Virus record (IMG/VR): IMGVR_UViG_3300009108_000019
Coordinates: 1 to 43,207 of that record
Origin: a virus
Reading direction: 5' to 3' (one strand)
Length of the DNA: 43,207 nucleotides
Shown here: positions 1 through 43,207 of the stretch, piece after piece
Numbering within the stretch: position 1 is the first letter of the stretch
Layout: each line of letters opens with the position of its first letter
Made by a program: the position numbers and the translations under genes
Notes under the pieces: generated by a model
Seen by the model: only the letters and a program-made list of their open reading frames with translations
Told to the model about the DNA's origin: nothing
The model's database searches: none

Positions 1-119
1 TCTTACGAATACAGAGGATTGTCCAAGTGATGTTTTTGCTACAATGAATGTTTTAGATAATCAAAACCAAGCTTCAACATTTACAATGGGTAATACTAAA
101 CTTGAATGGAATACAAATA
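1..119. repeat. Terminal direct repeat, left copy (contig closure overlap)
   Basis: Bases 1-119 are identical to 43089-43207. Joining the ends over this overlap restores one open reading frame through the junction, so the repeat marks a circularly closed assembly of about 43,088 unique bases. A length of 119 equals a k-mer size used by some short-read assemblers, so it is probably an assembly artefact and not the phage's own terminal repeat (inference). Confidence 0.9.
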
Positions 120-676
120 ATAAAAATAATTTTGCAAACTTTGCAATTAATAAAGGTAAGTTCTACTGGGAAATGAAATACGTAGATATTACAGGTGGTT
201 CAAATGCTATGATAGGAATTTCTAAATGTGATGATAGACAAGGTGACGATTATCCTGGACATGATGCTACTGCTTGGTCTTATTATTCTGCTAATGGTAG
301 CAAATATAATAATGGTGGTTCTACTTATGGAAATAGTTGGACAACTAATGATATTATTGGTGTAGCTTTTGATGCAGATACAAGAACACTTTGGTTTTCT
401 AAAAATGGTACTTGGCAAAACTCAGCAACAATTTCTGAGATAGGAGCAGGAACAACAACTAATTCAGCTTGGACAGGTATGGGTACAGCAGGAGAATATT
501 TTATACCATGTATGTCTGGTTATGATGGAAATAAAGCAGAATTTAACTTCGGCAATGGCTACTTCGGAACAACTCAGATTTCTTCAGAAGGAACTAACGC
601 ATCAAACATAGGAAAATTTGAATATGATGTACCAACTGGGTACACAGCTTTATCAACAAAAGGATTAAATAGCTAA
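1..676 (+). CDS. LamG-SPRY tail protein, C-terminal part (gene wraps the contig ends)
   Basis: This is the C-terminal part of a gene that begins at 42430. Removing the 119-base duplicate gives 659 + 676 = 1335 bases, a continuous frame of 444 residues. The part here carries a SPRY/B30.2-like domain: a strand pattern with FYWEMKY, IGISK, and then DIIGVAFDADTRTLWFSKNG, the usual SPRY core in which a 'genuine' GVxxD segment is followed by WFSKNG. SPRY domains bind protein or sugar ligands and are common in tail appendages of marine phages, so host recognition or fibre decoration is the likely role. The ATG at 44 is only an internal Met. The gene lies between the tail fibre and further tail proteins, all with AAGGAG ribosome sites. 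Confidence 0.85.
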   Translation, partial: LTNTEDCPSDVFATMNVLDNQNQASTFTMGNTKLEWNTNNKNNFANFAINKGKFYWEMKYVDITGGSNAMIGISKCDDRQGDDYPGHDATAWSYYSANGSKYNNGGSTYGNSWTTNDIIGVAFDADTRTLWFSKNGTWQNSATISEIGAGTTTNSAWTGMGTAGEYFIPCMSGYDGNKAEFNFGNGYFGTTQISSEGTNASNIGKFEYDVPTGYTALSTKGLNS

Positions 677-697
677 TGAACAAGGAGATAAATTAAT

Positions 698-1756
698 ATG
701 GCTTATAGTACAATAAATAAAAGTTCAGATTATATGAACACAGTTCTCTATACTGGAGATACTTCATCATCAAGAAGTATAACTGGGGTTGGTTTTCAAC
801 CTGATTTAGTTTGGGTTAAAACTAGAAATGCGGCTAATCCTCATTTATTGAGTGATGCTGTTAGAGGTACAAATAATAATTTACAAACAGATTCAAATGC
901 GGCGGCTTCTACTAGCTATGCACAAGGTTGGGTTTCTGCATTTGGAGCTGATGGATATACTGCACAAGCAGGTAGTAGTGGAGATAACGATATTAATGGA
1001 AATACAAATACTTATGCTTCTTGGAACTGGAAAGCAGGTGGTTCTGGTTCTTCAAATACAGATGGAAGTGTAACTTCAACTGTTTCAGTAAATTCAACAG
1101 CAGGTTTTTCTATTTCAAAATATACAGGCACAGGTTCAAACTTAACTTTTGGACATGGTCTTGGAGCAGTTCCTGATTGGATTATGATTAAAAATTTAAG
1201 TGTAGGTCAAGCATGGAGAGTTTATCATAACAAAGTAACTGCTTCCGACCCATATAGTAAACGATTAGTGATTTCTGAAACTGGTGCTGATAGTTCAAAT
1301 GCTTTAGGACTTAGTCAAGACCCATCATCATCTTTAATTTATTTAGATAATTCTACTGGTTGTACTAATGCTAGTAATGAAGATTTTATTTGTTATGCTT
1401 GGATAGAAAAAACTGGGTTTTCAAAATTCGGTTCTTATTCTGGCAATGGCTCAACAGATGGAATATTTATTTACACAGGATTTAAACCATCTTTTATTAT
1501 GTTTAAAAGAACTAATAGCACAAGTAGTTGGACAATGTTTGACAATAAAAGGTCTCCATTCAACGAAACTAATAAAAGATTATTTGCAGACCAAAATGTT
1601 GCTGACGATACTGGCGGCCCTATAGACACATTAAGTAATGGATTTAAATTTAGAAATTCTTTAGGTGGTGGTAATGCAAGTGGTTATAATTATATCTACA
1701 TGGCATTTGGACAACCAATAATTTCAAATTCTGGCATATGTGCCACAGCAAGGTAA
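698..1756 (+). CDS. Tail appendage protein with repeated beta-blades (DUF7483-like)
   Basis: A 352-residue protein of a type very common in marine phage tail modules. Three internal repeats are visible: GVGFQPDLVWVKTRN near residue 30, GHGLGAVPDWIMIKN near 155 and YTGFKPSFIMFKRTN near 260, each a G-x-x-P-D/S-hydrophobic-K strand motif. The rest is rich in Gly, Ser, Asn and Thr, as in secreted beta-rich fibres. The C-terminus ends in ATAR, an ending I associate with such marine phage tail proteins. The start is supported by ACAAGGAG about 10 bases upstream. It probably sits on the virion surface and helps receptor binding; the exact function is unknown. It follows the LamG-SPRY gene by 21 bases. 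Confidence 0.75.
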   Translation: MAYSTINKSSDYMNTVLYTGDTSSSRSITGVGFQPDLVWVKTRNAANPHLLSDAVRGTNNNLQTDSNAAASTSYAQGWVSAFGADGYTAQAGSSGDNDINGNTNTYASWNWKAGGSGSSNTDGSVTSTVSVNSTAGFSISKYTGTGSNLTFGHGLGAVPDWIMIKNLSVGQAWRVYHNKVTASDPYSKRLVISETGADSSNALGLSQDPSSSLIYLDNSTGCTNASNEDFICYAWIEKTGFSKFGSYSGNGSTDGIFIYTGFKPSFIMFKRTNSTSSWTMFDNKRSPFNETNKRLFADQNVADDTGGPIDTLSNGFKFRNSLGGGNASGYNYIYMAFGQPIISNSGICATAR

Positions 1757-1758
1757 TA

Positions 1759-2076
1759 ATGACAAAAGCAAGAGATTTAGCAGACATAGTATCTAATTTA
1801 AGTGCAAACGCAGAGAAAGCAGTTGTAGTTAATGCAGGTGGAACAGAATTAACATTTGGAGATGCAGGGTCTTCAGATATTTACGGATTTGTAAAAACGA
1901 ATGGTACAGGTTCTCAAAAAGAGGATTTAATCGTTCACTATACAAATGGTGCAGACAATTTGTCTGTAGCAACAAATGATGGAACTCAATCAAATTTATA
2001 TGATGAAAGTTTTGTCGCAAAAAGAGGACTTACATTTTCAGTAAACGCAGATGGCGAACTGACAACTACAGTCTAA
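1759..2076 (+). CDS. Small tail-fibre-like protein
   Basis: A 105-residue protein starting MTKARDLADIVSN, an N-terminus shared by many short phage tail or fibre proteins. The start at 1759 directly follows the upstream stop (TAATAATG), with AAGG a few bases before. An in-frame ATG at 1738 would overlap the upstream gene and add seven unlikely residues. The body is polar and beta-prone (Gly, Thr, Asn), with no membrane segment or Cys. It is probably a minor tail protein or fibre-associated adaptor (inference from neighbours). Confidence 0.65.
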   Translation: MTKARDLADIVSNLSANAEKAVVVNAGGTELTFGDAGSSDIYGFVKTNGTGSQKEDLIVHYTNGADNLSVATNDGTQSNLYDESFVAKRGLTFSVNADGELTTTV

Positions 2077-2110
2077 TCAATAATAATAAATAAATAAGGA
2101 GAAAAAAATA

Positions 2111-2929
2111 ATGGCAACATTAAATTTAGGTAGAATAAAGCCAGTATTCAGAGGAGCATACGCAGGTGGAACTGCTTATGTAGTTGATGACATAGTAACG
2201 TCAGGAAACGAAACTTTCATTTGTATACTTGCTTCAACTGGTAACGCAACGTCTAATGCTACCTATTGGACAAAGTTAGCGGCTAAAGGAACAGATGGAA
2301 CTGACTTAACATCTACAATTACTACACAAGGCGACATCTTATATAGAGATGGAAGTGGATTACAAAGACTAGCTAAAGGTACAGCAGGTCAAGTTCTTAA
2401 AATCAATGCAGGAGCAACTGCTCCAGAATGGGGAACTGATGTCGGTGGAAAAATTGGACAAATAGTTTCAACAGTTAAAACTGATACAACTTCGGTTAAT
2501 GCGACTTCATTTACAGATGTGTCAGGTATGAGTATAGCAATAACACCTTCAGCTTCTACAAGTAAAGTTTTACTTATGGGTCAATTAGTAACAATGAACC
2601 TAGACCAATATTCTTACTTTAGAATGGTAAGAGATATAGGTGGTGGCGGATATTCTGCACCAACTGGATTTGTTGGAGATTCAAGTAGTTCAAGAATACA
2701 AACAACTGGTGGAAACTTATATGTTAATCCTGATGGACACAAAAGTAGTAGTAGTGGATTTAATTTAATGGACACACCTAACACTACAAGTGCTTGTACT
2801 TATAAATTGCAATTTAGAAATTCTGGTGGCTCTTATACTACATATTTAAATCGTAGTACCGCTGACCCTGATAGTAGTTCGGCATTTCGTGGGGTTAGTA
2901 CATTAATCGCTATGGAAATAATGGCATAA
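2111..2929 (+). CDS. Tail protein with carbohydrate-binding-like N-terminus
   Basis: A 272-residue protein. Residues 8-55 (FRGAYAGGTAYVVDDIV, then FICI and YWTKLA) follow the pattern G-x-Y-xx-G-xx-Y-xx-x-D-x-V ... W seen in small chitin-binding or carbohydrate-binding modules (CBM5/12-like) that recur in phage fibres. The middle (LYRDGSGLQRLAKGTAGQVLKIN) is the short shaft motif found in many fibre proteins just before the distal domain. The C-terminal ~160 residues look like a beta-sandwich of unknown family. Ribosome site AAGGAG. Likely a structural fibre component that touches surface glycans. Confidence 0.65.
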   Translation: MATLNLGRIKPVFRGAYAGGTAYVVDDIVTSGNETFICILASTGNATSNATYWTKLAAKGTDGTDLTSTITTQGDILYRDGSGLQRLAKGTAGQVLKINAGATAPEWGTDVGGKIGQIVSTVKTDTTSVNATSFTDVSGMSIAITPSASTSKVLLMGQLVTMNLDQYSYFRMVRDIGGGGYSAPTGFVGDSSSSRIQTTGGNLYVNPDGHKSSSSGFNLMDTPNTTSACTYKLQFRNSGGSYTTYLNRSTADPDSSSAFRGVSTLIAMEIMA

Positions 2930-2950
2930 TGAATAAGGAGAAAAAATAAT

Positions 2951-3199
2951 ATGATACACGAAGCAATATACAAACTTTATCCTAATGTTAAATCAATAGA
3001 CGATAAAGCAGATAATTCAGTTATTTGTTGGGACGAAAATAGAAATGAAGTTTCTATTGATATGTCAGCAGTAAATACAAAAGCTACTGAATTACAAACA
3101 GAAGAAGATAATAAAGTAGATGTTAAAGCTAGTGCTAAAGCAAAGTTAATTGCAGGAGAAGCATTAACAGAAGCTGAGGCAGATACAATCGTTTTATAA
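2951..3199 (+). CDS. Small tail-module protein, possibly XkdW-like
   Basis: An 82-residue acidic protein: MIHEAIYKLYPNVKSI, then CWDENRNEV, then an Ala/Lys/Glu-rich helix to the end. The pattern 'AI-x-LYP ... W-x-x-x-x' recalls the small XkdW-like proteins that follow tail fibres in many phages, but the match is by eye only. AATAAGGAGAAAAAATAAT precedes the start and is nearly the same as the leader of the previous gene. A possible tail assembly helper; function not established. Confidence 0.55.
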   Translation: MIHEAIYKLYPNVKSIDDKADNSVICWDENRNEVSIDMSAVNTKATELQTEEDNKVDVKASAKAKLIAGEALTEAEADTIVL

Positions 3200-3226
3200 T
3201 AAATAAACAAGGAGTAACAACAGAAA

Positions 3227-3595
3227 ATGCTACCAATAGGAACACTTTTAAATATAGGTGGAAAACTTGTCGGCGGATATATGTCTCGTAGAAGAGCTAT
3301 ATCTGACCAAAAACATAGAGTAGCCTTAGAAGAAATTAGAACAGGTAATGAAAGAGCTAAAAGAAATGGCTCTTTAATACTTGATTTACTTCTTGGTTCT
3401 TTTATTTTAGCACCTTTAGGAATTTTAGCATACGGAACATTTTGGGGAGACCCTGCGATGTTATCCAAAACTAAAGACTATTTTGATTTATTAAAACAAA
3501 TACCTGACGTATATTTATATTTAATCTTTATAGTAGTAGGGGGTAACTATGGAATTTCTGTCACAAATTTATTATCGGGTAAAAAGTTTAAGTAA
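3227..3595 (+). CDS. Holin-like membrane protein
   Basis: A 122-residue protein with a basic N-terminal stretch (MSRRRAISDQKHR) and two clear hydrophobic segments, about residues 50-72 (LDLLLGSFILAPLGILAYG) and 94-115 (VYLYLIFIVVGGNYGISV). A weak amphipathic helix at the N-terminus could be a third. This layout and the position at the head of a run of small membrane proteins fit a holin of the three-helix type known from gene-transfer agents and marine phages. A holin permeabilises the inner membrane and times lysis. Ribosome site AAGGAG. The end overlaps the next gene by 47 bases. Confidence 0.6.
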   Translation: MLPIGTLLNIGGKLVGGYMSRRRAISDQKHRVALEEIRTGNERAKRNGSLILDLLLGSFILAPLGILAYGTFWGDPAMLSKTKDYFDLLKQIPDVYLYLIFIVVGGNYGISVTNLLSGKKFK

Positions 3596-3806
3596 AGTTT
3601 TCAATTTTTGGAACGTATACTTAGGTAGCACTATAGCAATCATTCTTATGGTTGCTTTTGTACTTTTAACAGGTTGTGAAAATATGAAACAAACTATTGG
3701 AATATCTACTAATCCTTTTAGTTCTAAAATGGAAGAAAAAACAAAATTAAATTATAAAATAACATTTGGTAAAATTAGACCAAAGGAAGATGATGACGAT
3801 GATTAA
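3549..3806 (+). CDS. Small putative lipoprotein, possible spanin-like
   Basis: An 85-residue protein. After a basic N-terminal part there is a hydrophobic stretch (STIAIILMVAFVLLTGC) that ends in LLTGC, a good lipobox with Cys at about residue 43. The mature part is short and polar and ends in five Asp. The start is backed by AGGGGG five to seven bases upstream, inside the end of the holin-like gene. Overlapping genes for a membrane protein and a small lipoprotein next to a holin resemble Rz/Rz1-type spanins, but the arrangement is not diagnostic. Exported to an envelope membrane by inference. Confidence 0.6.
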   Translation: MEFLSQIYYRVKSLSKVFNFWNVYLGSTIAIILMVAFVLLTGCENMKQTIGISTNPFSSKMEEKTKLNYKITFGKIRPKEDDDDD

Positions 3807-3951
3807 AAATATTAAAATGGCAATATTACTATGGATTCAAGGTTGGACAGGACAACTTAATGGTTGGGCTTGGACAAAATGGGACATACTCCATCGTCAA
3901 GATTGGGTAAAAGGCTATAATCAATGGAAAAAAAATAATGAAAGATATTAA
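3793..3951 (+). CDS. Small Trp-rich hypothetical protein
   Basis: About 52 residues, MTMIKNIKMAILLWIQGWTGQLNGWAWTKWDILHRQDWVKGYNQWKKNNERY, split here only for reading: seven Trp, basic, with one weak hydrophobic segment. An upstream in-frame Met at 3766 is less likely because AAGGAAG at 3783-3789 serves the ATG cluster at 3790-3799. The stop overlaps the next start. I do not recognise it; it may be a membrane-surface peptide of the lysis group. Confidence 0.5.
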   Translation: MTMIKNIKMAILLWIQGWTGQLNGWAWTKWDILHRQDWVKGYNQWKKNNERY

Positions 3952-4141
3952 TGAACTAAATTTAGAAGTTGAAAGAATACGAGGCGATATTAAATTAATT
4001 CAACAATCTGTAGACACTATTAAAGATAATCACTTAGTACATTTAGAAAAAAAAGTAAGTGGGATTAATAGAGTTTTATGGACAGTGGGTATATTAATAT
4101 TTACTCAATTAGTTCTTACTATCAAGACTTTACTTATATAA
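3938..4141 (+). CDS. XhlA-like coiled-coil membrane protein
   Basis: A 67-residue protein. Residues 1-40 form an amphipathic, probably coiled-coil helix (LEVERIRGDIKLIQQSV, then NHLVHLEKKV), followed by one membrane segment (VLWTVGILIFTQLVLTI). The 'NHLxHLEKxV' element plus a C-terminal membrane helix is the architecture of the hemolysin XhlA family, which works with holins in phage lysis in Bacillus. The family call is by pattern. It overlaps the previous gene by 14 bases and is followed by the next after one base, so it is co-transcribed. Confidence 0.6.
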   Translation: MKDINELNLEVERIRGDIKLIQQSVDTIKDNHLVHLEKKVSGINRVLWTVGILIFTQLVLTIKTLLI

Positions 4142-4142
4142 T

Positions 4143-4541
4143 ATGAAAAAAGATAGAATAGACGTGTCGGATAAAACGGCAATTTCTATGCCTATGCGTA
4201 ATTTAATAGGAATAATCTCAGCCGTAGCCGTTGGGGTGTACGCATTTTTTGGCATACAAGAGACTCTAAATAAACATAGTACGACTTTAGAGTTAATGGA
4301 AAAAGACTTAAATCAGAATACAGAATTTAGAATCAAATACCCTCGTGGAGAATTAGGTCAATCAAGTGGAGAAGCGGAGCTTTTTATGCTCGTGGAGCAT
4401 ATGAGCGGCTTGATTGAGAATATGGACGCAGAGTTAAAAGGTATGAGAAATAATAAAGTTAATATTGATTTCTTAAAAGAACAAGTTAAGAAATTAAATG
4501 AAGATGTAGAAAAATTAATAAGAAATGGGAGTGGACACTAA
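4143..4541 (+). CDS. Membrane-anchored coiled-coil protein
   Basis: A 132-residue protein with a single N-terminal membrane segment, about residues 20-40 (NLIGIISAVAVGVYAFFGI), followed by a periplasmic-type helical region with two stretches of heptad-like pattern (residues 45-60 and 100-128). This is a signal-anchor topology. I do not recognise a named family, though proteins of this build sit in the lysis regions of marine T7-like phages. The stop codon overlaps the next ATG by one base (TAATGG), suggesting translational coupling. Confidence 0.55.
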   Translation: MKKDRIDVSDKTAISMPMRNLIGIISAVAVGVYAFFGIQETLNKHSTTLELMEKDLNQNTEFRIKYPRGELGQSSGEAELFMLVEHMSGLIENMDAELKGMRNNKVNIDFLKEQVKKLNEDVEKLIRNGSGH

Positions 4542-4750
4542 TGGTTGAAATGGTTTTTGGATTAATGTTATATCTAAATGGAAATTTAATAGAACATACC
4601 TATAAAAAATCATTAAGCGACTGCCTTAAATCCAAGAGGGTTGCGATTAAAGAGGTCAATCCTGAATCCGTAGTTTTTAAATGTGAAAAAGTAAAAGCTA
4701 CAACTGAAATATATATGGGACAAAAGAAAATACTTAAAATAATTAAATAA
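4541..4750 (+). CDS. Small hypothetical protein
   Basis: A 69-residue protein. The N-terminus (MVEMVFGLMLYLNGN) is mildly hydrophobic; the rest is mixed, with two Cys (SDCLKSKRVA and VFKCEKVKA) that could form a disulphide if exported. The pattern of a short hydrophobic start, then 'SLSDCLKSKR', resembles small secreted proteins of phage lysis regions. Function unknown. Start overlaps the preceding stop. Confidence 0.55.
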   Translation: MVEMVFGLMLYLNGNLIEHTYKKSLSDCLKSKRVAIKEVNPESVVFKCEKVKATTEIYMGQKKILKIIK

Positions 4751-4751
4751 T

Positions 4752-5072
4752 ATGAATGGAATGAAATTTAACGCCGCTTTAATTTTTGCGGTTCTACTAC
4801 AAGCTATAGGATTAGTTTGGTATGTCAGTAAAATTGATAGTAAAGTTAATATCCTTTATGAAAAATATGCTGAAGAAAGTAAAACTGAAGTAGTTGAAAA
4901 TCAAGTGCGTATGAAACTTGATATAGAGAATTTATTAAAAGATGTTAATGATATTAAAACAGAATTAAAGAAAGCTAATAATAAAGATAAAAAGATTATG
5001 AAACAACATAATCAAATCTTTAAATTATTAAAAAAGAAGAAAAAAGTAGATAGTGACTATAGTTATGAGTAA
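4752..5072 (+). CDS. Membrane-anchored coiled-coil protein
   Basis: A 106-residue protein. Residues 6-25 (NAALIFAVLLQAIGLVWYV) form one membrane segment; residues 30-95 are a charged helix with repeated I/L spacing (DIENLLKDVNDIKTELKKA) ending in a poly-Lys run. It has the same overall plan as the proteins at 3938 and 4143: an anchor plus coiled coil. It might oligomerise in the periplasm or act as an inner-membrane spanin-type rod, but no family is recognised. Confidence 0.55.
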   Translation: MNGMKFNAALIFAVLLQAIGLVWYVSKIDSKVNILYEKYAEESKTEVVENQVRMKLDIENLLKDVNDIKTELKKANNKDKKIMKQHNQIFKLLKKKKKVDSDYSYE

Positions 5073-5346
5073 GATTTTACTCATAATTACAATATGTTCT
5101 AATTTAGGTTGTCTACCCCCAATGACTAATGCAAAATGGGAGTTTACAAATGAAGAACAATGTTATAAAAAAGGCTATTATGCTATTGCAGAAATAGCTG
5201 AAACTTATATGGACACTGTAGGTGTTCAAGAGTTCAAACATATGCAAGTTAGAATGTTTTATAACTGTGTATCGGAAGAACAATGGAAAGAACAAATGAA
5301 ACCAGTAGAGGAAGGAAAGCCGTCAGCATTTGAACAAGATGCTTAA
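5065..5346 (+). CDS. Small exported protein with Cys pair
   Basis: A 93-residue protein. The first 20 residues (MSKILLIITICSNLGC) are a signal-peptide-like stretch ending in either a weak lipobox (NLGC) or a signal peptidase site near MTNA. The mature part has two Cys (EEQCYKKGYY and FYNCVSEEQW), likely a disulphide in the periplasm. I chose ATG 5065; a GTG at 5053 in the same frame overlaps the upstream gene further and breaks the signal-peptide pattern. Unknown function, last of the small envelope-gene run. Confidence 0.55.
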   Translation: MSKILLIITICSNLGCLPPMTNAKWEFTNEEQCYKKGYYAIAEIAETYMDTVGVQEFKHMQVRMFYNCVSEEQWKEQMKPVEEGKPSAFEQDA

Positions 5347-5349
5347 TAT

Positions 5350-5601
5350 ATGCTAAAATTAAAACCTTTAATTTACGCATTTTTCTTTTTCTATTTTGTG
5401 GGTTATTGTACCCTAGACAAAGCAACAAACTTTACAAAGGAGTCTTCTTATGATTCTGAGCATAATAAGATTTATACACCGAATTACAACAAGAATATCT
5501 ATGTGGGCTTACAAAAAAGAAGTATATCACAAATACTACAAACACCGAGAAAAGAAATAAATGGCAAAAGCACCGAAGTGGGGAGTAAACAATTATGTTA
5601 A
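5350..5601 (+). CDS. Short ORF with N-terminal membrane or signal segment (uncertain)
   Basis: An 83-codon frame whose first 20 residues (LKPLIYAFFFFYFVGYC) look like a signal or membrane segment. The rest is polar and overlaps two other short frames (5450 and 5561). It has no clear ribosome site and begins three bases after the previous stop, so it would depend on reinitiation. The N-terminal half may be real and the C-terminal half a by-product of the overlapping genes; I cannot decide from one sequence. Confidence 0.35.
   Translation: MLKLKPLIYAFFFFYFVGYCTLDKATNFTKESSYDSEHNKIYTPNYNKNIYVGLQKRSISQILQTPRKEINGKSTEVGSKQLC
5450..5560 (+). CDS. 36-residue basic micro-protein
   Basis: ATG 5450 follows a strong ribosome site, AAAGGAG at 5436-5442, with 7 bases of spacing. 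The product begins MILSIIRFIHRITTRISM and is basic and amphipathic, ending HKYYKHREKK. Its stop is directly followed by the ATG of the next micro-gene, which favours a real, coupled gene over the longer frame at 5350. Unknown function; the amphipathic helix suggests membrane contact. Confidence 0.5.
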   Translation: MILSIIRFIHRITTRISMWAYKKEVYHKYYKHREKK

Positions 5602-5689
5602 ACCAAAGCCCAAAAAAAGAAAATGGCGACACGCAAAAAGTCCAAACAAAAGTGTCACAAAAAAACGATATAGAGCACAAGGGCGTTAG
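5561..5689 (+). CDS. 42-residue basic micro-protein upstream of terminase
   Basis: ATG 5561 immediately follows the stop of the preceding micro-gene. The product starts MAKAPKWGVNNYVKPKPKKR and ends KKRYRAQGR: very basic, with Trp, Pro and an RxxGQ/AQGR tail. Small basic proteins with a KYRxQGR-like ending occur next to terminase genes in marine T7-like phages as I recall them. A role in DNA packaging or nucleic-acid binding is possible. It overlaps the small terminase gene by 95 bases in another frame. Confidence 0.55.
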   Translation: MAKAPKWGVNNYVKPKPKKRKWRHAKSPNKSVTKKRYRAQGR

Positions 5690-5882
5690 AATAGAAAAAA
5701 TTATAGAAGAATTACCTGAATTATTAGTTAAACACGCATACCAAAAATTAAAATCAGGACAAGAGCTAACTGCTTCAGAAATGAAAGTATGTTTAGAAGT
5801 TTGTAAAACTTATAGCTCTGAAAAATTAGGTGCAAAACCTGATAATATTCTTGAGAAAGTACCTTTTGACACAAATGGATAA
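5595..5882 (+). CDS. terS: Small terminase subunit (DNA maturase A-like)
   Basis: A 95-residue protein directly before the large terminase, which it overlaps by 8 bases (ATGGATAA). The N-terminus is charged and disordered; residues 35-80 form a helical region (ELPELLVKHAYQKLKSGQEL, then ASEMKVCLEVCKTY) of the type that oligomerises and recognises DNA in T7 gp18-like subunits. It is near T7 gp18's length (89 residues). GGAG at 5582-5585 gives 9 bases of spacing to this start. Identification rests on size, fold pattern and position. Confidence 0.75.
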   Translation: MLNQSPKKENGDTQKVQTKVSQKNDIEHKGVRIEKIIEELPELLVKHAYQKLKSGQELTASEMKVCLEVCKTYSSEKLGAKPDNILEKVPFDTNG

Positions 5883-7515
5883 TCGCTTAAAAAATTTTAA
5901 GAATTTTTTGTATTTATGTTGGAAGTTTCTAAACCTACCTAACCCAACTCCCATACAATATGATATAGCAGACTATCTACAGTCAAATGAACGTAGATTA
6001 GTTATAGAAGCCTTCAGAGGCGTTGGTAAATCTTGGATTACTTCAGCATTTGTCTGTCACCAACTTTTACTAAATCCTCAAAGGAATATATTGGTAGTTT
6101 CAGCTTCTAAAAATAGAGCTGATGACTTTAGTACCTTTACTCAAAGACTAATCAATGAAATGCCAATATTACAACATCTAATTCCTAGAGATGACCAAAG
6201 ACATTCTAAAATTAGTTTTGATGTAGCTCCTGCTACCGCTTCTCACGCACCTAGTGTGAAATCTATGGGTATTACAGGACAGCTTACAGGTTCTCGTGCA
6301 GATTTAATTATTGCCGATGACGTAGAGTCAGCAAATAACTCACAGACTCAGTTAATGAGAGATAGATTAAGTGAAACTGTGAAAGAATTTGATGCGATTA
6401 TTAAACCCGATGTGGGTCGTATCATATTCTTAGGAACACCTCAAACTGAAATGAGTTTATATAACACATTAGAGGAAAGAGGTTATAAGACAAAAATATG
6501 GACAGCGTTATATCCAACTAAAGAACAAACGATTGGTTATGGTAGTAAACTGTCTACTATTATTTCTAATATTACAGATAAAGAAGGTGAACCTACAGAC
6601 CCTCAAAGATTTGATGGTATAGATTTATTAGAGCGTTTGTCTTCCTATGGACGTTCAGGATTTAACTTACAGTTTATGTTAGACACTACAATGTCTGACG
6701 CTAATAGATACCCTTTAAAGCTCAATGACTTAATTGTAGCTTCAGGTTGTACTACTTGGAAAAAAGCTCCTGCTCAAATTCAGTGGGCTTCAGGTACTCA
6801 ACAATTAAAAGGGGTAGACCCTGAGATACCTAATGTAGGATTAAAGGGTGATTATTATGTTGCTCCTTTACACTTATCTGAAGAATATACAGATTTTGAA
6901 GGGGTGGCTATGTCTATAGACCCTGCGGGTCGGGGAGAAGACAAAACAGCGTATGCGGTGCTTAAAATGCTTCACGGAGTGCTTTATTTGACCGACATAG
7001 GAGCTTTAGATGGTGGTTACTCAGATGCTACCTTAGAAGAGCTTTCAGCTATAGCTAAACGTAACAAAGTGAATAACGTGGTTATTGAATCTAACTTTGG
7101 TGATGGTATGGCTACAGCGTTATTAAAGCCTGTTATGGCTAGAATACACCCTTGCCAAATTGAAGAGGTAAGGCATAATATACAAAAAGAGAAAAGAATT
7201 ATAGATACCTTAGAGCCTATTATGAATACTCATAGGCTAGTGGTAGACGAGAATACAATAAAAGAAGACTTCAAGTTAGAACCTAATCATCAACTGTTTA
7301 GGCAAATGACTAGAATAACTAGAGATAAAGGTGCGTTAAGACACGATGACCAAATTGACGCATTAGCTATTGCGGCTAATTATTGGGTTGAAAGAATGGA
7401 CAGAGACCAAACTTTATCTTATCAACAACATAAAGACGAACTAATCAATAAAGACTTAGAAAGGTTTATGGAGCACACAGTAGGTATACAACCTAAACGG
7501 GATAGGTTCATTTAA
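5875..7515 (+). CDS. terL: Large terminase subunit (T7 gp19-like)
   Basis: A 546-residue DNA-packaging motor. The ATPase domain has Walker A (AFRGVGKS, residues 46-53), Walker B (LIIADD, 144-149, with E151) and the coupling motif LGTPQ (186-190). The nuclease domain has SIDPAGRGEDKTAY (D349), VVIESNFGDG (E405) and HDDQIDALA (D491, D492, D495), the acidic metal cluster of RNase H-fold terminases. It cuts concatemers and pumps DNA into the prohead through the portal. The start at 5875 overlaps terS; an in-frame ATG at 5830 would add 15 residues inside terS and lacks support. The stop codon overlaps a phage promoter. Confidence 0.95.
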   Translation: MDNRLKNFKNFLYLCWKFLNLPNPTPIQYDIADYLQSNERRLVIEAFRGVGKSWITSAFVCHQLLLNPQRNILVVSASKNRADDFSTFTQRLINEMPILQHLIPRDDQRHSKISFDVAPATASHAPSVKSMGITGQLTGSRADLIIADDVESANNSQTQLMRDRLSETVKEFDAIIKPDVGRIIFLGTPQTEMSLYNTLEERGYKTKIWTALYPTKEQTIGYGSKLSTIISNITDKEGEPTDPQRFDGIDLLERLSSYGRSGFNLQFMLDTTMSDANRYPLKLNDLIVASGCTTWKKAPAQIQWASGTQQLKGVDPEIPNVGLKGDYYVAPLHLSEEYTDFEGVAMSIDPAGRGEDKTAYAVLKMLHGVLYLTDIGALDGGYSDATLEELSAIAKRNKVNNVVIESNFGDGMATALLKPVMARIHPCQIEEVRHNIQKEKRIIDTLEPIMNTHRLVVDENTIKEDFKLEPNHQLFRQMTRITRDKGALRHDDQIDALAIAANYWVERMDRDQTLSYQQHKDELINKDLERFMEHTVGIQPKRDRFI

Positions 7516-7533
7516 GTACCCGTATTAGGGAAG
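7511..7533 (+). promoter_or_regulatory. Putative phage RNA polymerase promoter before the endolysin
   Basis: TTTAAGTACCCGTATTAGGG followed by AAG. It matches the consensus AAAGTRCCCGTNTTAGAAG derived from five sites in this genome. It overlaps the stop of the large terminase gene and is followed by a hairpin at 7542-7565 and the endolysin. Confidence 0.75.
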
Positions 7534-7541
7534 ACAAAGGT

Positions 7542-7565
7542 TAAAGCTATTACTATAGCTGTTTA
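7542..7565 (+). other. 5' stem-loop just downstream of the promoter
   Basis: AGCTAT-TACT-ATAGCT, extended by TAA/TTTA pairs with one bulged G. A stem-loop at the start of a phage-polymerase transcript could protect the message, as 5' stem-loops do in T7 (inference). Confidence 0.5.
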
Positions 7566-7581
7566 CTTACTCACTCTTCTT

Positions 7582-8196
7582 ATGCAGATAGAATTATGGA
7601 GAAATGTGAAAATTGTGGACACGAGTGCCACTGCGACAAAGAGACTCATCAAGATAATTGTTGTGGGTCTTGTAACTGCGATACTTCTAGGGATAACGAT
7701 AGGACATACGAAACAAATGGATAATACTGAAATAGAATATTTAAAAAAGAGAATTAAAAAACACGAAGGTTATAGAGAATTACCTTATAATCTTGAATAT
7801 AAGACAACAGATGGAAAAGTAGTAAAAGAAAACTTCTCTACAGCAGGTTTTGGTCACGTTATTCAAGCAGGAGAAGTAGAACCTGAAGGTGGTTACACTA
7901 AGGAGTATTGGGAAGGTGTCTTTGAGAAAGACTTTAAGAACGCTCACGATGGAGCTTTAAAACTGTTAGGAGACAGTAATGTCCACCCTACAGCAGTAGG
8001 TATAGTAACAGAAATGATATACCAAATGGGATATAATGGTGTCTCTAAGTTTACAAATACCTTAAAATTAATTAAAGATGGTAGATACCAAGACGCTAGT
8101 ATAGAAATGTTGGACTCAAAGTGGGCTCAACAGACTGATGAAAGAGCTATAGACTTGTCTCAGATAATGAAAAGCCTAGAAGCTAATATTCAGTAG
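7582..8196 (+). CDS. Endolysin, GH24 lysozyme with possible signal-anchor-release N-terminus
   Basis: The T4-lysozyme-type domain starts near residue 46: KKHEGYRELPY carries the catalytic Glu, and FSTAGFGH the catalytic Thr region. The later MIYQMGYNGVSKF and LDSKWAQQT segments also match the family. From ATG 7582 the protein is 204 residues, with a membrane segment at 22-41 (LIKIIVVGLVTAILLGITIG) that would make it a SAR endolysin, exported by Sec and later released from the membrane. From the internal ATG 7717 it is 159 residues, close to T4 lysozyme's 164, and would need a holin. Neither start has a strong ribosome site. The anchor region also encodes the cysteine-rich micro-protein at 7596 in another frame. 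It cleaves peptidoglycan glycan strands. Confidence 0.85.
   Translation: MQIELWRNVKIVDTSATATKRLIKIIVVGLVTAILLGITIGHTKQMDNTEIEYLKKRIKKHEGYRELPYNLEYKTTDGKVVKENFSTAGFGHVIQAGEVEPEGGYTKEYWEGVFEKDFKNAHDGALKLLGDSNVHPTAVGIVTEMIYQMGYNGVSKFTNTLKLIKDGRYQDASIEMLDSKWAQQTDERAIDLSQIMKSLEANIQ
7596..7724 (+). CDS. 42-residue Cys/His-rich micro-protein overlapping the endolysin
   Basis: ATG 7596 opens a 42-residue frame with eight Cys and three His: MEKCENCGHECHCDKETHQ, then DNCCGSCNCD. The CxxCGHxCHC and CCGSCNC spacing looks like a metal-binding knuckle and is hard to explain by chance in DNA this AT-rich. Small proteins with NCGHxCHC occur in marine phages as I recall. The stop overlaps the internal endolysin ATG 7717 as ATGGATAA, the same 8-base overlap seen at the terS/terL junction, which suggests translational coupling. 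Function unknown. Confidence 0.55.
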   Translation: MEKCENCGHECHCDKETHQDNCCGSCNCDTSRDNDRTYETNG

Positions 8197-8370
8197 AAAA
8201 ATTTGAGTAGGTATCACGCTTACGGCGAGAGCCACGCTCCCCCAAAGGGGGCATAAAAATTTTAAAAATTGGGGATAACCCCGCTTCAATATGGCGGGTC
8301 GCTTCCTATATAAGGCTCAAGCGTAGTAATAGGCACACCGCAGAGGATATATAAAGCGGTTATGGGTAGC
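8197..8370. other. Structured gene-free region after the endolysin; possible late terminator or genome end
   Basis: No gene is seen on the + strand from 8197 to 9061. This first part is GC-richer than its surroundings and full of hairpins: GGC-GAGA-GCC (8224-8233), CCCCC-AAA-GGGGG (8239-8251), GGGG-ATAA-CCCC (8271-8282), CCCGC/GCGGG (8280-8298, exclusive with the previous one) and ACCGC/GCGGT near 8337-8360. It lies between the last late gene and the early genes, where T7-like phages keep their terminal repeat, so it may hold the packaging end and late terminator. No experiment-type evidence for the end is visible. Confidence 0.5.
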
Positions 8371-8530
8371 CTTTGGCTTCTATTTTATTTTTTCGTTTGT
8401 TAGAGCTAGTCTGTTTTTTTCGTTTGGTGTTATACTTTTTGTTTTCTCTTATCTATTCTCTTTTGTTTTTGTCTTCTCATTCTCTTTAATATCCATAGCA
8501 ACACATCAAGCAAGACAAACAAGACAACAT

Positions 8531-8620
8531 TTATTTTATTAATGCGGAAGCAATCAAAGTAAATGCAATTAATATAATCCAAAATAAAACATATAATATC
8601 TTCTCTTTAATTCTTTTCAT
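8531..8620 (-). CDS. Leftward membrane micro-protein (tentative)
   Basis: On the minus strand, a 29-residue frame MKRIKEKILYVLFWIILI followed by AFTLIASALIK: a basic start then one membrane helix. AAAAGGA lies 9 bases before this ATG; another ATG 9 bases upstream gives 32 residues. The plus strand here is pyrimidine-rich for about 260 bases, opposite to all other genes, so the minus strand has the purine bias of coding strands in this phage. It would be the only leftward gene. Too short to be sure. Confidence 0.35.
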   Translation of the reverse strand: MKRIKEKILYVLFWIILIAFTLIASALIK

Positions 8621-8768
8621 TCTCTTCATTCCTTTTATTAATTAGTTATAAGTAAGTAAGTTATATAATAGCTAGAGTTAAAGCCTATATCACTAATAAG
8701 GGAACTTTAATCAAATAAGGCAACAATGCCACAAACTGCGTCAGAGTGTCGCACTTATCATTATTTTG

Positions 8769-8796
8769 TTGAATAGCTATTTTATTAGTTTATAAG
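8769..8796 (+). promoter_or_regulatory. Candidate host sigma70-type early promoter
   Basis: TTGAAT (8769-8774), 16-base spacer, TATAAG (8791-8796). It lies upstream of the first early genes and is the best -35/-10 pair I see in the gene-free region. AT-rich DNA gives such pairs by chance, so confidence is limited. Confidence 0.35.
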
Positions 8797-8836
8797 GATT
8801 ATATGTTCAGTAATTTTTATGAATAAATTAATAGTT

Positions 8837-8853
8837 ACTTGATTTTATCAAGT
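8837..8853 (+). promoter_or_regulatory. Perfect inverted repeat in the early leader
   Basis: ACTTGAT-TTT-ATCAAGT, a perfect 7-base inverted repeat downstream of the candidate early promoter. It could be an RNA stem or a regulator binding site; nothing in the sequence decides. Confidence 0.4.
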
Positions 8854-8884
8854 GAATTCTTAACTAGATTTAAGTAGTTTAAAT

Positions 8885-8998
8885 TGCTTCTCACGGCTTC
8901 CGCCTCATAGAAGCTACAGTTAAAGAGTGGGACACCTCAACAGCTAGGCGATAGGGTCTAGGGAGCAGGTTTAGAGTGGTACTCAGTCCACCGATTAA
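8885..8998 (+). ncRNA. Structured early leader RNA (candidate)
   Basis: Successive stems: GCTTCT ... AGAAGC (8886-8914) containing GGC-TTCC-GCC, then a region with CAGCTAGGCG, then GTGG-tactcagt-CCAC near 8977-8992. It contains the word GCTAGGCG that recurs in hairpins at 9437 and 10528. It lies about 60 bases before the first early gene. Could be a processing site or regulatory leader; no known RNA family is recognised. Confidence 0.4.
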
Positions 8999-9061
8999 AT
9001 AAGTTTGTTTGTATCTAGTATTAACTAGAATTTATTAACATTAACAAAAGGGTCAAATCTT

Positions 9062-9220
9062 ATGAATATTGAAACATTAAGAAAACAACCTACTTGGAGC
9101 TTAAAGGCTATGATTAAAGCGTTAAGTCTTCCAATATCAAGTTTTTTAAATACTGAAGAAGATAATAAAAGACTTGAAGACGCTAAAATAGTAATAAAGG
9201 AGCGTAAAAAATATGAGTAA
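9062..9220 (+). CDS. Early protein, 52 residues, unknown
   Basis: Starts MNIETLRKQPTWSLKAMIKA and continues LSLPISSFLNTEEDNKRLED to a basic end KERKKYE. Helical, mixed charge; the 'LKAMIKALSLPISSFLNTEEDNKRL' stretch reads like a small helical DNA- or protein-binding domain, but no family is recognised. The ribosome site is weak (AAAAGGG at 9045-9051, 10 bases before the ATG). Its stop overlaps the next gene by 8 bases (ATGAGTAA). First gene of the early region, where T7-like phages encode host-takeover factors. Confidence 0.6.
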   Translation: MNIETLRKQPTWSLKAMIKALSLPISSFLNTEEDNKRLEDAKIVIKERKKYE

Positions 9221-9419
9221 TCAAGAGAATATATTTTATGAAAAGGACGGCGATACTAATTATAGTATTACAAAAGGTGTCTTTTTTATTCCTGATTTAA
9301 AAGCTAAAATGTCAGCTTTTAGAGTTATGAAACATACTAATTATAGTAAACCTATAGTTGAATATGTATTTCAAAAAACTCAAGCGGAAATAGTTTTAAA
9401 AGACTTAATGAAAGCATAA
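9213..9419 (+). CDS. Early protein, 68 residues, unknown
   Basis: MSNQENIFYEKDGDTNYSIT then GVFFIPDLKAKMSAFRVMKH. No signal or membrane segment. AAAGGAG lies about 10 bases before the start, in the previous gene. Probably an early host-interaction protein by position; I do not recognise it. Confidence 0.6.
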   Translation: MSNQENIFYEKDGDTNYSITKGVFFIPDLKAKMSAFRVMKHTNYSKPIVEYVFQKTQAEIVLKDLMKA

Positions 9420-9433
9420 ATTTTAAAAATTAC

Positions 9434-9514
9434 GGGCTTAGGCGGTCTAGTATCGCCTGAGCTCAAAGCTAGACTGATGACCTGAAAAGGAACGCTTGAC
9501 GGCGTTGGGTTTTA
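9434..9514 (+). ncRNA. Structured intergenic RNA with alternative pairing and terminator-like hairpin
   Basis: GGGCTTAGGCG (9434-9444) pairs with CGCCTGAGCTC (9454-9464) in an 11-bp stem with two G-U pairs. Its loop holds GTCTAG (9445-9450), complementary to CTAGAC (9469-9474). A true H-type pseudoknot would need only 4 bases to cross an 11-bp stem, so a switch between two hairpins is more likely. CCT-GAAA-AGG (9481-9490) and AACGC-TTGACG-GCGTT (9491-9506) followed by GGGTTTT complete the element. It sits in a 175-base gap between two early genes and could be an RNase III-type processing site or attenuator. Confidence 0.5.
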
Positions 9515-9594
9515 TACCTGAAACAATTAAACTTTTGATTGTATCTAGCAATTATGTTAGAAAAAACAAACAAACAAAAAAAGGAGCGTAAACT

Positions 9595-9969
9595 ATGCGA
9601 AGTTATCCAATATGGGTTGATACTTATAACAATAGTTATAAATCAAGTATGGCTAAGTCTCAGGGTATTAGAGACCACGCTAAAAACTCTGTTAAAATAG
9701 GTACATCGGCGTCAAATAGTTATCCATTTTTAACAAATGAGTTAGAAGTTCAAGACAACGGAAACAAAAGGACTTTTAATTTTTATGTTGATAATGAGTT
9801 AATGAAATCGGCAACATATAACAAAAGTAAAAAAGTTATGGAGCTAGAAGACGTTGAAAGCAAGTTAAAAGAGCGTTATTTTGACAAATGGAAAAAAGAG
9901 GAAGAGGACAAGGCTCAAGCGTTTAGAAATGAGCGTTTTGCTGAAAGGTTGGCGGTCAATGGACAATAA
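9595..9969 (+). CDS. Early protein, 124 residues, unknown
   Basis: Begins MRSYPIWVDTYNNSYKSSM, soluble, with a charged helical C-terminal third (LEDVESKLKERYFDKWKKEE, then KAQAFRNERFAERLAV). Ribosome leader AAAAAAAGGAGCGTAAACT, which recurs before the gene at 10834, so these early genes share a linker. The last 11 bases overlap the next micro-gene. No family recognised. Confidence 0.65.
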   Translation: MRSYPIWVDTYNNSYKSSMAKSQGIRDHAKNSVKIGTSASNSYPFLTNELEVQDNGNKRTFNFYVDNELMKSATYNKSKKVMELEDVESKLKERYFDKWKKEEEDKAQAFRNERFAERLAVNGQ

Positions 9970-10060
9970 AACACTTGAACGAATTGCAAAAGCTCTTGAG
10001 CGTCTAATTAAATTAGTTGAAGATGATATAAAAGGCGTTCACTACAAAAAGAAAAAATAA
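9959..10060 (+). CDS. Early micro-protein, 33 residues
   Basis: MDNKTLERIAKALERLIKLV then EDDIKGVHYKKKK: one strong amphipathic helix (leucine-zipper-like spacing of L/I) with a basic tail. It starts inside the end of the previous gene, so it is probably translated by coupling. Could dimerise or bind a host protein; unknown. Confidence 0.5.
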   Translation: MDNKTLERIAKALERLIKLVEDDIKGVHYKKKK

Positions 10061-10065
10061 ACAAA

Positions 10066-10111
10066 TATAAGACCCGAAGCGGTTAAGAAATTGACCGCTT
10101 TGAGACTTATA
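10066..10111 (+). other. Intergenic hairpin
   Basis: AAGCGGT (10077-10083) pairs with ACCGCTT (10094-10100) around a 10-base loop; outer arms TATAAGAC and GACTTATA extend the stem. No T-run follows, so it is more like an mRNA processing or stability hairpin than a terminator. Confidence 0.6.
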
Positions 10112-10152
10112 TAAAAGTAAGTCAAACAAACAAACAATTTAACTAATAGGAG

Positions 10153-10506
10153 TTGAAAAACAAATACGAGTTAAATATAATACCTGAGACAAACAAGTAT
10201 TATCCTAATATAAACTCGGAAGACTTTGTTTATATTGCTAGGATATATGGCGGACTAAACGGCAAAAGTTCTCTAGTTGAAAAGGACGGCACTAACTACA
10301 AAGGTTATTTAAAAACTTTTAAAATTGGTGTTTCAACTTTTACACTTACGGAAGATTGTCGGTGGTTTGATAATTCAGGTATGCCTTGCCAATGTCCTGA
10401 AGGCGTTAATGAGAAGGACAAGCTGAGTATTTTAAAAGCTGAGCGTGTCAGACTAGACGGCGAAAGGAAGTGGCAAGACTACAAAAGAAAAGTCTTCAAA
10501 AAATAA
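10153..10506 (+). CDS. Early protein, about 117 residues, with unclear start
   Basis: Open from 10150 to 10506; the product includes KNKYELNIIPETNKYYPNI and DCRWFDNSGMPCQCPEGVNE, with three Cys in the second segment that may bind metal. There is no ATG in the N-terminal 75 codons. The TTG at 10153 touches AATAGGAG, leaving no spacer, so start is doubtful: TTG 10153 or a later non-ATG codon such as ATA about 10177. A soluble, basic-ended protein of unknown role. The 3' part contains GACTAGACGGC at 10451, the same 11-mer repeated near 12001. Confidence 0.55.
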   Translation: MKNKYELNIIPETNKYYPNINSEDFVYIARIYGGLNGKSSLVEKDGTNYKGYLKTFKIGVSTFTLTEDCRWFDNSGMPCQCPEGVNEKDKLSILKAERVRLDGERKWQDYKRKVFKK

Positions 10507-10628
10507 GCTGAGCTGAGCTTATCGGAGCTAGGCGGGGAAACTCGCCTACTCCATAAAAAGCGGTAGTGCTATAAAACGAAAGCGTGTAATAAGTATCAGA
10601 ATAATGAACGGCTACACGATACCGCTTT
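10503..10628 (+). ncRNA. Structured intergenic RNA, three stems
   Basis: Three stems in a 167-base gap: ATAAGCT-gagctg-AGCTTAT (10503-10522); GGAG-ct-AGGCG-gggaaact-CGCCT-a-CTCC (10524-10552); and a long-range 9-bp stem AAAGCGGTA (10557-10565) with TACCGCTTT (10620-10628) enclosing about 54 bases. AGGCG/CGCCT and AAGCGGT/ACCGCTT repeat the stems at 9440 and 10077, so these intergenic elements look related. Probable processing or regulatory RNA; no known family fits. Confidence 0.5.
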
Positions 10629-10673
10629 ACAACAACAAACCAAAAAAAAACTAATACAACATAAGGAGTAAAT

Positions 10674-10760
10674 ATGTCTTGGTTAGTATATAAAGGAAAA
10701 GTGGTTGCAACCTATACTTTTATCTATGCACAAAAGCTATGGGGTTTGTTGCCATTTTAA
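10674..10760 (+). CDS. Early micro-protein, 28 residues
   Basis: ATAAGGAGTAAAT leads into MSWLVYKGKVVATYTFIYAQ then KLWGLLPF: hydrophobic and aromatic, possibly membrane-associated. Strong ribosome site and correct spacing support translation; it is isolated between two structured intergenic regions. Unknown function. Confidence 0.5.
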   Translation: MSWLVYKGKVVATYTFIYAQKLWGLLPF

Positions 10761-10768
10761 ATAAACGG

Positions 10769-10803
10769 GAAATAGAGCTGAGTTGATAGCTTGGCTCTAT
10801 TTC
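10769..10803 (+). other. Intergenic hairpin
   Basis: Perfect 10-bp stem GAAATAGAGC / GCTCTATTTC around a 15-base loop, then TTTAAAC. Possible weak terminator or mRNA processing site between two early genes. Confidence 0.55.
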
Positions 10804-10833
10804 TTTAAACAAACTAAAAAAGGAGTGTAAACT

Positions 10834-11058
10834 ATGTCAATTTATATTGATAGTTATAAGATAGATGTTAAAGGTCTATCAAATAGAGCAACAGCTAAAG
10901 CGTCTAAAAATGCACCTTTAGTTGAAAAAGCTAATTTTGTCTCTACTGATGGAATGAATAGCAAAGCGTTTATAGATATGGTTGAACAGATTGCAGATAG
11001 CCACGATGCTAATTGTGATGTTCATTGTCATATAACTTTAAAACAACATAGGTATTAA
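10834..11058 (+). CDS. Early protein, 74 residues, unknown
   Basis: MSIYIDSYKIDVKGLSNRAT, then a segment ending DSHDANCDVHCHITLKQHRY with two Cys and four His close together (HDANCDVHCH), which could bind a metal ion. Leader AAAAAAGGAGTGTAAACT matches that of the gene at 9595. Followed after three bases by the next gene. No family recognised. Confidence 0.6.
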   Translation: MSIYIDSYKIDVKGLSNRATAKASKNAPLVEKANFVSTDGMNSKAFIDMVEQIADSHDANCDVHCHITLKQHRY

Positions 11059-11061
11059 TCT

Positions 11062-11283
11062 ATGAAAACCTTTAAATTTGTTGGAAGTGTAAGAGATAAT
11101 ATACTTCCTAACGAAGTTATTAATGAAGAGATAGAGAGTAGCGGATATAAAAAAGCTGTTAAATCTTTTCAAAACAAATATCCTAAACTTAAAGAAGTTA
11201 TGGTTGAGTGGATTAAAAATGGAATTAATCTATCTAAACTACAAAAACTTCCAATGGGTAGGAAGAAGAAGATAGGCAGATGA
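11062..11283 (+). CDS. Early protein, 73 residues, unknown
   Basis: MKTFKFVGSVRDNILPNEVI, central helical part (YKKAVKSFQNKYPKLKEVMV) and a very basic C-terminus (MGRKKKIGR). It reads like a small nucleic-acid-binding or host-binding protein, but this is only a charge argument. Stop and next start overlap as ATGA. Confidence 0.6.
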   Translation: MKTFKFVGSVRDNILPNEVINEEIESSGYKKAVKSFQNKYPKLKEVMVEWIKNGINLSKLQKLPMGRKKKIGR

Positions 11284-11438
11284 GTTGGAGTAAAAAGTAT
11301 TATAACGGCTTAACTGAAACACAACATAAAGCTAATGACGAGTGGTTTAAGAATATGTTAAAATTCTTAAAAGACAAAGGAGTTTTATTTGTGCCTAACC
11401 TTCAAAAAACTTTTAACAAAAAAGGTGAAGAGATATGA
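11280..11438 (+). CDS. Early protein, 52 residues, unknown
   Basis: MSWSKKYYNGLTETQHKAND, then EWFKNMLKFLKDKGVLFVPN and a basic tail. Start overlaps the previous stop (ATGA) and its stop overlaps the next start the same way, so four genes from 11062 to 11813 form a tightly coupled block. No family recognised. Confidence 0.6.
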   Translation: MSWSKKYYNGLTETQHKANDEWFKNMLKFLKDKGVLFVPNLQKTFNKKGEEI

Positions 11439-11614
11439 TTGAAATATTTGAAATCTTTTGGTCTTCACCTATTGAGCTAAGAGTTATAATATTGGCGGGT
11501 TTAATCTCGCCAGTATTTCTATTAAGAAAAGACTATAAAAATGGAGTTTATGAATATCACGATGATTGTTATTGTGATACTTGTAAGCATTTAAGGAGTA
11601 AAAATGGCAGATAG
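11435..11614 (+). CDS. Early membrane protein with Cys motif, 59 residues
   Basis: One membrane segment at residues 15-31 (LRVIILAGLISPVFLL), then a short polar tail with CYCDTC (residues 45-50), a likely metal or disulphide site. Start overlaps the previous stop (ATGA); its end overlaps the next gene by 11 bases. A phage-made inner-membrane peptide could alter the host envelope; unknown. Confidence 0.6.
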   Translation: MIEIFEIFWSSPIELRVIILAGLISPVFLLRKDYKNGVYEYHDDCYCDTCKHLRSKNGR

Positions 11615-11813
11615 AAGAATATATAAACTGACAGAATATAATTCATCAACAGGCGAAGAAAAGATTGTTTATGGACATATAAAAAAGCATTTACAAAATG
11701 AAATGCCAACTGTTAGTGAAGACCAAGAAATAAAAGAAATCAACTTTAACGCAAACGATATGGAAAGTTTATGTAATGCGTTAAATAATGATGAAATAGA
11801 AGAATGGGATTAA
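11604..11813 (+). CDS. Early protein, 69 residues, acidic
   Basis: MADRRIYKLTEYNSSTGEEK, then a very acidic C-terminal half ending DDEIEEWD-type residues (NNDEIEEWD). TTAAGGAGTAAAA precedes the start. Small acidic early proteins of phages often mimic DNA or bind host polymerase; that is only a possibility here. Last gene before the structured RNA and terminator upstream of the RNA polymerase. Confidence 0.65.
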   Translation: MADRRIYKLTEYNSSTGEEKIVYGHIKKHLQNEMPTVSEDQEIKEINFNANDMESLCNALNNDEIEEWD

Positions 11814-11819
11814 GAAATT

Positions 11820-11943
11820 CCAAATAGCGTAGCACCAAGCCTTGTGAGTCAGAATATTGTATAATATTCACTACAATATAGCTGAGAAGATAGGTTGAAG
11901 ACCTATTATCCCGTGCTAGAGTGTGGCTACTCTAGGCTATTGG
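11820..11943 (+). ncRNA. Candidate four-way-junction regulatory RNA upstream of RNA polymerase
   Basis: Closing stem CCAAATAGC (11820-11828) with GCTATTGG (11936-11943), one bulged A. Inside: a long hairpin CAG-a-ATATTGT (11850-11860) with ACAATAT and CTG (11873-11884); ATAGGT-TGAAG-ACCTAT (11890-11906); and CTAGAGT-GTGGCT-ACTCTAG (11916-11935), which abuts the closing stem. An alternative hairpin GAATATT-GTAT-AATATTC (11852-11869) excludes the long one. A terminator hairpin follows within four bases. The layout resembles an aptamer plus expression platform or an attenuator, but no known riboswitch family is recognised. Confidence 0.55.
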
Positions 11944-11946
11944 ATA

Positions 11947-11989
11947 GGGGGTACTCCTAGCGGGGTACTCCCGACCTTATTTTTTTTTA
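11947..11989 (+). terminator. Strong intrinsic terminator before the RNA polymerase gene
   Basis: GGGGGTACTCC (11947-11957), loop TAGC, GGGGTACTCCC (11962-11972): an 11-bp stem with two G-U pairs, followed by GACCTTA and a run of nine T. It should stop host polymerase coming from the early genes before it reaches the phage polymerase gene. Confidence 0.8.
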
Positions 11990-12000
11990 TACTTTAAAAA

Positions 12001-12060
12001 GACTAGACGGCAAGACTTAACGGCGTTTTTTTAAAAAAGACTAGACGGCGACTAGACGGC
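12001..12060 (+). repeat. Three copies of the 11-mer GACTAGACGGC
   Basis: Copies at 12001-12011, 12039-12049 and 12050-12060, the last two in direct tandem, with a variant GACTTAACGGC at 12014-12024. The first two are preceded by runs of A. They fill the space between the terminator and the phage promoter. A fourth exact copy is at 10451-10461. Could be protein-binding repeats; function unknown. Confidence 0.7.
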
Positions 12061-12069
12061 AATTTACAC

Positions 12070-12090
12070 TAAAGTGCCCGTATGTAGAAG
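12070..12090 (+). promoter_or_regulatory. Putative phage promoter of the RNA polymerase gene
   Basis: TAAAGTGCCCGTATGTAGAA then G, matching AAAGTRCCCGTNTTAGAAG at 17 of 19 positions. It lies 44 bases before the polymerase ATG and would let the polymerase drive its own gene. Confidence 0.75.
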
Positions 12091-12133
12091 CCTAAAACAT
12101 AAACACAATAACTTAAAGGAGTTTATACAATAT

Positions 12134-14593
12134 ATGGATAGTAAACAGACATTACTAGAAATAATGCCTAAATACTCAGACCAATTAAAGCACGAAAAAG
12201 AAATGGCTGAGCTAGGTAAACACAGAACTAACAAAAGGCGTATCTCACACGTTGAACGTGAGGAAGAATCTGTTACGAGCTATGGTAAAGTTATGGTAGC
12301 TAACACAATCAGACCTTTAGCCAATGCGATAGCTGAGTATATACAAGAAACATCTAAGAAGACTATAGGAAAACCACCTATTGCTTTTGTTAAGATGTGC
12401 GAAGTCTCACCTGAAATATTAGCCCTAATCACGGGTAAACACATAATCAATACAATTACACAATACAAACCTTTAACAGCTACTTGTATTAGTCTTGGCG
12501 GTAAAGTTGAGACTGAGATAGCTTTAAAGAACTTTAAGTTTCTCAATCCTGAGCTTTATGAAGTTGTGAAACAAGACTTAGACAAAAGGTCTTGGAACTA
12601 TACTTATAAAAGAAGAAAATTAAGAGAGAGTGCTAAGCGTGGAGTAGTTAAATGGGAAGAGTGGACTACACCTGAGAAATTACACGTTGGATTAAAATTA
12701 GTTGAGATGTTAATTATCTCTACGGGTCTAATTGAAATTGGTACTGAGACAATCAATCATAAAAAAGCTAAGATTATCAAACAAACACATAAGACTAGAG
12801 AATGGATTAAAAATAGAAATAGCTTTAATGAGCTATTAAACCCTGAATACTTACCAACAGTTTTACAACCTAAGATGTGGAGCTCAGTTGTTGGTGGTGG
12901 ATATTGGACTAAGGAATTACCTGAGTTAGATTTGGTTAAACAAAAAAATAAACAATTTAAGAGAGAGCTTGAAAACTTTGATATGCCTGAAGTTTATAGT
13001 GCAATCAATATAATGCAAAGTACACCTTTTAAAATTAATAAGTTTATTTTAAATGTTATGCAAACAGCTTGGGATAATGGAGACGCTATTGGTGGTATGC
13101 CACCTAATAGAAATTTAGATATACCAAACAAGCCTCACGACATAGAGACTAATAAAGATTCAAGAAAAGATTGGAAGAGAAGAGCTGTTATAGCTCATAC
13201 TGAAAATGCTCGTATGTTTTCTAAAAGATTATTGTATGCTAAAATAATTTGGTTAGCTCAAAAGTTTAAAGACTATGCGACATTATTTTATCCATTACAA
13301 TTTGATTTTAGAGGAAGAGCTTATTGTGTCCCTGCATTTTTAAATTATCAAAGTATTGGTGGAGCTAAGGCTTTGCTTTTATTTTCTAATGGAAAAGAAA
13401 TAACTCCTGAGAATAGAGGAGAGTTTTGGTTAGCCGTACACGGAGCTAATATGTATGGGAATGATAAAGTATCTTTAGAAGATAGAGTTAAATGGGTTAA
13501 TGATAATGAACAGTGGATAGTTAATTGTGCTCAAGACCCTTTTAGACATAGAGAATGGGAAGACGCTTCTAATGCTTTTCAATTCTTAGCGTGGTGTGAT
13601 GAGTGGAGAAGATACCAAGCTAGAGGAATAAACGAAAAGTTTATATCTCATTTACCTGTTAATGTTGATGGGAGTTGTAATGGTCTTCAATTATATTCTT
13701 TAATGTTAAGAGATAGTGTTGCGGGTAAGTTAGTTAATTTACTTCCGTCAGATACACCTCAAGACATTTATCAATTAGTTGCTAATGCTGTTAATGAAAA
13801 GTTAAAAGTACACGCTTCAGAAGATAGACCTTATGCTCAGCAGTGGTTAGATTATGGAGTTAAGCGTTCTACTACTAAACGAAGTATTATGACAATTTGT
13901 TATGGCTCAACAAGATACTCTTGTACGGACTTTGTAATAGAAGATTTAACCAAGAGACAAGATAAAGGCGAACACCACCCTTTTGTTAATGATTTATTTA
14001 GACCTGCTTCTTATTTGGCTAGTGTCATTTGGGATAGCATAGGGGATAATTTAAAATCAGCTAGAGTGGGTATGAAGTATCTTCAGGAGATAGCTAAGAT
14101 TGTTTCAAAAGAACAATTACCTATACACTGGGTCACACCAGTAGGATTTCCAGTTTATCAATCCTATCCTGAAATGAAGTCTAAAAGAGTTAAAGCTATG
14201 CTTATGGGAGAAGTTATAAAACCCCGTATCAATGCTGAGACTGATAAGACAGATAAATTGCGTATGTCAAATGGAGTAGCTCCTAACGTAGTTCACTCCG
14301 TAGATTCCGCAGGTATGATTAAGACTGTTAATTTTGCTCATAAAAACGGAGTTAAGAATTTCTGTAATGTGCACGACAGCTTTGGTACAACTGCGGGTGA
14401 TGTAGAAATGTTAAATAAAAGTATAAGAGAAGCCTTTATTGATATGTTTTCTAATCACGACATACTAGAGAAGTTCAGGCAAGATGTTGAGAAACAATTA
14501 CCTGATAAATTGAAGGCTAAATTACCTGAAGTCCCTCAAAAAGGTGATTTAGATATAAATAAACTGAGGGAAAGTAAGTTCTTTTTTGCGTAA
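12134..14593 (+). CDS. Single-subunit RNA polymerase (T7 gp1-like)
   Basis: An 819-residue polymerase, slightly shorter than T7's 883. Motif A: NVDGSCNGLQ with the catalytic Asp at residue 512. Motif B: TKRSIMTICYGS with Lys 582 and Tyr 590, eight apart as K631/Y639 in T7. Motif C: VHDSFG with Asp 748. The C-terminus ends KFFFA, like T7's FAFA. It transcribes middle and late genes from the phage promoters found here. I chose ATG 12134, preceded by AAAGGAG at 12 bases; the longer frame begins with GTG 12074 inside the promoter and would be absent from transcripts made there. Positioned downstream of a strong terminator. Confidence 0.96.
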   Translation: MDSKQTLLEIMPKYSDQLKHEKEMAELGKHRTNKRRISHVEREEESVTSYGKVMVANTIRPLANAIAEYIQETSKKTIGKPPIAFVKMCEVSPEILALITGKHIINTITQYKPLTATCISLGGKVETEIALKNFKFLNPELYEVVKQDLDKRSWNYTYKRRKLRESAKRGVVKWEEWTTPEKLHVGLKLVEMLIISTGLIEIGTETINHKKAKIIKQTHKTREWIKNRNSFNELLNPEYLPTVLQPKMWSSVVGGGYWTKELPELDLVKQKNKQFKRELENFDMPEVYSAINIMQSTPFKINKFILNVMQTAWDNGDAIGGMPPNRNLDIPNKPHDIETNKDSRKDWKRRAVIAHTENARMFSKRLLYAKIIWLAQKFKDYATLFYPLQFDFRGRAYCVPAFLNYQSIGGAKALLLFSNGKEITPENRGEFWLAVHGANMYGNDKVSLEDRVKWVNDNEQWIVNCAQDPFRHREWEDASNAFQFLAWCDEWRRYQARGINEKFISHLPVNVDGSCNGLQLYSLMLRDSVAGKLVNLLPSDTPQDIYQLVANAVNEKLKVHASEDRPYAQQWLDYGVKRSTTKRSIMTICYGSTRYSCTDFVIEDLTKRQDKGEHHPFVNDLFRPASYLASVIWDSIGDNLKSARVGMKYLQEIAKIVSKEQLPIHWVTPVGFPVYQSYPEMKSKRVKAMLMGEVIKPRINAETDKTDKLRMSNGVAPNVVHSVDSAGMIKTVNFAHKNGVKNFCNVHDSFGTTAGDVEMLNKSIREAFIDMFSNHDILEKFRQDVEKQLPDKLKAKLPEVPQKGDLDINKLRESKFFFA

Positions 14594-14598
14594 GAGCA

Positions 14599-14620
14599 TT
14601 AAAGTACCCGTACTTAGAAC
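14599..14620 (+). promoter_or_regulatory. Putative phage promoter of the replication genes
   Basis: TTAAAGTACCCGTACTTAGA then AC. Matches the genome's promoter consensus closely; lies between the polymerase stop and the SSB ribosome site. Confidence 0.75.
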
Positions 14621-14640
14621 AATAAAACAGAGGAGACAAA

Positions 14641-15258
14641 ATGGCGAAGAATAATAACGTCAAGGTAGTATCACCAGTTGGAGTTTCGCAATATGCGTGG
14701 CTAACGACACCTGATACTCGTTTTGATGAGACTGGTCATTATAAGACTAATCTTATTATAAACGCTAAAGAAGCTCAGTCATTGAAAGCTCAAATTGATG
14801 CTGAGATAAAGAAAAGTGTTGCTCTTGCTAAAGAGAAGGCTAAAGGAAAAGCTATTAAAGAAGCTCCTCGTCCTTATGATGATGAAATGATTGATGGTAA
14901 AGCATCAGGAAATGTCATTTTTAAATTTAAGACGAAGGCAAAAATTATAGCTAAAGACGGAAAGGTTATACCTAATAGAGTTGCATTATTTGATAGTGCA
15001 GGGAAACCTATGATTGACGCTAATGTTTGGTCAGGCAGTGAAATGAAAGTATCAGCAGAATTGATACCTTATTACACAGCTATGGCAGGAGCAGGTGTGT
15101 CAATGAGACTAAGAGCAGTTCAAGTAACTAAGTTAGTTGAAGGTGGCTCTAGTAATGCTAAAGGTTATGGCTTTGAAAAAGTTAAAGATGGCTATGAACA
15201 ACCTGAAGCAGTAGCAGTAGAAGAAAATGTATCGCAGGAAACTTCGGCTGACTTCTAA
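14641..15258 (+). CDS. Single-stranded DNA-binding protein (T7 gp2.5-like)
   Basis: A 205-residue protein. The N-terminal ~175 residues form an OB-type domain (VVSPVGVSQYAWLTTPDTRF, later VSAELIPYYTAMAGAGVSMR and LRAVQVTKLVEGG), as in the gp2.5/DUF2815 family. The C-terminal tail is acidic and ends in ETSADF; an acidic tail with terminal Phe is what T7 gp2.5 uses to contact polymerase and helicase-primase. It protects single strands during replication and recombination. AGAGGAGACAAA precedes the ATG. Overlaps endonuclease I by 32 bases. Confidence 0.85.
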   Translation: MAKNNNVKVVSPVGVSQYAWLTTPDTRFDETGHYKTNLIINAKEAQSLKAQIDAEIKKSVALAKEKAKGKAIKEAPRPYDDEMIDGKASGNVIFKFKTKAKIIAKDGKVIPNRVALFDSAGKPMIDANVWSGSEMKVSAELIPYYTAMAGAGVSMRLRAVQVTKLVEGGSSNAKGYGFEKVKDGYEQPEAVAVEENVSQETSADF

Positions 15259-15634
15259 ACAAGTCGGAATACGATACGGATTTCGTTCAGGCTTAGAAGA
15301 GTCTGTAGCGAAAGAGCTAAAAGATAATCGTGTAGTGTATGAATTTGAAAAGACTAAGTTGAAATATACTAAGCCTCAAAAGATTCATACCTATACGCCT
15401 GATTTTCATTTAACGAAGAAAAAAATTTTTATAGAAACAAAAGGATTATTTACTACTCAAGATAGACAGAAAATGAAATTGATTAGGGAGCAATACCCTA
15501 ATTTAGATATTAGATTTATATTTTCTAATTCAAGAGCTAGGATAAGTAAGAAATCAAAAACAACTTATGGAATGTGGTGCGAAAGATACGGATATGAATA
15601 TGCCGATAAACACGTTCCGAAGGATTGGCTATGA
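15227..15634 (+). CDS. Endonuclease I, Holliday-junction resolvase (T7 gp3-like)
   Basis: A 135-residue PD-(D/E)XK nuclease: RYGFRSGLEESVAKEL (Glu 24), YTPDFHL (Asp 59) and FIETKG (Glu 70, Lys 72), matching T7 endonuclease I residues E20, D55, E65 and K67. T7's protein has 149 residues. It cuts branched DNA before packaging and helps degrade host DNA. The start is inside the SSB gene in another frame, as is common for coupled phage genes. Its stop overlaps the next gene (ATGA). Confidence 0.9.
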   Translation: MYRRKLRLTSKQVGIRYGFRSGLEESVAKELKDNRVVYEFEKTKLKYTKPQKIHTYTPDFHLTKKKIFIETKGLFTTQDRQKMKLIREQYPNLDIRFIFSNSRARISKKSKTTYGMWCERYGYEYADKHVPKDWL

Positions 15635-15798
15635 TAGGTAGAGTAATTTATAAACAAGAGAGTGTGCAATACTATTCAGAATCAAAAGATGAATGGATTG
15701 ATGTAGATACTATGGACGAACAACATTGTCGTAATGCTCTTAAAAAAATTATTAGAAAGTATGGAGTGATAAATGAGCAATATAAGAAAAGAAACTAA
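15631..15798 (+). CDS. Small hypothetical protein, 55 residues
   Basis: MIGRVIYKQESVQYYSESKD, then EWIDVDTMDEQHCRNALKKI and a basic end. Start overlaps the endonuclease stop; its last 26 bases overlap the lysozyme-like gene. Soluble, mixed charge; no family recognised. Tight coupling on both sides supports it as a real gene. Confidence 0.55.
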   Translation: MIGRVIYKQESVQYYSESKDEWIDVDTMDEQHCRNALKKIIRKYGVINEQYKKRN

Positions 15799-16198
15799 AT
15801 ATATTGTTATTCATTCTTCAGAAACTAATCCGACACAGAATTTTGACGTAAAGGATATTGACATACAGCACAGAAAAGAAGGTTTGTTCTCTTGTGCATT
15901 TCACAAAGTTATTACTAGAAAAGGTGAAGTGCAAGATGGAAGAGACATACAAATCGCAGGTGCTCACGTTGATAGTAATGTTAAATTGTCAAATAAAAAT
16001 TCTATTGGTATTTGTCTAATCGGTGGACAGACAATAGATGGTAAGCCCGATTGTAATTTTACTTTTAAGCAATACGAAGCTCTTTTAGAGTTAATTCGTG
16101 ATTTAAAAAAAGATTATAAAGAGGTTCAGATAGTTGGTCATAGAGATATGACTGACTCCTTATCTCCGCATTTTAACGTAAGTGAATTGCTGAGATAG
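15773..16198 (+). CDS. T7-lysozyme-like protein (gp3.5 family), probably not catalytic
   Basis: A 141-residue protein of the N-acetylmuramoyl-L-alanine amidase type 2 fold, alignable with T7 lysozyme throughout: IVIHSSETNPTQNF, NSIGICLIGG and the C-terminal VGHRDM. T7 lysozyme uses Zn ligands H17, H122, C130 and residues Y46 and K128. Here H14 and H123 remain, but the Tyr is Phe 43 (CAFHK), and in TDSLSPHFN the Lys and the ligand Cys are replaced, the Cys position by Ser 131 in my alignment by eye. Amidase activity is therefore doubtful. T7's protein also binds and inhibits the phage polymerase; that role may be what is kept. A separate GH24 endolysin exists. Confidence 0.85.
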   Translation: MSNIRKETKYIVIHSSETNPTQNFDVKDIDIQHRKEGLFSCAFHKVITRKGEVQDGRDIQIAGAHVDSNVKLSNKNSIGICLIGGQTIDGKPDCNFTFKQYEALLELIRDLKKDYKEVQIVGHRDMTDSLSPHFNVSELLR

Positions 16199-16208
16199 TT
16201 TGTTTGTA

Positions 16209-16283
16209 CCCCTTGAGGGAGTATATAATACTCAACGGAAAATCTTAAATGATTGGAATTGTGAGGCTAAAGCTCTCAAGGGG
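16209..16283 (+). ncRNA. Structured leader upstream of primase-helicase (candidate)
   Basis: CCCCTTGAG (16209-16217) pairs with CTCAAGGGG (16275-16283), extendable by two pairs. Inside lies the palindrome GAGTAT-ATA-ATACTC (16219-16233) and about 40 single-stranded bases containing GTGAGGCTAAAGC. It ends 23 bases before the primase ATG, so folding could control translation. The long stem is unlikely by chance. No known family matches; a weak promoter resemblance (GTACCCCTTGAGGGAG) also exists here. Confidence 0.5.
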
Positions 16284-16306
16284 AAATATTTAACAGAAAA
16301 ATTTTT

Positions 16307-17899
16307 ATGGAAAAACAGGAAAGCAACTTTTTATATCACACGCCCTGCAATAATTGCGGTTCGTCAGACGCTAATTCAGTTTATGATGATGGACACACTT
16401 ATTGTTTCTCGTGTAACACAACAACAAGAGGAAATGATTTGACACAACCAAAAGAAAAAACAAGTAGTGAATTTATTAGTGGCACAGCAGTACCTTTAAT
16501 TAAAAGAAAAATAGATTTAGATACTGCAAGAAAATTTAATTATCAAATGGGAGCTTGGTTTGGAAGACCAGTTCAGATAGCTAATTACTATGATAAAGAT
16601 AAAAATTTAGTTGCACAAAAATTAAGAAACCCTGACAAAACTTTTCAATGGTTAGGAGACGCAAGACAGTCAGGTTTATTTGGACAACACCTTTGGAGAG
16701 ATAAAGGTAAGATGATAATAATTACAGAAGGCGAGATAGATTGCCTTAGCGTTTCTCATATCAACCAAAATAAATTTCCAGTAGTAAGTGTAAAGAGTGG
16801 AGCTCAAGGAGCTAAGAAAGATATTCAAAGAGAGCTAGAGTGGCTTGAAGGATTTGATTCAGTAGTGTTAATGTTTGACCAAGATGAACAAGGTAAACAA
16901 GGAGCTATTGAATGTGCTAAATTATTCTCACCTAATAAAGCTAAGATATGTAGTCTTCCTTTAAAAGATGCTAATGAAATGTTAGTTGCAGGTAAGACTA
17001 GAGAATTAATAGATTGTTTATGGTCTAGTAAAGCATACAGACCTGATGGAATAGTTTTAGGTGCAGACCTATGGAATGAAATTAAAAAAGAAGATACTTA
17101 TGTAACAGTTCCTTATCCTTTTGAGTGTTTAAATACTAAGACACACGGATTGAGAAAAGGAGAATTAGTTACTGTTACAGCAGGTACAGGAATTGGTAAA
17201 AGTTCTTTTTGTAGACACGTTGCATTACATTTATTAGAAAAAGATTTTAGCGTAGGTTATATTGCACTAGAAGAAAGTGTTAAACGTAGTGCTCTTGGAA
17301 TTATGGGAGTGTCTATAAAGAAACCTTTACATTTAACACGAGAAGGGACAGATGAGAAGGAACTCAATAAAACTTTTAAAGCAACAGTTGGTAACGGGAA
17401 ATTTTATCTCTACAATCATTTTGGTAGCACTCTTGCTGATAATCTATTATCAAAAATAAGATATTTAGCTAAGGCTTGTGGTGTAGACTTTGTAATATTA
17501 GACCATTTACATATGGCTCTATCATCTATTGGTGATGAACATACTAATGATGAAAGAAAACTAATTGATTATACTGTTTCTAAACTAAGAACATTAGTGG
17601 AAGAGACTGGTATAGGATTAATATTAGTTAGTCATTTAAGAAGGTCTGAGGGAGACAAAGGCTTTGAAGATGGTAAGAGTGTAGGATTAAATGCTCTTAG
17701 AGGTAGTCAAAGTATTGCTCAACTATCCGATATAATAATTGGAATGAATAGAAATTTACAAGCTGATAATAATATTGCTCAAGTAAATATATTAAAGAAT
17801 AGATTTTCAGGTGAAACTGGAAAGGCTTGTAACCTTTATTATGATTTAAAGACTGGCTGTTTAAGTGAAGTTAAAGGAGAATTGTCTGATGAGTTTTGA
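16307..17899 (+). CDS. Primase-helicase (T7 gp4-like)
   Basis: A 530-residue bifunctional replication enzyme. Zinc-binding domain: C14, C17, C33, C36 (CNNCG ... CFSC). TOPRIM-type primase part: IIITEGEIDCLS near 140 and VVLMFDQDEQGKQGA near 185. Helicase part of the DnaB/RecA type: Walker A AGTGIGKSS at 292-300, VILDHLHM near 398, ILVSHLRR near 442 and NALRGSQSIAQLSD near 465. T7 gp4A has 566 residues. It unwinds DNA at the fork and makes RNA primers for the polymerase encoded downstream. The ATG lies after the structured leader; no strong AGGAG is seen, which fits regulated initiation. Confidence 0.95.
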   Translation: MEKQESNFLYHTPCNNCGSSDANSVYDDGHTYCFSCNTTTRGNDLTQPKEKTSSEFISGTAVPLIKRKIDLDTARKFNYQMGAWFGRPVQIANYYDKDKNLVAQKLRNPDKTFQWLGDARQSGLFGQHLWRDKGKMIIITEGEIDCLSVSHINQNKFPVVSVKSGAQGAKKDIQRELEWLEGFDSVVLMFDQDEQGKQGAIECAKLFSPNKAKICSLPLKDANEMLVAGKTRELIDCLWSSKAYRPDGIVLGADLWNEIKKEDTYVTVPYPFECLNTKTHGLRKGELVTVTAGTGIGKSSFCRHVALHLLEKDFSVGYIALEESVKRSALGIMGVSIKKPLHLTREGTDEKELNKTFKATVGNGKFYLYNHFGSTLADNLLSKIRYLAKACGVDFVILDHLHMALSSIGDEHTNDERKLIDYTVSKLRTLVEETGIGLILVSHLRRSEGDKGFEDGKSVGLNALRGSQSIAQLSDIIIGMNRNLQADNNIAQVNILKNRFSGETGKACNLYYDLKTGCLSEVKGELSDEF

Positions 17900-18110
17900 T
17901 AAAGTTTTTAAACATAGAAGACAATCTATACAGTGGACTGCTTATGTTTTAGAAGCTGTAGGCAAAGCTAAAAAATATCAAAGACCAGTTACTTTAGATG
18001 TAGCTAAAGAAACTTCAGCTCTTATGTTAGAAGATGCTCTTTTAAATTTAGCTATGAATGGAGAAAATGCGGCGTGGAGAGTAGAAGTTAAACTACATAC
18101 ATTACAATGA
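17889..18110 (+). CDS. Small hypothetical protein, 73 residues
   Basis: MSFDKVFKHRRQSIQWTAYV, then mostly helical (VAKETSALMLEDALLNLAMN) and ending VEVKLHTLQ. ATG 17889 overlaps the primase stop region by 11 bases; an in-frame ATG at 17865 lies deeper in the primase gene. AAAGGAGA is 8-12 bases before the chosen start. Unknown; between primase and polymerase, so possibly a replication accessory. Confidence 0.6.
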   Translation: MSFDKVFKHRRQSIQWTAYVLEAVGKAKKYQRPVTLDVAKETSALMLEDALLNLAMNGENAAWRVEVKLHTLQ

Positions 18111-18193
18111 AAAATTTTCCATATAATATAAACATAATGGCGATGTTTGTTTTTATAGTATTGTATTTATTAATAGTGGAGATAATATTTTAA
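18107..18193 (+). CDS. Membrane micro-protein, 28 residues
   Basis: MKNFPYNINIMAMFVFIVLY then LLIVEIIF: a single hydrophobic helix. The start overlaps the previous stop as ATGA, and its stop abuts the next ATG, so it fills exactly the space between two genes. Function unknown. Confidence 0.5.
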   Translation: MKNFPYNINIMAMFVFIVLYLLIVEIIF

Positions 18194-18472
18194 ATGAAAA
18201 AGAAACCTAGTGAACCACTTATAATTGGCGGAAAAAGATATTACAAATATAAAATTATTTGGGAAGATATTGTTGGTGATTCAACTTTAGCAACTGAAAA
18301 TGAATTTAGTAAGATGACTTGTGCTGATGTGCATACTGAGTGTTGGATATTTAATAAGACACCTGATTATGTTTATTCTTTTGCAAGTTATTTTACAGAA
18401 AATGGAGAGATAGAATTTGGTGATAGAAATATCTATCCTCGCAGTGTTATTAAAAGTATGAAGAGGATATAA
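18194..18472 (+). CDS. Hypothetical protein, 92 residues
   Basis: MKKKPSEPLIIGGKRYYKYK, then IIWEDIVGDSTLATENEFSK and CADVHTECWIFNKTPDYVYSF. A compact beta-rich soluble protein with two Cys. The 'YKIIWEDIVGDS' and 'TECWIF-x-K' elements look conserved in style, as in small proteins of marine phages, but I cannot name the family. Confidence 0.6.
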   Translation: MKKKPSEPLIIGGKRYYKYKIIWEDIVGDSTLATENEFSKMTCADVHTECWIFNKTPDYVYSFASYFTENGEIEFGDRNIYPRSVIKSMKRI

Positions 18473-18473
18473 T

Positions 18474-18656
18474 ATGTCAGACTATCAAAAATTATTAGAA
18501 ATGTGGAGAGATGAAAAACAAAAGCGACAAAAACTTGAAACAGAAAATAATAAATTAAAAGAAGATTTGAAGACAGAAAAGTTAGATAGAGAATATGACA
18601 AATCAGTACACACACAAGAAATAGAAGATTTAATGAAAGGTAAATTTAAAAAATGA
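18474..18656 (+). CDS. Coiled-coil protein, 60 residues
   Basis: Almost entirely a charged helix (LLEMWRDEKQKRQKLETENN, then KLKEDLKTEKLDREYDK) with heptad-like Leu spacing. AGAGGATATA precedes the ATG. The stop overlaps the DNA polymerase start (ATGA), so it may affect polymerase translation. Role unknown; perhaps a dimeric adaptor. Confidence 0.55.
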   Translation: MSDYQKLLEMWRDEKQKRQKLETENNKLKEDLKTEKLDREYDKSVHTQEIEDLMKGKFKK

Positions 18657-20383
18657 AATATTGTTTTGATATAGAGACAGATGGTTTTTTAAATCAATGC
18701 ACTAAAGTACATTGTATAGTATTAAAAAATATTGATACTAATGAAATACTAAAATTAAAAAATGAAGACGCTATAAAAAAATTAGAACAAGCGGATTTAA
18801 TTATTGGACATAACATTATTAAATTTGACATACCCGTCCTAGAAAAGTTTTACGACTTTAAACCTAAAGGAAAGGTTTTTGATACAATAGTAGCAACTCG
18901 TTTACTTTACCCTGATGTAAAGGAGCGAGATTTTAAAAGAAAAGACTTCCCTACTAATTGTATAGGACGACACAGCTTGAAAGCGTGGGGGTATAGGGTG
19001 GGTAACTACAAGGAAGTCTTTGATACTGACTGGAAAGAATACAGTCCTGCGATGTTGGACTATTGTATTCAAGATGTTGAAGTAACTGATAGTTTATATA
19101 AAGCTATGGAACGTAAAGGTTATTCTTGTCAGGCGATGGAGTTAGAACACGAAGTAGCAACTTTAATCTTTAAACAAGAGCGTTATGGTTTTATGTTTAA
19201 TACAGATGAAGCAGTTAAATTGTATTCTAAATTAAATGCGAGACGTTTAGAGTTGGAAGAACAATTACAAAAATTGTTTCCACCAAAACTAGAGCGTACA
19301 CCATTTATTCCTAAAGTTAATAACAAAACTAGAGGTTATGTTAAAGGTGAAACTTTTTATAAAGAAAAGACTGTTACTTTTAATCCGAGTTCAAGACATC
19401 ACATAGCAGATAGATTAATTGAAAGACATAATTGGAAACCTGAAGAGTATACTAATGATGGTAAACCAAAATTAGATGAAACAGTTTTAGCTAGTCTTCC
19501 ATATCCTGAAGCAAAAGTTTTATGTGAACACTTTTTATTAGATAAAAGGATAGGACAATTAGCAACTGGTGCTCAGGCTTGGTTGAAGAATGAAATAAGT
19601 GGTAGAATACACGGCACTTGTAATACTAATTCAACAGTAACAGCTCGTGCTAGTCATACAAACCCTAACTTAGGACAAGTTCCAAGTGTTACAGTTCCTT
19701 ATGGAAAAGAATGTAGAAGTTTATTCACTGTACCTAGTGGAAAAAAATTAGTTGGTATAGATATATCAGGATTAGAAGTCAGATTATTAGCACACTTTAT
19801 GTCTAAGTTTGATGAAGGAGAATATTCTAAAGTAGTTTTAAATGGTGATATACATACTGAAACAAAAGAATTAGCAGGGTTAGATTCAAGAGACCTTGCA
19901 AAAAGATTTTACTACTGCTTCCTTTATGGTGGTGGTGTAAAAAAGATTGCCTTAGTAACAGGTAAGAGTACAAAAGAAGCAAAGAAGATACGAGAAAGAT
20001 TTTTAAATAATCTTCCTGCTTTGAGTAAGTTATTAAAGCAAGTACAACAAGCGGCTGAAAGAGGATATTTAATAGGTCTTGATAAAAGACAAATTAAAAT
20101 TCGTTCAGTTCACGCCGCACTCAATTCACTTTTACAAAGTGCAGGAGCTATAGTTTGTAAGCAGTGGTTAGTTGAGTTTAACAAAGCTGTTAAAGAATAT
20201 TCTGATGTTCAACAGGTTGTTTGGGTGCACGATGAAATCCAAGTAGAGTGTCCTGAAGATACAGCAGAAGAGATAGGAAAGTTAGCCGTAGAATCTATTA
20301 AGCGTACTGGTAAACATTTCAATTTAAGATTACCTTTAACGGGAGAATATAAAATAGGAAATAATTGGAGTGAAACACATTAA
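18653..20383 (+). CDS. DNA polymerase, family A (T7 gp5-like)
   Basis: A 576-residue polymerase with a 3'-5' exonuclease domain: CFDIETDG (D6, E8), GHNIIKFDIPVL near 50 and DYCIQDVEVTD near 140. Polymerase motifs: A, GIDISGLEVRLLAHF with Asp 370; B, LAKRFYYCFLYGG; C, VHDEIQVE with Asp 527. In motif B the residue matching E. coli Phe762 and T7 Tyr526 is Tyr, the form associated with virulent phages and indifference to dideoxynucleotides. It is shorter than T7's 704 residues and no obvious thioredoxin-binding insert is seen. It replicates the genome with the primase-helicase and SSB. Confidence 0.95.
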   Translation: MKYCFDIETDGFLNQCTKVHCIVLKNIDTNEILKLKNEDAIKKLEQADLIIGHNIIKFDIPVLEKFYDFKPKGKVFDTIVATRLLYPDVKERDFKRKDFPTNCIGRHSLKAWGYRVGNYKEVFDTDWKEYSPAMLDYCIQDVEVTDSLYKAMERKGYSCQAMELEHEVATLIFKQERYGFMFNTDEAVKLYSKLNARRLELEEQLQKLFPPKLERTPFIPKVNNKTRGYVKGETFYKEKTVTFNPSSRHHIADRLIERHNWKPEEYTNDGKPKLDETVLASLPYPEAKVLCEHFLLDKRIGQLATGAQAWLKNEISGRIHGTCNTNSTVTARASHTNPNLGQVPSVTVPYGKECRSLFTVPSGKKLVGIDISGLEVRLLAHFMSKFDEGEYSKVVLNGDIHTETKELAGLDSRDLAKRFYYCFLYGGGVKKIALVTGKSTKEAKKIRERFLNNLPALSKLLKQVQQAAERGYLIGLDKRQIKIRSVHAALNSLLQSAGAIVCKQWLVEFNKAVKEYSDVQQVVWVHDEIQVECPEDTAEEIGKLAVESIKRTGKHFNLRLPLTGEYKIGNNWSETH

Positions 20384-20838
20384 TGCTAAATACAAATAAA
20401 GAGACAAAGAAAGAGTGCGACTTTACATTAGACAAACCTTCAAATTTTAGAAAAGATTTGGAATATGGTCAAGAACGAGAGAAAAGAGTTATGGACTTAT
20501 TACATCAAAAAGCAGGTACTAAGTTTGAAGTAAAAACCGAAAGAGATTGGTGGTATAGAACTGATAATATAGCCATAGAAATAGCTTGTAATGGTAGACC
20601 ATCAGGAATAATGGCTACGAAGTCTGAGCAGTGGATTCATATATTAGCTGACCCTGTTAGTGGTAAAGATTGCTGTAAAATTTGGTTTGATACTTCTACT
20701 GTTAGACGATTAGCTGAAAAGTACAAAAAAAATACTAAAAATGGTGGTGATGGATATAGAAGTAAGTTTGTTTTAATTCCATTGTCCGAAATATTATTAG
20801 CAAAAAATTTAATAGAGAATAATGGAAAGGAAATATGA
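20383..20838 (+). CDS. Putative PD-(D/E)XK-like nuclease family protein
   Basis: A 151-residue protein between polymerase and exonuclease. The segment EYGQEREKRVMDLL, then KFEVKTERDWWYRTDNIAIE, then GRPSGIMATKSEQWIHIL follows the order helix with Glu, strand with acidic-x-Lys (FEVKT), E-x-x in IAIEIA, and a Trp-rich strand, as in a nuclease-like family common in marine phages. The catalytic assignment (E26 or E30, E49/K51) is by eye. Likely DNA repair, recombination or host DNA degradation. Start overlaps the polymerase stop by one base. Confidence 0.6.
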   Translation: MLNTNKETKKECDFTLDKPSNFRKDLEYGQEREKRVMDLLHQKAGTKFEVKTERDWWYRTDNIAIEIACNGRPSGIMATKSEQWIHILADPVSGKDCCKIWFDTSTVRRLAEKYKKNTKNGGDGYRSKFVLIPLSEILLAKNLIENNGKEI

Positions 20839-21587
20839 AAAAAAAGGTATTACTAATAGATGGAGATATATTAGCGTATAAAATAGCTACAGCTAATGAA
20901 GTGAGTACACATTGGGGTGATGGTTTTTGGACATTACATTGTGATGAAACTCAATGTAAGTTTGAAGTGGACGCTCAGATAAATGATTTGGGTTCTACTT
21001 TAGAAGCTGACGATTACATTTGTGCTTTAACTGATAAGAATAATTTTCGTAAAGATGTTCTTCCAAGTTACAAAGACAATCGTAAACAAAGACGTAAGCC
21101 TATGGTTTTAAATGCTCTTCGTGATTACATTATGAAAAAACATAATGGAGTTATGTGGAAAAATTTAGAAGCTGACGATGTTATGGGTATAATGGCAACT
21201 GAACCACACCCTACTGAAGACAGGATTATTGTTTCTATTGATAAAGATATGAGACAGATACCTGCTAAGGTTAGTAGAGATGGTGAAACAGTTGAGGATA
21301 TACCTCAAAGATTAGCTGACTATTGGTTTATGATACAAACATTGGCGGGTGATAGTACCGATGGGTATAACGGACTGCCAAATGTAGGGGTAAAAACTGC
21401 TGAGAAAATGATTAAGCAGTATACTAATGTACCCCTTTTAGACCTATGGAAGATAGTAGTTGGTGCTTATAAGGCTAAAGGCTTTACTAAGAAAGAGGCT
21501 TTACAACAAGCTAGAGTTGCACATATTCTTAGACATAAAGAATACAATAAGAAGACTGGGAAAGTGAAGCTATGGCAGATAAAGTAA
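20835..21587 (+). CDS. 5'-3' exonuclease (T7 gp6-like, FEN family)
   Basis: A 250-residue PIN/FEN-type nuclease. Acidic motifs: LLIDGDILAYK (D8, D10), EADDYICAL near 55, LEADDVMG near 116, VSIDKDMRQIP near 135 and AGDSTDGYNGLPNVGVKTA near 170, the last with the helix-hairpin-helix (GLPNVGVKTAEK). These bind two metal ions. It removes RNA primers and degrades host DNA to supply nucleotides. T7 gp6 has 300 residues. Start overlaps the previous gene (ATGA). A possible internal phage promoter is at 21425. Confidence 0.92.
   Translation: MKKKVLLIDGDILAYKIATANEVSTHWGDGFWTLHCDETQCKFEVDAQINDLGSTLEADDYICALTDKNNFRKDVLPSYKDNRKQRRKPMVLNALRDYIMKKHNGVMWKNLEADDVMGIMATEPHPTEDRIIVSIDKDMRQIPAKVSRDGETVEDIPQRLADYWFMIQTLAGDSTDGYNGLPNVGVKTAEKMIKQYTNVPLLDLWKIVVGAYKAKGFTKKEALQQARVAHILRHKEYNKKTGKVKLWQIK
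21425..21444 (+). promoter_or_regulatory. Possible internal phage promoter in the exonuclease gene
   Basis: TAATGTACCCCTTTTAGACC, closely resembling the 40345 promoter core (TAAAGTACCCCTTTTAGAAG; 17 of 20 identical). It lies inside a gene, upstream of DUF3310, SpeD and ribonucleotide reductase, so it could boost that set. The coding constraint may also explain it. Confidence 0.4.
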
Positions 21588-21856
21588 AACAACCACCTCA
21601 CTATTTTAGATTTAAGATAGAACCTATTACCTTTATTATGCAGAATGATATTCCGTATGCTGAAGGTAATGCTATTAAATATATTTGTCGTTGGAGATGG
21701 AAACACAAAACTAAAGAAGCTCAGATTGAAGACCTAAAGAAAGCTAAACAATACATTGATTTAATATTAGAACACGAGGAGAATAAATCTGATGAACAAG
21801 TAAAACTTAAACTAGGGAATGACCCTTCGGGATTAAGAAAGACTGGTGTATTATAA
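21572..21856 (+). CDS. DUF3310 family protein
   Basis: A 94-residue protein with the family pattern: HYFRFKIEPITFIMQNDIPY, then EGNAIKYICRWRWK and DLKKAKQYIDLIL. DUF3310 (SaV-like) proteins are common in phages and sometimes called nucleotide-kinase-like, though activity is unproven. Overlaps the exonuclease by 16 bases. In this context a link with nucleotide metabolism is plausible. Confidence 0.8.
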   Translation: MADKVKQPPHYFRFKIEPITFIMQNDIPYAEGNAIKYICRWRWKHKTKEAQIEDLKKAKQYIDLILEHEENKSDEQVKLKLGNDPSGLRKTGVL

Positions 21857-22227
21857 TGTTGAAGCACAACCATATAATCATTAGGGCTGAAGTAAAAAAG
21901 CCACCGAAGGACATTCGCTTCGCAAGAAAATGGATAAGAAAATTTATTAAAGCAATAGATATGAAGATGTTAGGGCAACCTAATTCTCATTATGTCTATG
22001 ATAAAGGGAATAGAGGACTTACTTGTCTTGCTATTCTTAGTACCTCACACATCGCTTTGCATACTTGGGACGAAGTGTCTCCTGCATTAATGCAATTAGA
22101 TGTTTATTCGTGTAGTGATTTAGATAAGAAAATTGTTTTTAAACAGATAGAACAATTTGAACCAAAGGAGATAAATTATGTTACGATTGACAGGGATAAA
22201 GCTATTCATATTAGCAGTTCTTCTTAA
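21856..22227 (+). CDS. speD: S-adenosylmethionine decarboxylase-like protein
   Basis: A 123-residue SpeD-like protein. HIIIRAEV at the N-terminus and LSTSHIALHTWDE, then MQLDVYSCSD, fit the prokaryotic AdoMet decarboxylase proenzyme, which cuts itself before a Ser to form a pyruvoyl group. By alignment with the Thermotoga enzyme (S63, H68, C83), S64, H69 and C86 are the counterparts. The residue before the Ser is Thr 63 where the cleavage site is usually Glu-Ser. The enzyme makes the propylamine donor for spermidine; polyamines may help DNA condensation. Overlaps the next gene by 50 bases; no speE is seen. Confidence 0.75.
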   Translation: MLKHNHIIIRAEVKKPPKDIRFARKWIRKFIKAIDMKMLGQPNSHYVYDKGNRGLTCLAILSTSHIALHTWDEVSPALMQLDVYSCSDLDKKIVFKQIEQFEPKEINYVTIDRDKAIHISSSS

Positions 22228-22582
22228 TGGGTGCAGTGAGTTTGCCCTATTATCAAGTGGTGGTAGTTTAGCTATAAGTAATAATACATATGCAAAAGCC
22301 TATAGTGGTATAGATTTTGCTACAGCATTAACAACAGAAAAAGATATTAAAACTCACGCATATCATTATGTTAAAAAAGTTAAAGAACTTAAAGAGTCAG
22401 TTATTAATAATAATAATAAAATTGAAACTGTTAAAACTATACCAGTGGAAGAGTCTATTCTCTATCCACCTGATGTAAACTTATTACTAGCTTCAATATG
22501 GACTTATAAAGAAGATAAAATAAAAAACAATAGAATACAATTATATTCTATAAATCAAACGGGTTATGAATTAAAATGGTAA
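22178..22582 (+). CDS. Small lipoprotein, unknown
   Basis: A 134-residue protein with a classical lipoprotein signal: MLRLTGIKLFILAVLLNGCS, lipobox LLNGC, Cys at residue 19. AAAGGAGATAAATT precedes the ATG, so the overlap with speD is real. The mature part begins with small Ser/Gly residues and has a motif AKAYSGIDFATALTTEKDIK, followed by a helical stretch. Membrane-anchored on the periplasmic side. Early/middle-expressed lipoproteins can block superinfection; that is speculation here. Confidence 0.65.
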   Translation: MLRLTGIKLFILAVLLNGCSEFALLSSGGSLAISNNTYAKAYSGIDFATALTTEKDIKTHAYHYVKKVKELKESVINNNNKIETVKTIPVEESILYPPDVNLLLASIWTYKEDKIKNNRIQLYSINQTGYELKW

Positions 22583-22588
22583 AATAAA

Positions 22589-22873
22589 ATGGCGGATAAA
22601 AGATACAACTATAATAGTAAGAATCGTAATATGGCAGGAAATCCGATACACCAACCAACGGAAAAATATAAAAAAGGTTGGGATAGAATATTTGGTAAAA
22701 AGAAAACTGAATCAGAAAAATTACAAGAAGAATTAGAGCCTATAGATAAAGAAACAGAAAAGTTTTTTGATGATATAGCTAACAACACTCCTAACTCAGA
22801 ACAATTTAATGACGAACCAAAAACTAGATTAGAACAAATCGCAAAATTAAAACACGACCCTATTGTAGATTAA
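22589..22873 (+). CDS. Hypothetical protein, 94 residues
   Basis: MADKRYNYNSKNRNMAGNPI, then a very charged, probably disordered protein (KKTESEKLQEELEPIDKETE). No signal or membrane part. It follows the lipoprotein by six bases and ends two bases before nrdA. Family not recognised; its position suggests a link with the nucleotide-metabolism set only by neighbourhood. Confidence 0.55.
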   Translation: MADKRYNYNSKNRNMAGNPIHQPTEKYKKGWDRIFGKKKTESEKLQEELEPIDKETEKFFDDIANNTPNSEQFNDEPKTRLEQIAKLKHDPIVD

Positions 22874-22875
22874 AA

Positions 22876-24627
22876 ATGGATTATAATAAAGACAATTTAC
22901 TAACCGACTTCGGTAAGACTACATTAAAAGATAGATACTTATTACCTGATGAGCACTCTCCGCAAGATGCTTTTATGAGAGCGGCGAAAGCCTTTTCAGA
23001 TAATGAAGAAATGGCAGAAAGAATATATGAGTATGTGTCTAATCTTTGGTGTATGTTTTCTACTCCTATCCTCAGTAATGCAGGAACTAAAAGAGGTATG
23101 CCTATCTCTTGTTTCTTAAATTATGTGGGTGATAGTAGAGGAGAACTTGCTGAACACTATACAGAAAACGCTTGGTTAGCTTCTGTTGGTGGTGGTATTG
23201 CAGGATATTGGGGACACGTTAGGTCTGATGGAACATTGACTTCAGGTGGCTCTCAATCTTCAGGAGTAATTCCTTTTATGCACGTTGTTGATTCTTTAAT
23301 ACTTGCTTTTTCACAAGGCAAAACTAGAAGAGGAAGTTATGCTTCTTATATGGACATAACACACCCTGAGATATTAGAATTTTTAGATATAAGAAAACCT
23401 AGTGGTGGAGATATACATAGAAAATGTTTAAACTTACATCACGGAGTTAATATACCTAATACTTTTATGGAACTCATAGAGAACTGTATTAAAGAACCTA
23501 CCTATGATGACAGTTGGGATTTAATAGACCCACATACAAAAGAAAAAGTAAAAACAATATCAGCACGAGATTTGTGGCAAAAAATTTTAGAGAATCGTGT
23601 TGCTACAGGTGAGCCTTATGTTTGTTTTACTGATACTATAAATGAAGATTTACCTCAACCACAAAAAGATTTAGGATTAACAGTTAATCATTCTAATCTT
23701 TGTACTGAAATTACCCTACCTACCAATGAAACACGAACAGCCGTTTGTTGTTTATCTTCCCTTAACTTAGAAAAATATGAGGAATGGAAAAAAGATAGTT
23801 TATTTATTCCTGATATGATTCGTTTCCTAGATAACGTATTACAATACTTTATTGATTACGCACCTGATGAATTATTTAAAGCGAGATTTAGTGCGAATAA
23901 TGAAAGAAGTCTAGGTCTAGGTACTATGGGTTTTCACGCTTACTTACAATCACAAAACATTCCGTTTGAATCTGCTTTAGCCAAAGCAAAGAATCTCCAA
24001 ATATTTAAAAAAATAAAAGAAGAAGCTGTAGCTGAATCAAAAAGGTTGGCAGTTAAGAGAGGGGAAGCTCCTGATATGGAAGGGACTGGTATGCGTAATG
24101 CACATTTATTAGCTATCGCACCTAATGCTTCTTCATCTATTATTTGTGGAACAACATCACCATCAATAGAACCTTATAGAGCTAATGCTTATGTTCAAAA
24201 AACAATGTCAGGTTCTTTCTTGGTTAAGAATAAATATTTAGAAAAACTTTTAGAAAAGAAAGGTATTAATACTGAAGAAATATGGTCAAGTATTGTATCT
24301 AATAGAGGTTCAGTATTACATTTAAAAGAATTAACGGATTATGAAAAAGATATATTTAAAACAGCTATAGAAATTAATCAACAATGGATTATAGAACACG
24401 CCGCAGATAGACAGAAGTTTATTTGTCAAGCACAAAGTCTTAATGTATTTGTTCCTGCTGATGTAGATATAAAAGAACTACACGATATACATATGTTAGC
24501 TTGGAAAAGAAAATTAAAAACTCTTTACTATTGTCGTTCAGAAGCAATCAAAAGAGCTGAATTAGTTTCTAAAAAAATAGAAAGAACAATCATACCTGAA
24601 GCAGATTGTTTAGCGTGTGAGGCATAA
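22876..24627 (+). CDS. nrdA: Ribonucleotide reductase class Ia, large subunit, without ATP cone
   Basis: A 583-residue alpha subunit; E. coli NrdA has 761. Active-site residues are all visible: C79 (PISCFL, = C225), N274, C276, E278 (NLCTE, = N437, C439, E441), C291/C292 (VCCLSSLNL, = C462) and Y551/Y552 (LYYCR, the radical path). The C-terminus CLACEA gives the CxxC pair re-reduced by thioredoxin or glutaredoxin. The N-terminal ATP cone, the usual dATP off-switch, is absent. It converts ribonucleotides to deoxyribonucleotides with NrdB. TAA and next ATG overlap. Confidence 0.94.
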   Translation: MDYNKDNLLTDFGKTTLKDRYLLPDEHSPQDAFMRAAKAFSDNEEMAERIYEYVSNLWCMFSTPILSNAGTKRGMPISCFLNYVGDSRGELAEHYTENAWLASVGGGIAGYWGHVRSDGTLTSGGSQSSGVIPFMHVVDSLILAFSQGKTRRGSYASYMDITHPEILEFLDIRKPSGGDIHRKCLNLHHGVNIPNTFMELIENCIKEPTYDDSWDLIDPHTKEKVKTISARDLWQKILENRVATGEPYVCFTDTINEDLPQPQKDLGLTVNHSNLCTEITLPTNETRTAVCCLSSLNLEKYEEWKKDSLFIPDMIRFLDNVLQYFIDYAPDELFKARFSANNERSLGLGTMGFHAYLQSQNIPFESALAKAKNLQIFKKIKEEAVAESKRLAVKRGEAPDMEGTGMRNAHLLAIAPNASSSIICGTTSPSIEPYRANAYVQKTMSGSFLVKNKYLEKLLEKKGINTEEIWSSIVSNRGSVLHLKELTDYEKDIFKTAIEINQQWIIEHAADRQKFICQAQSLNVFVPADVDIKELHDIHMLAWKRKLKTLYYCRSEAIKRAELVSKKIERTIIPEADCLACEA

Positions 24628-24797
24628 TGGACGGAAAGAAACCTGATGTTATTCAAGTAGAATATGATGACAATAAAAAAGTTATCTATGTCAATAAAGA
24701 TAAGCAAACAGTATTGTGGACTGTATACCACACAATTTTAGCCTTAGAATTAGGTGCAATAGTTATTATAGAAGGGATTGAATTATTAACACGATGA
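24627..24797 (+). CDS. Small protein between nrdA and nrdB, 56 residues
   Basis: MDGKKPDVIQVEYDDNKKVI, then YVNKDKQTVLWTVYHTILAL and a hydrophobic end (LGAIVIIEGIELL). It overlaps nrdA by one base and nrdB by four, so it is translated with them. The C-terminal half could be a membrane helix. Not recognised; no glutaredoxin CxxC is present. Confidence 0.6.
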   Translation: MDGKKPDVIQVEYDDNKKVIYVNKDKQTVLWTVYHTILALELGAIVIIEGIELLTR

Positions 24798-25747
24798 GTT
24801 TATTTAAAGAAAGAATACACTATAAACCATTTGATTATGACTGGGCGTTTGAATCATATGATACTATGCAAAAAATGCACTGGCTTCCTAGTGAAGTACC
24901 CTTACACGAAGATATAAGAGATTGGAATGAAAGACTTACTAAAGAAGAGAAGAATTTAATTAATCAAATATTAAAATTTTTTACTCAAGGTGATGTAGAT
25001 ATAGCTAAAGCATACTTAGATAATTATATTCCTAAGTTTAAACCACCTGAAATTAGAATGATGTTGTCTGCTTTTGCTAGTTCTGAAGCTAACCACGCTC
25101 ACGCTTATGCTTTACTTAATGATACTTTAGGTGAGCCTGAATTGTTAGACTTTAAAGCATTTCAAGAATACAAAGAGATGGCAGATAAACACGAATATTT
25201 ATTTAAAGATAAAGGAAAAGGTCTTCAAGGTTTAGCTAGAGACATCGCTTGTTTCTCTGCATTTGGAGAAGGACTACAACTGTTTGCCTCATTTGTTATG
25301 CTACTTAACTTTCAAAGATATGGTAGAATGAAAGGTATGTGTCAGATAGTTACTTGGTCTATTAGAGATGAGACACACCACGTTGAAAGTATGATTAAAT
25401 TATTTAAAACATTAGTAAAAGAAAACCCGAATATTTGGACAGAAAAATTCAAAGCAAGTATCTATCAAACAGCAAGAGATATGGTTGAGCTTGAAGATAA
25501 ATTCATAGATTTAGCTTTTGGTATGGGTGGTATTAGAGGACTAAGTGCTGATGAAGTTAAGAAATATATAAGATATATAGCGGATAGACGACTGCTACAG
25601 TTATCATTAAAGCCTAATTATAAAGTTAAAGATAACCCTTTAGGGTGGTTAGATTGGGTATTAAATGGTGTAGAACACGCTAATTTCTTTGAGAATAGAG
25701 CAACAGAATACAACAAAGGAACTTTAACTGGGAAACTTTGGAACTAA
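24794..25747 (+). CDS. nrdB: Ribonucleotide reductase class Ia, small subunit
   Basis: A 317-residue beta subunit. Di-iron ligands and radical Tyr follow the family: SSEANHAHAY with E98, H101 and Y105 in the spacing of E115, H118 and Y122 of E. coli; FGEGLQLF with the next Glu; IRDETHHVE with Glu and His. D67 (TQGDVD) is the probable remaining ligand. It makes the tyrosyl radical used by NrdA. The start overlaps the upstream gene (ATGA). A phage promoter overlaps the stop codon and begins the virion block. Confidence 0.94.
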   Translation: MSLFKERIHYKPFDYDWAFESYDTMQKMHWLPSEVPLHEDIRDWNERLTKEEKNLINQILKFFTQGDVDIAKAYLDNYIPKFKPPEIRMMLSAFASSEANHAHAYALLNDTLGEPELLDFKAFQEYKEMADKHEYLFKDKGKGLQGLARDIACFSAFGEGLQLFASFVMLLNFQRYGRMKGMCQIVTWSIRDETHHVESMIKLFKTLVKENPNIWTEKFKASIYQTARDMVELEDKFIDLAFGMGGIRGLSADEVKKYIRYIADRRLLQLSLKPNYKVKDNPLGWLDWVLNGVEHANFFENRATEYNKGTLTGKLWN

Positions 25748-25765
25748 AGTGCCCGTTTTAGAAGA
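25745..25765 (+). promoter_or_regulatory. Putative phage promoter of the head genes
   Basis: TAAAGTGCCCGTTTTAGAAG then A. The best match to the consensus, immediately upstream of the virion gene block and overlapping the nrdB stop. Confidence 0.8.
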
Positions 25766-25770
25766 ATTAT

Positions 25771-25956
25771 ATGGCAAAAAATAACGAAGAAGATTTAGTT
25801 TTACCTATCAAATCAGAAGATTTGGTAAAACTTTTGAATAATGTATACCCTGAGAAGTCACCTAATTTAAAAGATGATACTAAGACTATCTATTTTAAAG
25901 CAGGTCAAAGGGACGTAGTACGATTCATAAACACACTTAAAGAGAGGACTAAATAA
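25771..25956 (+). CDS. Hypothetical protein, 61 residues
   Basis: MAKNNEEDLVLPIKSEDLVK, then LLNNVYPEKSPNLKDD and an end rich in basic residues (AGQRDVVRFINTLKERTK). A small soluble helical protein, first of the late block, two bases before the next gene. Its promoter-proximal position predicts strong expression. No family recognised. Confidence 0.6.
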   Translation: MAKNNEEDLVLPIKSEDLVKLLNNVYPEKSPNLKDDTKTIYFKAGQRDVVRFINTLKERTK

Positions 25957-25958
25957 CT

Positions 25959-26186
25959 ATGTGTATGTCAGCACCAAAACAACAAGCCGCTCCAATTCAA
26001 AGAGCACCTGCTCAGGTTGCTTCAAGAATGGAAGAAGTTGTAGAGAAGCCGATAGAGTTGGTAACAGCCGATAAAGATATTAAGAAGAAAAAGAAATTAG
26101 CTTCTAAATCAGGTACAACAGCTTTACAAACTGGCTTAGGAATCAATACGACTGGTTCAAGTTCAGGCGTATCTTACTCAGCATAA
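25959..26186 (+). CDS. Portal-adjacent small protein, 75 residues
   Basis: MCMSAPKQQAAPIQRAPAQV, a poly-Lys middle (DKDIKKKKKLASKSGTTALQ) and a Gly/Ser end (TGLGINTTGSSSGVSYSA). Proteins that start MC-x-S-x-P-K and end with a G-T-x-x-L-x-T-G element lie just upstream of portal in many T7-like and marine phages. Low-complexity, probably disordered; maybe a minor head component. Nine bases before the portal gene. Confidence 0.6.
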   Translation: MCMSAPKQQAAPIQRAPAQVASRMEEVVEKPIELVTADKDIKKKKKLASKSGTTALQTGLGINTTGSSSGVSYSA

Positions 26187-26195
26187 AGGATATAA

Positions 26196-27773
26196 ATGGC
26201 AACTAAAAAGAGCAACGAAACAATGCTACAGGTAAACCCTACAGCAAAAGAACGATATTTAAAATTAAAAGACAAGAGAGAAATGTTCGTTGATAGAGCT
26301 CAAGAGTGTAGTGAACTTACAATATCTTCTTTAATCCCAACAGACGGACACAATCATTCCGCAAAAATATACAATCCCTTCCAATCGGTAGGAGCTAGAG
26401 GTGTAAACAACTTAGCCTCTAAGTTACTTCTTTTATTACTCCCACCAAATTCCCCATTTTTTAGACTAGCAGTTAGCGGAAAAACAAAAGAAGAACTTGA
26501 CCAAAATAAAGAGATGAAATCTGAAATAGAAAAATCTCTAGCAAATATTGAGAGAGAAGTTTCTAAAAAGATTGAAGAGTTAGCTTTAAGAGTTAGTGTA
26601 TTTGAAGCTCTTAAACATTTAATAGTATCAGGAAATGTATTAACTTATCTTCCTAAAAAAGGAACGATGAGAGTATTTCCTATTACTCATTATGTATGTA
26701 ATAGAGATGCGTCAGGAAACATATTAGAAATAGTTATTAAAGAAAGTATTAGTCCTTTAAGTTTAGATTCAGAAGTTAGAAATATAGTAGTTCAAGATGC
26801 TGACTATAAAAAAGATGAAGATGTAGAATTGTATACACATATTTATAAATTAGAAAATGATAAATTTTATATTTGTCAAGAAGTAAATGGAATTAAACTT
26901 CCTGATTCAATCGGTTCATATCCTAAAGACCAACTTCCTTACTCAGCTTTAAGAATGGTTAGAATTGATGGTGAAGATTACGGAAGAGGTTATGTAGAAG
27001 AATTTTTAGGAGACCTTAAATCATTAGAAGGATTGTCTCAGGCACTTGTTGAAAGTGCGGCGGCTTCTTCTAAAGTAGTATTTATGGTAAGACCTAATTC
27101 TGTAACTAAGAAAAGAGATTTAGCTTTAACTAGAAATGGTGATATTATCACTGGTTCAGAAGAAGATGTATCTGTATTACAAGCACAGAAACAATATGAT
27201 TTACAAGTAGTAGAAAGAAGTATAGCAAAATTAGAAGAAAGAATGTCTTATGCTTTCTTATTACATACAGCAATTCAAAGAGATGCTGAAAGAGTTACAG
27301 CTCAAGAGATTAGATATATGGCTGAGCAATTAGAAACAGCTATGGGTGGAGTATACTCATTATTATCACAAGAGTTTCAACTTCCATTAGTTAAAATACT
27401 AATGAAACGTATGCAAGAAGCAAAAGAAATTCCACCATTACCTAAAAATTCAGTTAAACCTACAATTATTACAGGTATTGAAGCATTAGGTAGAGGAAAT
27501 GATTTACAGAAATTAAGAGAATTTGTGGCTGAGTTAGGTAATCTAGCTCAGATGAATCCACAAGTAGTTCAATCGTTAAATCCTGATGATTTAATTAAAC
27601 GTATCGCTACAAGTTTAGGAATAGAGATGGAAGGTTTGATTAAAACTCAAGAACAAATGGCGGCTGAACAACAAGCACAGCAAGAACAGATGCAACAACA
27701 ACAGATGATGCAGATGGCGGAGAAAGCTGTAGCTCCTGTGGCAAGTAATATGACTAAGCCACAACCACAATAA
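26196..27773 (+). CDS. Portal protein (head-tail connector, T7 gp8-like)
   Basis: A 525-residue portal. Typical features: an N-terminal helical part (RYLKLKDKREMFVDRAQECS), the SVGARGVNNLASKLLLLLLP segment near 70, the EDYGRGYVEEFLGDLKSLEG core near 265, and a Gln/Met-rich C-terminal tail (EQMQQQQMMQMAEKAV). T7 gp8 has 536 residues. Twelve copies form the DNA channel at one capsid vertex, binding terminase and then the tail tube. Located directly before scaffold and capsid, as in T7. Confidence 0.93.
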   Translation: MATKKSNETMLQVNPTAKERYLKLKDKREMFVDRAQECSELTISSLIPTDGHNHSAKIYNPFQSVGARGVNNLASKLLLLLLPPNSPFFRLAVSGKTKEELDQNKEMKSEIEKSLANIEREVSKKIEELALRVSVFEALKHLIVSGNVLTYLPKKGTMRVFPITHYVCNRDASGNILEIVIKESISPLSLDSEVRNIVVQDADYKKDEDVELYTHIYKLENDKFYICQEVNGIKLPDSIGSYPKDQLPYSALRMVRIDGEDYGRGYVEEFLGDLKSLEGLSQALVESAAASSKVVFMVRPNSVTKKRDLALTRNGDIITGSEEDVSVLQAQKQYDLQVVERSIAKLEERMSYAFLLHTAIQRDAERVTAQEIRYMAEQLETAMGGVYSLLSQEFQLPLVKILMKRMQEAKEIPPLPKNSVKPTIITGIEALGRGNDLQKLREFVAELGNLAQMNPQVVQSLNPDDLIKRIATSLGIEMEGLIKTQEQMAAEQQAQQEQMQQQQMMQMAEKAVAPVASNMTKPQPQ

Positions 27774-27789
27774 TAAAAGGAAAATATAA

Positions 27790-28551
27790 ATGGTAGATAA
27801 AGTAGAAGTACAAAGTCCTGAAACTACTGCTGATAAACCAGTGGAAGAGAATAAGCCTACACAAAGTAAGCCTGAAGGTTTGCCTGAAAAATTCAACTCA
27901 GTTGAAGAATTAGCCAAATCGTATTCAGAGTTAGAGAAAAAACTTGGTGAGCAATCTCAACCTACTAAGGAATCAGTAGACCCAGTTTCACAGGCTGAAA
28001 TAAAAAAAGAAGAACAACCTAAATCTGATTTAGATATTGCTACAAAAGCAGTAGATAGTGCAGGTTTAAATATGGATTCTCTAGCAGAAGAATATGCTAA
28101 AGATGGTAAACTTGCTGATGGTTCTTATAAATCATTAGAAAAAGCAGGAATACCTAAAGAGTATGTTGACAGATTTATTGCAGGACAACAAGCAATAGCT
28201 GACCAACAATCAGCATCAGTTAAAAGTATGGTTGGCGGTACTGAGGCATATGATAGTATGTCTGAGTGGGCTAGTAATAATTTATCTGAAACTGAAAAAC
28301 AGGCTTATAATACAGCAGTAAACAGTAAAGATTTAGAAGCTGTTAAGTTAGCTGTAGTAGGTCTTAAAGCAAGATATGCACAATCAACTGGAAGTGAACC
28401 TAAATTAGTAGAAGGTAAAGCATCTCCTAGTGGTGAACAAGGTTTTTCATCTTGGGCTCAGGTAACACAAGCTATGTCTGACCCTAGATATGCGAAAGAC
28501 CCTGCTTATCAAGCTGAAGTTAAAAATAAACTAGCAAATAGTAAGATATAA
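27790..28551 (+). CDS. Scaffolding protein (T7 gp9-like)
   Basis: A 253-residue acidic, mostly helical protein; T7 gp9 has 307. The N-terminal ~90 residues are disordered (ETTADKPVEENKPTQSKPEG); the middle has FNSVEELAKSYSELEKKLGE, a conserved element of phage scaffold N-terminal segments; the C-terminal part is helical with GFSSWAQVTQAMSDPRY, the capsid-binding end. It guides procapsid assembly and leaves before DNA filling. AAAGGAAAATATAA precedes the start. Confidence 0.88.
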   Translation: MVDKVEVQSPETTADKPVEENKPTQSKPEGLPEKFNSVEELAKSYSELEKKLGEQSQPTKESVDPVSQAEIKKEEQPKSDLDIATKAVDSAGLNMDSLAEEYAKDGKLADGSYKSLEKAGIPKEYVDRFIAGQQAIADQQSASVKSMVGGTEAYDSMSEWASNNLSETEKQAYNTAVNSKDLEAVKLAVVGLKARYAQSTGSEPKLVEGKASPSGEQGFSSWAQVTQAMSDPRYAKDPAYQAEVKNKLANSKI

Positions 28552-28552
28552 T

Positions 28553-28618
28553 ATGAAAAAGAAAAAAAAGAAAAAAGATAAAAAGAAGAAAAAAAATAAG
28601 AAGAAAAAGAAAAGATAA
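28553..28618 (+). CDS. Poly-lysine micro-protein (tentative)
   Basis: ATG 28553, one base after the scaffold stop, opens a 21-residue frame: M, seven K, D, five K, N, five K, R. Lysines make up 17 of 21 residues. There is no AGGAG, so translation would be coupled to scaffold. It could be a DNA-condensing or RNA-binding peptide, or simply an A-rich leader with an accidental frame; the unbroken AAA/AAG run with GAT and AAT is striking. Confidence 0.4.
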   Translation: MKKKKKKKDKKKKKNKKKKKR

Positions 28619-28623
28619 AAGAT

Positions 28624-28693
28624 AGTTGTGCAACGCTTATGCGTGGCAACTGCCAAGTAAATAAGTAGATTAACTTGACCTTCCTGCGGGAAG
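28624..28693 (+). other. Two hairpins in the capsid mRNA leader
   Basis: AGTTG (28624-28628) with CAACT (28647-28651), enclosing ACGC-TTAT-GCGT; and CTTCC-TGCG-GGAAG (28680-28693). They lie in the 143-base space before the major capsid gene. No phage promoter is seen here, so processing or protection of the capsid message is likely. Confidence 0.55.
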
Positions 28694-28761
28694 ACAATTT
28701 AGTATAAGAAGCTGAAAATACAAGGCTTTTATTAACTAACCATAAATCAAAGGAGATAATT

Positions 28762-29736
28762 ATGGCAAATGCAACACCAGCGAGTATACCTCAGGTAAAC
28801 TCAGCAGGAGCAGAAGACGCATTGTTTCTAAAAGTTTTTGCGGGGGAAGTTCTTACTTCTTTTGACAGAGCTTCAAAAACAGGCGGAGCAGAGATGGTTC
28901 GTTCTATCTCTAGTGGTAAGTCGGCAACCTTCCCAGTTATGGGCAGAATTGATGCGGCATATCATACAGCAGGAGCAGAAATTTTAGGCTCAACTGCTAA
29001 CCACAACGAAAAGGTTATTACAATTAATGACCTTTTAACATCTTCAGTGTTTTTATCAAACATTGAGGAAGCCAAAAATCACTGGGACGTAAGAAGTGCA
29101 TACTCAGCCGAAATCGGCAGAGCTTTAGCTTTTGTTAAAGATAAGCACGTTTTACAAACTATTGGTCAAGCGGCTATAGAAACTACACCTAACGTAACAG
29201 GTGGAGATGTAACAACAAACATATTTGACGCTAATATAGCTTCAGCTACAGATGCAACTGCCGCTACGGCGATGATAGGTGCTATCTTTACTGCGGCTAA
29301 ACAGTTAGATGCAAATTATGTTCCAAGCGAAGGCAGAAAATGCTTTCTTAGATTAGAAGAATACTACAAATTAGCAAACGCTACAAACGTAATCAATGCT
29401 GATTTCAGTGGTAAAGGTTCAATCGCAGAAGGTAAAGTTGCAAGAGTAGCAGGGATTGATTTAATTCCAGTTCCTCATTTTGTTGAGTCAAATGTAACTT
29501 CAGGAGTAGATGCAGGTTCAGCTACAGCAGGTGGTTCAACACCTCAAGCTGTAAATTTGAGCACATTTGTAGCTCTTGTTACACACCCTTCAGCAGTTGG
29601 TACTGTTAAACTTATGGACTTGGCTGTTGAGTCAGATTATGACATCAGACGTCAAGGTACTTTAATGGTTGCTAAGTACGCTATGGGACACGGCGTTCTA
29701 AGACCTGAAAGTGCTGTAGGAATTAAAGAAGCGTAA
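28762..29736 (+). CDS. Major capsid protein (T7 gp10-like)
   Basis: A 324-residue HK97-fold capsid protein; T7 gp10A has 345. The N-terminus includes EDALFLKVFAGEVLTSFDRA, then the extended segment KSATFPVMGRIDAAYHTAGA; central DVRSAYSAEIGRALAFVKDK; and the C-terminal KLMDLAVESDYDIRRQGTLM-type strand followed by MGHGVLRPE. AAAGGAG lies 7-13 bases before the ATG. A strong hairpin terminator follows, so its mRNA end is defined. Expected to be the most abundant virion protein. Confidence 0.95.
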   Translation: MANATPASIPQVNSAGAEDALFLKVFAGEVLTSFDRASKTGGAEMVRSISSGKSATFPVMGRIDAAYHTAGAEILGSTANHNEKVITINDLLTSSVFLSNIEEAKNHWDVRSAYSAEIGRALAFVKDKHVLQTIGQAAIETTPNVTGGDVTTNIFDANIASATDATAATAMIGAIFTAAKQLDANYVPSEGRKCFLRLEEYYKLANATNVINADFSGKGSIAEGKVARVAGIDLIPVPHFVESNVTSGVDAGSATAGGSTPQAVNLSTFVALVTHPSAVGTVKLMDLAVESDYDIRRQGTLMVAKYAMGHGVLRPESAVGIKEA

Positions 29737-29766
29737 TAGTTTCTTTATTACAACACCAATAGATTA

Positions 29767-29786
29767 GGGGGAGAAATCCCCCTTTT
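29767..29786 (+). terminator. Terminator after the capsid gene
   Basis: GGGGGA-GAAA-TCCCCC-TTTT: a perfect 6-bp GC stem with a GNRA loop and T-run, 30 bases after the capsid stop, like T7's late terminator after gene 10. Its core (GGGGAGAAATCCCC) recurs at 30265. Confidence 0.85.
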
Positions 29787-29854
29787 CTACTTATAATAAC
29801 TTCAAGATATGCCTAGTGGGTATCTTGATTAACTCGCCTAAGAAAGGGGGAAAT

Positions 29855-30250
29855 ATGACACTAGACTTAACACCATTCCGAGCTTTTTCGGTAGGTTTTG
29901 ATGACCTATTTGATGAGCTTAGAAGTTTTAAGACAGTTGGTTATCCACCATACAATATTGAAAAAATAAAAGATGGTGAATATAACATTTCAATGGCTGT
30001 TGCAGGGTTTTCAAAAGATGACCTTACAATTTCTGTTAAAGAAAATGTCTTAAAAGTAAAAGGAAAGAAAGAAAGTAAAGAGAAAGATTATCTTTACAAA
30101 GGTATTGGTGAAAGGTCTTTTGAACAATCATTTAAACTAGCTGAATTTACAGAAGTAAGTGAAGTTAAGTTAGAAGATGGTGTTCTAAATGTTTCTTTGA
30201 TTCAGAATTTACCTGAAGATAAGAAAGAAAAGACAATCAAAATATCTTAA
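29855..30250 (+). CDS. Small heat-shock protein Hsp20 (IbpA-like)
   Basis: A 131-residue alpha-crystallin-domain chaperone. PPYNIEKIKDGEYNISMAVA, GFSKDDLTISVKENVLKVKG and the A-x-x-x-n-G-V-L element (VKLEDGVLNVSL) are diagnostic; IGERSFEQSFKL matches the crystallin strand before the end. ATG 29855 follows AAAGGGGGAAAT; a GTG at 29816 in frame lacks a ribosome site. It holds unfolded proteins, perhaps helping capsid or tail folding. Hsp20 is known in T4-like marine phages and less usual in T7-like ones. It sits between two near-identical hairpins, like an inserted cassette. Confidence 0.9.
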   Translation: MTLDLTPFRAFSVGFDDLFDELRSFKTVGYPPYNIEKIKDGEYNISMAVAGFSKDDLTISVKENVLKVKGKKESKEKDYLYKGIGERSFEQSFKLAEFTEVSEVKLEDGVLNVSLIQNLPEDKKEKTIKIS

Positions 30251-30258
30251 TAGAAAGT

Positions 30259-30283
30259 CTAGGGGGGGAGAAATCCCCTCTAG
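30259..30283 (+). terminator. Hairpin after the Hsp20 gene
   Basis: CTAG, then GGGGA-GAAA-TCCCC (30265-30278), then CTAG: a stem with one bulge. The core is identical to that after the capsid gene, but only TTAATTT follows, so termination may be weaker. Confidence 0.65.
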
Positions 30284-30311
30284 TTAATTTAACAAGAGGA
30301 TATAAACAATA

Positions 30312-30422
30312 ATGATAAATAAAATAAATGAAGTAATGTTAGAAGTGAAACACTTTTGGAGTGAACATAAAAAAGTTAGTATCGCTTTTGCAATAATTTT
30401 ATTAATAGCAATAATAATATAA
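30312..30422 (+). CDS. Membrane micro-protein, 36 residues
   Basis: MINKINEVMLEVKHFWSEHK, then KVSIAFAIILLIAIIII: a short polar helix and one membrane segment. AGAGGATATAAACAAT precedes the ATG. It fills the gap between Hsp20 and the tail tube gene. Unknown; possibly a minor virion or lysis peptide. Confidence 0.55.
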   Translation: MINKINEVMLEVKHFWSEHKKVSIAFAIILLIAIII

Positions 30423-30426
30423 TATA

Positions 30427-31038
30427 ATGGCAACACAAATTACACCTACGACTGAATTACAAGCAGTTAATCAAATGTTGAGTGTTATAGGAGAAGCTCC
30501 TGTAAACGCAATAACAGGTACAGTAACTACCGATGTATCTGTTGCTAAAAACATTTTAGATGAAACTTCTATGTCAGTTCAATCAATGGGGTGGAATTTT
30601 AATACCCATTATGCTTATACACTAGCAAAAGATACAAACAATAAAGTACCCTTACCATCTAACTGCGTACAAGCCGATGCTTCCGCACAATACCGAGATA
30701 GAAATTTAGTTATTCGTAATGGTTTTCTATATGATATAGCTAATCATACCGATGTATTTGGAACATCAACAACCCTACCTACTTGTGACTTAGTTCTAGT
30801 CCAACAATTTGAACAACTCCCTGAATATGCAAGACAATATATAGCAACTAAAGCCGCTAGACGTTTTGCTTCAAGATATATTGGGGATAAAGGTATCACT
30901 GAGTTGGCAGGAAATGATGAACAAGAAGCACTAGCCGCTTTTAGACAAGCTGATAGTAGAAGTGCTGACGCTAATATATTAGAAGGTGATGCGAATACTT
31001 ATTCAATCATAAACAGGACTACTAGAAGGACTTATTAA
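30427..31038 (+). CDS. Tail tubular protein A (T7 gp11-like)
   Basis: A 203-residue protein; T7 gp11 has 196. Family features are TELQAVNQMLSVIGEAPVN at the N-terminus, the SMGWNFNTHYAYTL segment near 52 and YARQYIATKAARRFASRYIG near 137. Twelve copies form the gatekeeper ring between portal and nozzle. Its stop overlaps the gp12 start by one base (TAATGG), as in T7 neighbours. Confidence 0.92.
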   Translation: MATQITPTTELQAVNQMLSVIGEAPVNAITGTVTTDVSVAKNILDETSMSVQSMGWNFNTHYAYTLAKDTNNKVPLPSNCVQADASAQYRDRNLVIRNGFLYDIANHTDVFGTSTTLPTCDLVLVQQFEQLPEYARQYIATKAARRFASRYIGDKGITELAGNDEQEALAAFRQADSRSADANILEGDANTYSIINRTTRRTY

Positions 31039-33536
31039 TGGGACAAGTGATTTCACAATCCGTACCAAATTTTCTAAATGGTATGTCTCAACAAACCCCT
31101 TCACAACGTGGAATTAATCAAGGTCAAGACCAAGTTAATTGTCAAAACAACATTGTAGATGGGTTATCAAAGAGACCACCTTTAGAATATGTAGCTACAC
31201 TAGATTCTACAAATGTATTTCCTAATACTACTAAGATATGGAGTATACAAAGAGATGCGTCAAATAGATATTTATGTGCGTTCTATGATAATGGAGTTAA
31301 AGTTTATGATTTAGCAGGTAATGAAAAAACTGTAAGTTATCCTAATGGAAATACTTATCTTAATTCTACAAATCCTAAAAGTGATTTCCGTATGGTTAAT
31401 ATTGCGGATTATACTTTTGTAGTTAATAGGTCAATTACACCTGCGGCTGACAGTACAACAACTGCGGCAAAATTAGAGGAATTTCACGTCTACTGTAAAT
31501 CAACTAATTATGGTAGAGAATATAAAGTAGCATTAAAACACGAAGATTGGGCTTATGAAATAGAAGTTGTATTTCAAATACCTACAGGAAATGATGCTTC
31601 TACAGATAGTAAATATAGAGATACAAATAAGATAGTAGATATATTAATGTATGGTACTTCAAGTGCTCATTATAATTCAAGTGCCAATGGGATTGGTTTT
31701 AAAACAGTAAGAACAGATACAGGAGCAACTTTATCTGCAACATCAGGTTTAGCAAACTTTTCAGATATAAATACTTATTTTAATTTTGAACAATTTGATT
31801 CTGTTATTTACGGAAAAATTATTAATCAAGCTAAGACTTATACATTAAGTACATCTGATGGTTCAGGTAATACTGCGATGTATGGAATTAAAGATACAAT
31901 ACAAGATTTTACAAAATTACCTTACTATGGAAAAGTAGGAACTATTGTTAAAGTAACAGGTGATGAAGGAGATACTCTTTCTGATTACTATGTTAAATTT
32001 GATGGTACAGGTGTGTGGACAGAAACTATTGCACCTGCAACAAGTGTCGGTTTAGATGATACTACAATGCCTCACGCTTTAATTAATAATAATAATGGTA
32101 CATTTACATTTAAAAAATTAGAATGGACAGATAGAGTTTGTGGTGATGCTACAGACACTAATCCTAATCCTTCATTTGTAGGTAAAACAATACAGAATTT
32201 AACATATTATAAAAATAGATTAGGACTGTTATCAGGAGAGAATTTAATTTTAACTGAAAATGCTAGTTACTTTAATTTCTTTGCTACAACAGTTACACAA
32301 GTTTTAGATACTGACCCTATTGATATAGCGGCTTCAGGAACACAAGTTAATACATTGAAACACTCAGTAGGATTTAATGAAACATTATTATTATTTTCTG
32401 ATACAGCTCAATATAAACTTGACCACGCAGGAGATACTATAAGTCCAACTACTGCTATCTTAAATGAAGTGTCAAGTTTTGAACACGATGATTCAGTAAC
32501 ACCTATTGCGGCAGGTAAGTTTGCTTACTTTGCTCAAGCTAGAACAAACAATACTGCAATAAGAGAATATTATGCTGATGATGATACATTAACAAATGAT
32601 GGTTTAGATATTTCAGTTTCAGTACAAAGTCTAATACCTTCTAATGCTTATCAAATTGTAAGTAATACAGTTGAGGATTGTCTAGCAATTTTATGTGCAG
32701 ACACAGCAGATGCACAGGTTGTACCTTATACTACAGGTTCAGATATAACAGCAACTAATGCTGATACTATGTATATTTATAAATATTTCTTTGATGGTGG
32801 AGAGAAAGTACAAACAGCTTGGTCTAAATGGGAATTTAGTGGAGTTAAAATACTTGGTGGTATGTCGGTAGAAAGTAATATTTATTTATTTACTGCTGAA
32901 GGACAAGATACAAAATTATTTAAAATAGATTTAAGAAATTTAAAAGATTCAACATTAGGACACGGAATATACCTTGATAAAATGACTTCAGTTACAGGTG
33001 TATATTCTAGTGTAACAGATTTAACAACTGTAACTTCTCCATATGGAGCGAAGACAGGGTTAATAGCTGTAGATAAAACTGATGGAGCAGATTATGCTTT
33101 AACATTTGTTAGTGGTTCTAACTATACATTAGAAGGAAATCATACAAACTTATGGATAGGTATTCCTTTTGAATCTAAGTATACATTATCAACACAATAC
33201 GTTAGAGAAAATACTGGTAGAGGACTTTTAGCTGTAACTACAGGTCGTTACCAAGTTAGAAATATAGCATTAACTTACGAAAATTCAGGTTTCTTCACAG
33301 CAGAAGTAACACCTGAGAATAGAAGTAAATCTACAACTGTAATGAACGGATATGTTCTAGGGACATCAGGTAGTACCATTGGGTCTGCCGCATTGTCTTC
33401 AGGAACTATTAAAGTACCAGTACAATGTAGAAATACCGATTTTACTTTTGACATTATCTCTAGTTCACACTTACCTATGTATATAGCAAGTGCTGAGGTA
33501 GAAGGTTTATACCATAACAGAGCAACAAGGATTTAA
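31038..33536 (+). CDS. Tail tubular protein B / nozzle (T7 gp12-like)
   Basis: An 832-residue protein; T7 gp12 has 794. N-terminus QSVPNFLNGMSQQTPSQRGI and NNIVDGLSKRPPLEYVATL are signature elements; later NRLGLLSGENLILTENASYF, then DPIDIAASGTQVNTLKH near 430, a typical beta-propeller part, and LPMYIASAEVEGLYHNRATR at the end. Six copies make the nozzle, which opens for DNA ejection and holds the fibres. The gene contains a promoter-like sequence near 33409, considered weak. Confidence 0.93.
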   Translation: MGQVISQSVPNFLNGMSQQTPSQRGINQGQDQVNCQNNIVDGLSKRPPLEYVATLDSTNVFPNTTKIWSIQRDASNRYLCAFYDNGVKVYDLAGNEKTVSYPNGNTYLNSTNPKSDFRMVNIADYTFVVNRSITPAADSTTTAAKLEEFHVYCKSTNYGREYKVALKHEDWAYEIEVVFQIPTGNDASTDSKYRDTNKIVDILMYGTSSAHYNSSANGIGFKTVRTDTGATLSATSGLANFSDINTYFNFEQFDSVIYGKIINQAKTYTLSTSDGSGNTAMYGIKDTIQDFTKLPYYGKVGTIVKVTGDEGDTLSDYYVKFDGTGVWTETIAPATSVGLDDTTMPHALINNNNGTFTFKKLEWTDRVCGDATDTNPNPSFVGKTIQNLTYYKNRLGLLSGENLILTENASYFNFFATTVTQVLDTDPIDIAASGTQVNTLKHSVGFNETLLLFSDTAQYKLDHAGDTISPTTAILNEVSSFEHDDSVTPIAAGKFAYFAQARTNNTAIREYYADDDTLTNDGLDISVSVQSLIPSNAYQIVSNTVEDCLAILCADTADAQVVPYTTGSDITATNADTMYIYKYFFDGGEKVQTAWSKWEFSGVKILGGMSVESNIYLFTAEGQDTKLFKIDLRNLKDSTLGHGIYLDKMTSVTGVYSSVTDLTTVTSPYGAKTGLIAVDKTDGADYALTFVSGSNYTLEGNHTNLWIGIPFESKYTLSTQYVRENTGRGLLAVTTGRYQVRNIALTYENSGFFTAEVTPENRSKSTTVMNGYVLGTSGSTIGSAALSSGTIKVPVQCRNTDFTFDIISSSHLPMYIASAEVEGLYHNRATRI

Positions 33537-34018
33537 TGGAAAAAGAAAACTATGTACGTCCCGCAGTATTAGCTGACGCATTACAATTAGCACCTAAAAT
33601 GCGAATAGCAGATAGGGAAGAAGTAAGAGCATCAAATGGAGCTTCTCCGTTAGAGGCTCTAGTTACTCCGTTTACTTATGACGGAAGTAGAAATTATACA
33701 ATCATTGGCACAGCCAGTGAAGGAGTTATAGGTATGTTTGGGGTTGCTCCAACAAAAGACCCTGAATATGGCGTAGCTTGGTTATTATCAAGTGAAGACT
33801 TATTTAAACATACAAAACAATTTATTAAGGAATGTCCTTACTGGGTAGCTAAAATGAGTAAAGGATATACTTATATATACAACTGGGTTGATAGAAGAAA
33901 TTGGAAGTCATTAAAATGGCTACAGTTTCTAGGCTTTGAACCTAAAGAAGAAATTAAACAATATGGGGTAGGAAAATTACCCTTCTTATTAATGATAAAG
34001 GAGACAAATAAAGAATAA
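33536..34018 (+). CDS. Internal virion protein A-like, GNAT fold (T7 gp13-like)
   Basis: A 160-residue protein. The N-terminus VRPAVLADALQLAPKMRIAD and REEVRASNG match the T7 gp13 family, which has an acetyltransferase-like (GNAT) fold: IIGTASEGVIGMFGVAP is the acetyl-CoA-type beta strands, and YNWVDRRNWKSLKWLQFLGF the N-x-x-S-x-x-x-L-x-x-x-G-F element of GNAT proteins. Enzymatic activity is unproven; in T7 it assists assembly of the internal proteins. Start overlaps gp12's stop. Confidence 0.85.
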   Translation: MEKENYVRPAVLADALQLAPKMRIADREEVRASNGASPLEALVTPFTYDGSRNYTIIGTASEGVIGMFGVAPTKDPEYGVAWLLSSEDLFKHTKQFIKECPYWVAKMSKGYTYIYNWVDRRNWKSLKWLQFLGFEPKEEIKQYGVGKLPFLLMIKETNKE

Positions 34019-34560
34019 TGTGTGGAGTACCTGAAGCTCAATTAGCACTTAGTGTGTTTAGTACTGTCGCTAAATTTCAAAATGATAAAGCAGTTCACGA
34101 AACAAATATGGCGGCTAATGAAGTTAGTATGCGAAATGCTGACCAAGCATATTTGAATGATTTATCTAAAATTGATAATGAGTCTTCTCGTGCAACACAA
34201 GCAAAGGCTTTAGCTGAATTAAAAGCAAGACAAGAATTAACTAAGAACCAAGCGTATGCTCTTAACTCAGGATTTGGAAATTCACTTAGAGTGATGCAAG
34301 ATATGAGTGGAAGTCACGATTTAGGTTTCTCTGAAATTGCTTTTGATTTTGAAAGAGATATGTTGTCTTTACAAGGTTCAGAAGGTGATGCTTATGCGGC
34401 TTTACATAGAAACTATGCTAATATAAGACCATCTCAACCACCTAGCTTAATCGGCTCAGTGATTGAACTTGGTTCACACGGATTGAATTATGCGGCTTCA
34501 GATAATAAATGGATTAATAAAAGGAAAAAAAATAAGATAAATTGGCAATCACCAAAATAG
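34018..34560 (+). CDS. Internal virion protein B-like (T7 gp14-like)
   Basis: A 180-residue protein starting MCGVPEAQLALSVFSTVAKF, followed by Ala/Gln/Asn-rich helices (LSKIDNESSRATQAKALAEL). T7 gp14 (196 residues) has a similar MC-start, hydrophobic N-terminus and helical body, and after ejection forms the outer-membrane pore of the DNA conduit. Position between gp13- and gp15-like genes supports the call. One-base overlap with the previous stop (TAATG). Confidence 0.82.
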   Translation: MCGVPEAQLALSVFSTVAKFQNDKAVHETNMAANEVSMRNADQAYLNDLSKIDNESSRATQAKALAELKARQELTKNQAYALNSGFGNSLRVMQDMSGSHDLGFSEIAFDFERDMLSLQGSEGDAYAALHRNYANIRPSQPPSLIGSVIELGSHGLNYAASDNKWINKRKKNKINWQSPK

Positions 34561-34568
34561 GAAATTAA

Positions 34569-36518
34569 ATGGCAGAAAAATATAAATCACAAGTAACTAA
34601 CAAATGGATAGGCTCAAGTTATAAAGGAACTGTTAGACATATAGACGCTAGAAATACTGAAATGGGTCAAATTGTTTCTGCTTTAAGAAATGACCTTACT
34701 CCTGCTATGAATAAGTGGGGAGAAACACATATTGAAAAGAAAAAAACTGAGGCAGGAGCTAAAATGGACGAGCTTTATGCAAATGGTTGGACAACAAAAG
34801 AAATTGAAAAAGCTATTTTAAATGATGAAATTCCTGAATTAAGTAATCAATATGCTACTGCGGTAGTAGATACACACTCAGGAAGATTTGAAGCGGCTGA
34901 AACTATTAGAAAAATTAATGAAAATATTGACTCTTATGATTATAAAGAAGGTAATCAAACTTTAGAAGAATGGTATAAACAATATTTACCTGATTTTAAT
35001 GAAGCTAGTTCACAATTTACAGTAGGATTTTCTGCTGTATTCAATGAATGGTCTGCAAAAGCAAAAATTAAAGATGCTGAAAATAGAGCTGAATGGGCTC
35101 ATACAGTAAAAATTAATAAAGCAGTAAACTTTTTAGATACTACTATTGGTGCTGATGAGATAGATGAAAAATATTGGGAAACAATTAAAAGTCTAAATAC
35201 AGCTATGCCTATAGAAGGTAAAGAAAAAGCATACTTCTTTGACACTAATGAATTAAATATGGAAGTTGCTTTAGGTCACGCTAAATTCTTATTAGCATCA
35301 GCTACAACTACTGAGGAATTAGATAAAGCTATGAAAATTTTAACTTCAGATAGAGGAATAGGAAAAGGTGGAAATAAATTAGGTTCATTATTAAATGCTC
35401 ACCCTACTGAAATTGGTGAAACTCTAAATGCAATTACAAATAAAAGAGCTCGTCTTGAAAACAAAAAAAGAAGTGATGAAGAGTGGAATGAAAAACAAGA
35501 GAAGAAAAATATATTTAAAGAGTTTTGGTCTGATTTTGATACCAATATTAAAGACGTAGAAGCGTGGCGTGATAAACTTAGAAAAATTGACCCTACTGCT
35601 GTTCCTGCTTTTAATAAATTATTAAGTGATAAAAGAATGTCCAATGCGTCAGGTGAAGCACGACAAGAATTTCTTATTGATGTAATGGAAGGTACTTATG
35701 ACGATATTAAAGAGTTAGCAAAAGCTATGGAAGAAAAAGGTATTCCTAAAGAAGACTTTGCTCAAGCGTTCTCATATTTTGAACGTGCTGAAAAAATGAA
35801 GAAAGAAGATAAGAAACATATTTGGGAAACTAATTCAAATGTAAAAGAATCTAAAAAAGAAATACTTGATGTCGTTAAAGAAAATGTAGGTGGTGGTGTA
35901 AACTCAATGTTTTCAAGTAAAGGAAATGATGCTGTTAGAAGAGCTAATTATTATCTTAAAGAACAAATACTTAATTTTGAAGAATTTGATGATAAAGGAA
36001 ATAAAAGAGAAAATCCACCTAGTGATGCTGAATGGCGTAAGTTTATGAAAGATATGGGTGACTATGTTAAAACTACTTTCAAAGGAGAAAAAGATTTTGA
36101 GAAACTAGAAGATTGGGCTGTAGCAAAAGCAAAACAAGAAGAAGAAATTAAAAAGAAAGAAAATGAAAAGAAAGCTCAAGAACAATTAGAAACTAATATT
36201 ACAACTTCTATTACTTCAGCTATAGAACAAGGAACAACATTTGATATACCTGTGTTTGGTGAAGAAGATAAATTATGGTTATCAGGTGAGAAAAAAGAAA
36301 AAGAAATATTCACTACAGATAAAATATATCCTTATATTCAAGAATCAGTTAAAACAGTATTAGAAAATATAGAAGGAATAGATTTTACAAATAAAGAAAC
36401 ATATGTCAATATTGCAAAAGCATTGGGTAACAATGAAGAACAAGCTCAACAATTTGCAGATATGTTAGGTGTAACTGTAGAACAACTAAGTGAAGCATTA
36501 AAAAGAGCAGGAGTATAA
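34569..36518 (+). CDS. Internal virion protein C-like (T7 gp15-like)
   Basis: A 649-residue mostly helical, charged protein (T7 gp15: 747). The N-terminus has WIGSSYKGTVRHIDARNTEM; long helical tracts with KK/EE pattern follow, including EEEIKKKENEKKAQEQLETN near 530. In T7 it forms part of the periplasmic ejection tunnel with gp16. Identified by order, size and helical content; direct sequence similarity to T7 is low. Confidence 0.8.
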   Translation: MAEKYKSQVTNKWIGSSYKGTVRHIDARNTEMGQIVSALRNDLTPAMNKWGETHIEKKKTEAGAKMDELYANGWTTKEIEKAILNDEIPELSNQYATAVVDTHSGRFEAAETIRKINENIDSYDYKEGNQTLEEWYKQYLPDFNEASSQFTVGFSAVFNEWSAKAKIKDAENRAEWAHTVKINKAVNFLDTTIGADEIDEKYWETIKSLNTAMPIEGKEKAYFFDTNELNMEVALGHAKFLLASATTTEELDKAMKILTSDRGIGKGGNKLGSLLNAHPTEIGETLNAITNKRARLENKKRSDEEWNEKQEKKNIFKEFWSDFDTNIKDVEAWRDKLRKIDPTAVPAFNKLLSDKRMSNASGEARQEFLIDVMEGTYDDIKELAKAMEEKGIPKEDFAQAFSYFERAEKMKKEDKKHIWETNSNVKESKKEILDVVKENVGGGVNSMFSSKGNDAVRRANYYLKEQILNFEEFDDKGNKRENPPSDAEWRKFMKDMGDYVKTTFKGEKDFEKLEDWAVAKAKQEEEIKKKENEKKAQEQLETNITTSITSAIEQGTTFDIPVFGEEDKLWLSGEKKEKEIFTTDKIYPYIQESVKTVLENIEGIDFTNKETYVNIAKALGNNEEQAQQFADMLGVTVEQLSEALKRAGV

Positions 36519-36521
36519 TAA

Positions 36522-39500
36522 ATGGGAGCATTTGATTGGGCTAATGAAACAGTAGATGAAGTAGATAAAGTTACTACTTTAGCCGATTTAAGTCCTGCTG
36601 AAAATGCTTTAGAAGAAGTACAAACAGAACGATTTTATGAAACTTTAAAAAGTTATTATAAATATAGAGATGGTGATGAAGCATATACAACTCGTGGAAA
36701 ATTTGTTTTTGATGATATGTCTAATGCTGATTTACTAGAATATTTTTATCACGATAGAAGTTGGAGAAATAATCAATCTGTCTCTATGTCTATGGATTTA
36801 GCAAATGTAATGGGTGAAGAAGACCCTATGCGTATGCAACAATTTGCTTATATAAATACTACATATCAAAACCTTCCTTATTTTTGGAATGACCCTAATA
36901 GAGACTTTGGCGACTGGCTTATTGATATGGGCGGAGCTTTAGTCTTAGACCCAGTTAATCTTGTTGGGTTTGGTGTTGGTGGTCAAGCCGCAAAACAAGC
37001 CTATAAACAATCCCTTAAACAAGCACTTAAAGGTAAAATAGCTAAAAAAGTAAATGAAAGACTTATATTAGAAGCGGCTGAAAAAGCAAAAGGTACAGCT
37101 TTGAAAAAAGCTATTGCTAAAGGTGCTTTATATGAAGGTGGTATTGGAGCAGGTATAGGTGCTTTTCACGATACATTATTACAAACAACAGCTATTCAAT
37201 CTAAAGTACAAGATGATTTTGATTTAAAAAGATTAGGACTTAACACTGCCGCAGGATTTGGTATAGGTACTTTATTTGGTGGTACTTTTGCTTATGGTGG
37301 ATTTAAACTGACAACTAGAAGTATGACAAAGAATAGTTTTAAGAATTTAAACGATATACATAATTATGGATTTGATGAATTAAAAGGTGGACGATTGTTT
37401 TCAGATTTAACAATTAAAAAGAAACCACATCAACTTTATAAAAATATGAATACTAAACAAATTAAAGAACTTAAAATTAAAAATAAAGTAGACCAATCTG
37501 ATGTTGATGCAAGAATTAAATCATTAAGAGAAACAGCTAAAGAAGGTATACTTCCTACAGATAAACCGCCTAAAAGACCTTTTAACTATACTAGAATTAG
37601 CCCTGAAGAGAATTTCCAAACAAAAATATTTATTAAACATTCTGTTGAAGAAATGTCTCAAACATTAGATGAAGCCGCACCTGAAACAACTTTTAAAGAA
37701 ATAGAAGCTAGTGCAGAAAAATGGACTAACAAACCTAAAGAATTAATAGCTTTAATGAAAAAAGAAGCTATAGCAGGAAGAGAATTAGCGGCACAAATAT
37801 TAGCTCACGATAAACTTTGGTTAAAAAATTCTGATGATTTAAGAAAATTATCTCAAATGATGAATGATGAAGGTTTAAATGCTGTTGATGAAGATAAAAT
37901 AGCCGCAGAATGGTTAGAAAGAGAAGCATTACATAAAGAGCTTTCTGTAGTTAAAAAACAAATTCAAAAGCAAGTAGCTACTTCTTTAGCATCTATGAGA
38001 ATAGAACGTCAATCTAAAAATATTGCATCTTTAATAGTAGAACCTGCTGATTTAAAATTATCAGATTTAAAAAAGAAAAATATAAAATTATATATTAAAG
38101 AGCTTGGAAAATTAGATGTCGGAGATGACCAGTTTGAAGAAGCATTAGGTTCTATTAGAAAATTAGAAACAGCAGATTTAGCGGCAGAGTTTGTAAACAA
38201 CAACTTACTGTCTTCTCCTGATACACACATACTAAACATAGCTTCATCTTTAGTACAATCACAATGGAAACCTCTTGTAATGATGATTAGAGCGGCTAAT
38301 TTAGGAGTTAGAGGTAATGCTAGAGCTGTGCACGTTGCTAGAGAAGCCTTACAAACTTATATACATCAATGGTATTATGTAATGGAAGCTATGGGAGCAA
38401 GTTGGAGAAGTATAAAAGAAGGTAGACCAGTATTAGATAGTAAACAATTAAAATTTGACAATAATATAAGACAAGGAAATTTACAAAGATGGGCTAATGA
38501 AACAGTTGGTGGTTTTTTTGATGCTATTCCTATTCTTGGAAGACCAGTAAATAGATACATATGGCAACCAATTACAGCCGCAGTTACATTTCCATTAAGA
38601 ATATTATCAGCAGGTGATGAGTTCTTAAAAACAATGACATTTAAAGCTAGAATGGCGGCTATCATTAATTCACAAATTATGCAACACAATCCTGATATAA
38701 TTGGTAAATGGGGTTGGAAATCTTACTTACCTTTTAAACATAAATTAGGAAAAGATTATTTTGCTAAATTTAAAGAATATGAAAAGAAATTCTTTGAGAC
38801 AAATGGAAAAGCTATTAGCAGTCAAGATATTAACAAAACAGGTAGAGTAATAGATGACGCTTCAGCTTTAGAAGTTAATGACCCATTACACTATGCTAGA
38901 GAAGCATCATACACACAATCAGCTTATTCAGTAAATCCTAAAACAGGTTCAAAAGAAGGTGGAGTTACAGGTGCAGTTTTAAGAGCTACATCTCACGGAA
39001 AAGGAAAATGGCTAAGAGTATTTGGTCTTCACTTTATTAATACACCATCAAACTTATTAAGATGGGTATTTCAACATACACCTACTCCATTTACAGCTTT
39101 AACAGGCGGGTTGATTAGAACAGGAAGATTACAGTTTCAAATGAAACATATGTTAGCTAAAGGGAAAGATGGAAAATATCTAAATCCTGAAGCGGCGGCT
39201 GAAGCAGTTGCAAGAATACAAATGGGATATTTACTTTGGACTGGTGCAATCTTTGCGGCAATAACAGGAAAAGTAACAGGTGGTGGTTCAAGAGATTGGA
39301 AAGCTAATAAACAAAGAGAAGCAGACACAGGTTGGCAACCTTATTCTTGGAGAACAGAAGATGGTAGATATATTTCATTAAATAGATTAGACCCTGTATT
39401 TATGCCATTTATGTTGGCGGCGGATATGGTAGATGCTATGGGAGATTTCTTAGAAACAAATGAAGATTTACCTGAAGAAGTAGAAAATAAATATGCAGAA

Positions 39501-40346
39501 TTATTTGCTGTATACTTAATGTCTTTAACTAGAAATTTAACTTCTAAATTTTATACTAAGAATTTATTAGAAACAGCAGATATGTTATTAGGAGATGGTT
39601 TAGCATTTTCAAGAGACCCTGCTTATAAATCTGCGGCTTTAGCGGCAAGAGGTTTATATAAAGTAATTCCATTATCAGGATTCTTACGTTATACAAATAG
39701 AGTTACTGATGAATATGAAAGAGAAATTTGGTCTATGAGTGATAGATTAAAAGCAATCTATAATCCGTTTACAGGTAAAAATGCTGTAATGCCTAAACGT
39801 AATATGTTTGGAGAAAAGATTAATAGAAAGAATGGTTGGTTATTTGGAATAGGTGGTAAAGACGGAATTTGGTCTTCACCTTTTGCTATGACAGAATGGA
39901 AGAATCCATTAGTAGCAAAATTCTTTGAAAATAGAGAATTTGATTATAAACCACCTGTTAAAATAGATAAATATACTAACTTAAATTTAAAAGATATTAA
40001 GAATAGTAAAGGACAAACTGCTTATGATTATATGTTAGAGCAGAAAAGTAAAATAGTAGTATACTATCCGCCTATGGATAGAGATGCTACATTAAAAGAA
40101 ATAATTGAATGGGAAATTAGTAATAAAACAAGTAAATTATACTCATATCCAAAAGGAATTGTAGCAGGTGATGACTGGCAACAGAAACACATTTTGAGTA
40201 TTGTCCACAAATTTGAAAGAGAAGCTCTCAAAAGAGTATGGGAAGCCTTCCCTATTTTCAATGAAACATTAAAGAAAAGGAACTTATATATTAAGGAAGA
40301 AGCTGAAATGGCACTAGAAGAATGGCTATCGGCGGTTAATCAATAA
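36522..40346 (+). CDS. Internal virion protein D-like (T7 gp16-like)
   Basis: A 1274-residue protein; T7 gp16 has 1318. It is the largest gene, as in T7. I see no lytic transglycosylase signature in the N-terminal 150 residues, unlike T7 gp16. Several hydrophobic segments (for example DWLIDMGGALVLDPVNLVGF near 130, GAGIGAFHDTLLQTTA near 208, MGYLLWTGAIFAAITGKVTG near 905) could insert in the host inner membrane during DNA ejection. PLHYAREASYTQSAYSVNPK near 790 is a conserved-looking element. The family call is by size, order and topology. A phage promoter lies over its stop. Confidence 0.85.
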   Translation: MGAFDWANETVDEVDKVTTLADLSPAENALEEVQTERFYETLKSYYKYRDGDEAYTTRGKFVFDDMSNADLLEYFYHDRSWRNNQSVSMSMDLANVMGEEDPMRMQQFAYINTTYQNLPYFWNDPNRDFGDWLIDMGGALVLDPVNLVGFGVGGQAAKQAYKQSLKQALKGKIAKKVNERLILEAAEKAKGTALKKAIAKGALYEGGIGAGIGAFHDTLLQTTAIQSKVQDDFDLKRLGLNTAAGFGIGTLFGGTFAYGGFKLTTRSMTKNSFKNLNDIHNYGFDELKGGRLFSDLTIKKKPHQLYKNMNTKQIKELKIKNKVDQSDVDARIKSLRETAKEGILPTDKPPKRPFNYTRISPEENFQTKIFIKHSVEEMSQTLDEAAPETTFKEIEASAEKWTNKPKELIALMKKEAIAGRELAAQILAHDKLWLKNSDDLRKLSQMMNDEGLNAVDEDKIAAEWLEREALHKELSVVKKQIQKQVATSLASMRIERQSKNIASLIVEPADLKLSDLKKKNIKLYIKELGKLDVGDDQFEEALGSIRKLETADLAAEFVNNNLLSSPDTHILNIASSLVQSQWKPLVMMIRAANLGVRGNARAVHVAREALQTYIHQWYYVMEAMGASWRSIKEGRPVLDSKQLKFDNNIRQGNLQRWANETVGGFFDAIPILGRPVNRYIWQPITAAVTFPLRILSAGDEFLKTMTFKARMAAIINSQIMQHNPDIIGKWGWKSYLPFKHKLGKDYFAKFKEYEKKFFETNGKAISSQDINKTGRVIDDASALEVNDPLHYAREASYTQSAYSVNPKTGSKEGGVTGAVLRATSHGKGKWLRVFGLHFINTPSNLLRWVFQHTPTPFTALTGGLIRTGRLQFQMKHMLAKGKDGKYLNPEAAAEAVARIQMGYLLWTGAIFAAITGKVTGGGSRDWKANKQREADTGWQPYSWRTEDGRYISLNRLDPVFMPFMLAADMVDAMGDFLETNEDLPEEVENKYAELFAVYLMSLTRNLTSKFYTKNLLETADMLLGDGLAFSRDPAYKSAALAARGLYKVIPLSGFLRYTNRVTDEYEREIWSMSDRLKAIYNPFTGKNAVMPKRNMFGEKINRKNGWLFGIGGKDGIWSSPFAMTEWKNPLVAKFFENREFDYKPPVKIDKYTNLNLKDIKNSKGQTAYDYMLEQKSKIVVYYPPMDRDATLKEIIEWEISNKTSKLYSYPKGIVAGDDWQQKHILSIVHKFEREALKRVWEAFPIFNETLKKRNLYIKEEAEMALEEWLSAVNQ

Positions 40347-40367
40347 TAAAGTACCCCTTTTAGAAGA
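40345..40367 (+). promoter_or_regulatory. Putative phage promoter of the tail-fibre genes
   Basis: AATAAAGTACCCCTTTTAGA then AGA, differing from the others by C for G after CCC. It overlaps the gp16-like stop and lies 35 bases before the fibre gene. Confidence 0.75.
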
Positions 40368-40401
40368 GATAAACGAATAAATACAAGGAATTTAATAAAA
40401 T

Positions 40402-42414
40402 ATGGCAAATAGTTTTGTACGATATACAGGAAATGGTAGTACAGATGCTTATTCAGTCCCATTTAGTTATAGGGCTCAAGCAGACGTAGCAGTAACCATT
40501 GATGGTGTCGCTACATCAGCTTTCACGTGGAATGGTGCGGGTACAGTAATTACTTTCACAAGTCCACCTGCGAATTTGTCTTCTATTGAAATTAGAAGAA
40601 CAACAAGTCAGGGGACAAGATTAATAGATTATGCTGATGGTTCAGTATTAAAAGAGAATGATTTAGATACTGATTCTACTCAAGCATTTATGATGGGTCA
40701 AGAAGCCATAGATGATGCTAATGATAGAATTAAGTTAGACTCAACAGATTTTCAATGGGACGCAGATAGTAAAAGAATTAAAAATGTAGCTGACCCTACT
40801 GCGGCTCAAGATGCGGCAACAAAGAATTATTTAGAAACTACTTGGTTATCTGATGCTAATAAAACAGCTTTAACTACAGTAAATGCTAATATTTCAAATA
40901 TTAATTCAGTTAATTCTAACTCTAGTAATATTAATACAGTTGCAGGAGTAAGTGCCAATGTAACAACAGTAGCTACTAATATTGGTTCAGTTAATACAGT
41001 AGCCGCAGACATTACAAAAGTAGTGGCAGTGGCAAATGATTTAGCTGAAGCAGTTTCGGAAGTAGAAACTGTAGCTGACGATTTAAACGAAGCAACTTCA
41101 GAAATAGATACAGTTGCAAATAATATTGCAAACGTAAATTTAGTTGGAACAGATATTGCCAATGTTAATTTAGTTGGGGGTTCAATAGCTAATGTTAATA
41201 ATGTCGGTGGTAGTATTGCTAATGTTAATACTGTTGCTACAAATATTTCAGGAGTAAACTCTTTTGGTGAAAGATATAGAGTACAAGCTGGAGTTCCCTC
41301 ATCTTCCAATGATATTGGTGATTTGAATTTTGATACTACAGCAAACGAATTAAAAGTTTATAAAAGTTCAGGTTGGGCGGCGGCAGGTTCTACAGTTAAT
41401 GGAACTTCAGCAAGATTTAATTATACAGCTACAGCAAACCAAACAACATTTACAGGTGCAGACACAGCAGGAAATACACTTGCGTATGATGCAGGTTACG
41501 CAGATGTCTACCTAAATGGTGTAAGATTATCTGCGGCAGATATTACAATTACTTCAGGTACTTCTGTAGTTCTAGCGACAGGTGCGGCAGTAGGAGATAT
41601 TTTAGATATTGTTGCTTATGGAACATTTGATGTAGCTTCTATAAATGCAGGAAATATTGATGCAGGAACTTTAAATAATGCAAGATTAAGTGCAATACCT
41701 GAAAGTGCTTTAGCAGGTTCAATATCAAATGGTAAATTATCTAATTCAAGTATTACAATTAATGGTTCAGCAGTAGCATTAGGCGGTTCAGTTACAGTAG
41801 GAGAAACTAAACCAACAGCAACAGGTTGCACACCAAGTACAATCACTAATGACGCAACTAATGTGGTTATTGCAGGAACTAACTTTACTTCAATTCCTCA
41901 AGTCTGGGCTTTAAATACATCTACTGGAATATGGTATTTAGCAAATAGTGTTTCTTATACTTCAGCTACTTCAATTACAGCTAACTTTACTTTAAGTGTA
42001 GATGCTAGTTATAAAATTAGAGTAGAAAATCCTGATGGTAATGCGGCACTTTCTAGTACAAATATTTTAACAGTTTCAGATGAACCTACTTGGAGTACAG
42101 CTTCAGGTTCACTTGGAACGATTGCAGGAGATTTCTCAGGAACAGTAGCAACTGTAGCGGCAACTTCAGACAGTGCAATTACTTATTCAGAAGTTACTAC
42201 AGGCGGAAATGTATTAACAAATTCTTCACAAGCGAATTGTTCTTTGAACAGTTCAACAGGAGTAATCACTACTTCCGATTTCGGCGGTAGTTCAACAACA
42301 GCAACACTTTATAATTTTACAATCAGAGCAACAGACGCAGAAAGTCAAACTACAGATAGAGATTTTAGTTTAACTTCTAGCTTTGGTGCTACTGGTGGCG
42401 GACAATTTAACTAA
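40402..42414 (+). CDS. Tail fibre protein (T7 gp17 N-terminus, decapeptide repeats, Ig-like C-terminus)
   Basis: A 670-residue fibre. Residues 1-115 match the T7 gp17 N-terminal domain that docks on the tail: NSFVRYTGNGSTDAYSVPFS, RRTTSQGTRLIDYADGSVL, LDTDSTQAFMMGQEA. Residues 155-300 are a shaft of N/V/I-rich repeats, including four perfect-length decapeptides (IANVNLVGTD and relatives). The C-terminal part (about 470-670) shows an IPT/TIG-like domain (VVIAGTNFTSIPQVWALNTS) and a cadherin/Ig-like domain (ITYSEVTTGGNVLTNSSQAN). It trimerises and binds the host surface. Ribosome site AAGGAATTTAATAAAAT. Confidence 0.9.
   Translation: MANSFVRYTGNGSTDAYSVPFSYRAQADVAVTIDGVATSAFTWNGAGTVITFTSPPANLSSIEIRRTTSQGTRLIDYADGSVLKENDLDTDSTQAFMMGQEAIDDANDRIKLDSTDFQWDADSKRIKNVADPTAAQDAATKNYLETTWLSDANKTALTTVNANISNINSVNSNSSNINTVAGVSANVTTVATNIGSVNTVAADITKVVAVANDLAEAVSEVETVADDLNEATSEIDTVANNIANVNLVGTDIANVNLVGGSIANVNNVGGSIANVNTVATNISGVNSFGERYRVQAGVPSSSNDIGDLNFDTTANELKVYKSSGWAAAGSTVNGTSARFNYTATANQTTFTGADTAGNTLAYDAGYADVYLNGVRLSAADITITSGTSVVLATGAAVGDILDIVAYGTFDVASINAGNIDAGTLNNARLSAIPESALAGSISNGKLSNSSITINGSAVALGGSVTVGETKPTATGCTPSTITNDATNVVIAGTNFTSIPQVWALNTSTGIWYLANSVSYTSATSITANFTLSVDASYKIRVENPDGNAALSSTNILTVSDEPTWSTASGSLGTIAGDFSGTVATVAATSDSAITYSEVTTGGNVLTNSSQANCSLNSSTGVITTSDFGGSSTTATLYNFTIRATDAESQTTDRDFSLTSSFGATGGGQFN
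41125..41244 (+). repeat. Tandem 30-base repeats in the tail-fibre shaft
   Basis: Four in-frame units coding IANVNLVGTD, IANVNLVGGS, IANVNNVGGS and IANVNTVATN; more degenerate units extend upstream to about 40880. They form a periodic shaft, perhaps a triple beta-helix or coiled coil, and could change number by slippage. Confidence 0.75.
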
Positions 42415-42429
42415 GGAGAATAAATAATA

Positions 42430-43207
42430 ATGGCTAGTACATATTTATCAAGAACTTTTGGTACACCTACAAACGCATCTAAATTTACAATTTCAGTATG
42501 GGTTAAAAGAAGTGCATTAGGTGGGAGTTGGAAAACAATTCTTTCATCTTATGTAAGTGGTACAAGATATACCAATTTTTCATTTAATGGTTCAGACCAA
42601 TTTGCATGGCATATATTAGATAGTAGCGAAGTATCTAAATTATATAGTAATGCAAAATATAGAGATGTTAATGGTTGGTATCATTTAGTTTTTAATTGGG
42701 ATAGTACACAAGCAACTGCTTCCGATAGAACTAAACTGTGGGTTAATGGAGAACAAATAACTTCATGGAATACACAAACTAATTCAGCACAAAATACTAA
42801 TTATGAAATGAATACTGCTGTTACTCATTATATTGGAGCAGAAAAAGGAAATACAGGTGGAAGTATTGGAAATTATTTTGATGGAAGTATGTCACATTTT
42901 CATTTTTCAGATGGTTATGTTTATCCTGCTTCAACATTTGGAGAAACAGATGCAACGACAGGAGAATGGAAAATTAAAACTTCTCCAACTTTCACATTAG
43001 GAAATAATGGATTTACAATTTTAAAAGATGGAAACACAATTACAGACCAATCAGCTAATTCTAATAATTGGACTTTAGGTGCAGGTACTCTTACGAATAC
43101 AGAGGATTGTCCAAGTGATGTTTTTGCTACAATGAATGTTTTAGATAATCAAAACCAAGCTTCAACATTTACAATGGGTAATACTAAACTTGAATGGAAT
43201 ACAAATA
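42430..43207 (+). CDS. LamG-SPRY tail protein, N-terminal part (continues at base 1)
   Basis: ATG 42430 follows AAGGAGAATAAATAATA. The frame runs to the contig end and continues through the overlap into 120-676 (444 residues in all). Residues 1-200 are a LamG/concanavalin-A-like sandwich: KFTISVWVKRSALGGSWKTI, GWYHLVFNWDSTQATASDRT, KLWVNGEQITSW and HYIGAEKG, then FDGSMSHFHFSDGYVYPAS. Such domains bind sugars. The SPRY domain follows. Together they make a two-lectin-like appendage right after the tail fibre; probably a receptor-binding or fibre-tip protein. Listed as partial because of the arbitrary cut. Confidence 0.88.
   Translation, partial: MASTYLSRTFGTPTNASKFTISVWVKRSALGGSWKTILSSYVSGTRYTNFSFNGSDQFAWHILDSSEVSKLYSNAKYRDVNGWYHLVFNWDSTQATASDRTKLWVNGEQITSWNTQTNSAQNTNYEMNTAVTHYIGAEKGNTGGSIGNYFDGSMSHFHFSDGYVYPASTFGETDATTGEWKIKTSPTFTLGNNGFTILKDGNTITDQSANSNNWTLGAGTLTNTEDCPSDVFATMNVLDNQNQASTFTMGNTKLEWNTN
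43089..43207. repeat. Terminal direct repeat, right copy
   Basis: Identical to bases 1-119. See the left copy: the assembly is circular and the last 119 bases are redundant. Confidence 0.9.

Follow-up and report, generated by a model that had tools for sequence, protein, structure and literature searches.

Likely dual coding of a cysteine-rich micro-gene and an endolysin membrane segment in phages that appear to be of the SAR11 type

Which proteins are specified by the 5' end of the endolysin gene downstream of terL in the virus of IMG/VR record IMGVR_UViG_3300009108_000019 (positions 1 to 43,207; this whole stretch of 43,207 nucleotides is termed the window)? An ORF for a small cysteine-rich protein, MEKCENCGHECHCDKETHQDNCCGSCNCDTSRDNDRTYETNG (pattern CxxCxxxCxC...CCxxCxC), is nested in the +1 frame in the 5' end of the endolysin ORF, the Cys ATG lying 14 nt after the endolysin ATG, and a 66-base leader separates terL from the nested ORFs (Table 1). 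A first-pass annotation had placed both ORFs and their overlap correctly and had offered three readings, namely that the stretch is dual coding, that translation of the endolysin begins at 7717 and the anchor is only apparent, or that both endolysin forms are produced. The comparisons presented here, which are of sequences, on balance favour dual coding of a Cys gene and a membrane segment. Dual coding together with synthesis of both enzyme forms is the best explanation of the locus and, in our judgement, somewhat more probable than not.

The nearest relatives of the window lysozyme are the lysozymes of Pelagibacter podoviruses, and the C-terminus of the terL product is 80-82% identical to its Pelagibacter podovirus counterparts. 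Scans of viral contigs gave, with near-identical copies excluded, 30 aligned sequences of the module (the window and 29 uncultured viral contigs), in all of which it lies between terL and a lysin gene; by blastn it is present in no phage record of the collection. Its carriers are uncultured and appear to form a group of SAR11-type marine phages. The module exists in four divergent types, A (n=14, the window included), B (n=14), C (contig L133) and D (contig L223). Since A and D share ancestry, and likewise B and C, these constitute two to four partly independent tests and not 30. The 30 aligned sequences and four types all share the micro-ORF with its cysteines and the hydrophobic segment, which bears out the initial impression that both frames are non-random.

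Table 1. Features of the window that bear on the endolysin locus and on lysis
Feature	Position	Strand	Remarks
Small membrane-protein ORFs	3227-3806		
Possible Rz/Rz1-like pair	4752-5346		Weak PHROG spanin match (E 0.13)
terL	5830-7515	+	Upstream neighbour; rate yardstick
Conserved leader, AGCTAT-TACT-ATAGCT (inverted repeat) and TACTTACTCACT	7545-7575	+	After terL; kept in types A-D
Endolysin ORF, long form	7582-8196	+	204 aa; hydrophobic N-terminal segment; T4-lysozyme-like
Cys-rich micro-ORF	7596-7724	+	42 aa, 8 Cys; TAA at 7722-7724
Basic flank and hydrophobic segment, KRLIKIIVVGLVTAILLGITIG	7639-7704	+	Residues 20-41; candidate SAR-type/anchor segment
AGGA, SD-like motif	7701-7704	+	12 nt before ATG 7717
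ATGGATAA, stop/start overlap	7717-7724	+	Micro-ORF TAA overlaps in-frame endolysin ATG; lysin-exchange breakpoint
Short soluble endolysin ORF	7717-8196	+	159 aa, from internal ATG
T7-like amidase	15773-16198		Amidase_2 2e-13, phrog_822 4e-42

Judged by homology, the Cys gene is real, since its cysteines are maintained in each type and many marine phages carry stand-alone homologues. The CxxC...CxC...CxxCxC pattern is retained across types A-D of the 30 aligned sequences; the type B protein has 56-57 aa and reads KCERCDKECHC...CVNCNC. Homologues lacking the cysteines, or with stops in the Cys frame, had been named by the first-pass annotation as grounds for dropping the idea; in every module type the cysteines are kept. 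Cultured pelagiphages of other kinds possess stand-alone homologues, one preceding the capsid gene (Gjalp gp42) and others near baseplate genes (Mosig_00110 and the HTVC008M homologue), and further ones are present in dozens of viral contigs; one pattern scan of bacterial genomes did not find the family. For the Cys frame, comparison of type A with type B gives pN 0.30 and pS 0.69, and purifying selection on this frame is well supported by the alignments. The protein probably binds metal, a reading taken from its cysteine spacing, since searches of Pfam, PHROG and NCBIfam with the window peptide gave zero matches at E<=1; it was not placed in the prokaryotic metallothionein or any other named Cys-rich family. 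The Cys gene of type C (L133:1740-1925) is hybrid-like, its first half corresponding to a stand-alone GHLCHCVEADHEGC gene and its second half to a type B module.

An ATG equivalent to 7717 is found in 30/30 module sequences, preceded in each at 11-14 nt by an SD-like motif (AGGA, AAAG or GAGGT) in differing surroundings; in types B and C, GAGGT at 11-14 nt replaces AGGA. Comparable SD-to-start spacing is found at other genes of this phage. Soluble lysins of sister phages begin at the equivalent position: both in cultured Pelagivirus relatives and in some 60 sister contigs, the lysin opens at the terL stop or near it and has no membrane segment. In a few sister phages (L148, L150, L151 and L154, and also L134) terL and the lysozyme gene are separated by an extra gene whose start is signal-peptide-like and whose product is secreted-hydrolase-like. 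As had been remarked previously, ATGGATAA also occurs at terS/terL (5875-5882); the window shows no excess of the octamer (5 observed against 2.8 expected). While terL is listed from GTG 5830, this second copy suggests a start at ATG 5875, overlapping the terS stop, and that ATG is the likely start of the gene.

Three lysin families join the module at the internal ATG, namely T4-lysozyme-like, Pesticin (PF16754, E 1e-38) and phrog_873-type. By blastn, contigs L019 and L030 are 95-97% identical to the window up to position 7726, and L223 87% identical up to 7724, with no match thereafter in the lysin; in L017 the terL protein is identical and the lysin different. On these alignments whole lysin domains recombine at a sharp hot spot, the internal ATG. 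Lysin exchange at one start codon beside nearly identical terL was seen among the window (7717-8196), L017, L019, L030, L033, L037, L043 and L046. Since the ATG and SD-like motif are present in 30/30 and three lysin domains have been swapped there, a soluble enzyme is very likely made from 7717.

The muralytic catalytic domain that a SAR endolysin possesses is present in the window endolysin, which matches T4 lysozyme (PDB phmmer 3e-9; Foldseek 1e-7, prob 1.00), and its enzyme domain is mostly confident in the AlphaFold model. E62 and T87 are invariant in alignment A4, and in the stretch 7764-7845 a beta-hairpin insertion occupies the position where the catalytic Asp of E-X8-D-X5-T is expected; the related soluble lysin of L014 keeps the canonical spacing.

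In the frame read from 7582, R7, K10, K20, R21 and K24 precede the charge-free segment IIVVGLVTAILLGITIG, which is weakly hydrophobic and contains Gly, Ala and Thr, as do SAR segments. A charge-free run of 17-18 residues is joined to the lysin in all four types. Why the new frame yields a membrane segment is explicit: with the Cys, Asn and Asp codons read at an offset of one base, TGY gives Val or Ala and RAY gives Ile or Thr. In simulations given the Cys protein, an open +1 frame had P=1.0 for types A and D and 0.14-0.25 for B. Openness alone was rejected as evidence, being automatic for A and D, and so was hydrophobicity alone (Kyte-Doolittle maximum, P 0.08-0.45). The charge-free run, whose probability was computed given the Cys protein sequence and phage codon usage, gave P values of 0.005, 0.001 and 0.006 for three type A sequences, 0.008 and 0.011 for type B, 0.005 for C and 0.016 for D; among 20 stand-alone homologues used as controls, the lowest value was 0.04 and the others were at least 0.16. 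The run depends on the rare codons GGG and AGG, in place of which the common GGA or AGA would insert Asp or Glu. In the stand-alone homologues this frame has hydrophobic runs of about 10 residues and, in all of them, stops; it is never open. The upstream in-frame ATG is present in 29/30 module sequences and precedes the Cys ATG by 14 nt in types A and D; in B the distance is 11 nt, exactly one codon shorter. In type C a TAG stands in the upstream frame, having come with the first half that resembles stand-alone genes, and the membrane segment restarts at a new in-frame ATG directly before it.

Differences between the window and type D fall on the three Cys codon positions in the ratio 7/6/4, compared with 23/13/103 for terL (P 7e-5). 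The test against terL alone was set aside as too generous, since the Cys gene evolves fast. Repeated with the variable sites of stand-alone homologues (50/36/100), it is significant for the window-D comparison only (P 0.015), the within-type position bias giving P.22 and.30 against these controls. In the Cys frame, window and D show a single synonymous change against an expectation of about 6 (divergence 0.048; terL 0.293). Averaged over type A, the A-D Cys-frame pS is 0.134, in the lowest 3.7% of terL windows, and within type A the Cys-frame synonymous rate is.050 vs.086. The lowered synonymous rate for which the first-pass annotation had advised looking is seen in the window-D, A-D and within-A comparisons and not between A and B, where it is not reduced; taken plainly, the drop is suggestive only. 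To the annotation's other question, which frame keeps its residues in homologues, the answer is the Cys frame; the membrane frame shows no amino-acid conservation between A and B (pN 0.37, pS 0.30), although for a membrane segment it is the character, not the residues, that has to be kept. The AlphaFold model has a helix at residues 17-35, with pLDDT <50 for residues 1-43. Overall, the codon simulation and the position bias, the latter only partly against stand-alone controls, give moderate support for selection on the membrane frame.

The leader after terL is conserved across differing flanks, both in its inverted repeat, AGCTAT(N)ATAGCT, and in the adjoining motif, and may be a promoter-like or leader element. 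Neither a sigma-70 promoter nor a terminator was found at this site, its RNA structure is ordinary (z 0.39) and it has zero Rfam matches. Types A, B and D have no SD before either 7582 or 7596; a strong one is present at the type C Cys ORF.

We propose that a gene for a small Cys-rich protein was inserted downstream of terL, ahead of the lysin gene. The lysin would have retained its own start at 7717 and its own SD-like motif, coupled to the Cys stop through the overlap, and would from there be made in soluble form. Overprinting would have turned the +1 frame of the Cys gene, which its codon make-up renders hydrophobic, into a membrane segment in frame with the lysin and accessible from ATG 7582. 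Initiation at 7582 would produce a membrane-tethered (SAR-like or anchored) enzyme; ribosomes starting at 7596 would produce the Cys protein and then, by re-initiation at 7717, the soluble form. The pyrimidine-rich leader may permit starting at either site. Translation of each form, release from the membrane and competition between the starts are predictions from the arrangement of the ORFs.

The locus could instead be composed of two ordinary genes, the Cys micro-gene and a soluble endolysin coupled to it through the same overlap, the N-terminal extension being an untranslated +1 by-product. This reading is somewhat unlikely, but it accords with the sister phages examined, which start their soluble lysins at the equivalent ATG, with the universal presence of the internal ATG and SD-like motif in the module, and with terL, which has the same overlap and probably uses its internal ATG; for A and D proteins the +1 frame is automatically open and usually hydrophobic, and short hydrophobic runs already exist in stand-alone homologues. 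What it leaves to chance is a charge-free run that would rarely arise from the Cys protein of any of the four types, the use of rare GGG and AGG exactly where the common codons would give acidic residues, the retention of the upstream in-frame ATG and the depletion of third-position changes. Of the option of a start at 7717 with an illusory anchor, the start is strongly supported (30/30, SD-like motif, swap breakpoint); the purely illusory anchor, opposed by the moderate evidence of selection, keeps some probability. The production of both endolysin forms fits best, since the 7717 start is strongly supported and the anchor frame carries that moderate evidence. The anchored form is unproven, since +1 hydrophobicity is partly automatic, no SD precedes 7582 and the lysins of sister phages are soluble.

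That only the long tethered endolysin is real, with the Cys ORF and internal ATG incidental, is extremely unlikely: the ORF is open from the upstream ATG in 29/30, but this idea is largely refuted by cysteines conserved in A-D and in the stand-alone genes of unrelated phages, by the strong SD at the type C Cys ORF, by A-vs-B purifying selection in the Cys frame and by the internal ATG in 30/30. It is also very unlikely that the Cys gene and the long endolysin are made while the internal ATG is a relic yielding no short form. Lysins are joined at the junction ATG, which could thus have been inherited, yet the ATG and the SD-like motif, whether AGGA, AAAG or GAGGT, persist through indels and behind very different upstream sequences.

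Two-polypeptide endolysins with in-frame internal starts are known, among them Ms6 Lysin384 (PMC3111421), CTP1L (PMC4777826) and LysIME-EF1 (PMC7098653), and have been surveyed (PMC9430671). The locus resembles them in that a long and a short in-frame product are predicted for one gene, and in its conserved internal start codon with a ribosome-binding site, here an ATG with an SD-like motif throughout the module. Their known hosts are Gram-positive or mycobacterial, and their short form is the C-terminal enzyme part, whereas the predicted short form here is the whole enzyme; the part dropped is the membrane segment only, and is also a second gene. With the SAR endolysins of Mu (gp22; PMC9239132), N4 (PMC12642591) and HP1 (PMC7312051) the long form shares a weakly hydrophobic N-terminal segment with Gly, Ala and Thr after basic residues, and a muralytic enzyme. 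It differs in that the candidate segment is dual coded, occurs on three different lysin domains and is accompanied by a retained unanchored start, and export and release are only predicted. In phage Mu, basic residues before the SAR segment make release depend on a releasin (PMC9239132); since five basic residues precede the candidate segment here, firm anchoring is possible as well, and a segment of this SAR-like make-up may be of SAR type or a firm anchor. Embedded Rz/Rz1 spanin genes (PMC6139136) likewise nest a lysis-region gene in another frame of a lysis gene, but here the nested gene specifies a Cys-rich peptide and its host is the endolysin N-terminus. The soluble lysozymes of the Pelagivirus phages HTVC168P, HTVC142P and Eistla are homologous, follow terL directly and start at the equivalent of 7717; they lack both the membrane extension and the Cys gene. 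The arrangement was not found described in the literature searched; it combines the known principles of overprinting, SAR-type lysins and internal starts or dual-product endolysins.

If correct, the dual coding and two enzyme forms would be an unusually compact route to membrane-bound and free forms of one enzyme, and would suggest a way for abundant SAR11 phages to combine holin-dependent and Sec-dependent lysis. The overprinting would be traceable, with a likely ancestral frame (the stand-alone Cys family), a likely ancestral enzyme (the soluble lysins) and four fusion variants available. More doubtfully, the dual-coded cassette might set the ratio of tethered to soluble endolysin, the two closely spaced upstream starts competing and the Cys-rich protein acting as a regulator; together with this tentative reading goes the equally tentative one that any lysin joined at the internal ATG would fall under the same control.

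Elsewhere in the window, the two small ORFs of the possible Rz/Rz1-like pair overlap; the N-terminus of one is hydrophobic, and the other starts like a lipoprotein. The region after the endolysin gene (8197-9061) has no clear genes and contains short imperfect repeats and T-rich runs.

Follow-up and report, generated by a model that had tools for sequence, protein, structure and literature searches.

Lysozyme of bacteriophage T7 (gp3.5) is the classic example of a single phage protein that carries out two unrelated functions, which so far have been separated by laboratory mutants. The Y46F variant is reported to abolish its amidase (PMC8124813) and K128T to lower it (PMC4573324), and both are described as keeping, or nearly keeping, inhibition of the phage RNA polymerase (RNAP; PMC4573324, citing Cheng 1994). 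Zinc is likewise reported to be required for amidase activity and dispensable for RNAP inhibition (PMC5445346), and T7-like lysozymes of Pseudomonas phages are reported to repress their own RNAPs (PMC10138996). Because the amidase and RNAP inhibition are separable in the T7 mutants, control of RNAP is a reasonable candidate for the job of a gp3.5 that has lost its enzymatic activity. Our search of the open-licence PMC literature, at the level of titles and abstract openings, found no description of inactive lysozymes in pelagiphages.

The stretch of DNA analyzed here (the window) is IMG/VR virus record IMGVR_UViG_3300009108_000019, 43,207 nucleotides in length. Its two ends share an identical 119-base direct repeat (positions 1–119 and 43089–43207), so the window is probably a complete phage genome of about 43.1 kb. 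It is a Pelagivirus-like SAR11 podophage, and the annotated phages closest to it infect Pelagibacter and belong to the genus Pelagivirus. The gp3.5 gene occupies the same place as in T7 itself, following the genes for RNAP, single-stranded DNA-binding protein and endonuclease I and preceding the primase gene (Table 1); the position between endonuclease I and primase is common to the gp3.5 genes of the annotated relatives. Elsewhere, the window encodes homologues of S-adenosylmethionine decarboxylase (21856–22227; PF02675, 5.4e-15) and of a small heat-shock protein (29816–30250; HSP20, 4.1e-19).

Table 1. Genes and gp3.5 active-site codons of the window discussed in the text
Feature	Position	Strand	Basis or remark
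Terminase large subunit, position marker for the lysin slot	5830..7515	+	
Second lysin, T4-lysozyme/GH24-like, 204 aa, soon after terminase large subunit	7582..8196	+	PHROGs
Single-subunit RNA polymerase, candidate partner	12074..14593	+	ATG start probably at 12134
Single-stranded DNA-binding protein, T7 gp2.5-like	14641..15258	+	
Endonuclease I, T7 gp3-like	15227..15634	+	
T7 gp3.5 (lysozyme/amidase) homologue, 141 aa, amidase fold, predicted catalytically dead	15773..16198	+	homology and predicted fold
His14 codon = T7 His17, zinc ligand, retained	15812..15814	+	alignment
Phe43 codon = T7 Tyr46, lost	15899..15901	+	alignment
His123 codon = T7 His122, zinc ligand, retained in the window	16139..16141	+	alignment
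Ser129 codon = T7 Lys128, lost	16157..16159	+	by spacing
Ser131 codon = T7 Cys130, zinc ligand, lost	16163..16165	+	alignment
His133 codon, two residues past the lost Cys, candidate substitute ligand	16169..16171	+	alignment
Primase/helicase, T7 gp4-like	16307..17899	+	

A first-pass annotation of the window, made from the sequence alone, had recognized this gene as a T7-lysozyme homologue with apparent loss of catalytic residues and a retained fold. The reading frame was recovered at the same coordinates, on the plus strand, and its product matches the T7 lysozyme structures 1LBA (phmmer, 1.2e-20) and 1ARO chain L (1.3e-20) as well as PHROG 822 amidase (4e-42) and Amidase_2 (2.1e-13); no second Amidase_2 site was found in the window genome. 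Both histidine zinc ligands are in place, as are the conserved Arg8, Thr11, Gly40, Asn73, Gly83-Gly84, Asn94 and Leu103. In contrast to T7 lysozyme, the window protein lacks Tyr46, Lys128, Cys130 and the N-terminal tail, has a shorter C-terminus and is accompanied by a separate lysin gene. The predicted fold is confident (AlphaFold2 pLDDT 85.3, pTM 0.82, with residues 64–68 below 50) and T7-lysozyme-like (TM 0.86 to 1LBA and 0.88 to 1ARO_L), T7 lysozyme being the closest structural match (Z 21.9, rmsd 1.4 over 134 residues). A single-sequence prediction for an HTVC019P-type protein reached a pLDDT of only 39 and was set aside.

Each of the residue changes proposed at first pass was borne out (T7 catalytic residues are numbered as in PMC4573324). 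The His-His-Cys zinc triad of active amidases is broken at its cysteine, which is Ser131 in the window protein, and the catalytic Tyr46 and Lys128 are replaced by Phe43 and Ser129. MAFFT places a gap at the Lys128 position because other groups carry insertions there; we assign Ser129 to it by spacing, as the stretch from His122 to Cys130 spans 9 residues in T7 and in the window protein alike. The same spacing, shared by the window's group and T7, rules out that Cys130 is simply misaligned. The corresponding Cys-to-Ser mutant of the peptidoglycan recognition protein (PGRP) PGRP-LB is reported to contain no zinc (PMC8124813). The amidase activity of the window gp3.5 has very probably been lost, judging from these residues, and the protein would hold no zinc.

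The lesions extend across the genus and are not a quirk of one genome. Our sample of 261 homologues (256 full length, the remaining 5 cut or partial matches) was drawn from viral contigs and named phages; it is not a census because the contigs were chosen by similarity to four lysozymes, those of the window, HTVC019P, HTVC109P and HTVC011P. The complete set of five catalytic residues is present in none of the 172 Pelagivirus-type homologues, as opposed to all 84 outside that group, which comprise 82 Stopavirus-type sequences (Chosvirus KM23C739 counted among them), T7 and the Roseobacter phage CRP-113. After addition of 60 more T7-type contigs and removal of duplicates, none of the 86 distinct Pelagivirus-type sequences has the full set, which all 110 others possess (Stopavirus-type 59/59, T7-type 50/50, other 1/1); even the zinc triad survives in just 7 of the 86. 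The HTVC168P lysozyme is without Lys128 but retains Tyr46 and the zinc triad. The Stopavirus-type proteins of the SAR11 phages HTVC011P, HTVC025P and HTVC041P share with the window gp3.5 the host genus, the gene position and the missing N-terminal tail, but their five catalytic residues are intact and no other lysin was found in the five records examined.

Two patterns of damage can be distinguished among the Pelagivirus-type sequences. In the window's group (n = 87), Lys128 is lost in all members, Tyr46 in 86 and Cys130 in 71, with His122 lost in a single one; the HTVC109P group (n = 11) has lost Lys, Tyr and Cys throughout and His122 in 6/11, HTVC109P itself having Tyr at the latter position. 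The HTVC019P group (n = 74), which resembles the window's in its degenerate active site, other lysin and synteny, differs in that His122 is replaced by Cys and T7 His68 by Ile in 74/74, while Lys128 and Cys130 are mostly kept (Cys130 in 72/74); Tyr46 is Phe in 69/74. Losses affect four of five catalytic columns versus 6 of 19 other columns conserved elsewhere (p 0.075), so their concentration on catalytic columns is suggestive only. Lys38, Asp92 and Arg123 (T7 numbering) are invariant in Pelagivirus only, with Lys111 at 99%, and the other groups carry different residues at these positions; the four residues may possibly form a new functional surface.

A gp3.5 tree that excluded the four catalytic columns groups the 41 Pelagivirus rows in a single clade (100/100), whose stem is long (1.41). 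Positions 46, 122 and 130 each require a minimum of three changes, and position 128, where an alignment gap was also scored as loss, a minimum of four; with some weak forks inside the Pelagivirus clade and long branches joining at its base, these counts of independent losses are minima on one tree. Neither lesion pattern simply yields the other, since in the HTVC019P group His122 is gone and Lys128 and Cys130 mostly remain, and roughly the opposite holds for the other group. The median pairwise dN/dS is 0.151 in the window's group, 0.176 in the HTVC019P group and 0.150 in the intact Stopavirus type; among Cys-lost members alone it is 0.146. A pseudogene or a sequencing error was ruled out by this dN/dS of about 0.15, together with identical or nearly identical reading frames in many separate contigs.

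The separate GH24 endolysin reported at first pass was also recovered, soon after the terminase gene (Table 1), and by eye its product has a hydrophobic N-terminal segment. Among 34 records searched (26 Pelagivirus-type and 8 others), a probable separate lysin was found in 25 of the 26 Pelagivirus records; because the genomes are related, the association of such a lysin with a dead gp3.5 may go back to one or two events and should not be counted as 34 independent cases. A GH24 query matched 22/26, in G001 and G003 only within the N-terminal segment, and covered the catalytic part in 20/26. Four of the 26 (HTVC031P, G001, G005 and G006) encode a pesticin-type muramidase and G003 an endolysin-like protein (PHROG 873); in G011 (sequence L154), the single Pelagivirus record without a lysin, neither terminase nor lysin was found. 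The lysin gene overlaps or directly follows the terminase gene in all 12 of the 25 lysin-bearing records in which both genes are visible (HTVC031P, G001, G003, G005, G006, HTVC019P, HTVC168P, HTVC201P, Jormungand, HTVC048P, HTVC121P and S35-C6). This slot appears to exchange catalytic domains (GH24, pesticin-type, endolysin-like) and can retain the N-terminal hydrophobic segment: the window and G001 lysins share 86% identity over residues 1–49, although their catalytic parts differ.

The GH24 query matched none of the eight comparison records (HTVC011P, HTVC025P, HTVC041P, S30-C28, the record of L199, KM23C739, CRP-113 and T7), and neither the pesticin nor the PF00959 model had a match in the first seven. 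In the five Stopavirus-type records, no more than a small open reading frame was seen past the terminase. Since PF00959 misses even the GH24-bearing record G002, the absence of a lysin in Stopavirus rests on several searches combined with reading of the post-terminase frames. PHROG 13211 matched 0/10 records, a set that included no record known to be GH24-positive, and the result is uninformative.

Because the active site looks broken and lysis seems to have passed to another gene, gp3.5 has probably been kept for a second job. That the amidase-dead protein is retained for some other task is well supported, and control of RNAP is a plausible one; given loss of the amidase, we put the chance that it is kept for this purpose at a little over one half. 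Our main reading, with a probability of roughly 0.5, is that an amidase-dead gp3.5 is under selection, most likely for binding and slowing RNAP, and that the separate muramidase lyses the cell. Under this scheme the gp3.5 homologue would have given up cell-wall hydrolysis, the muramidase would do the lytic work, and selection would keep gp3.5 for a non-lytic role: it would bind the phage's own RNAP, through a surface that may have diverged from that of T7, slow it, and assist the transition to replication and late-gene expression. More tentatively, and with the odds somewhat against it, two Pelagivirus lineages may have disabled the amidase by different residues beside a muramidase, leaving a dedicated regulator of a diverged RNAP with a re-modelled interface.

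The first-pass annotation had gone further and suggested that gp3.5 may be a pure polymerase regulator. Its premises of amidase loss with the fold kept and of a separate lysin are supported, and they extend genus-wide, but the regulator itself stays a proposal. Against it count the poor conservation of T7-type contact positions, the missing N-terminal tail and the phage Unn EXVC019P, which has the RNAP but no gp3.5. At the RNAP positions that contact lysozyme in T7, as given in one paper (PMC5445346), mean column identity is 0.54 in 12 Pelagivirus RNAPs versus 0.75 overall (a proportion of 0.0036 of random sets scored this low), compared to 0.84 versus 0.75 in 17 T7-like RNAPs; conserved T7-type contact positions are thus not found in Pelagivirus. 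The RNAP hairpin bearing contacts 720–721 is missing in Pelagivirus and also in Stopavirus. On the other side of the interface, T7 lysozyme residues 1–3, one of which is reported to affect RNAP inhibition (PMC10138996), have no counterpart in any aligned Pelagivirus or Stopavirus sequence. RNAP is annotated as two open reading frames in HTVC041P, KM23C739 and HTVC025P and as one in HTVC011P; the HTVC041P pieces match N-terminal and catalytic RNAP families separately, and in HTVC025P two small frames lie between the pieces. The two-frame annotation could be either a real split or a sequencing frameshift.

Divergence of lysozyme is correlated with that of RNAP across 34 genomes (partial r 0.645, the strongest of ten gene pairs), and this pair is also the strongest within the window's group alone (0.689, 21 genomes). 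It is outside the five strongest pairs in 13 HTVC019P-type genomes, and the coupling is only 0.261 in the intact Stopavirus type. When lysozymes were swapped among close genomes, these local shuffles gave 0.60–0.61, and 3 to 8.5% of them reached the observed value. Mirror-tree support for an RNAP partnership, which looked strong at first, is thus mostly explained by deep tree structure. Block-wise correlations point to lysozyme residues 1–49 and the RNAP C-terminus, but we do not lean on them because faster blocks may carry more signal.

The alternatives to RNAP control, all of them unlikely, are taken here in descending order of probability. The amidase-dead protein might have been kept as a peptidoglycan binder that, for example, positions or times the muramidase, in the manner of the non-catalytic PGRPs of animal immunity (PGRP-SA, PGRP-SD and others). 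These proteins share the superfamily fold, PGRPs being among the next matches of the predicted structure after T7 lysozyme; non-amidase PGRPs are reported to carry the same Cys-to-Ser change at the zinc site (PMC4573324), and inactive PGRP-LB mutants to bind peptidoglycan still (PMC8124813). However, the tyrosine that is lost here is described as invariant even in non-catalytic PGRPs (PMC8124813), and the equivalent pocket residue is Phe43 in the window protein and Phe in 166 of the 172 Pelagivirus-type sequences. The pocket of the HTVC019P group is altered further by the His68-to-Ile replacement, and inspection of the 141-aa window protein by eye revealed no signal peptide or membrane segment. 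We therefore regard this possibility as improbable.

A somewhat lower probability attaches to decay, in which gp3.5 became unnecessary once a second lysin had been acquired and is now on its way out. The extreme of such a process could be Unn EXVC019P, in which a profile that recovers gp3.5 in four control records finds none and whose RNAP is 48% identical to that of the window over the stretch compared. No lysin was seen right after the Unn terminase, and a GH24 search, run without a positive control, was empty; a pesticin domain lies within a long protein among the Unn structural genes. The long stem of the Pelagivirus clade also fits with decay, as does the constraint on gp3.5 relative to its neighbours: of five genes compared, lysozyme is under the strongest constraint in Stopavirus, whereas in both Pelagivirus groups RNAP, endonuclease and primase are all more constrained than it, which amounts to some relaxation. 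Against decay, the dN/dS near 0.15 and the complete frames in 256/261 homologues indicate continuing selection.

Slightly less probable again, in our estimate, is a re-tooled metal enzyme, in which His133 replaces Cys130 as the third zinc ligand and some hydrolase activity is left. His133 corresponds to T7 position 132, and in the collected sample His occurs there in 81/84 sequences that lack Cys130 and in 0/88 that have it. The third ligand is reported to be different in AmpD as well, where it is Asp (PMC6361986), and single mutants of Ts2631 to retain 3–17% activity (PMC4573324). Yet Y46F alone, as noted above, reportedly abolishes the T7 amidase. Moreover, the association of His133 with the missing Cys comprises two independent comparisons, too few origins to establish compensation, and the HTVC109P type and sequence L026 have this His but have lost the ligand His122.

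Least likely is a replication-operon role unrelated to RNAP, such as contact with DNA or the replisome, for which we know of no precedent: gp3.5 adjoins the primase gene, the Pelagivirus-only residues named above suggest a new constrained surface, and lysozyme and primase show a partial r of 0.446, but this coupling equals the local-shuffle null (0.444).

Database labels such as "lysozyme" or "amidase" on Pelagivirus gp3.5 genes are probably wrong as to activity. The gp3.5 proteins of SAR11 phages form a natural mutant set, intact in the Stopavirus type, disabled in two patterns in Pelagivirus and deleted in Unn, within phages of one host group, the most abundant bacteria of the ocean. With intact, disabled and deleted states occurring naturally in that one host group, the role of gp3.5 besides lysis becomes testable.
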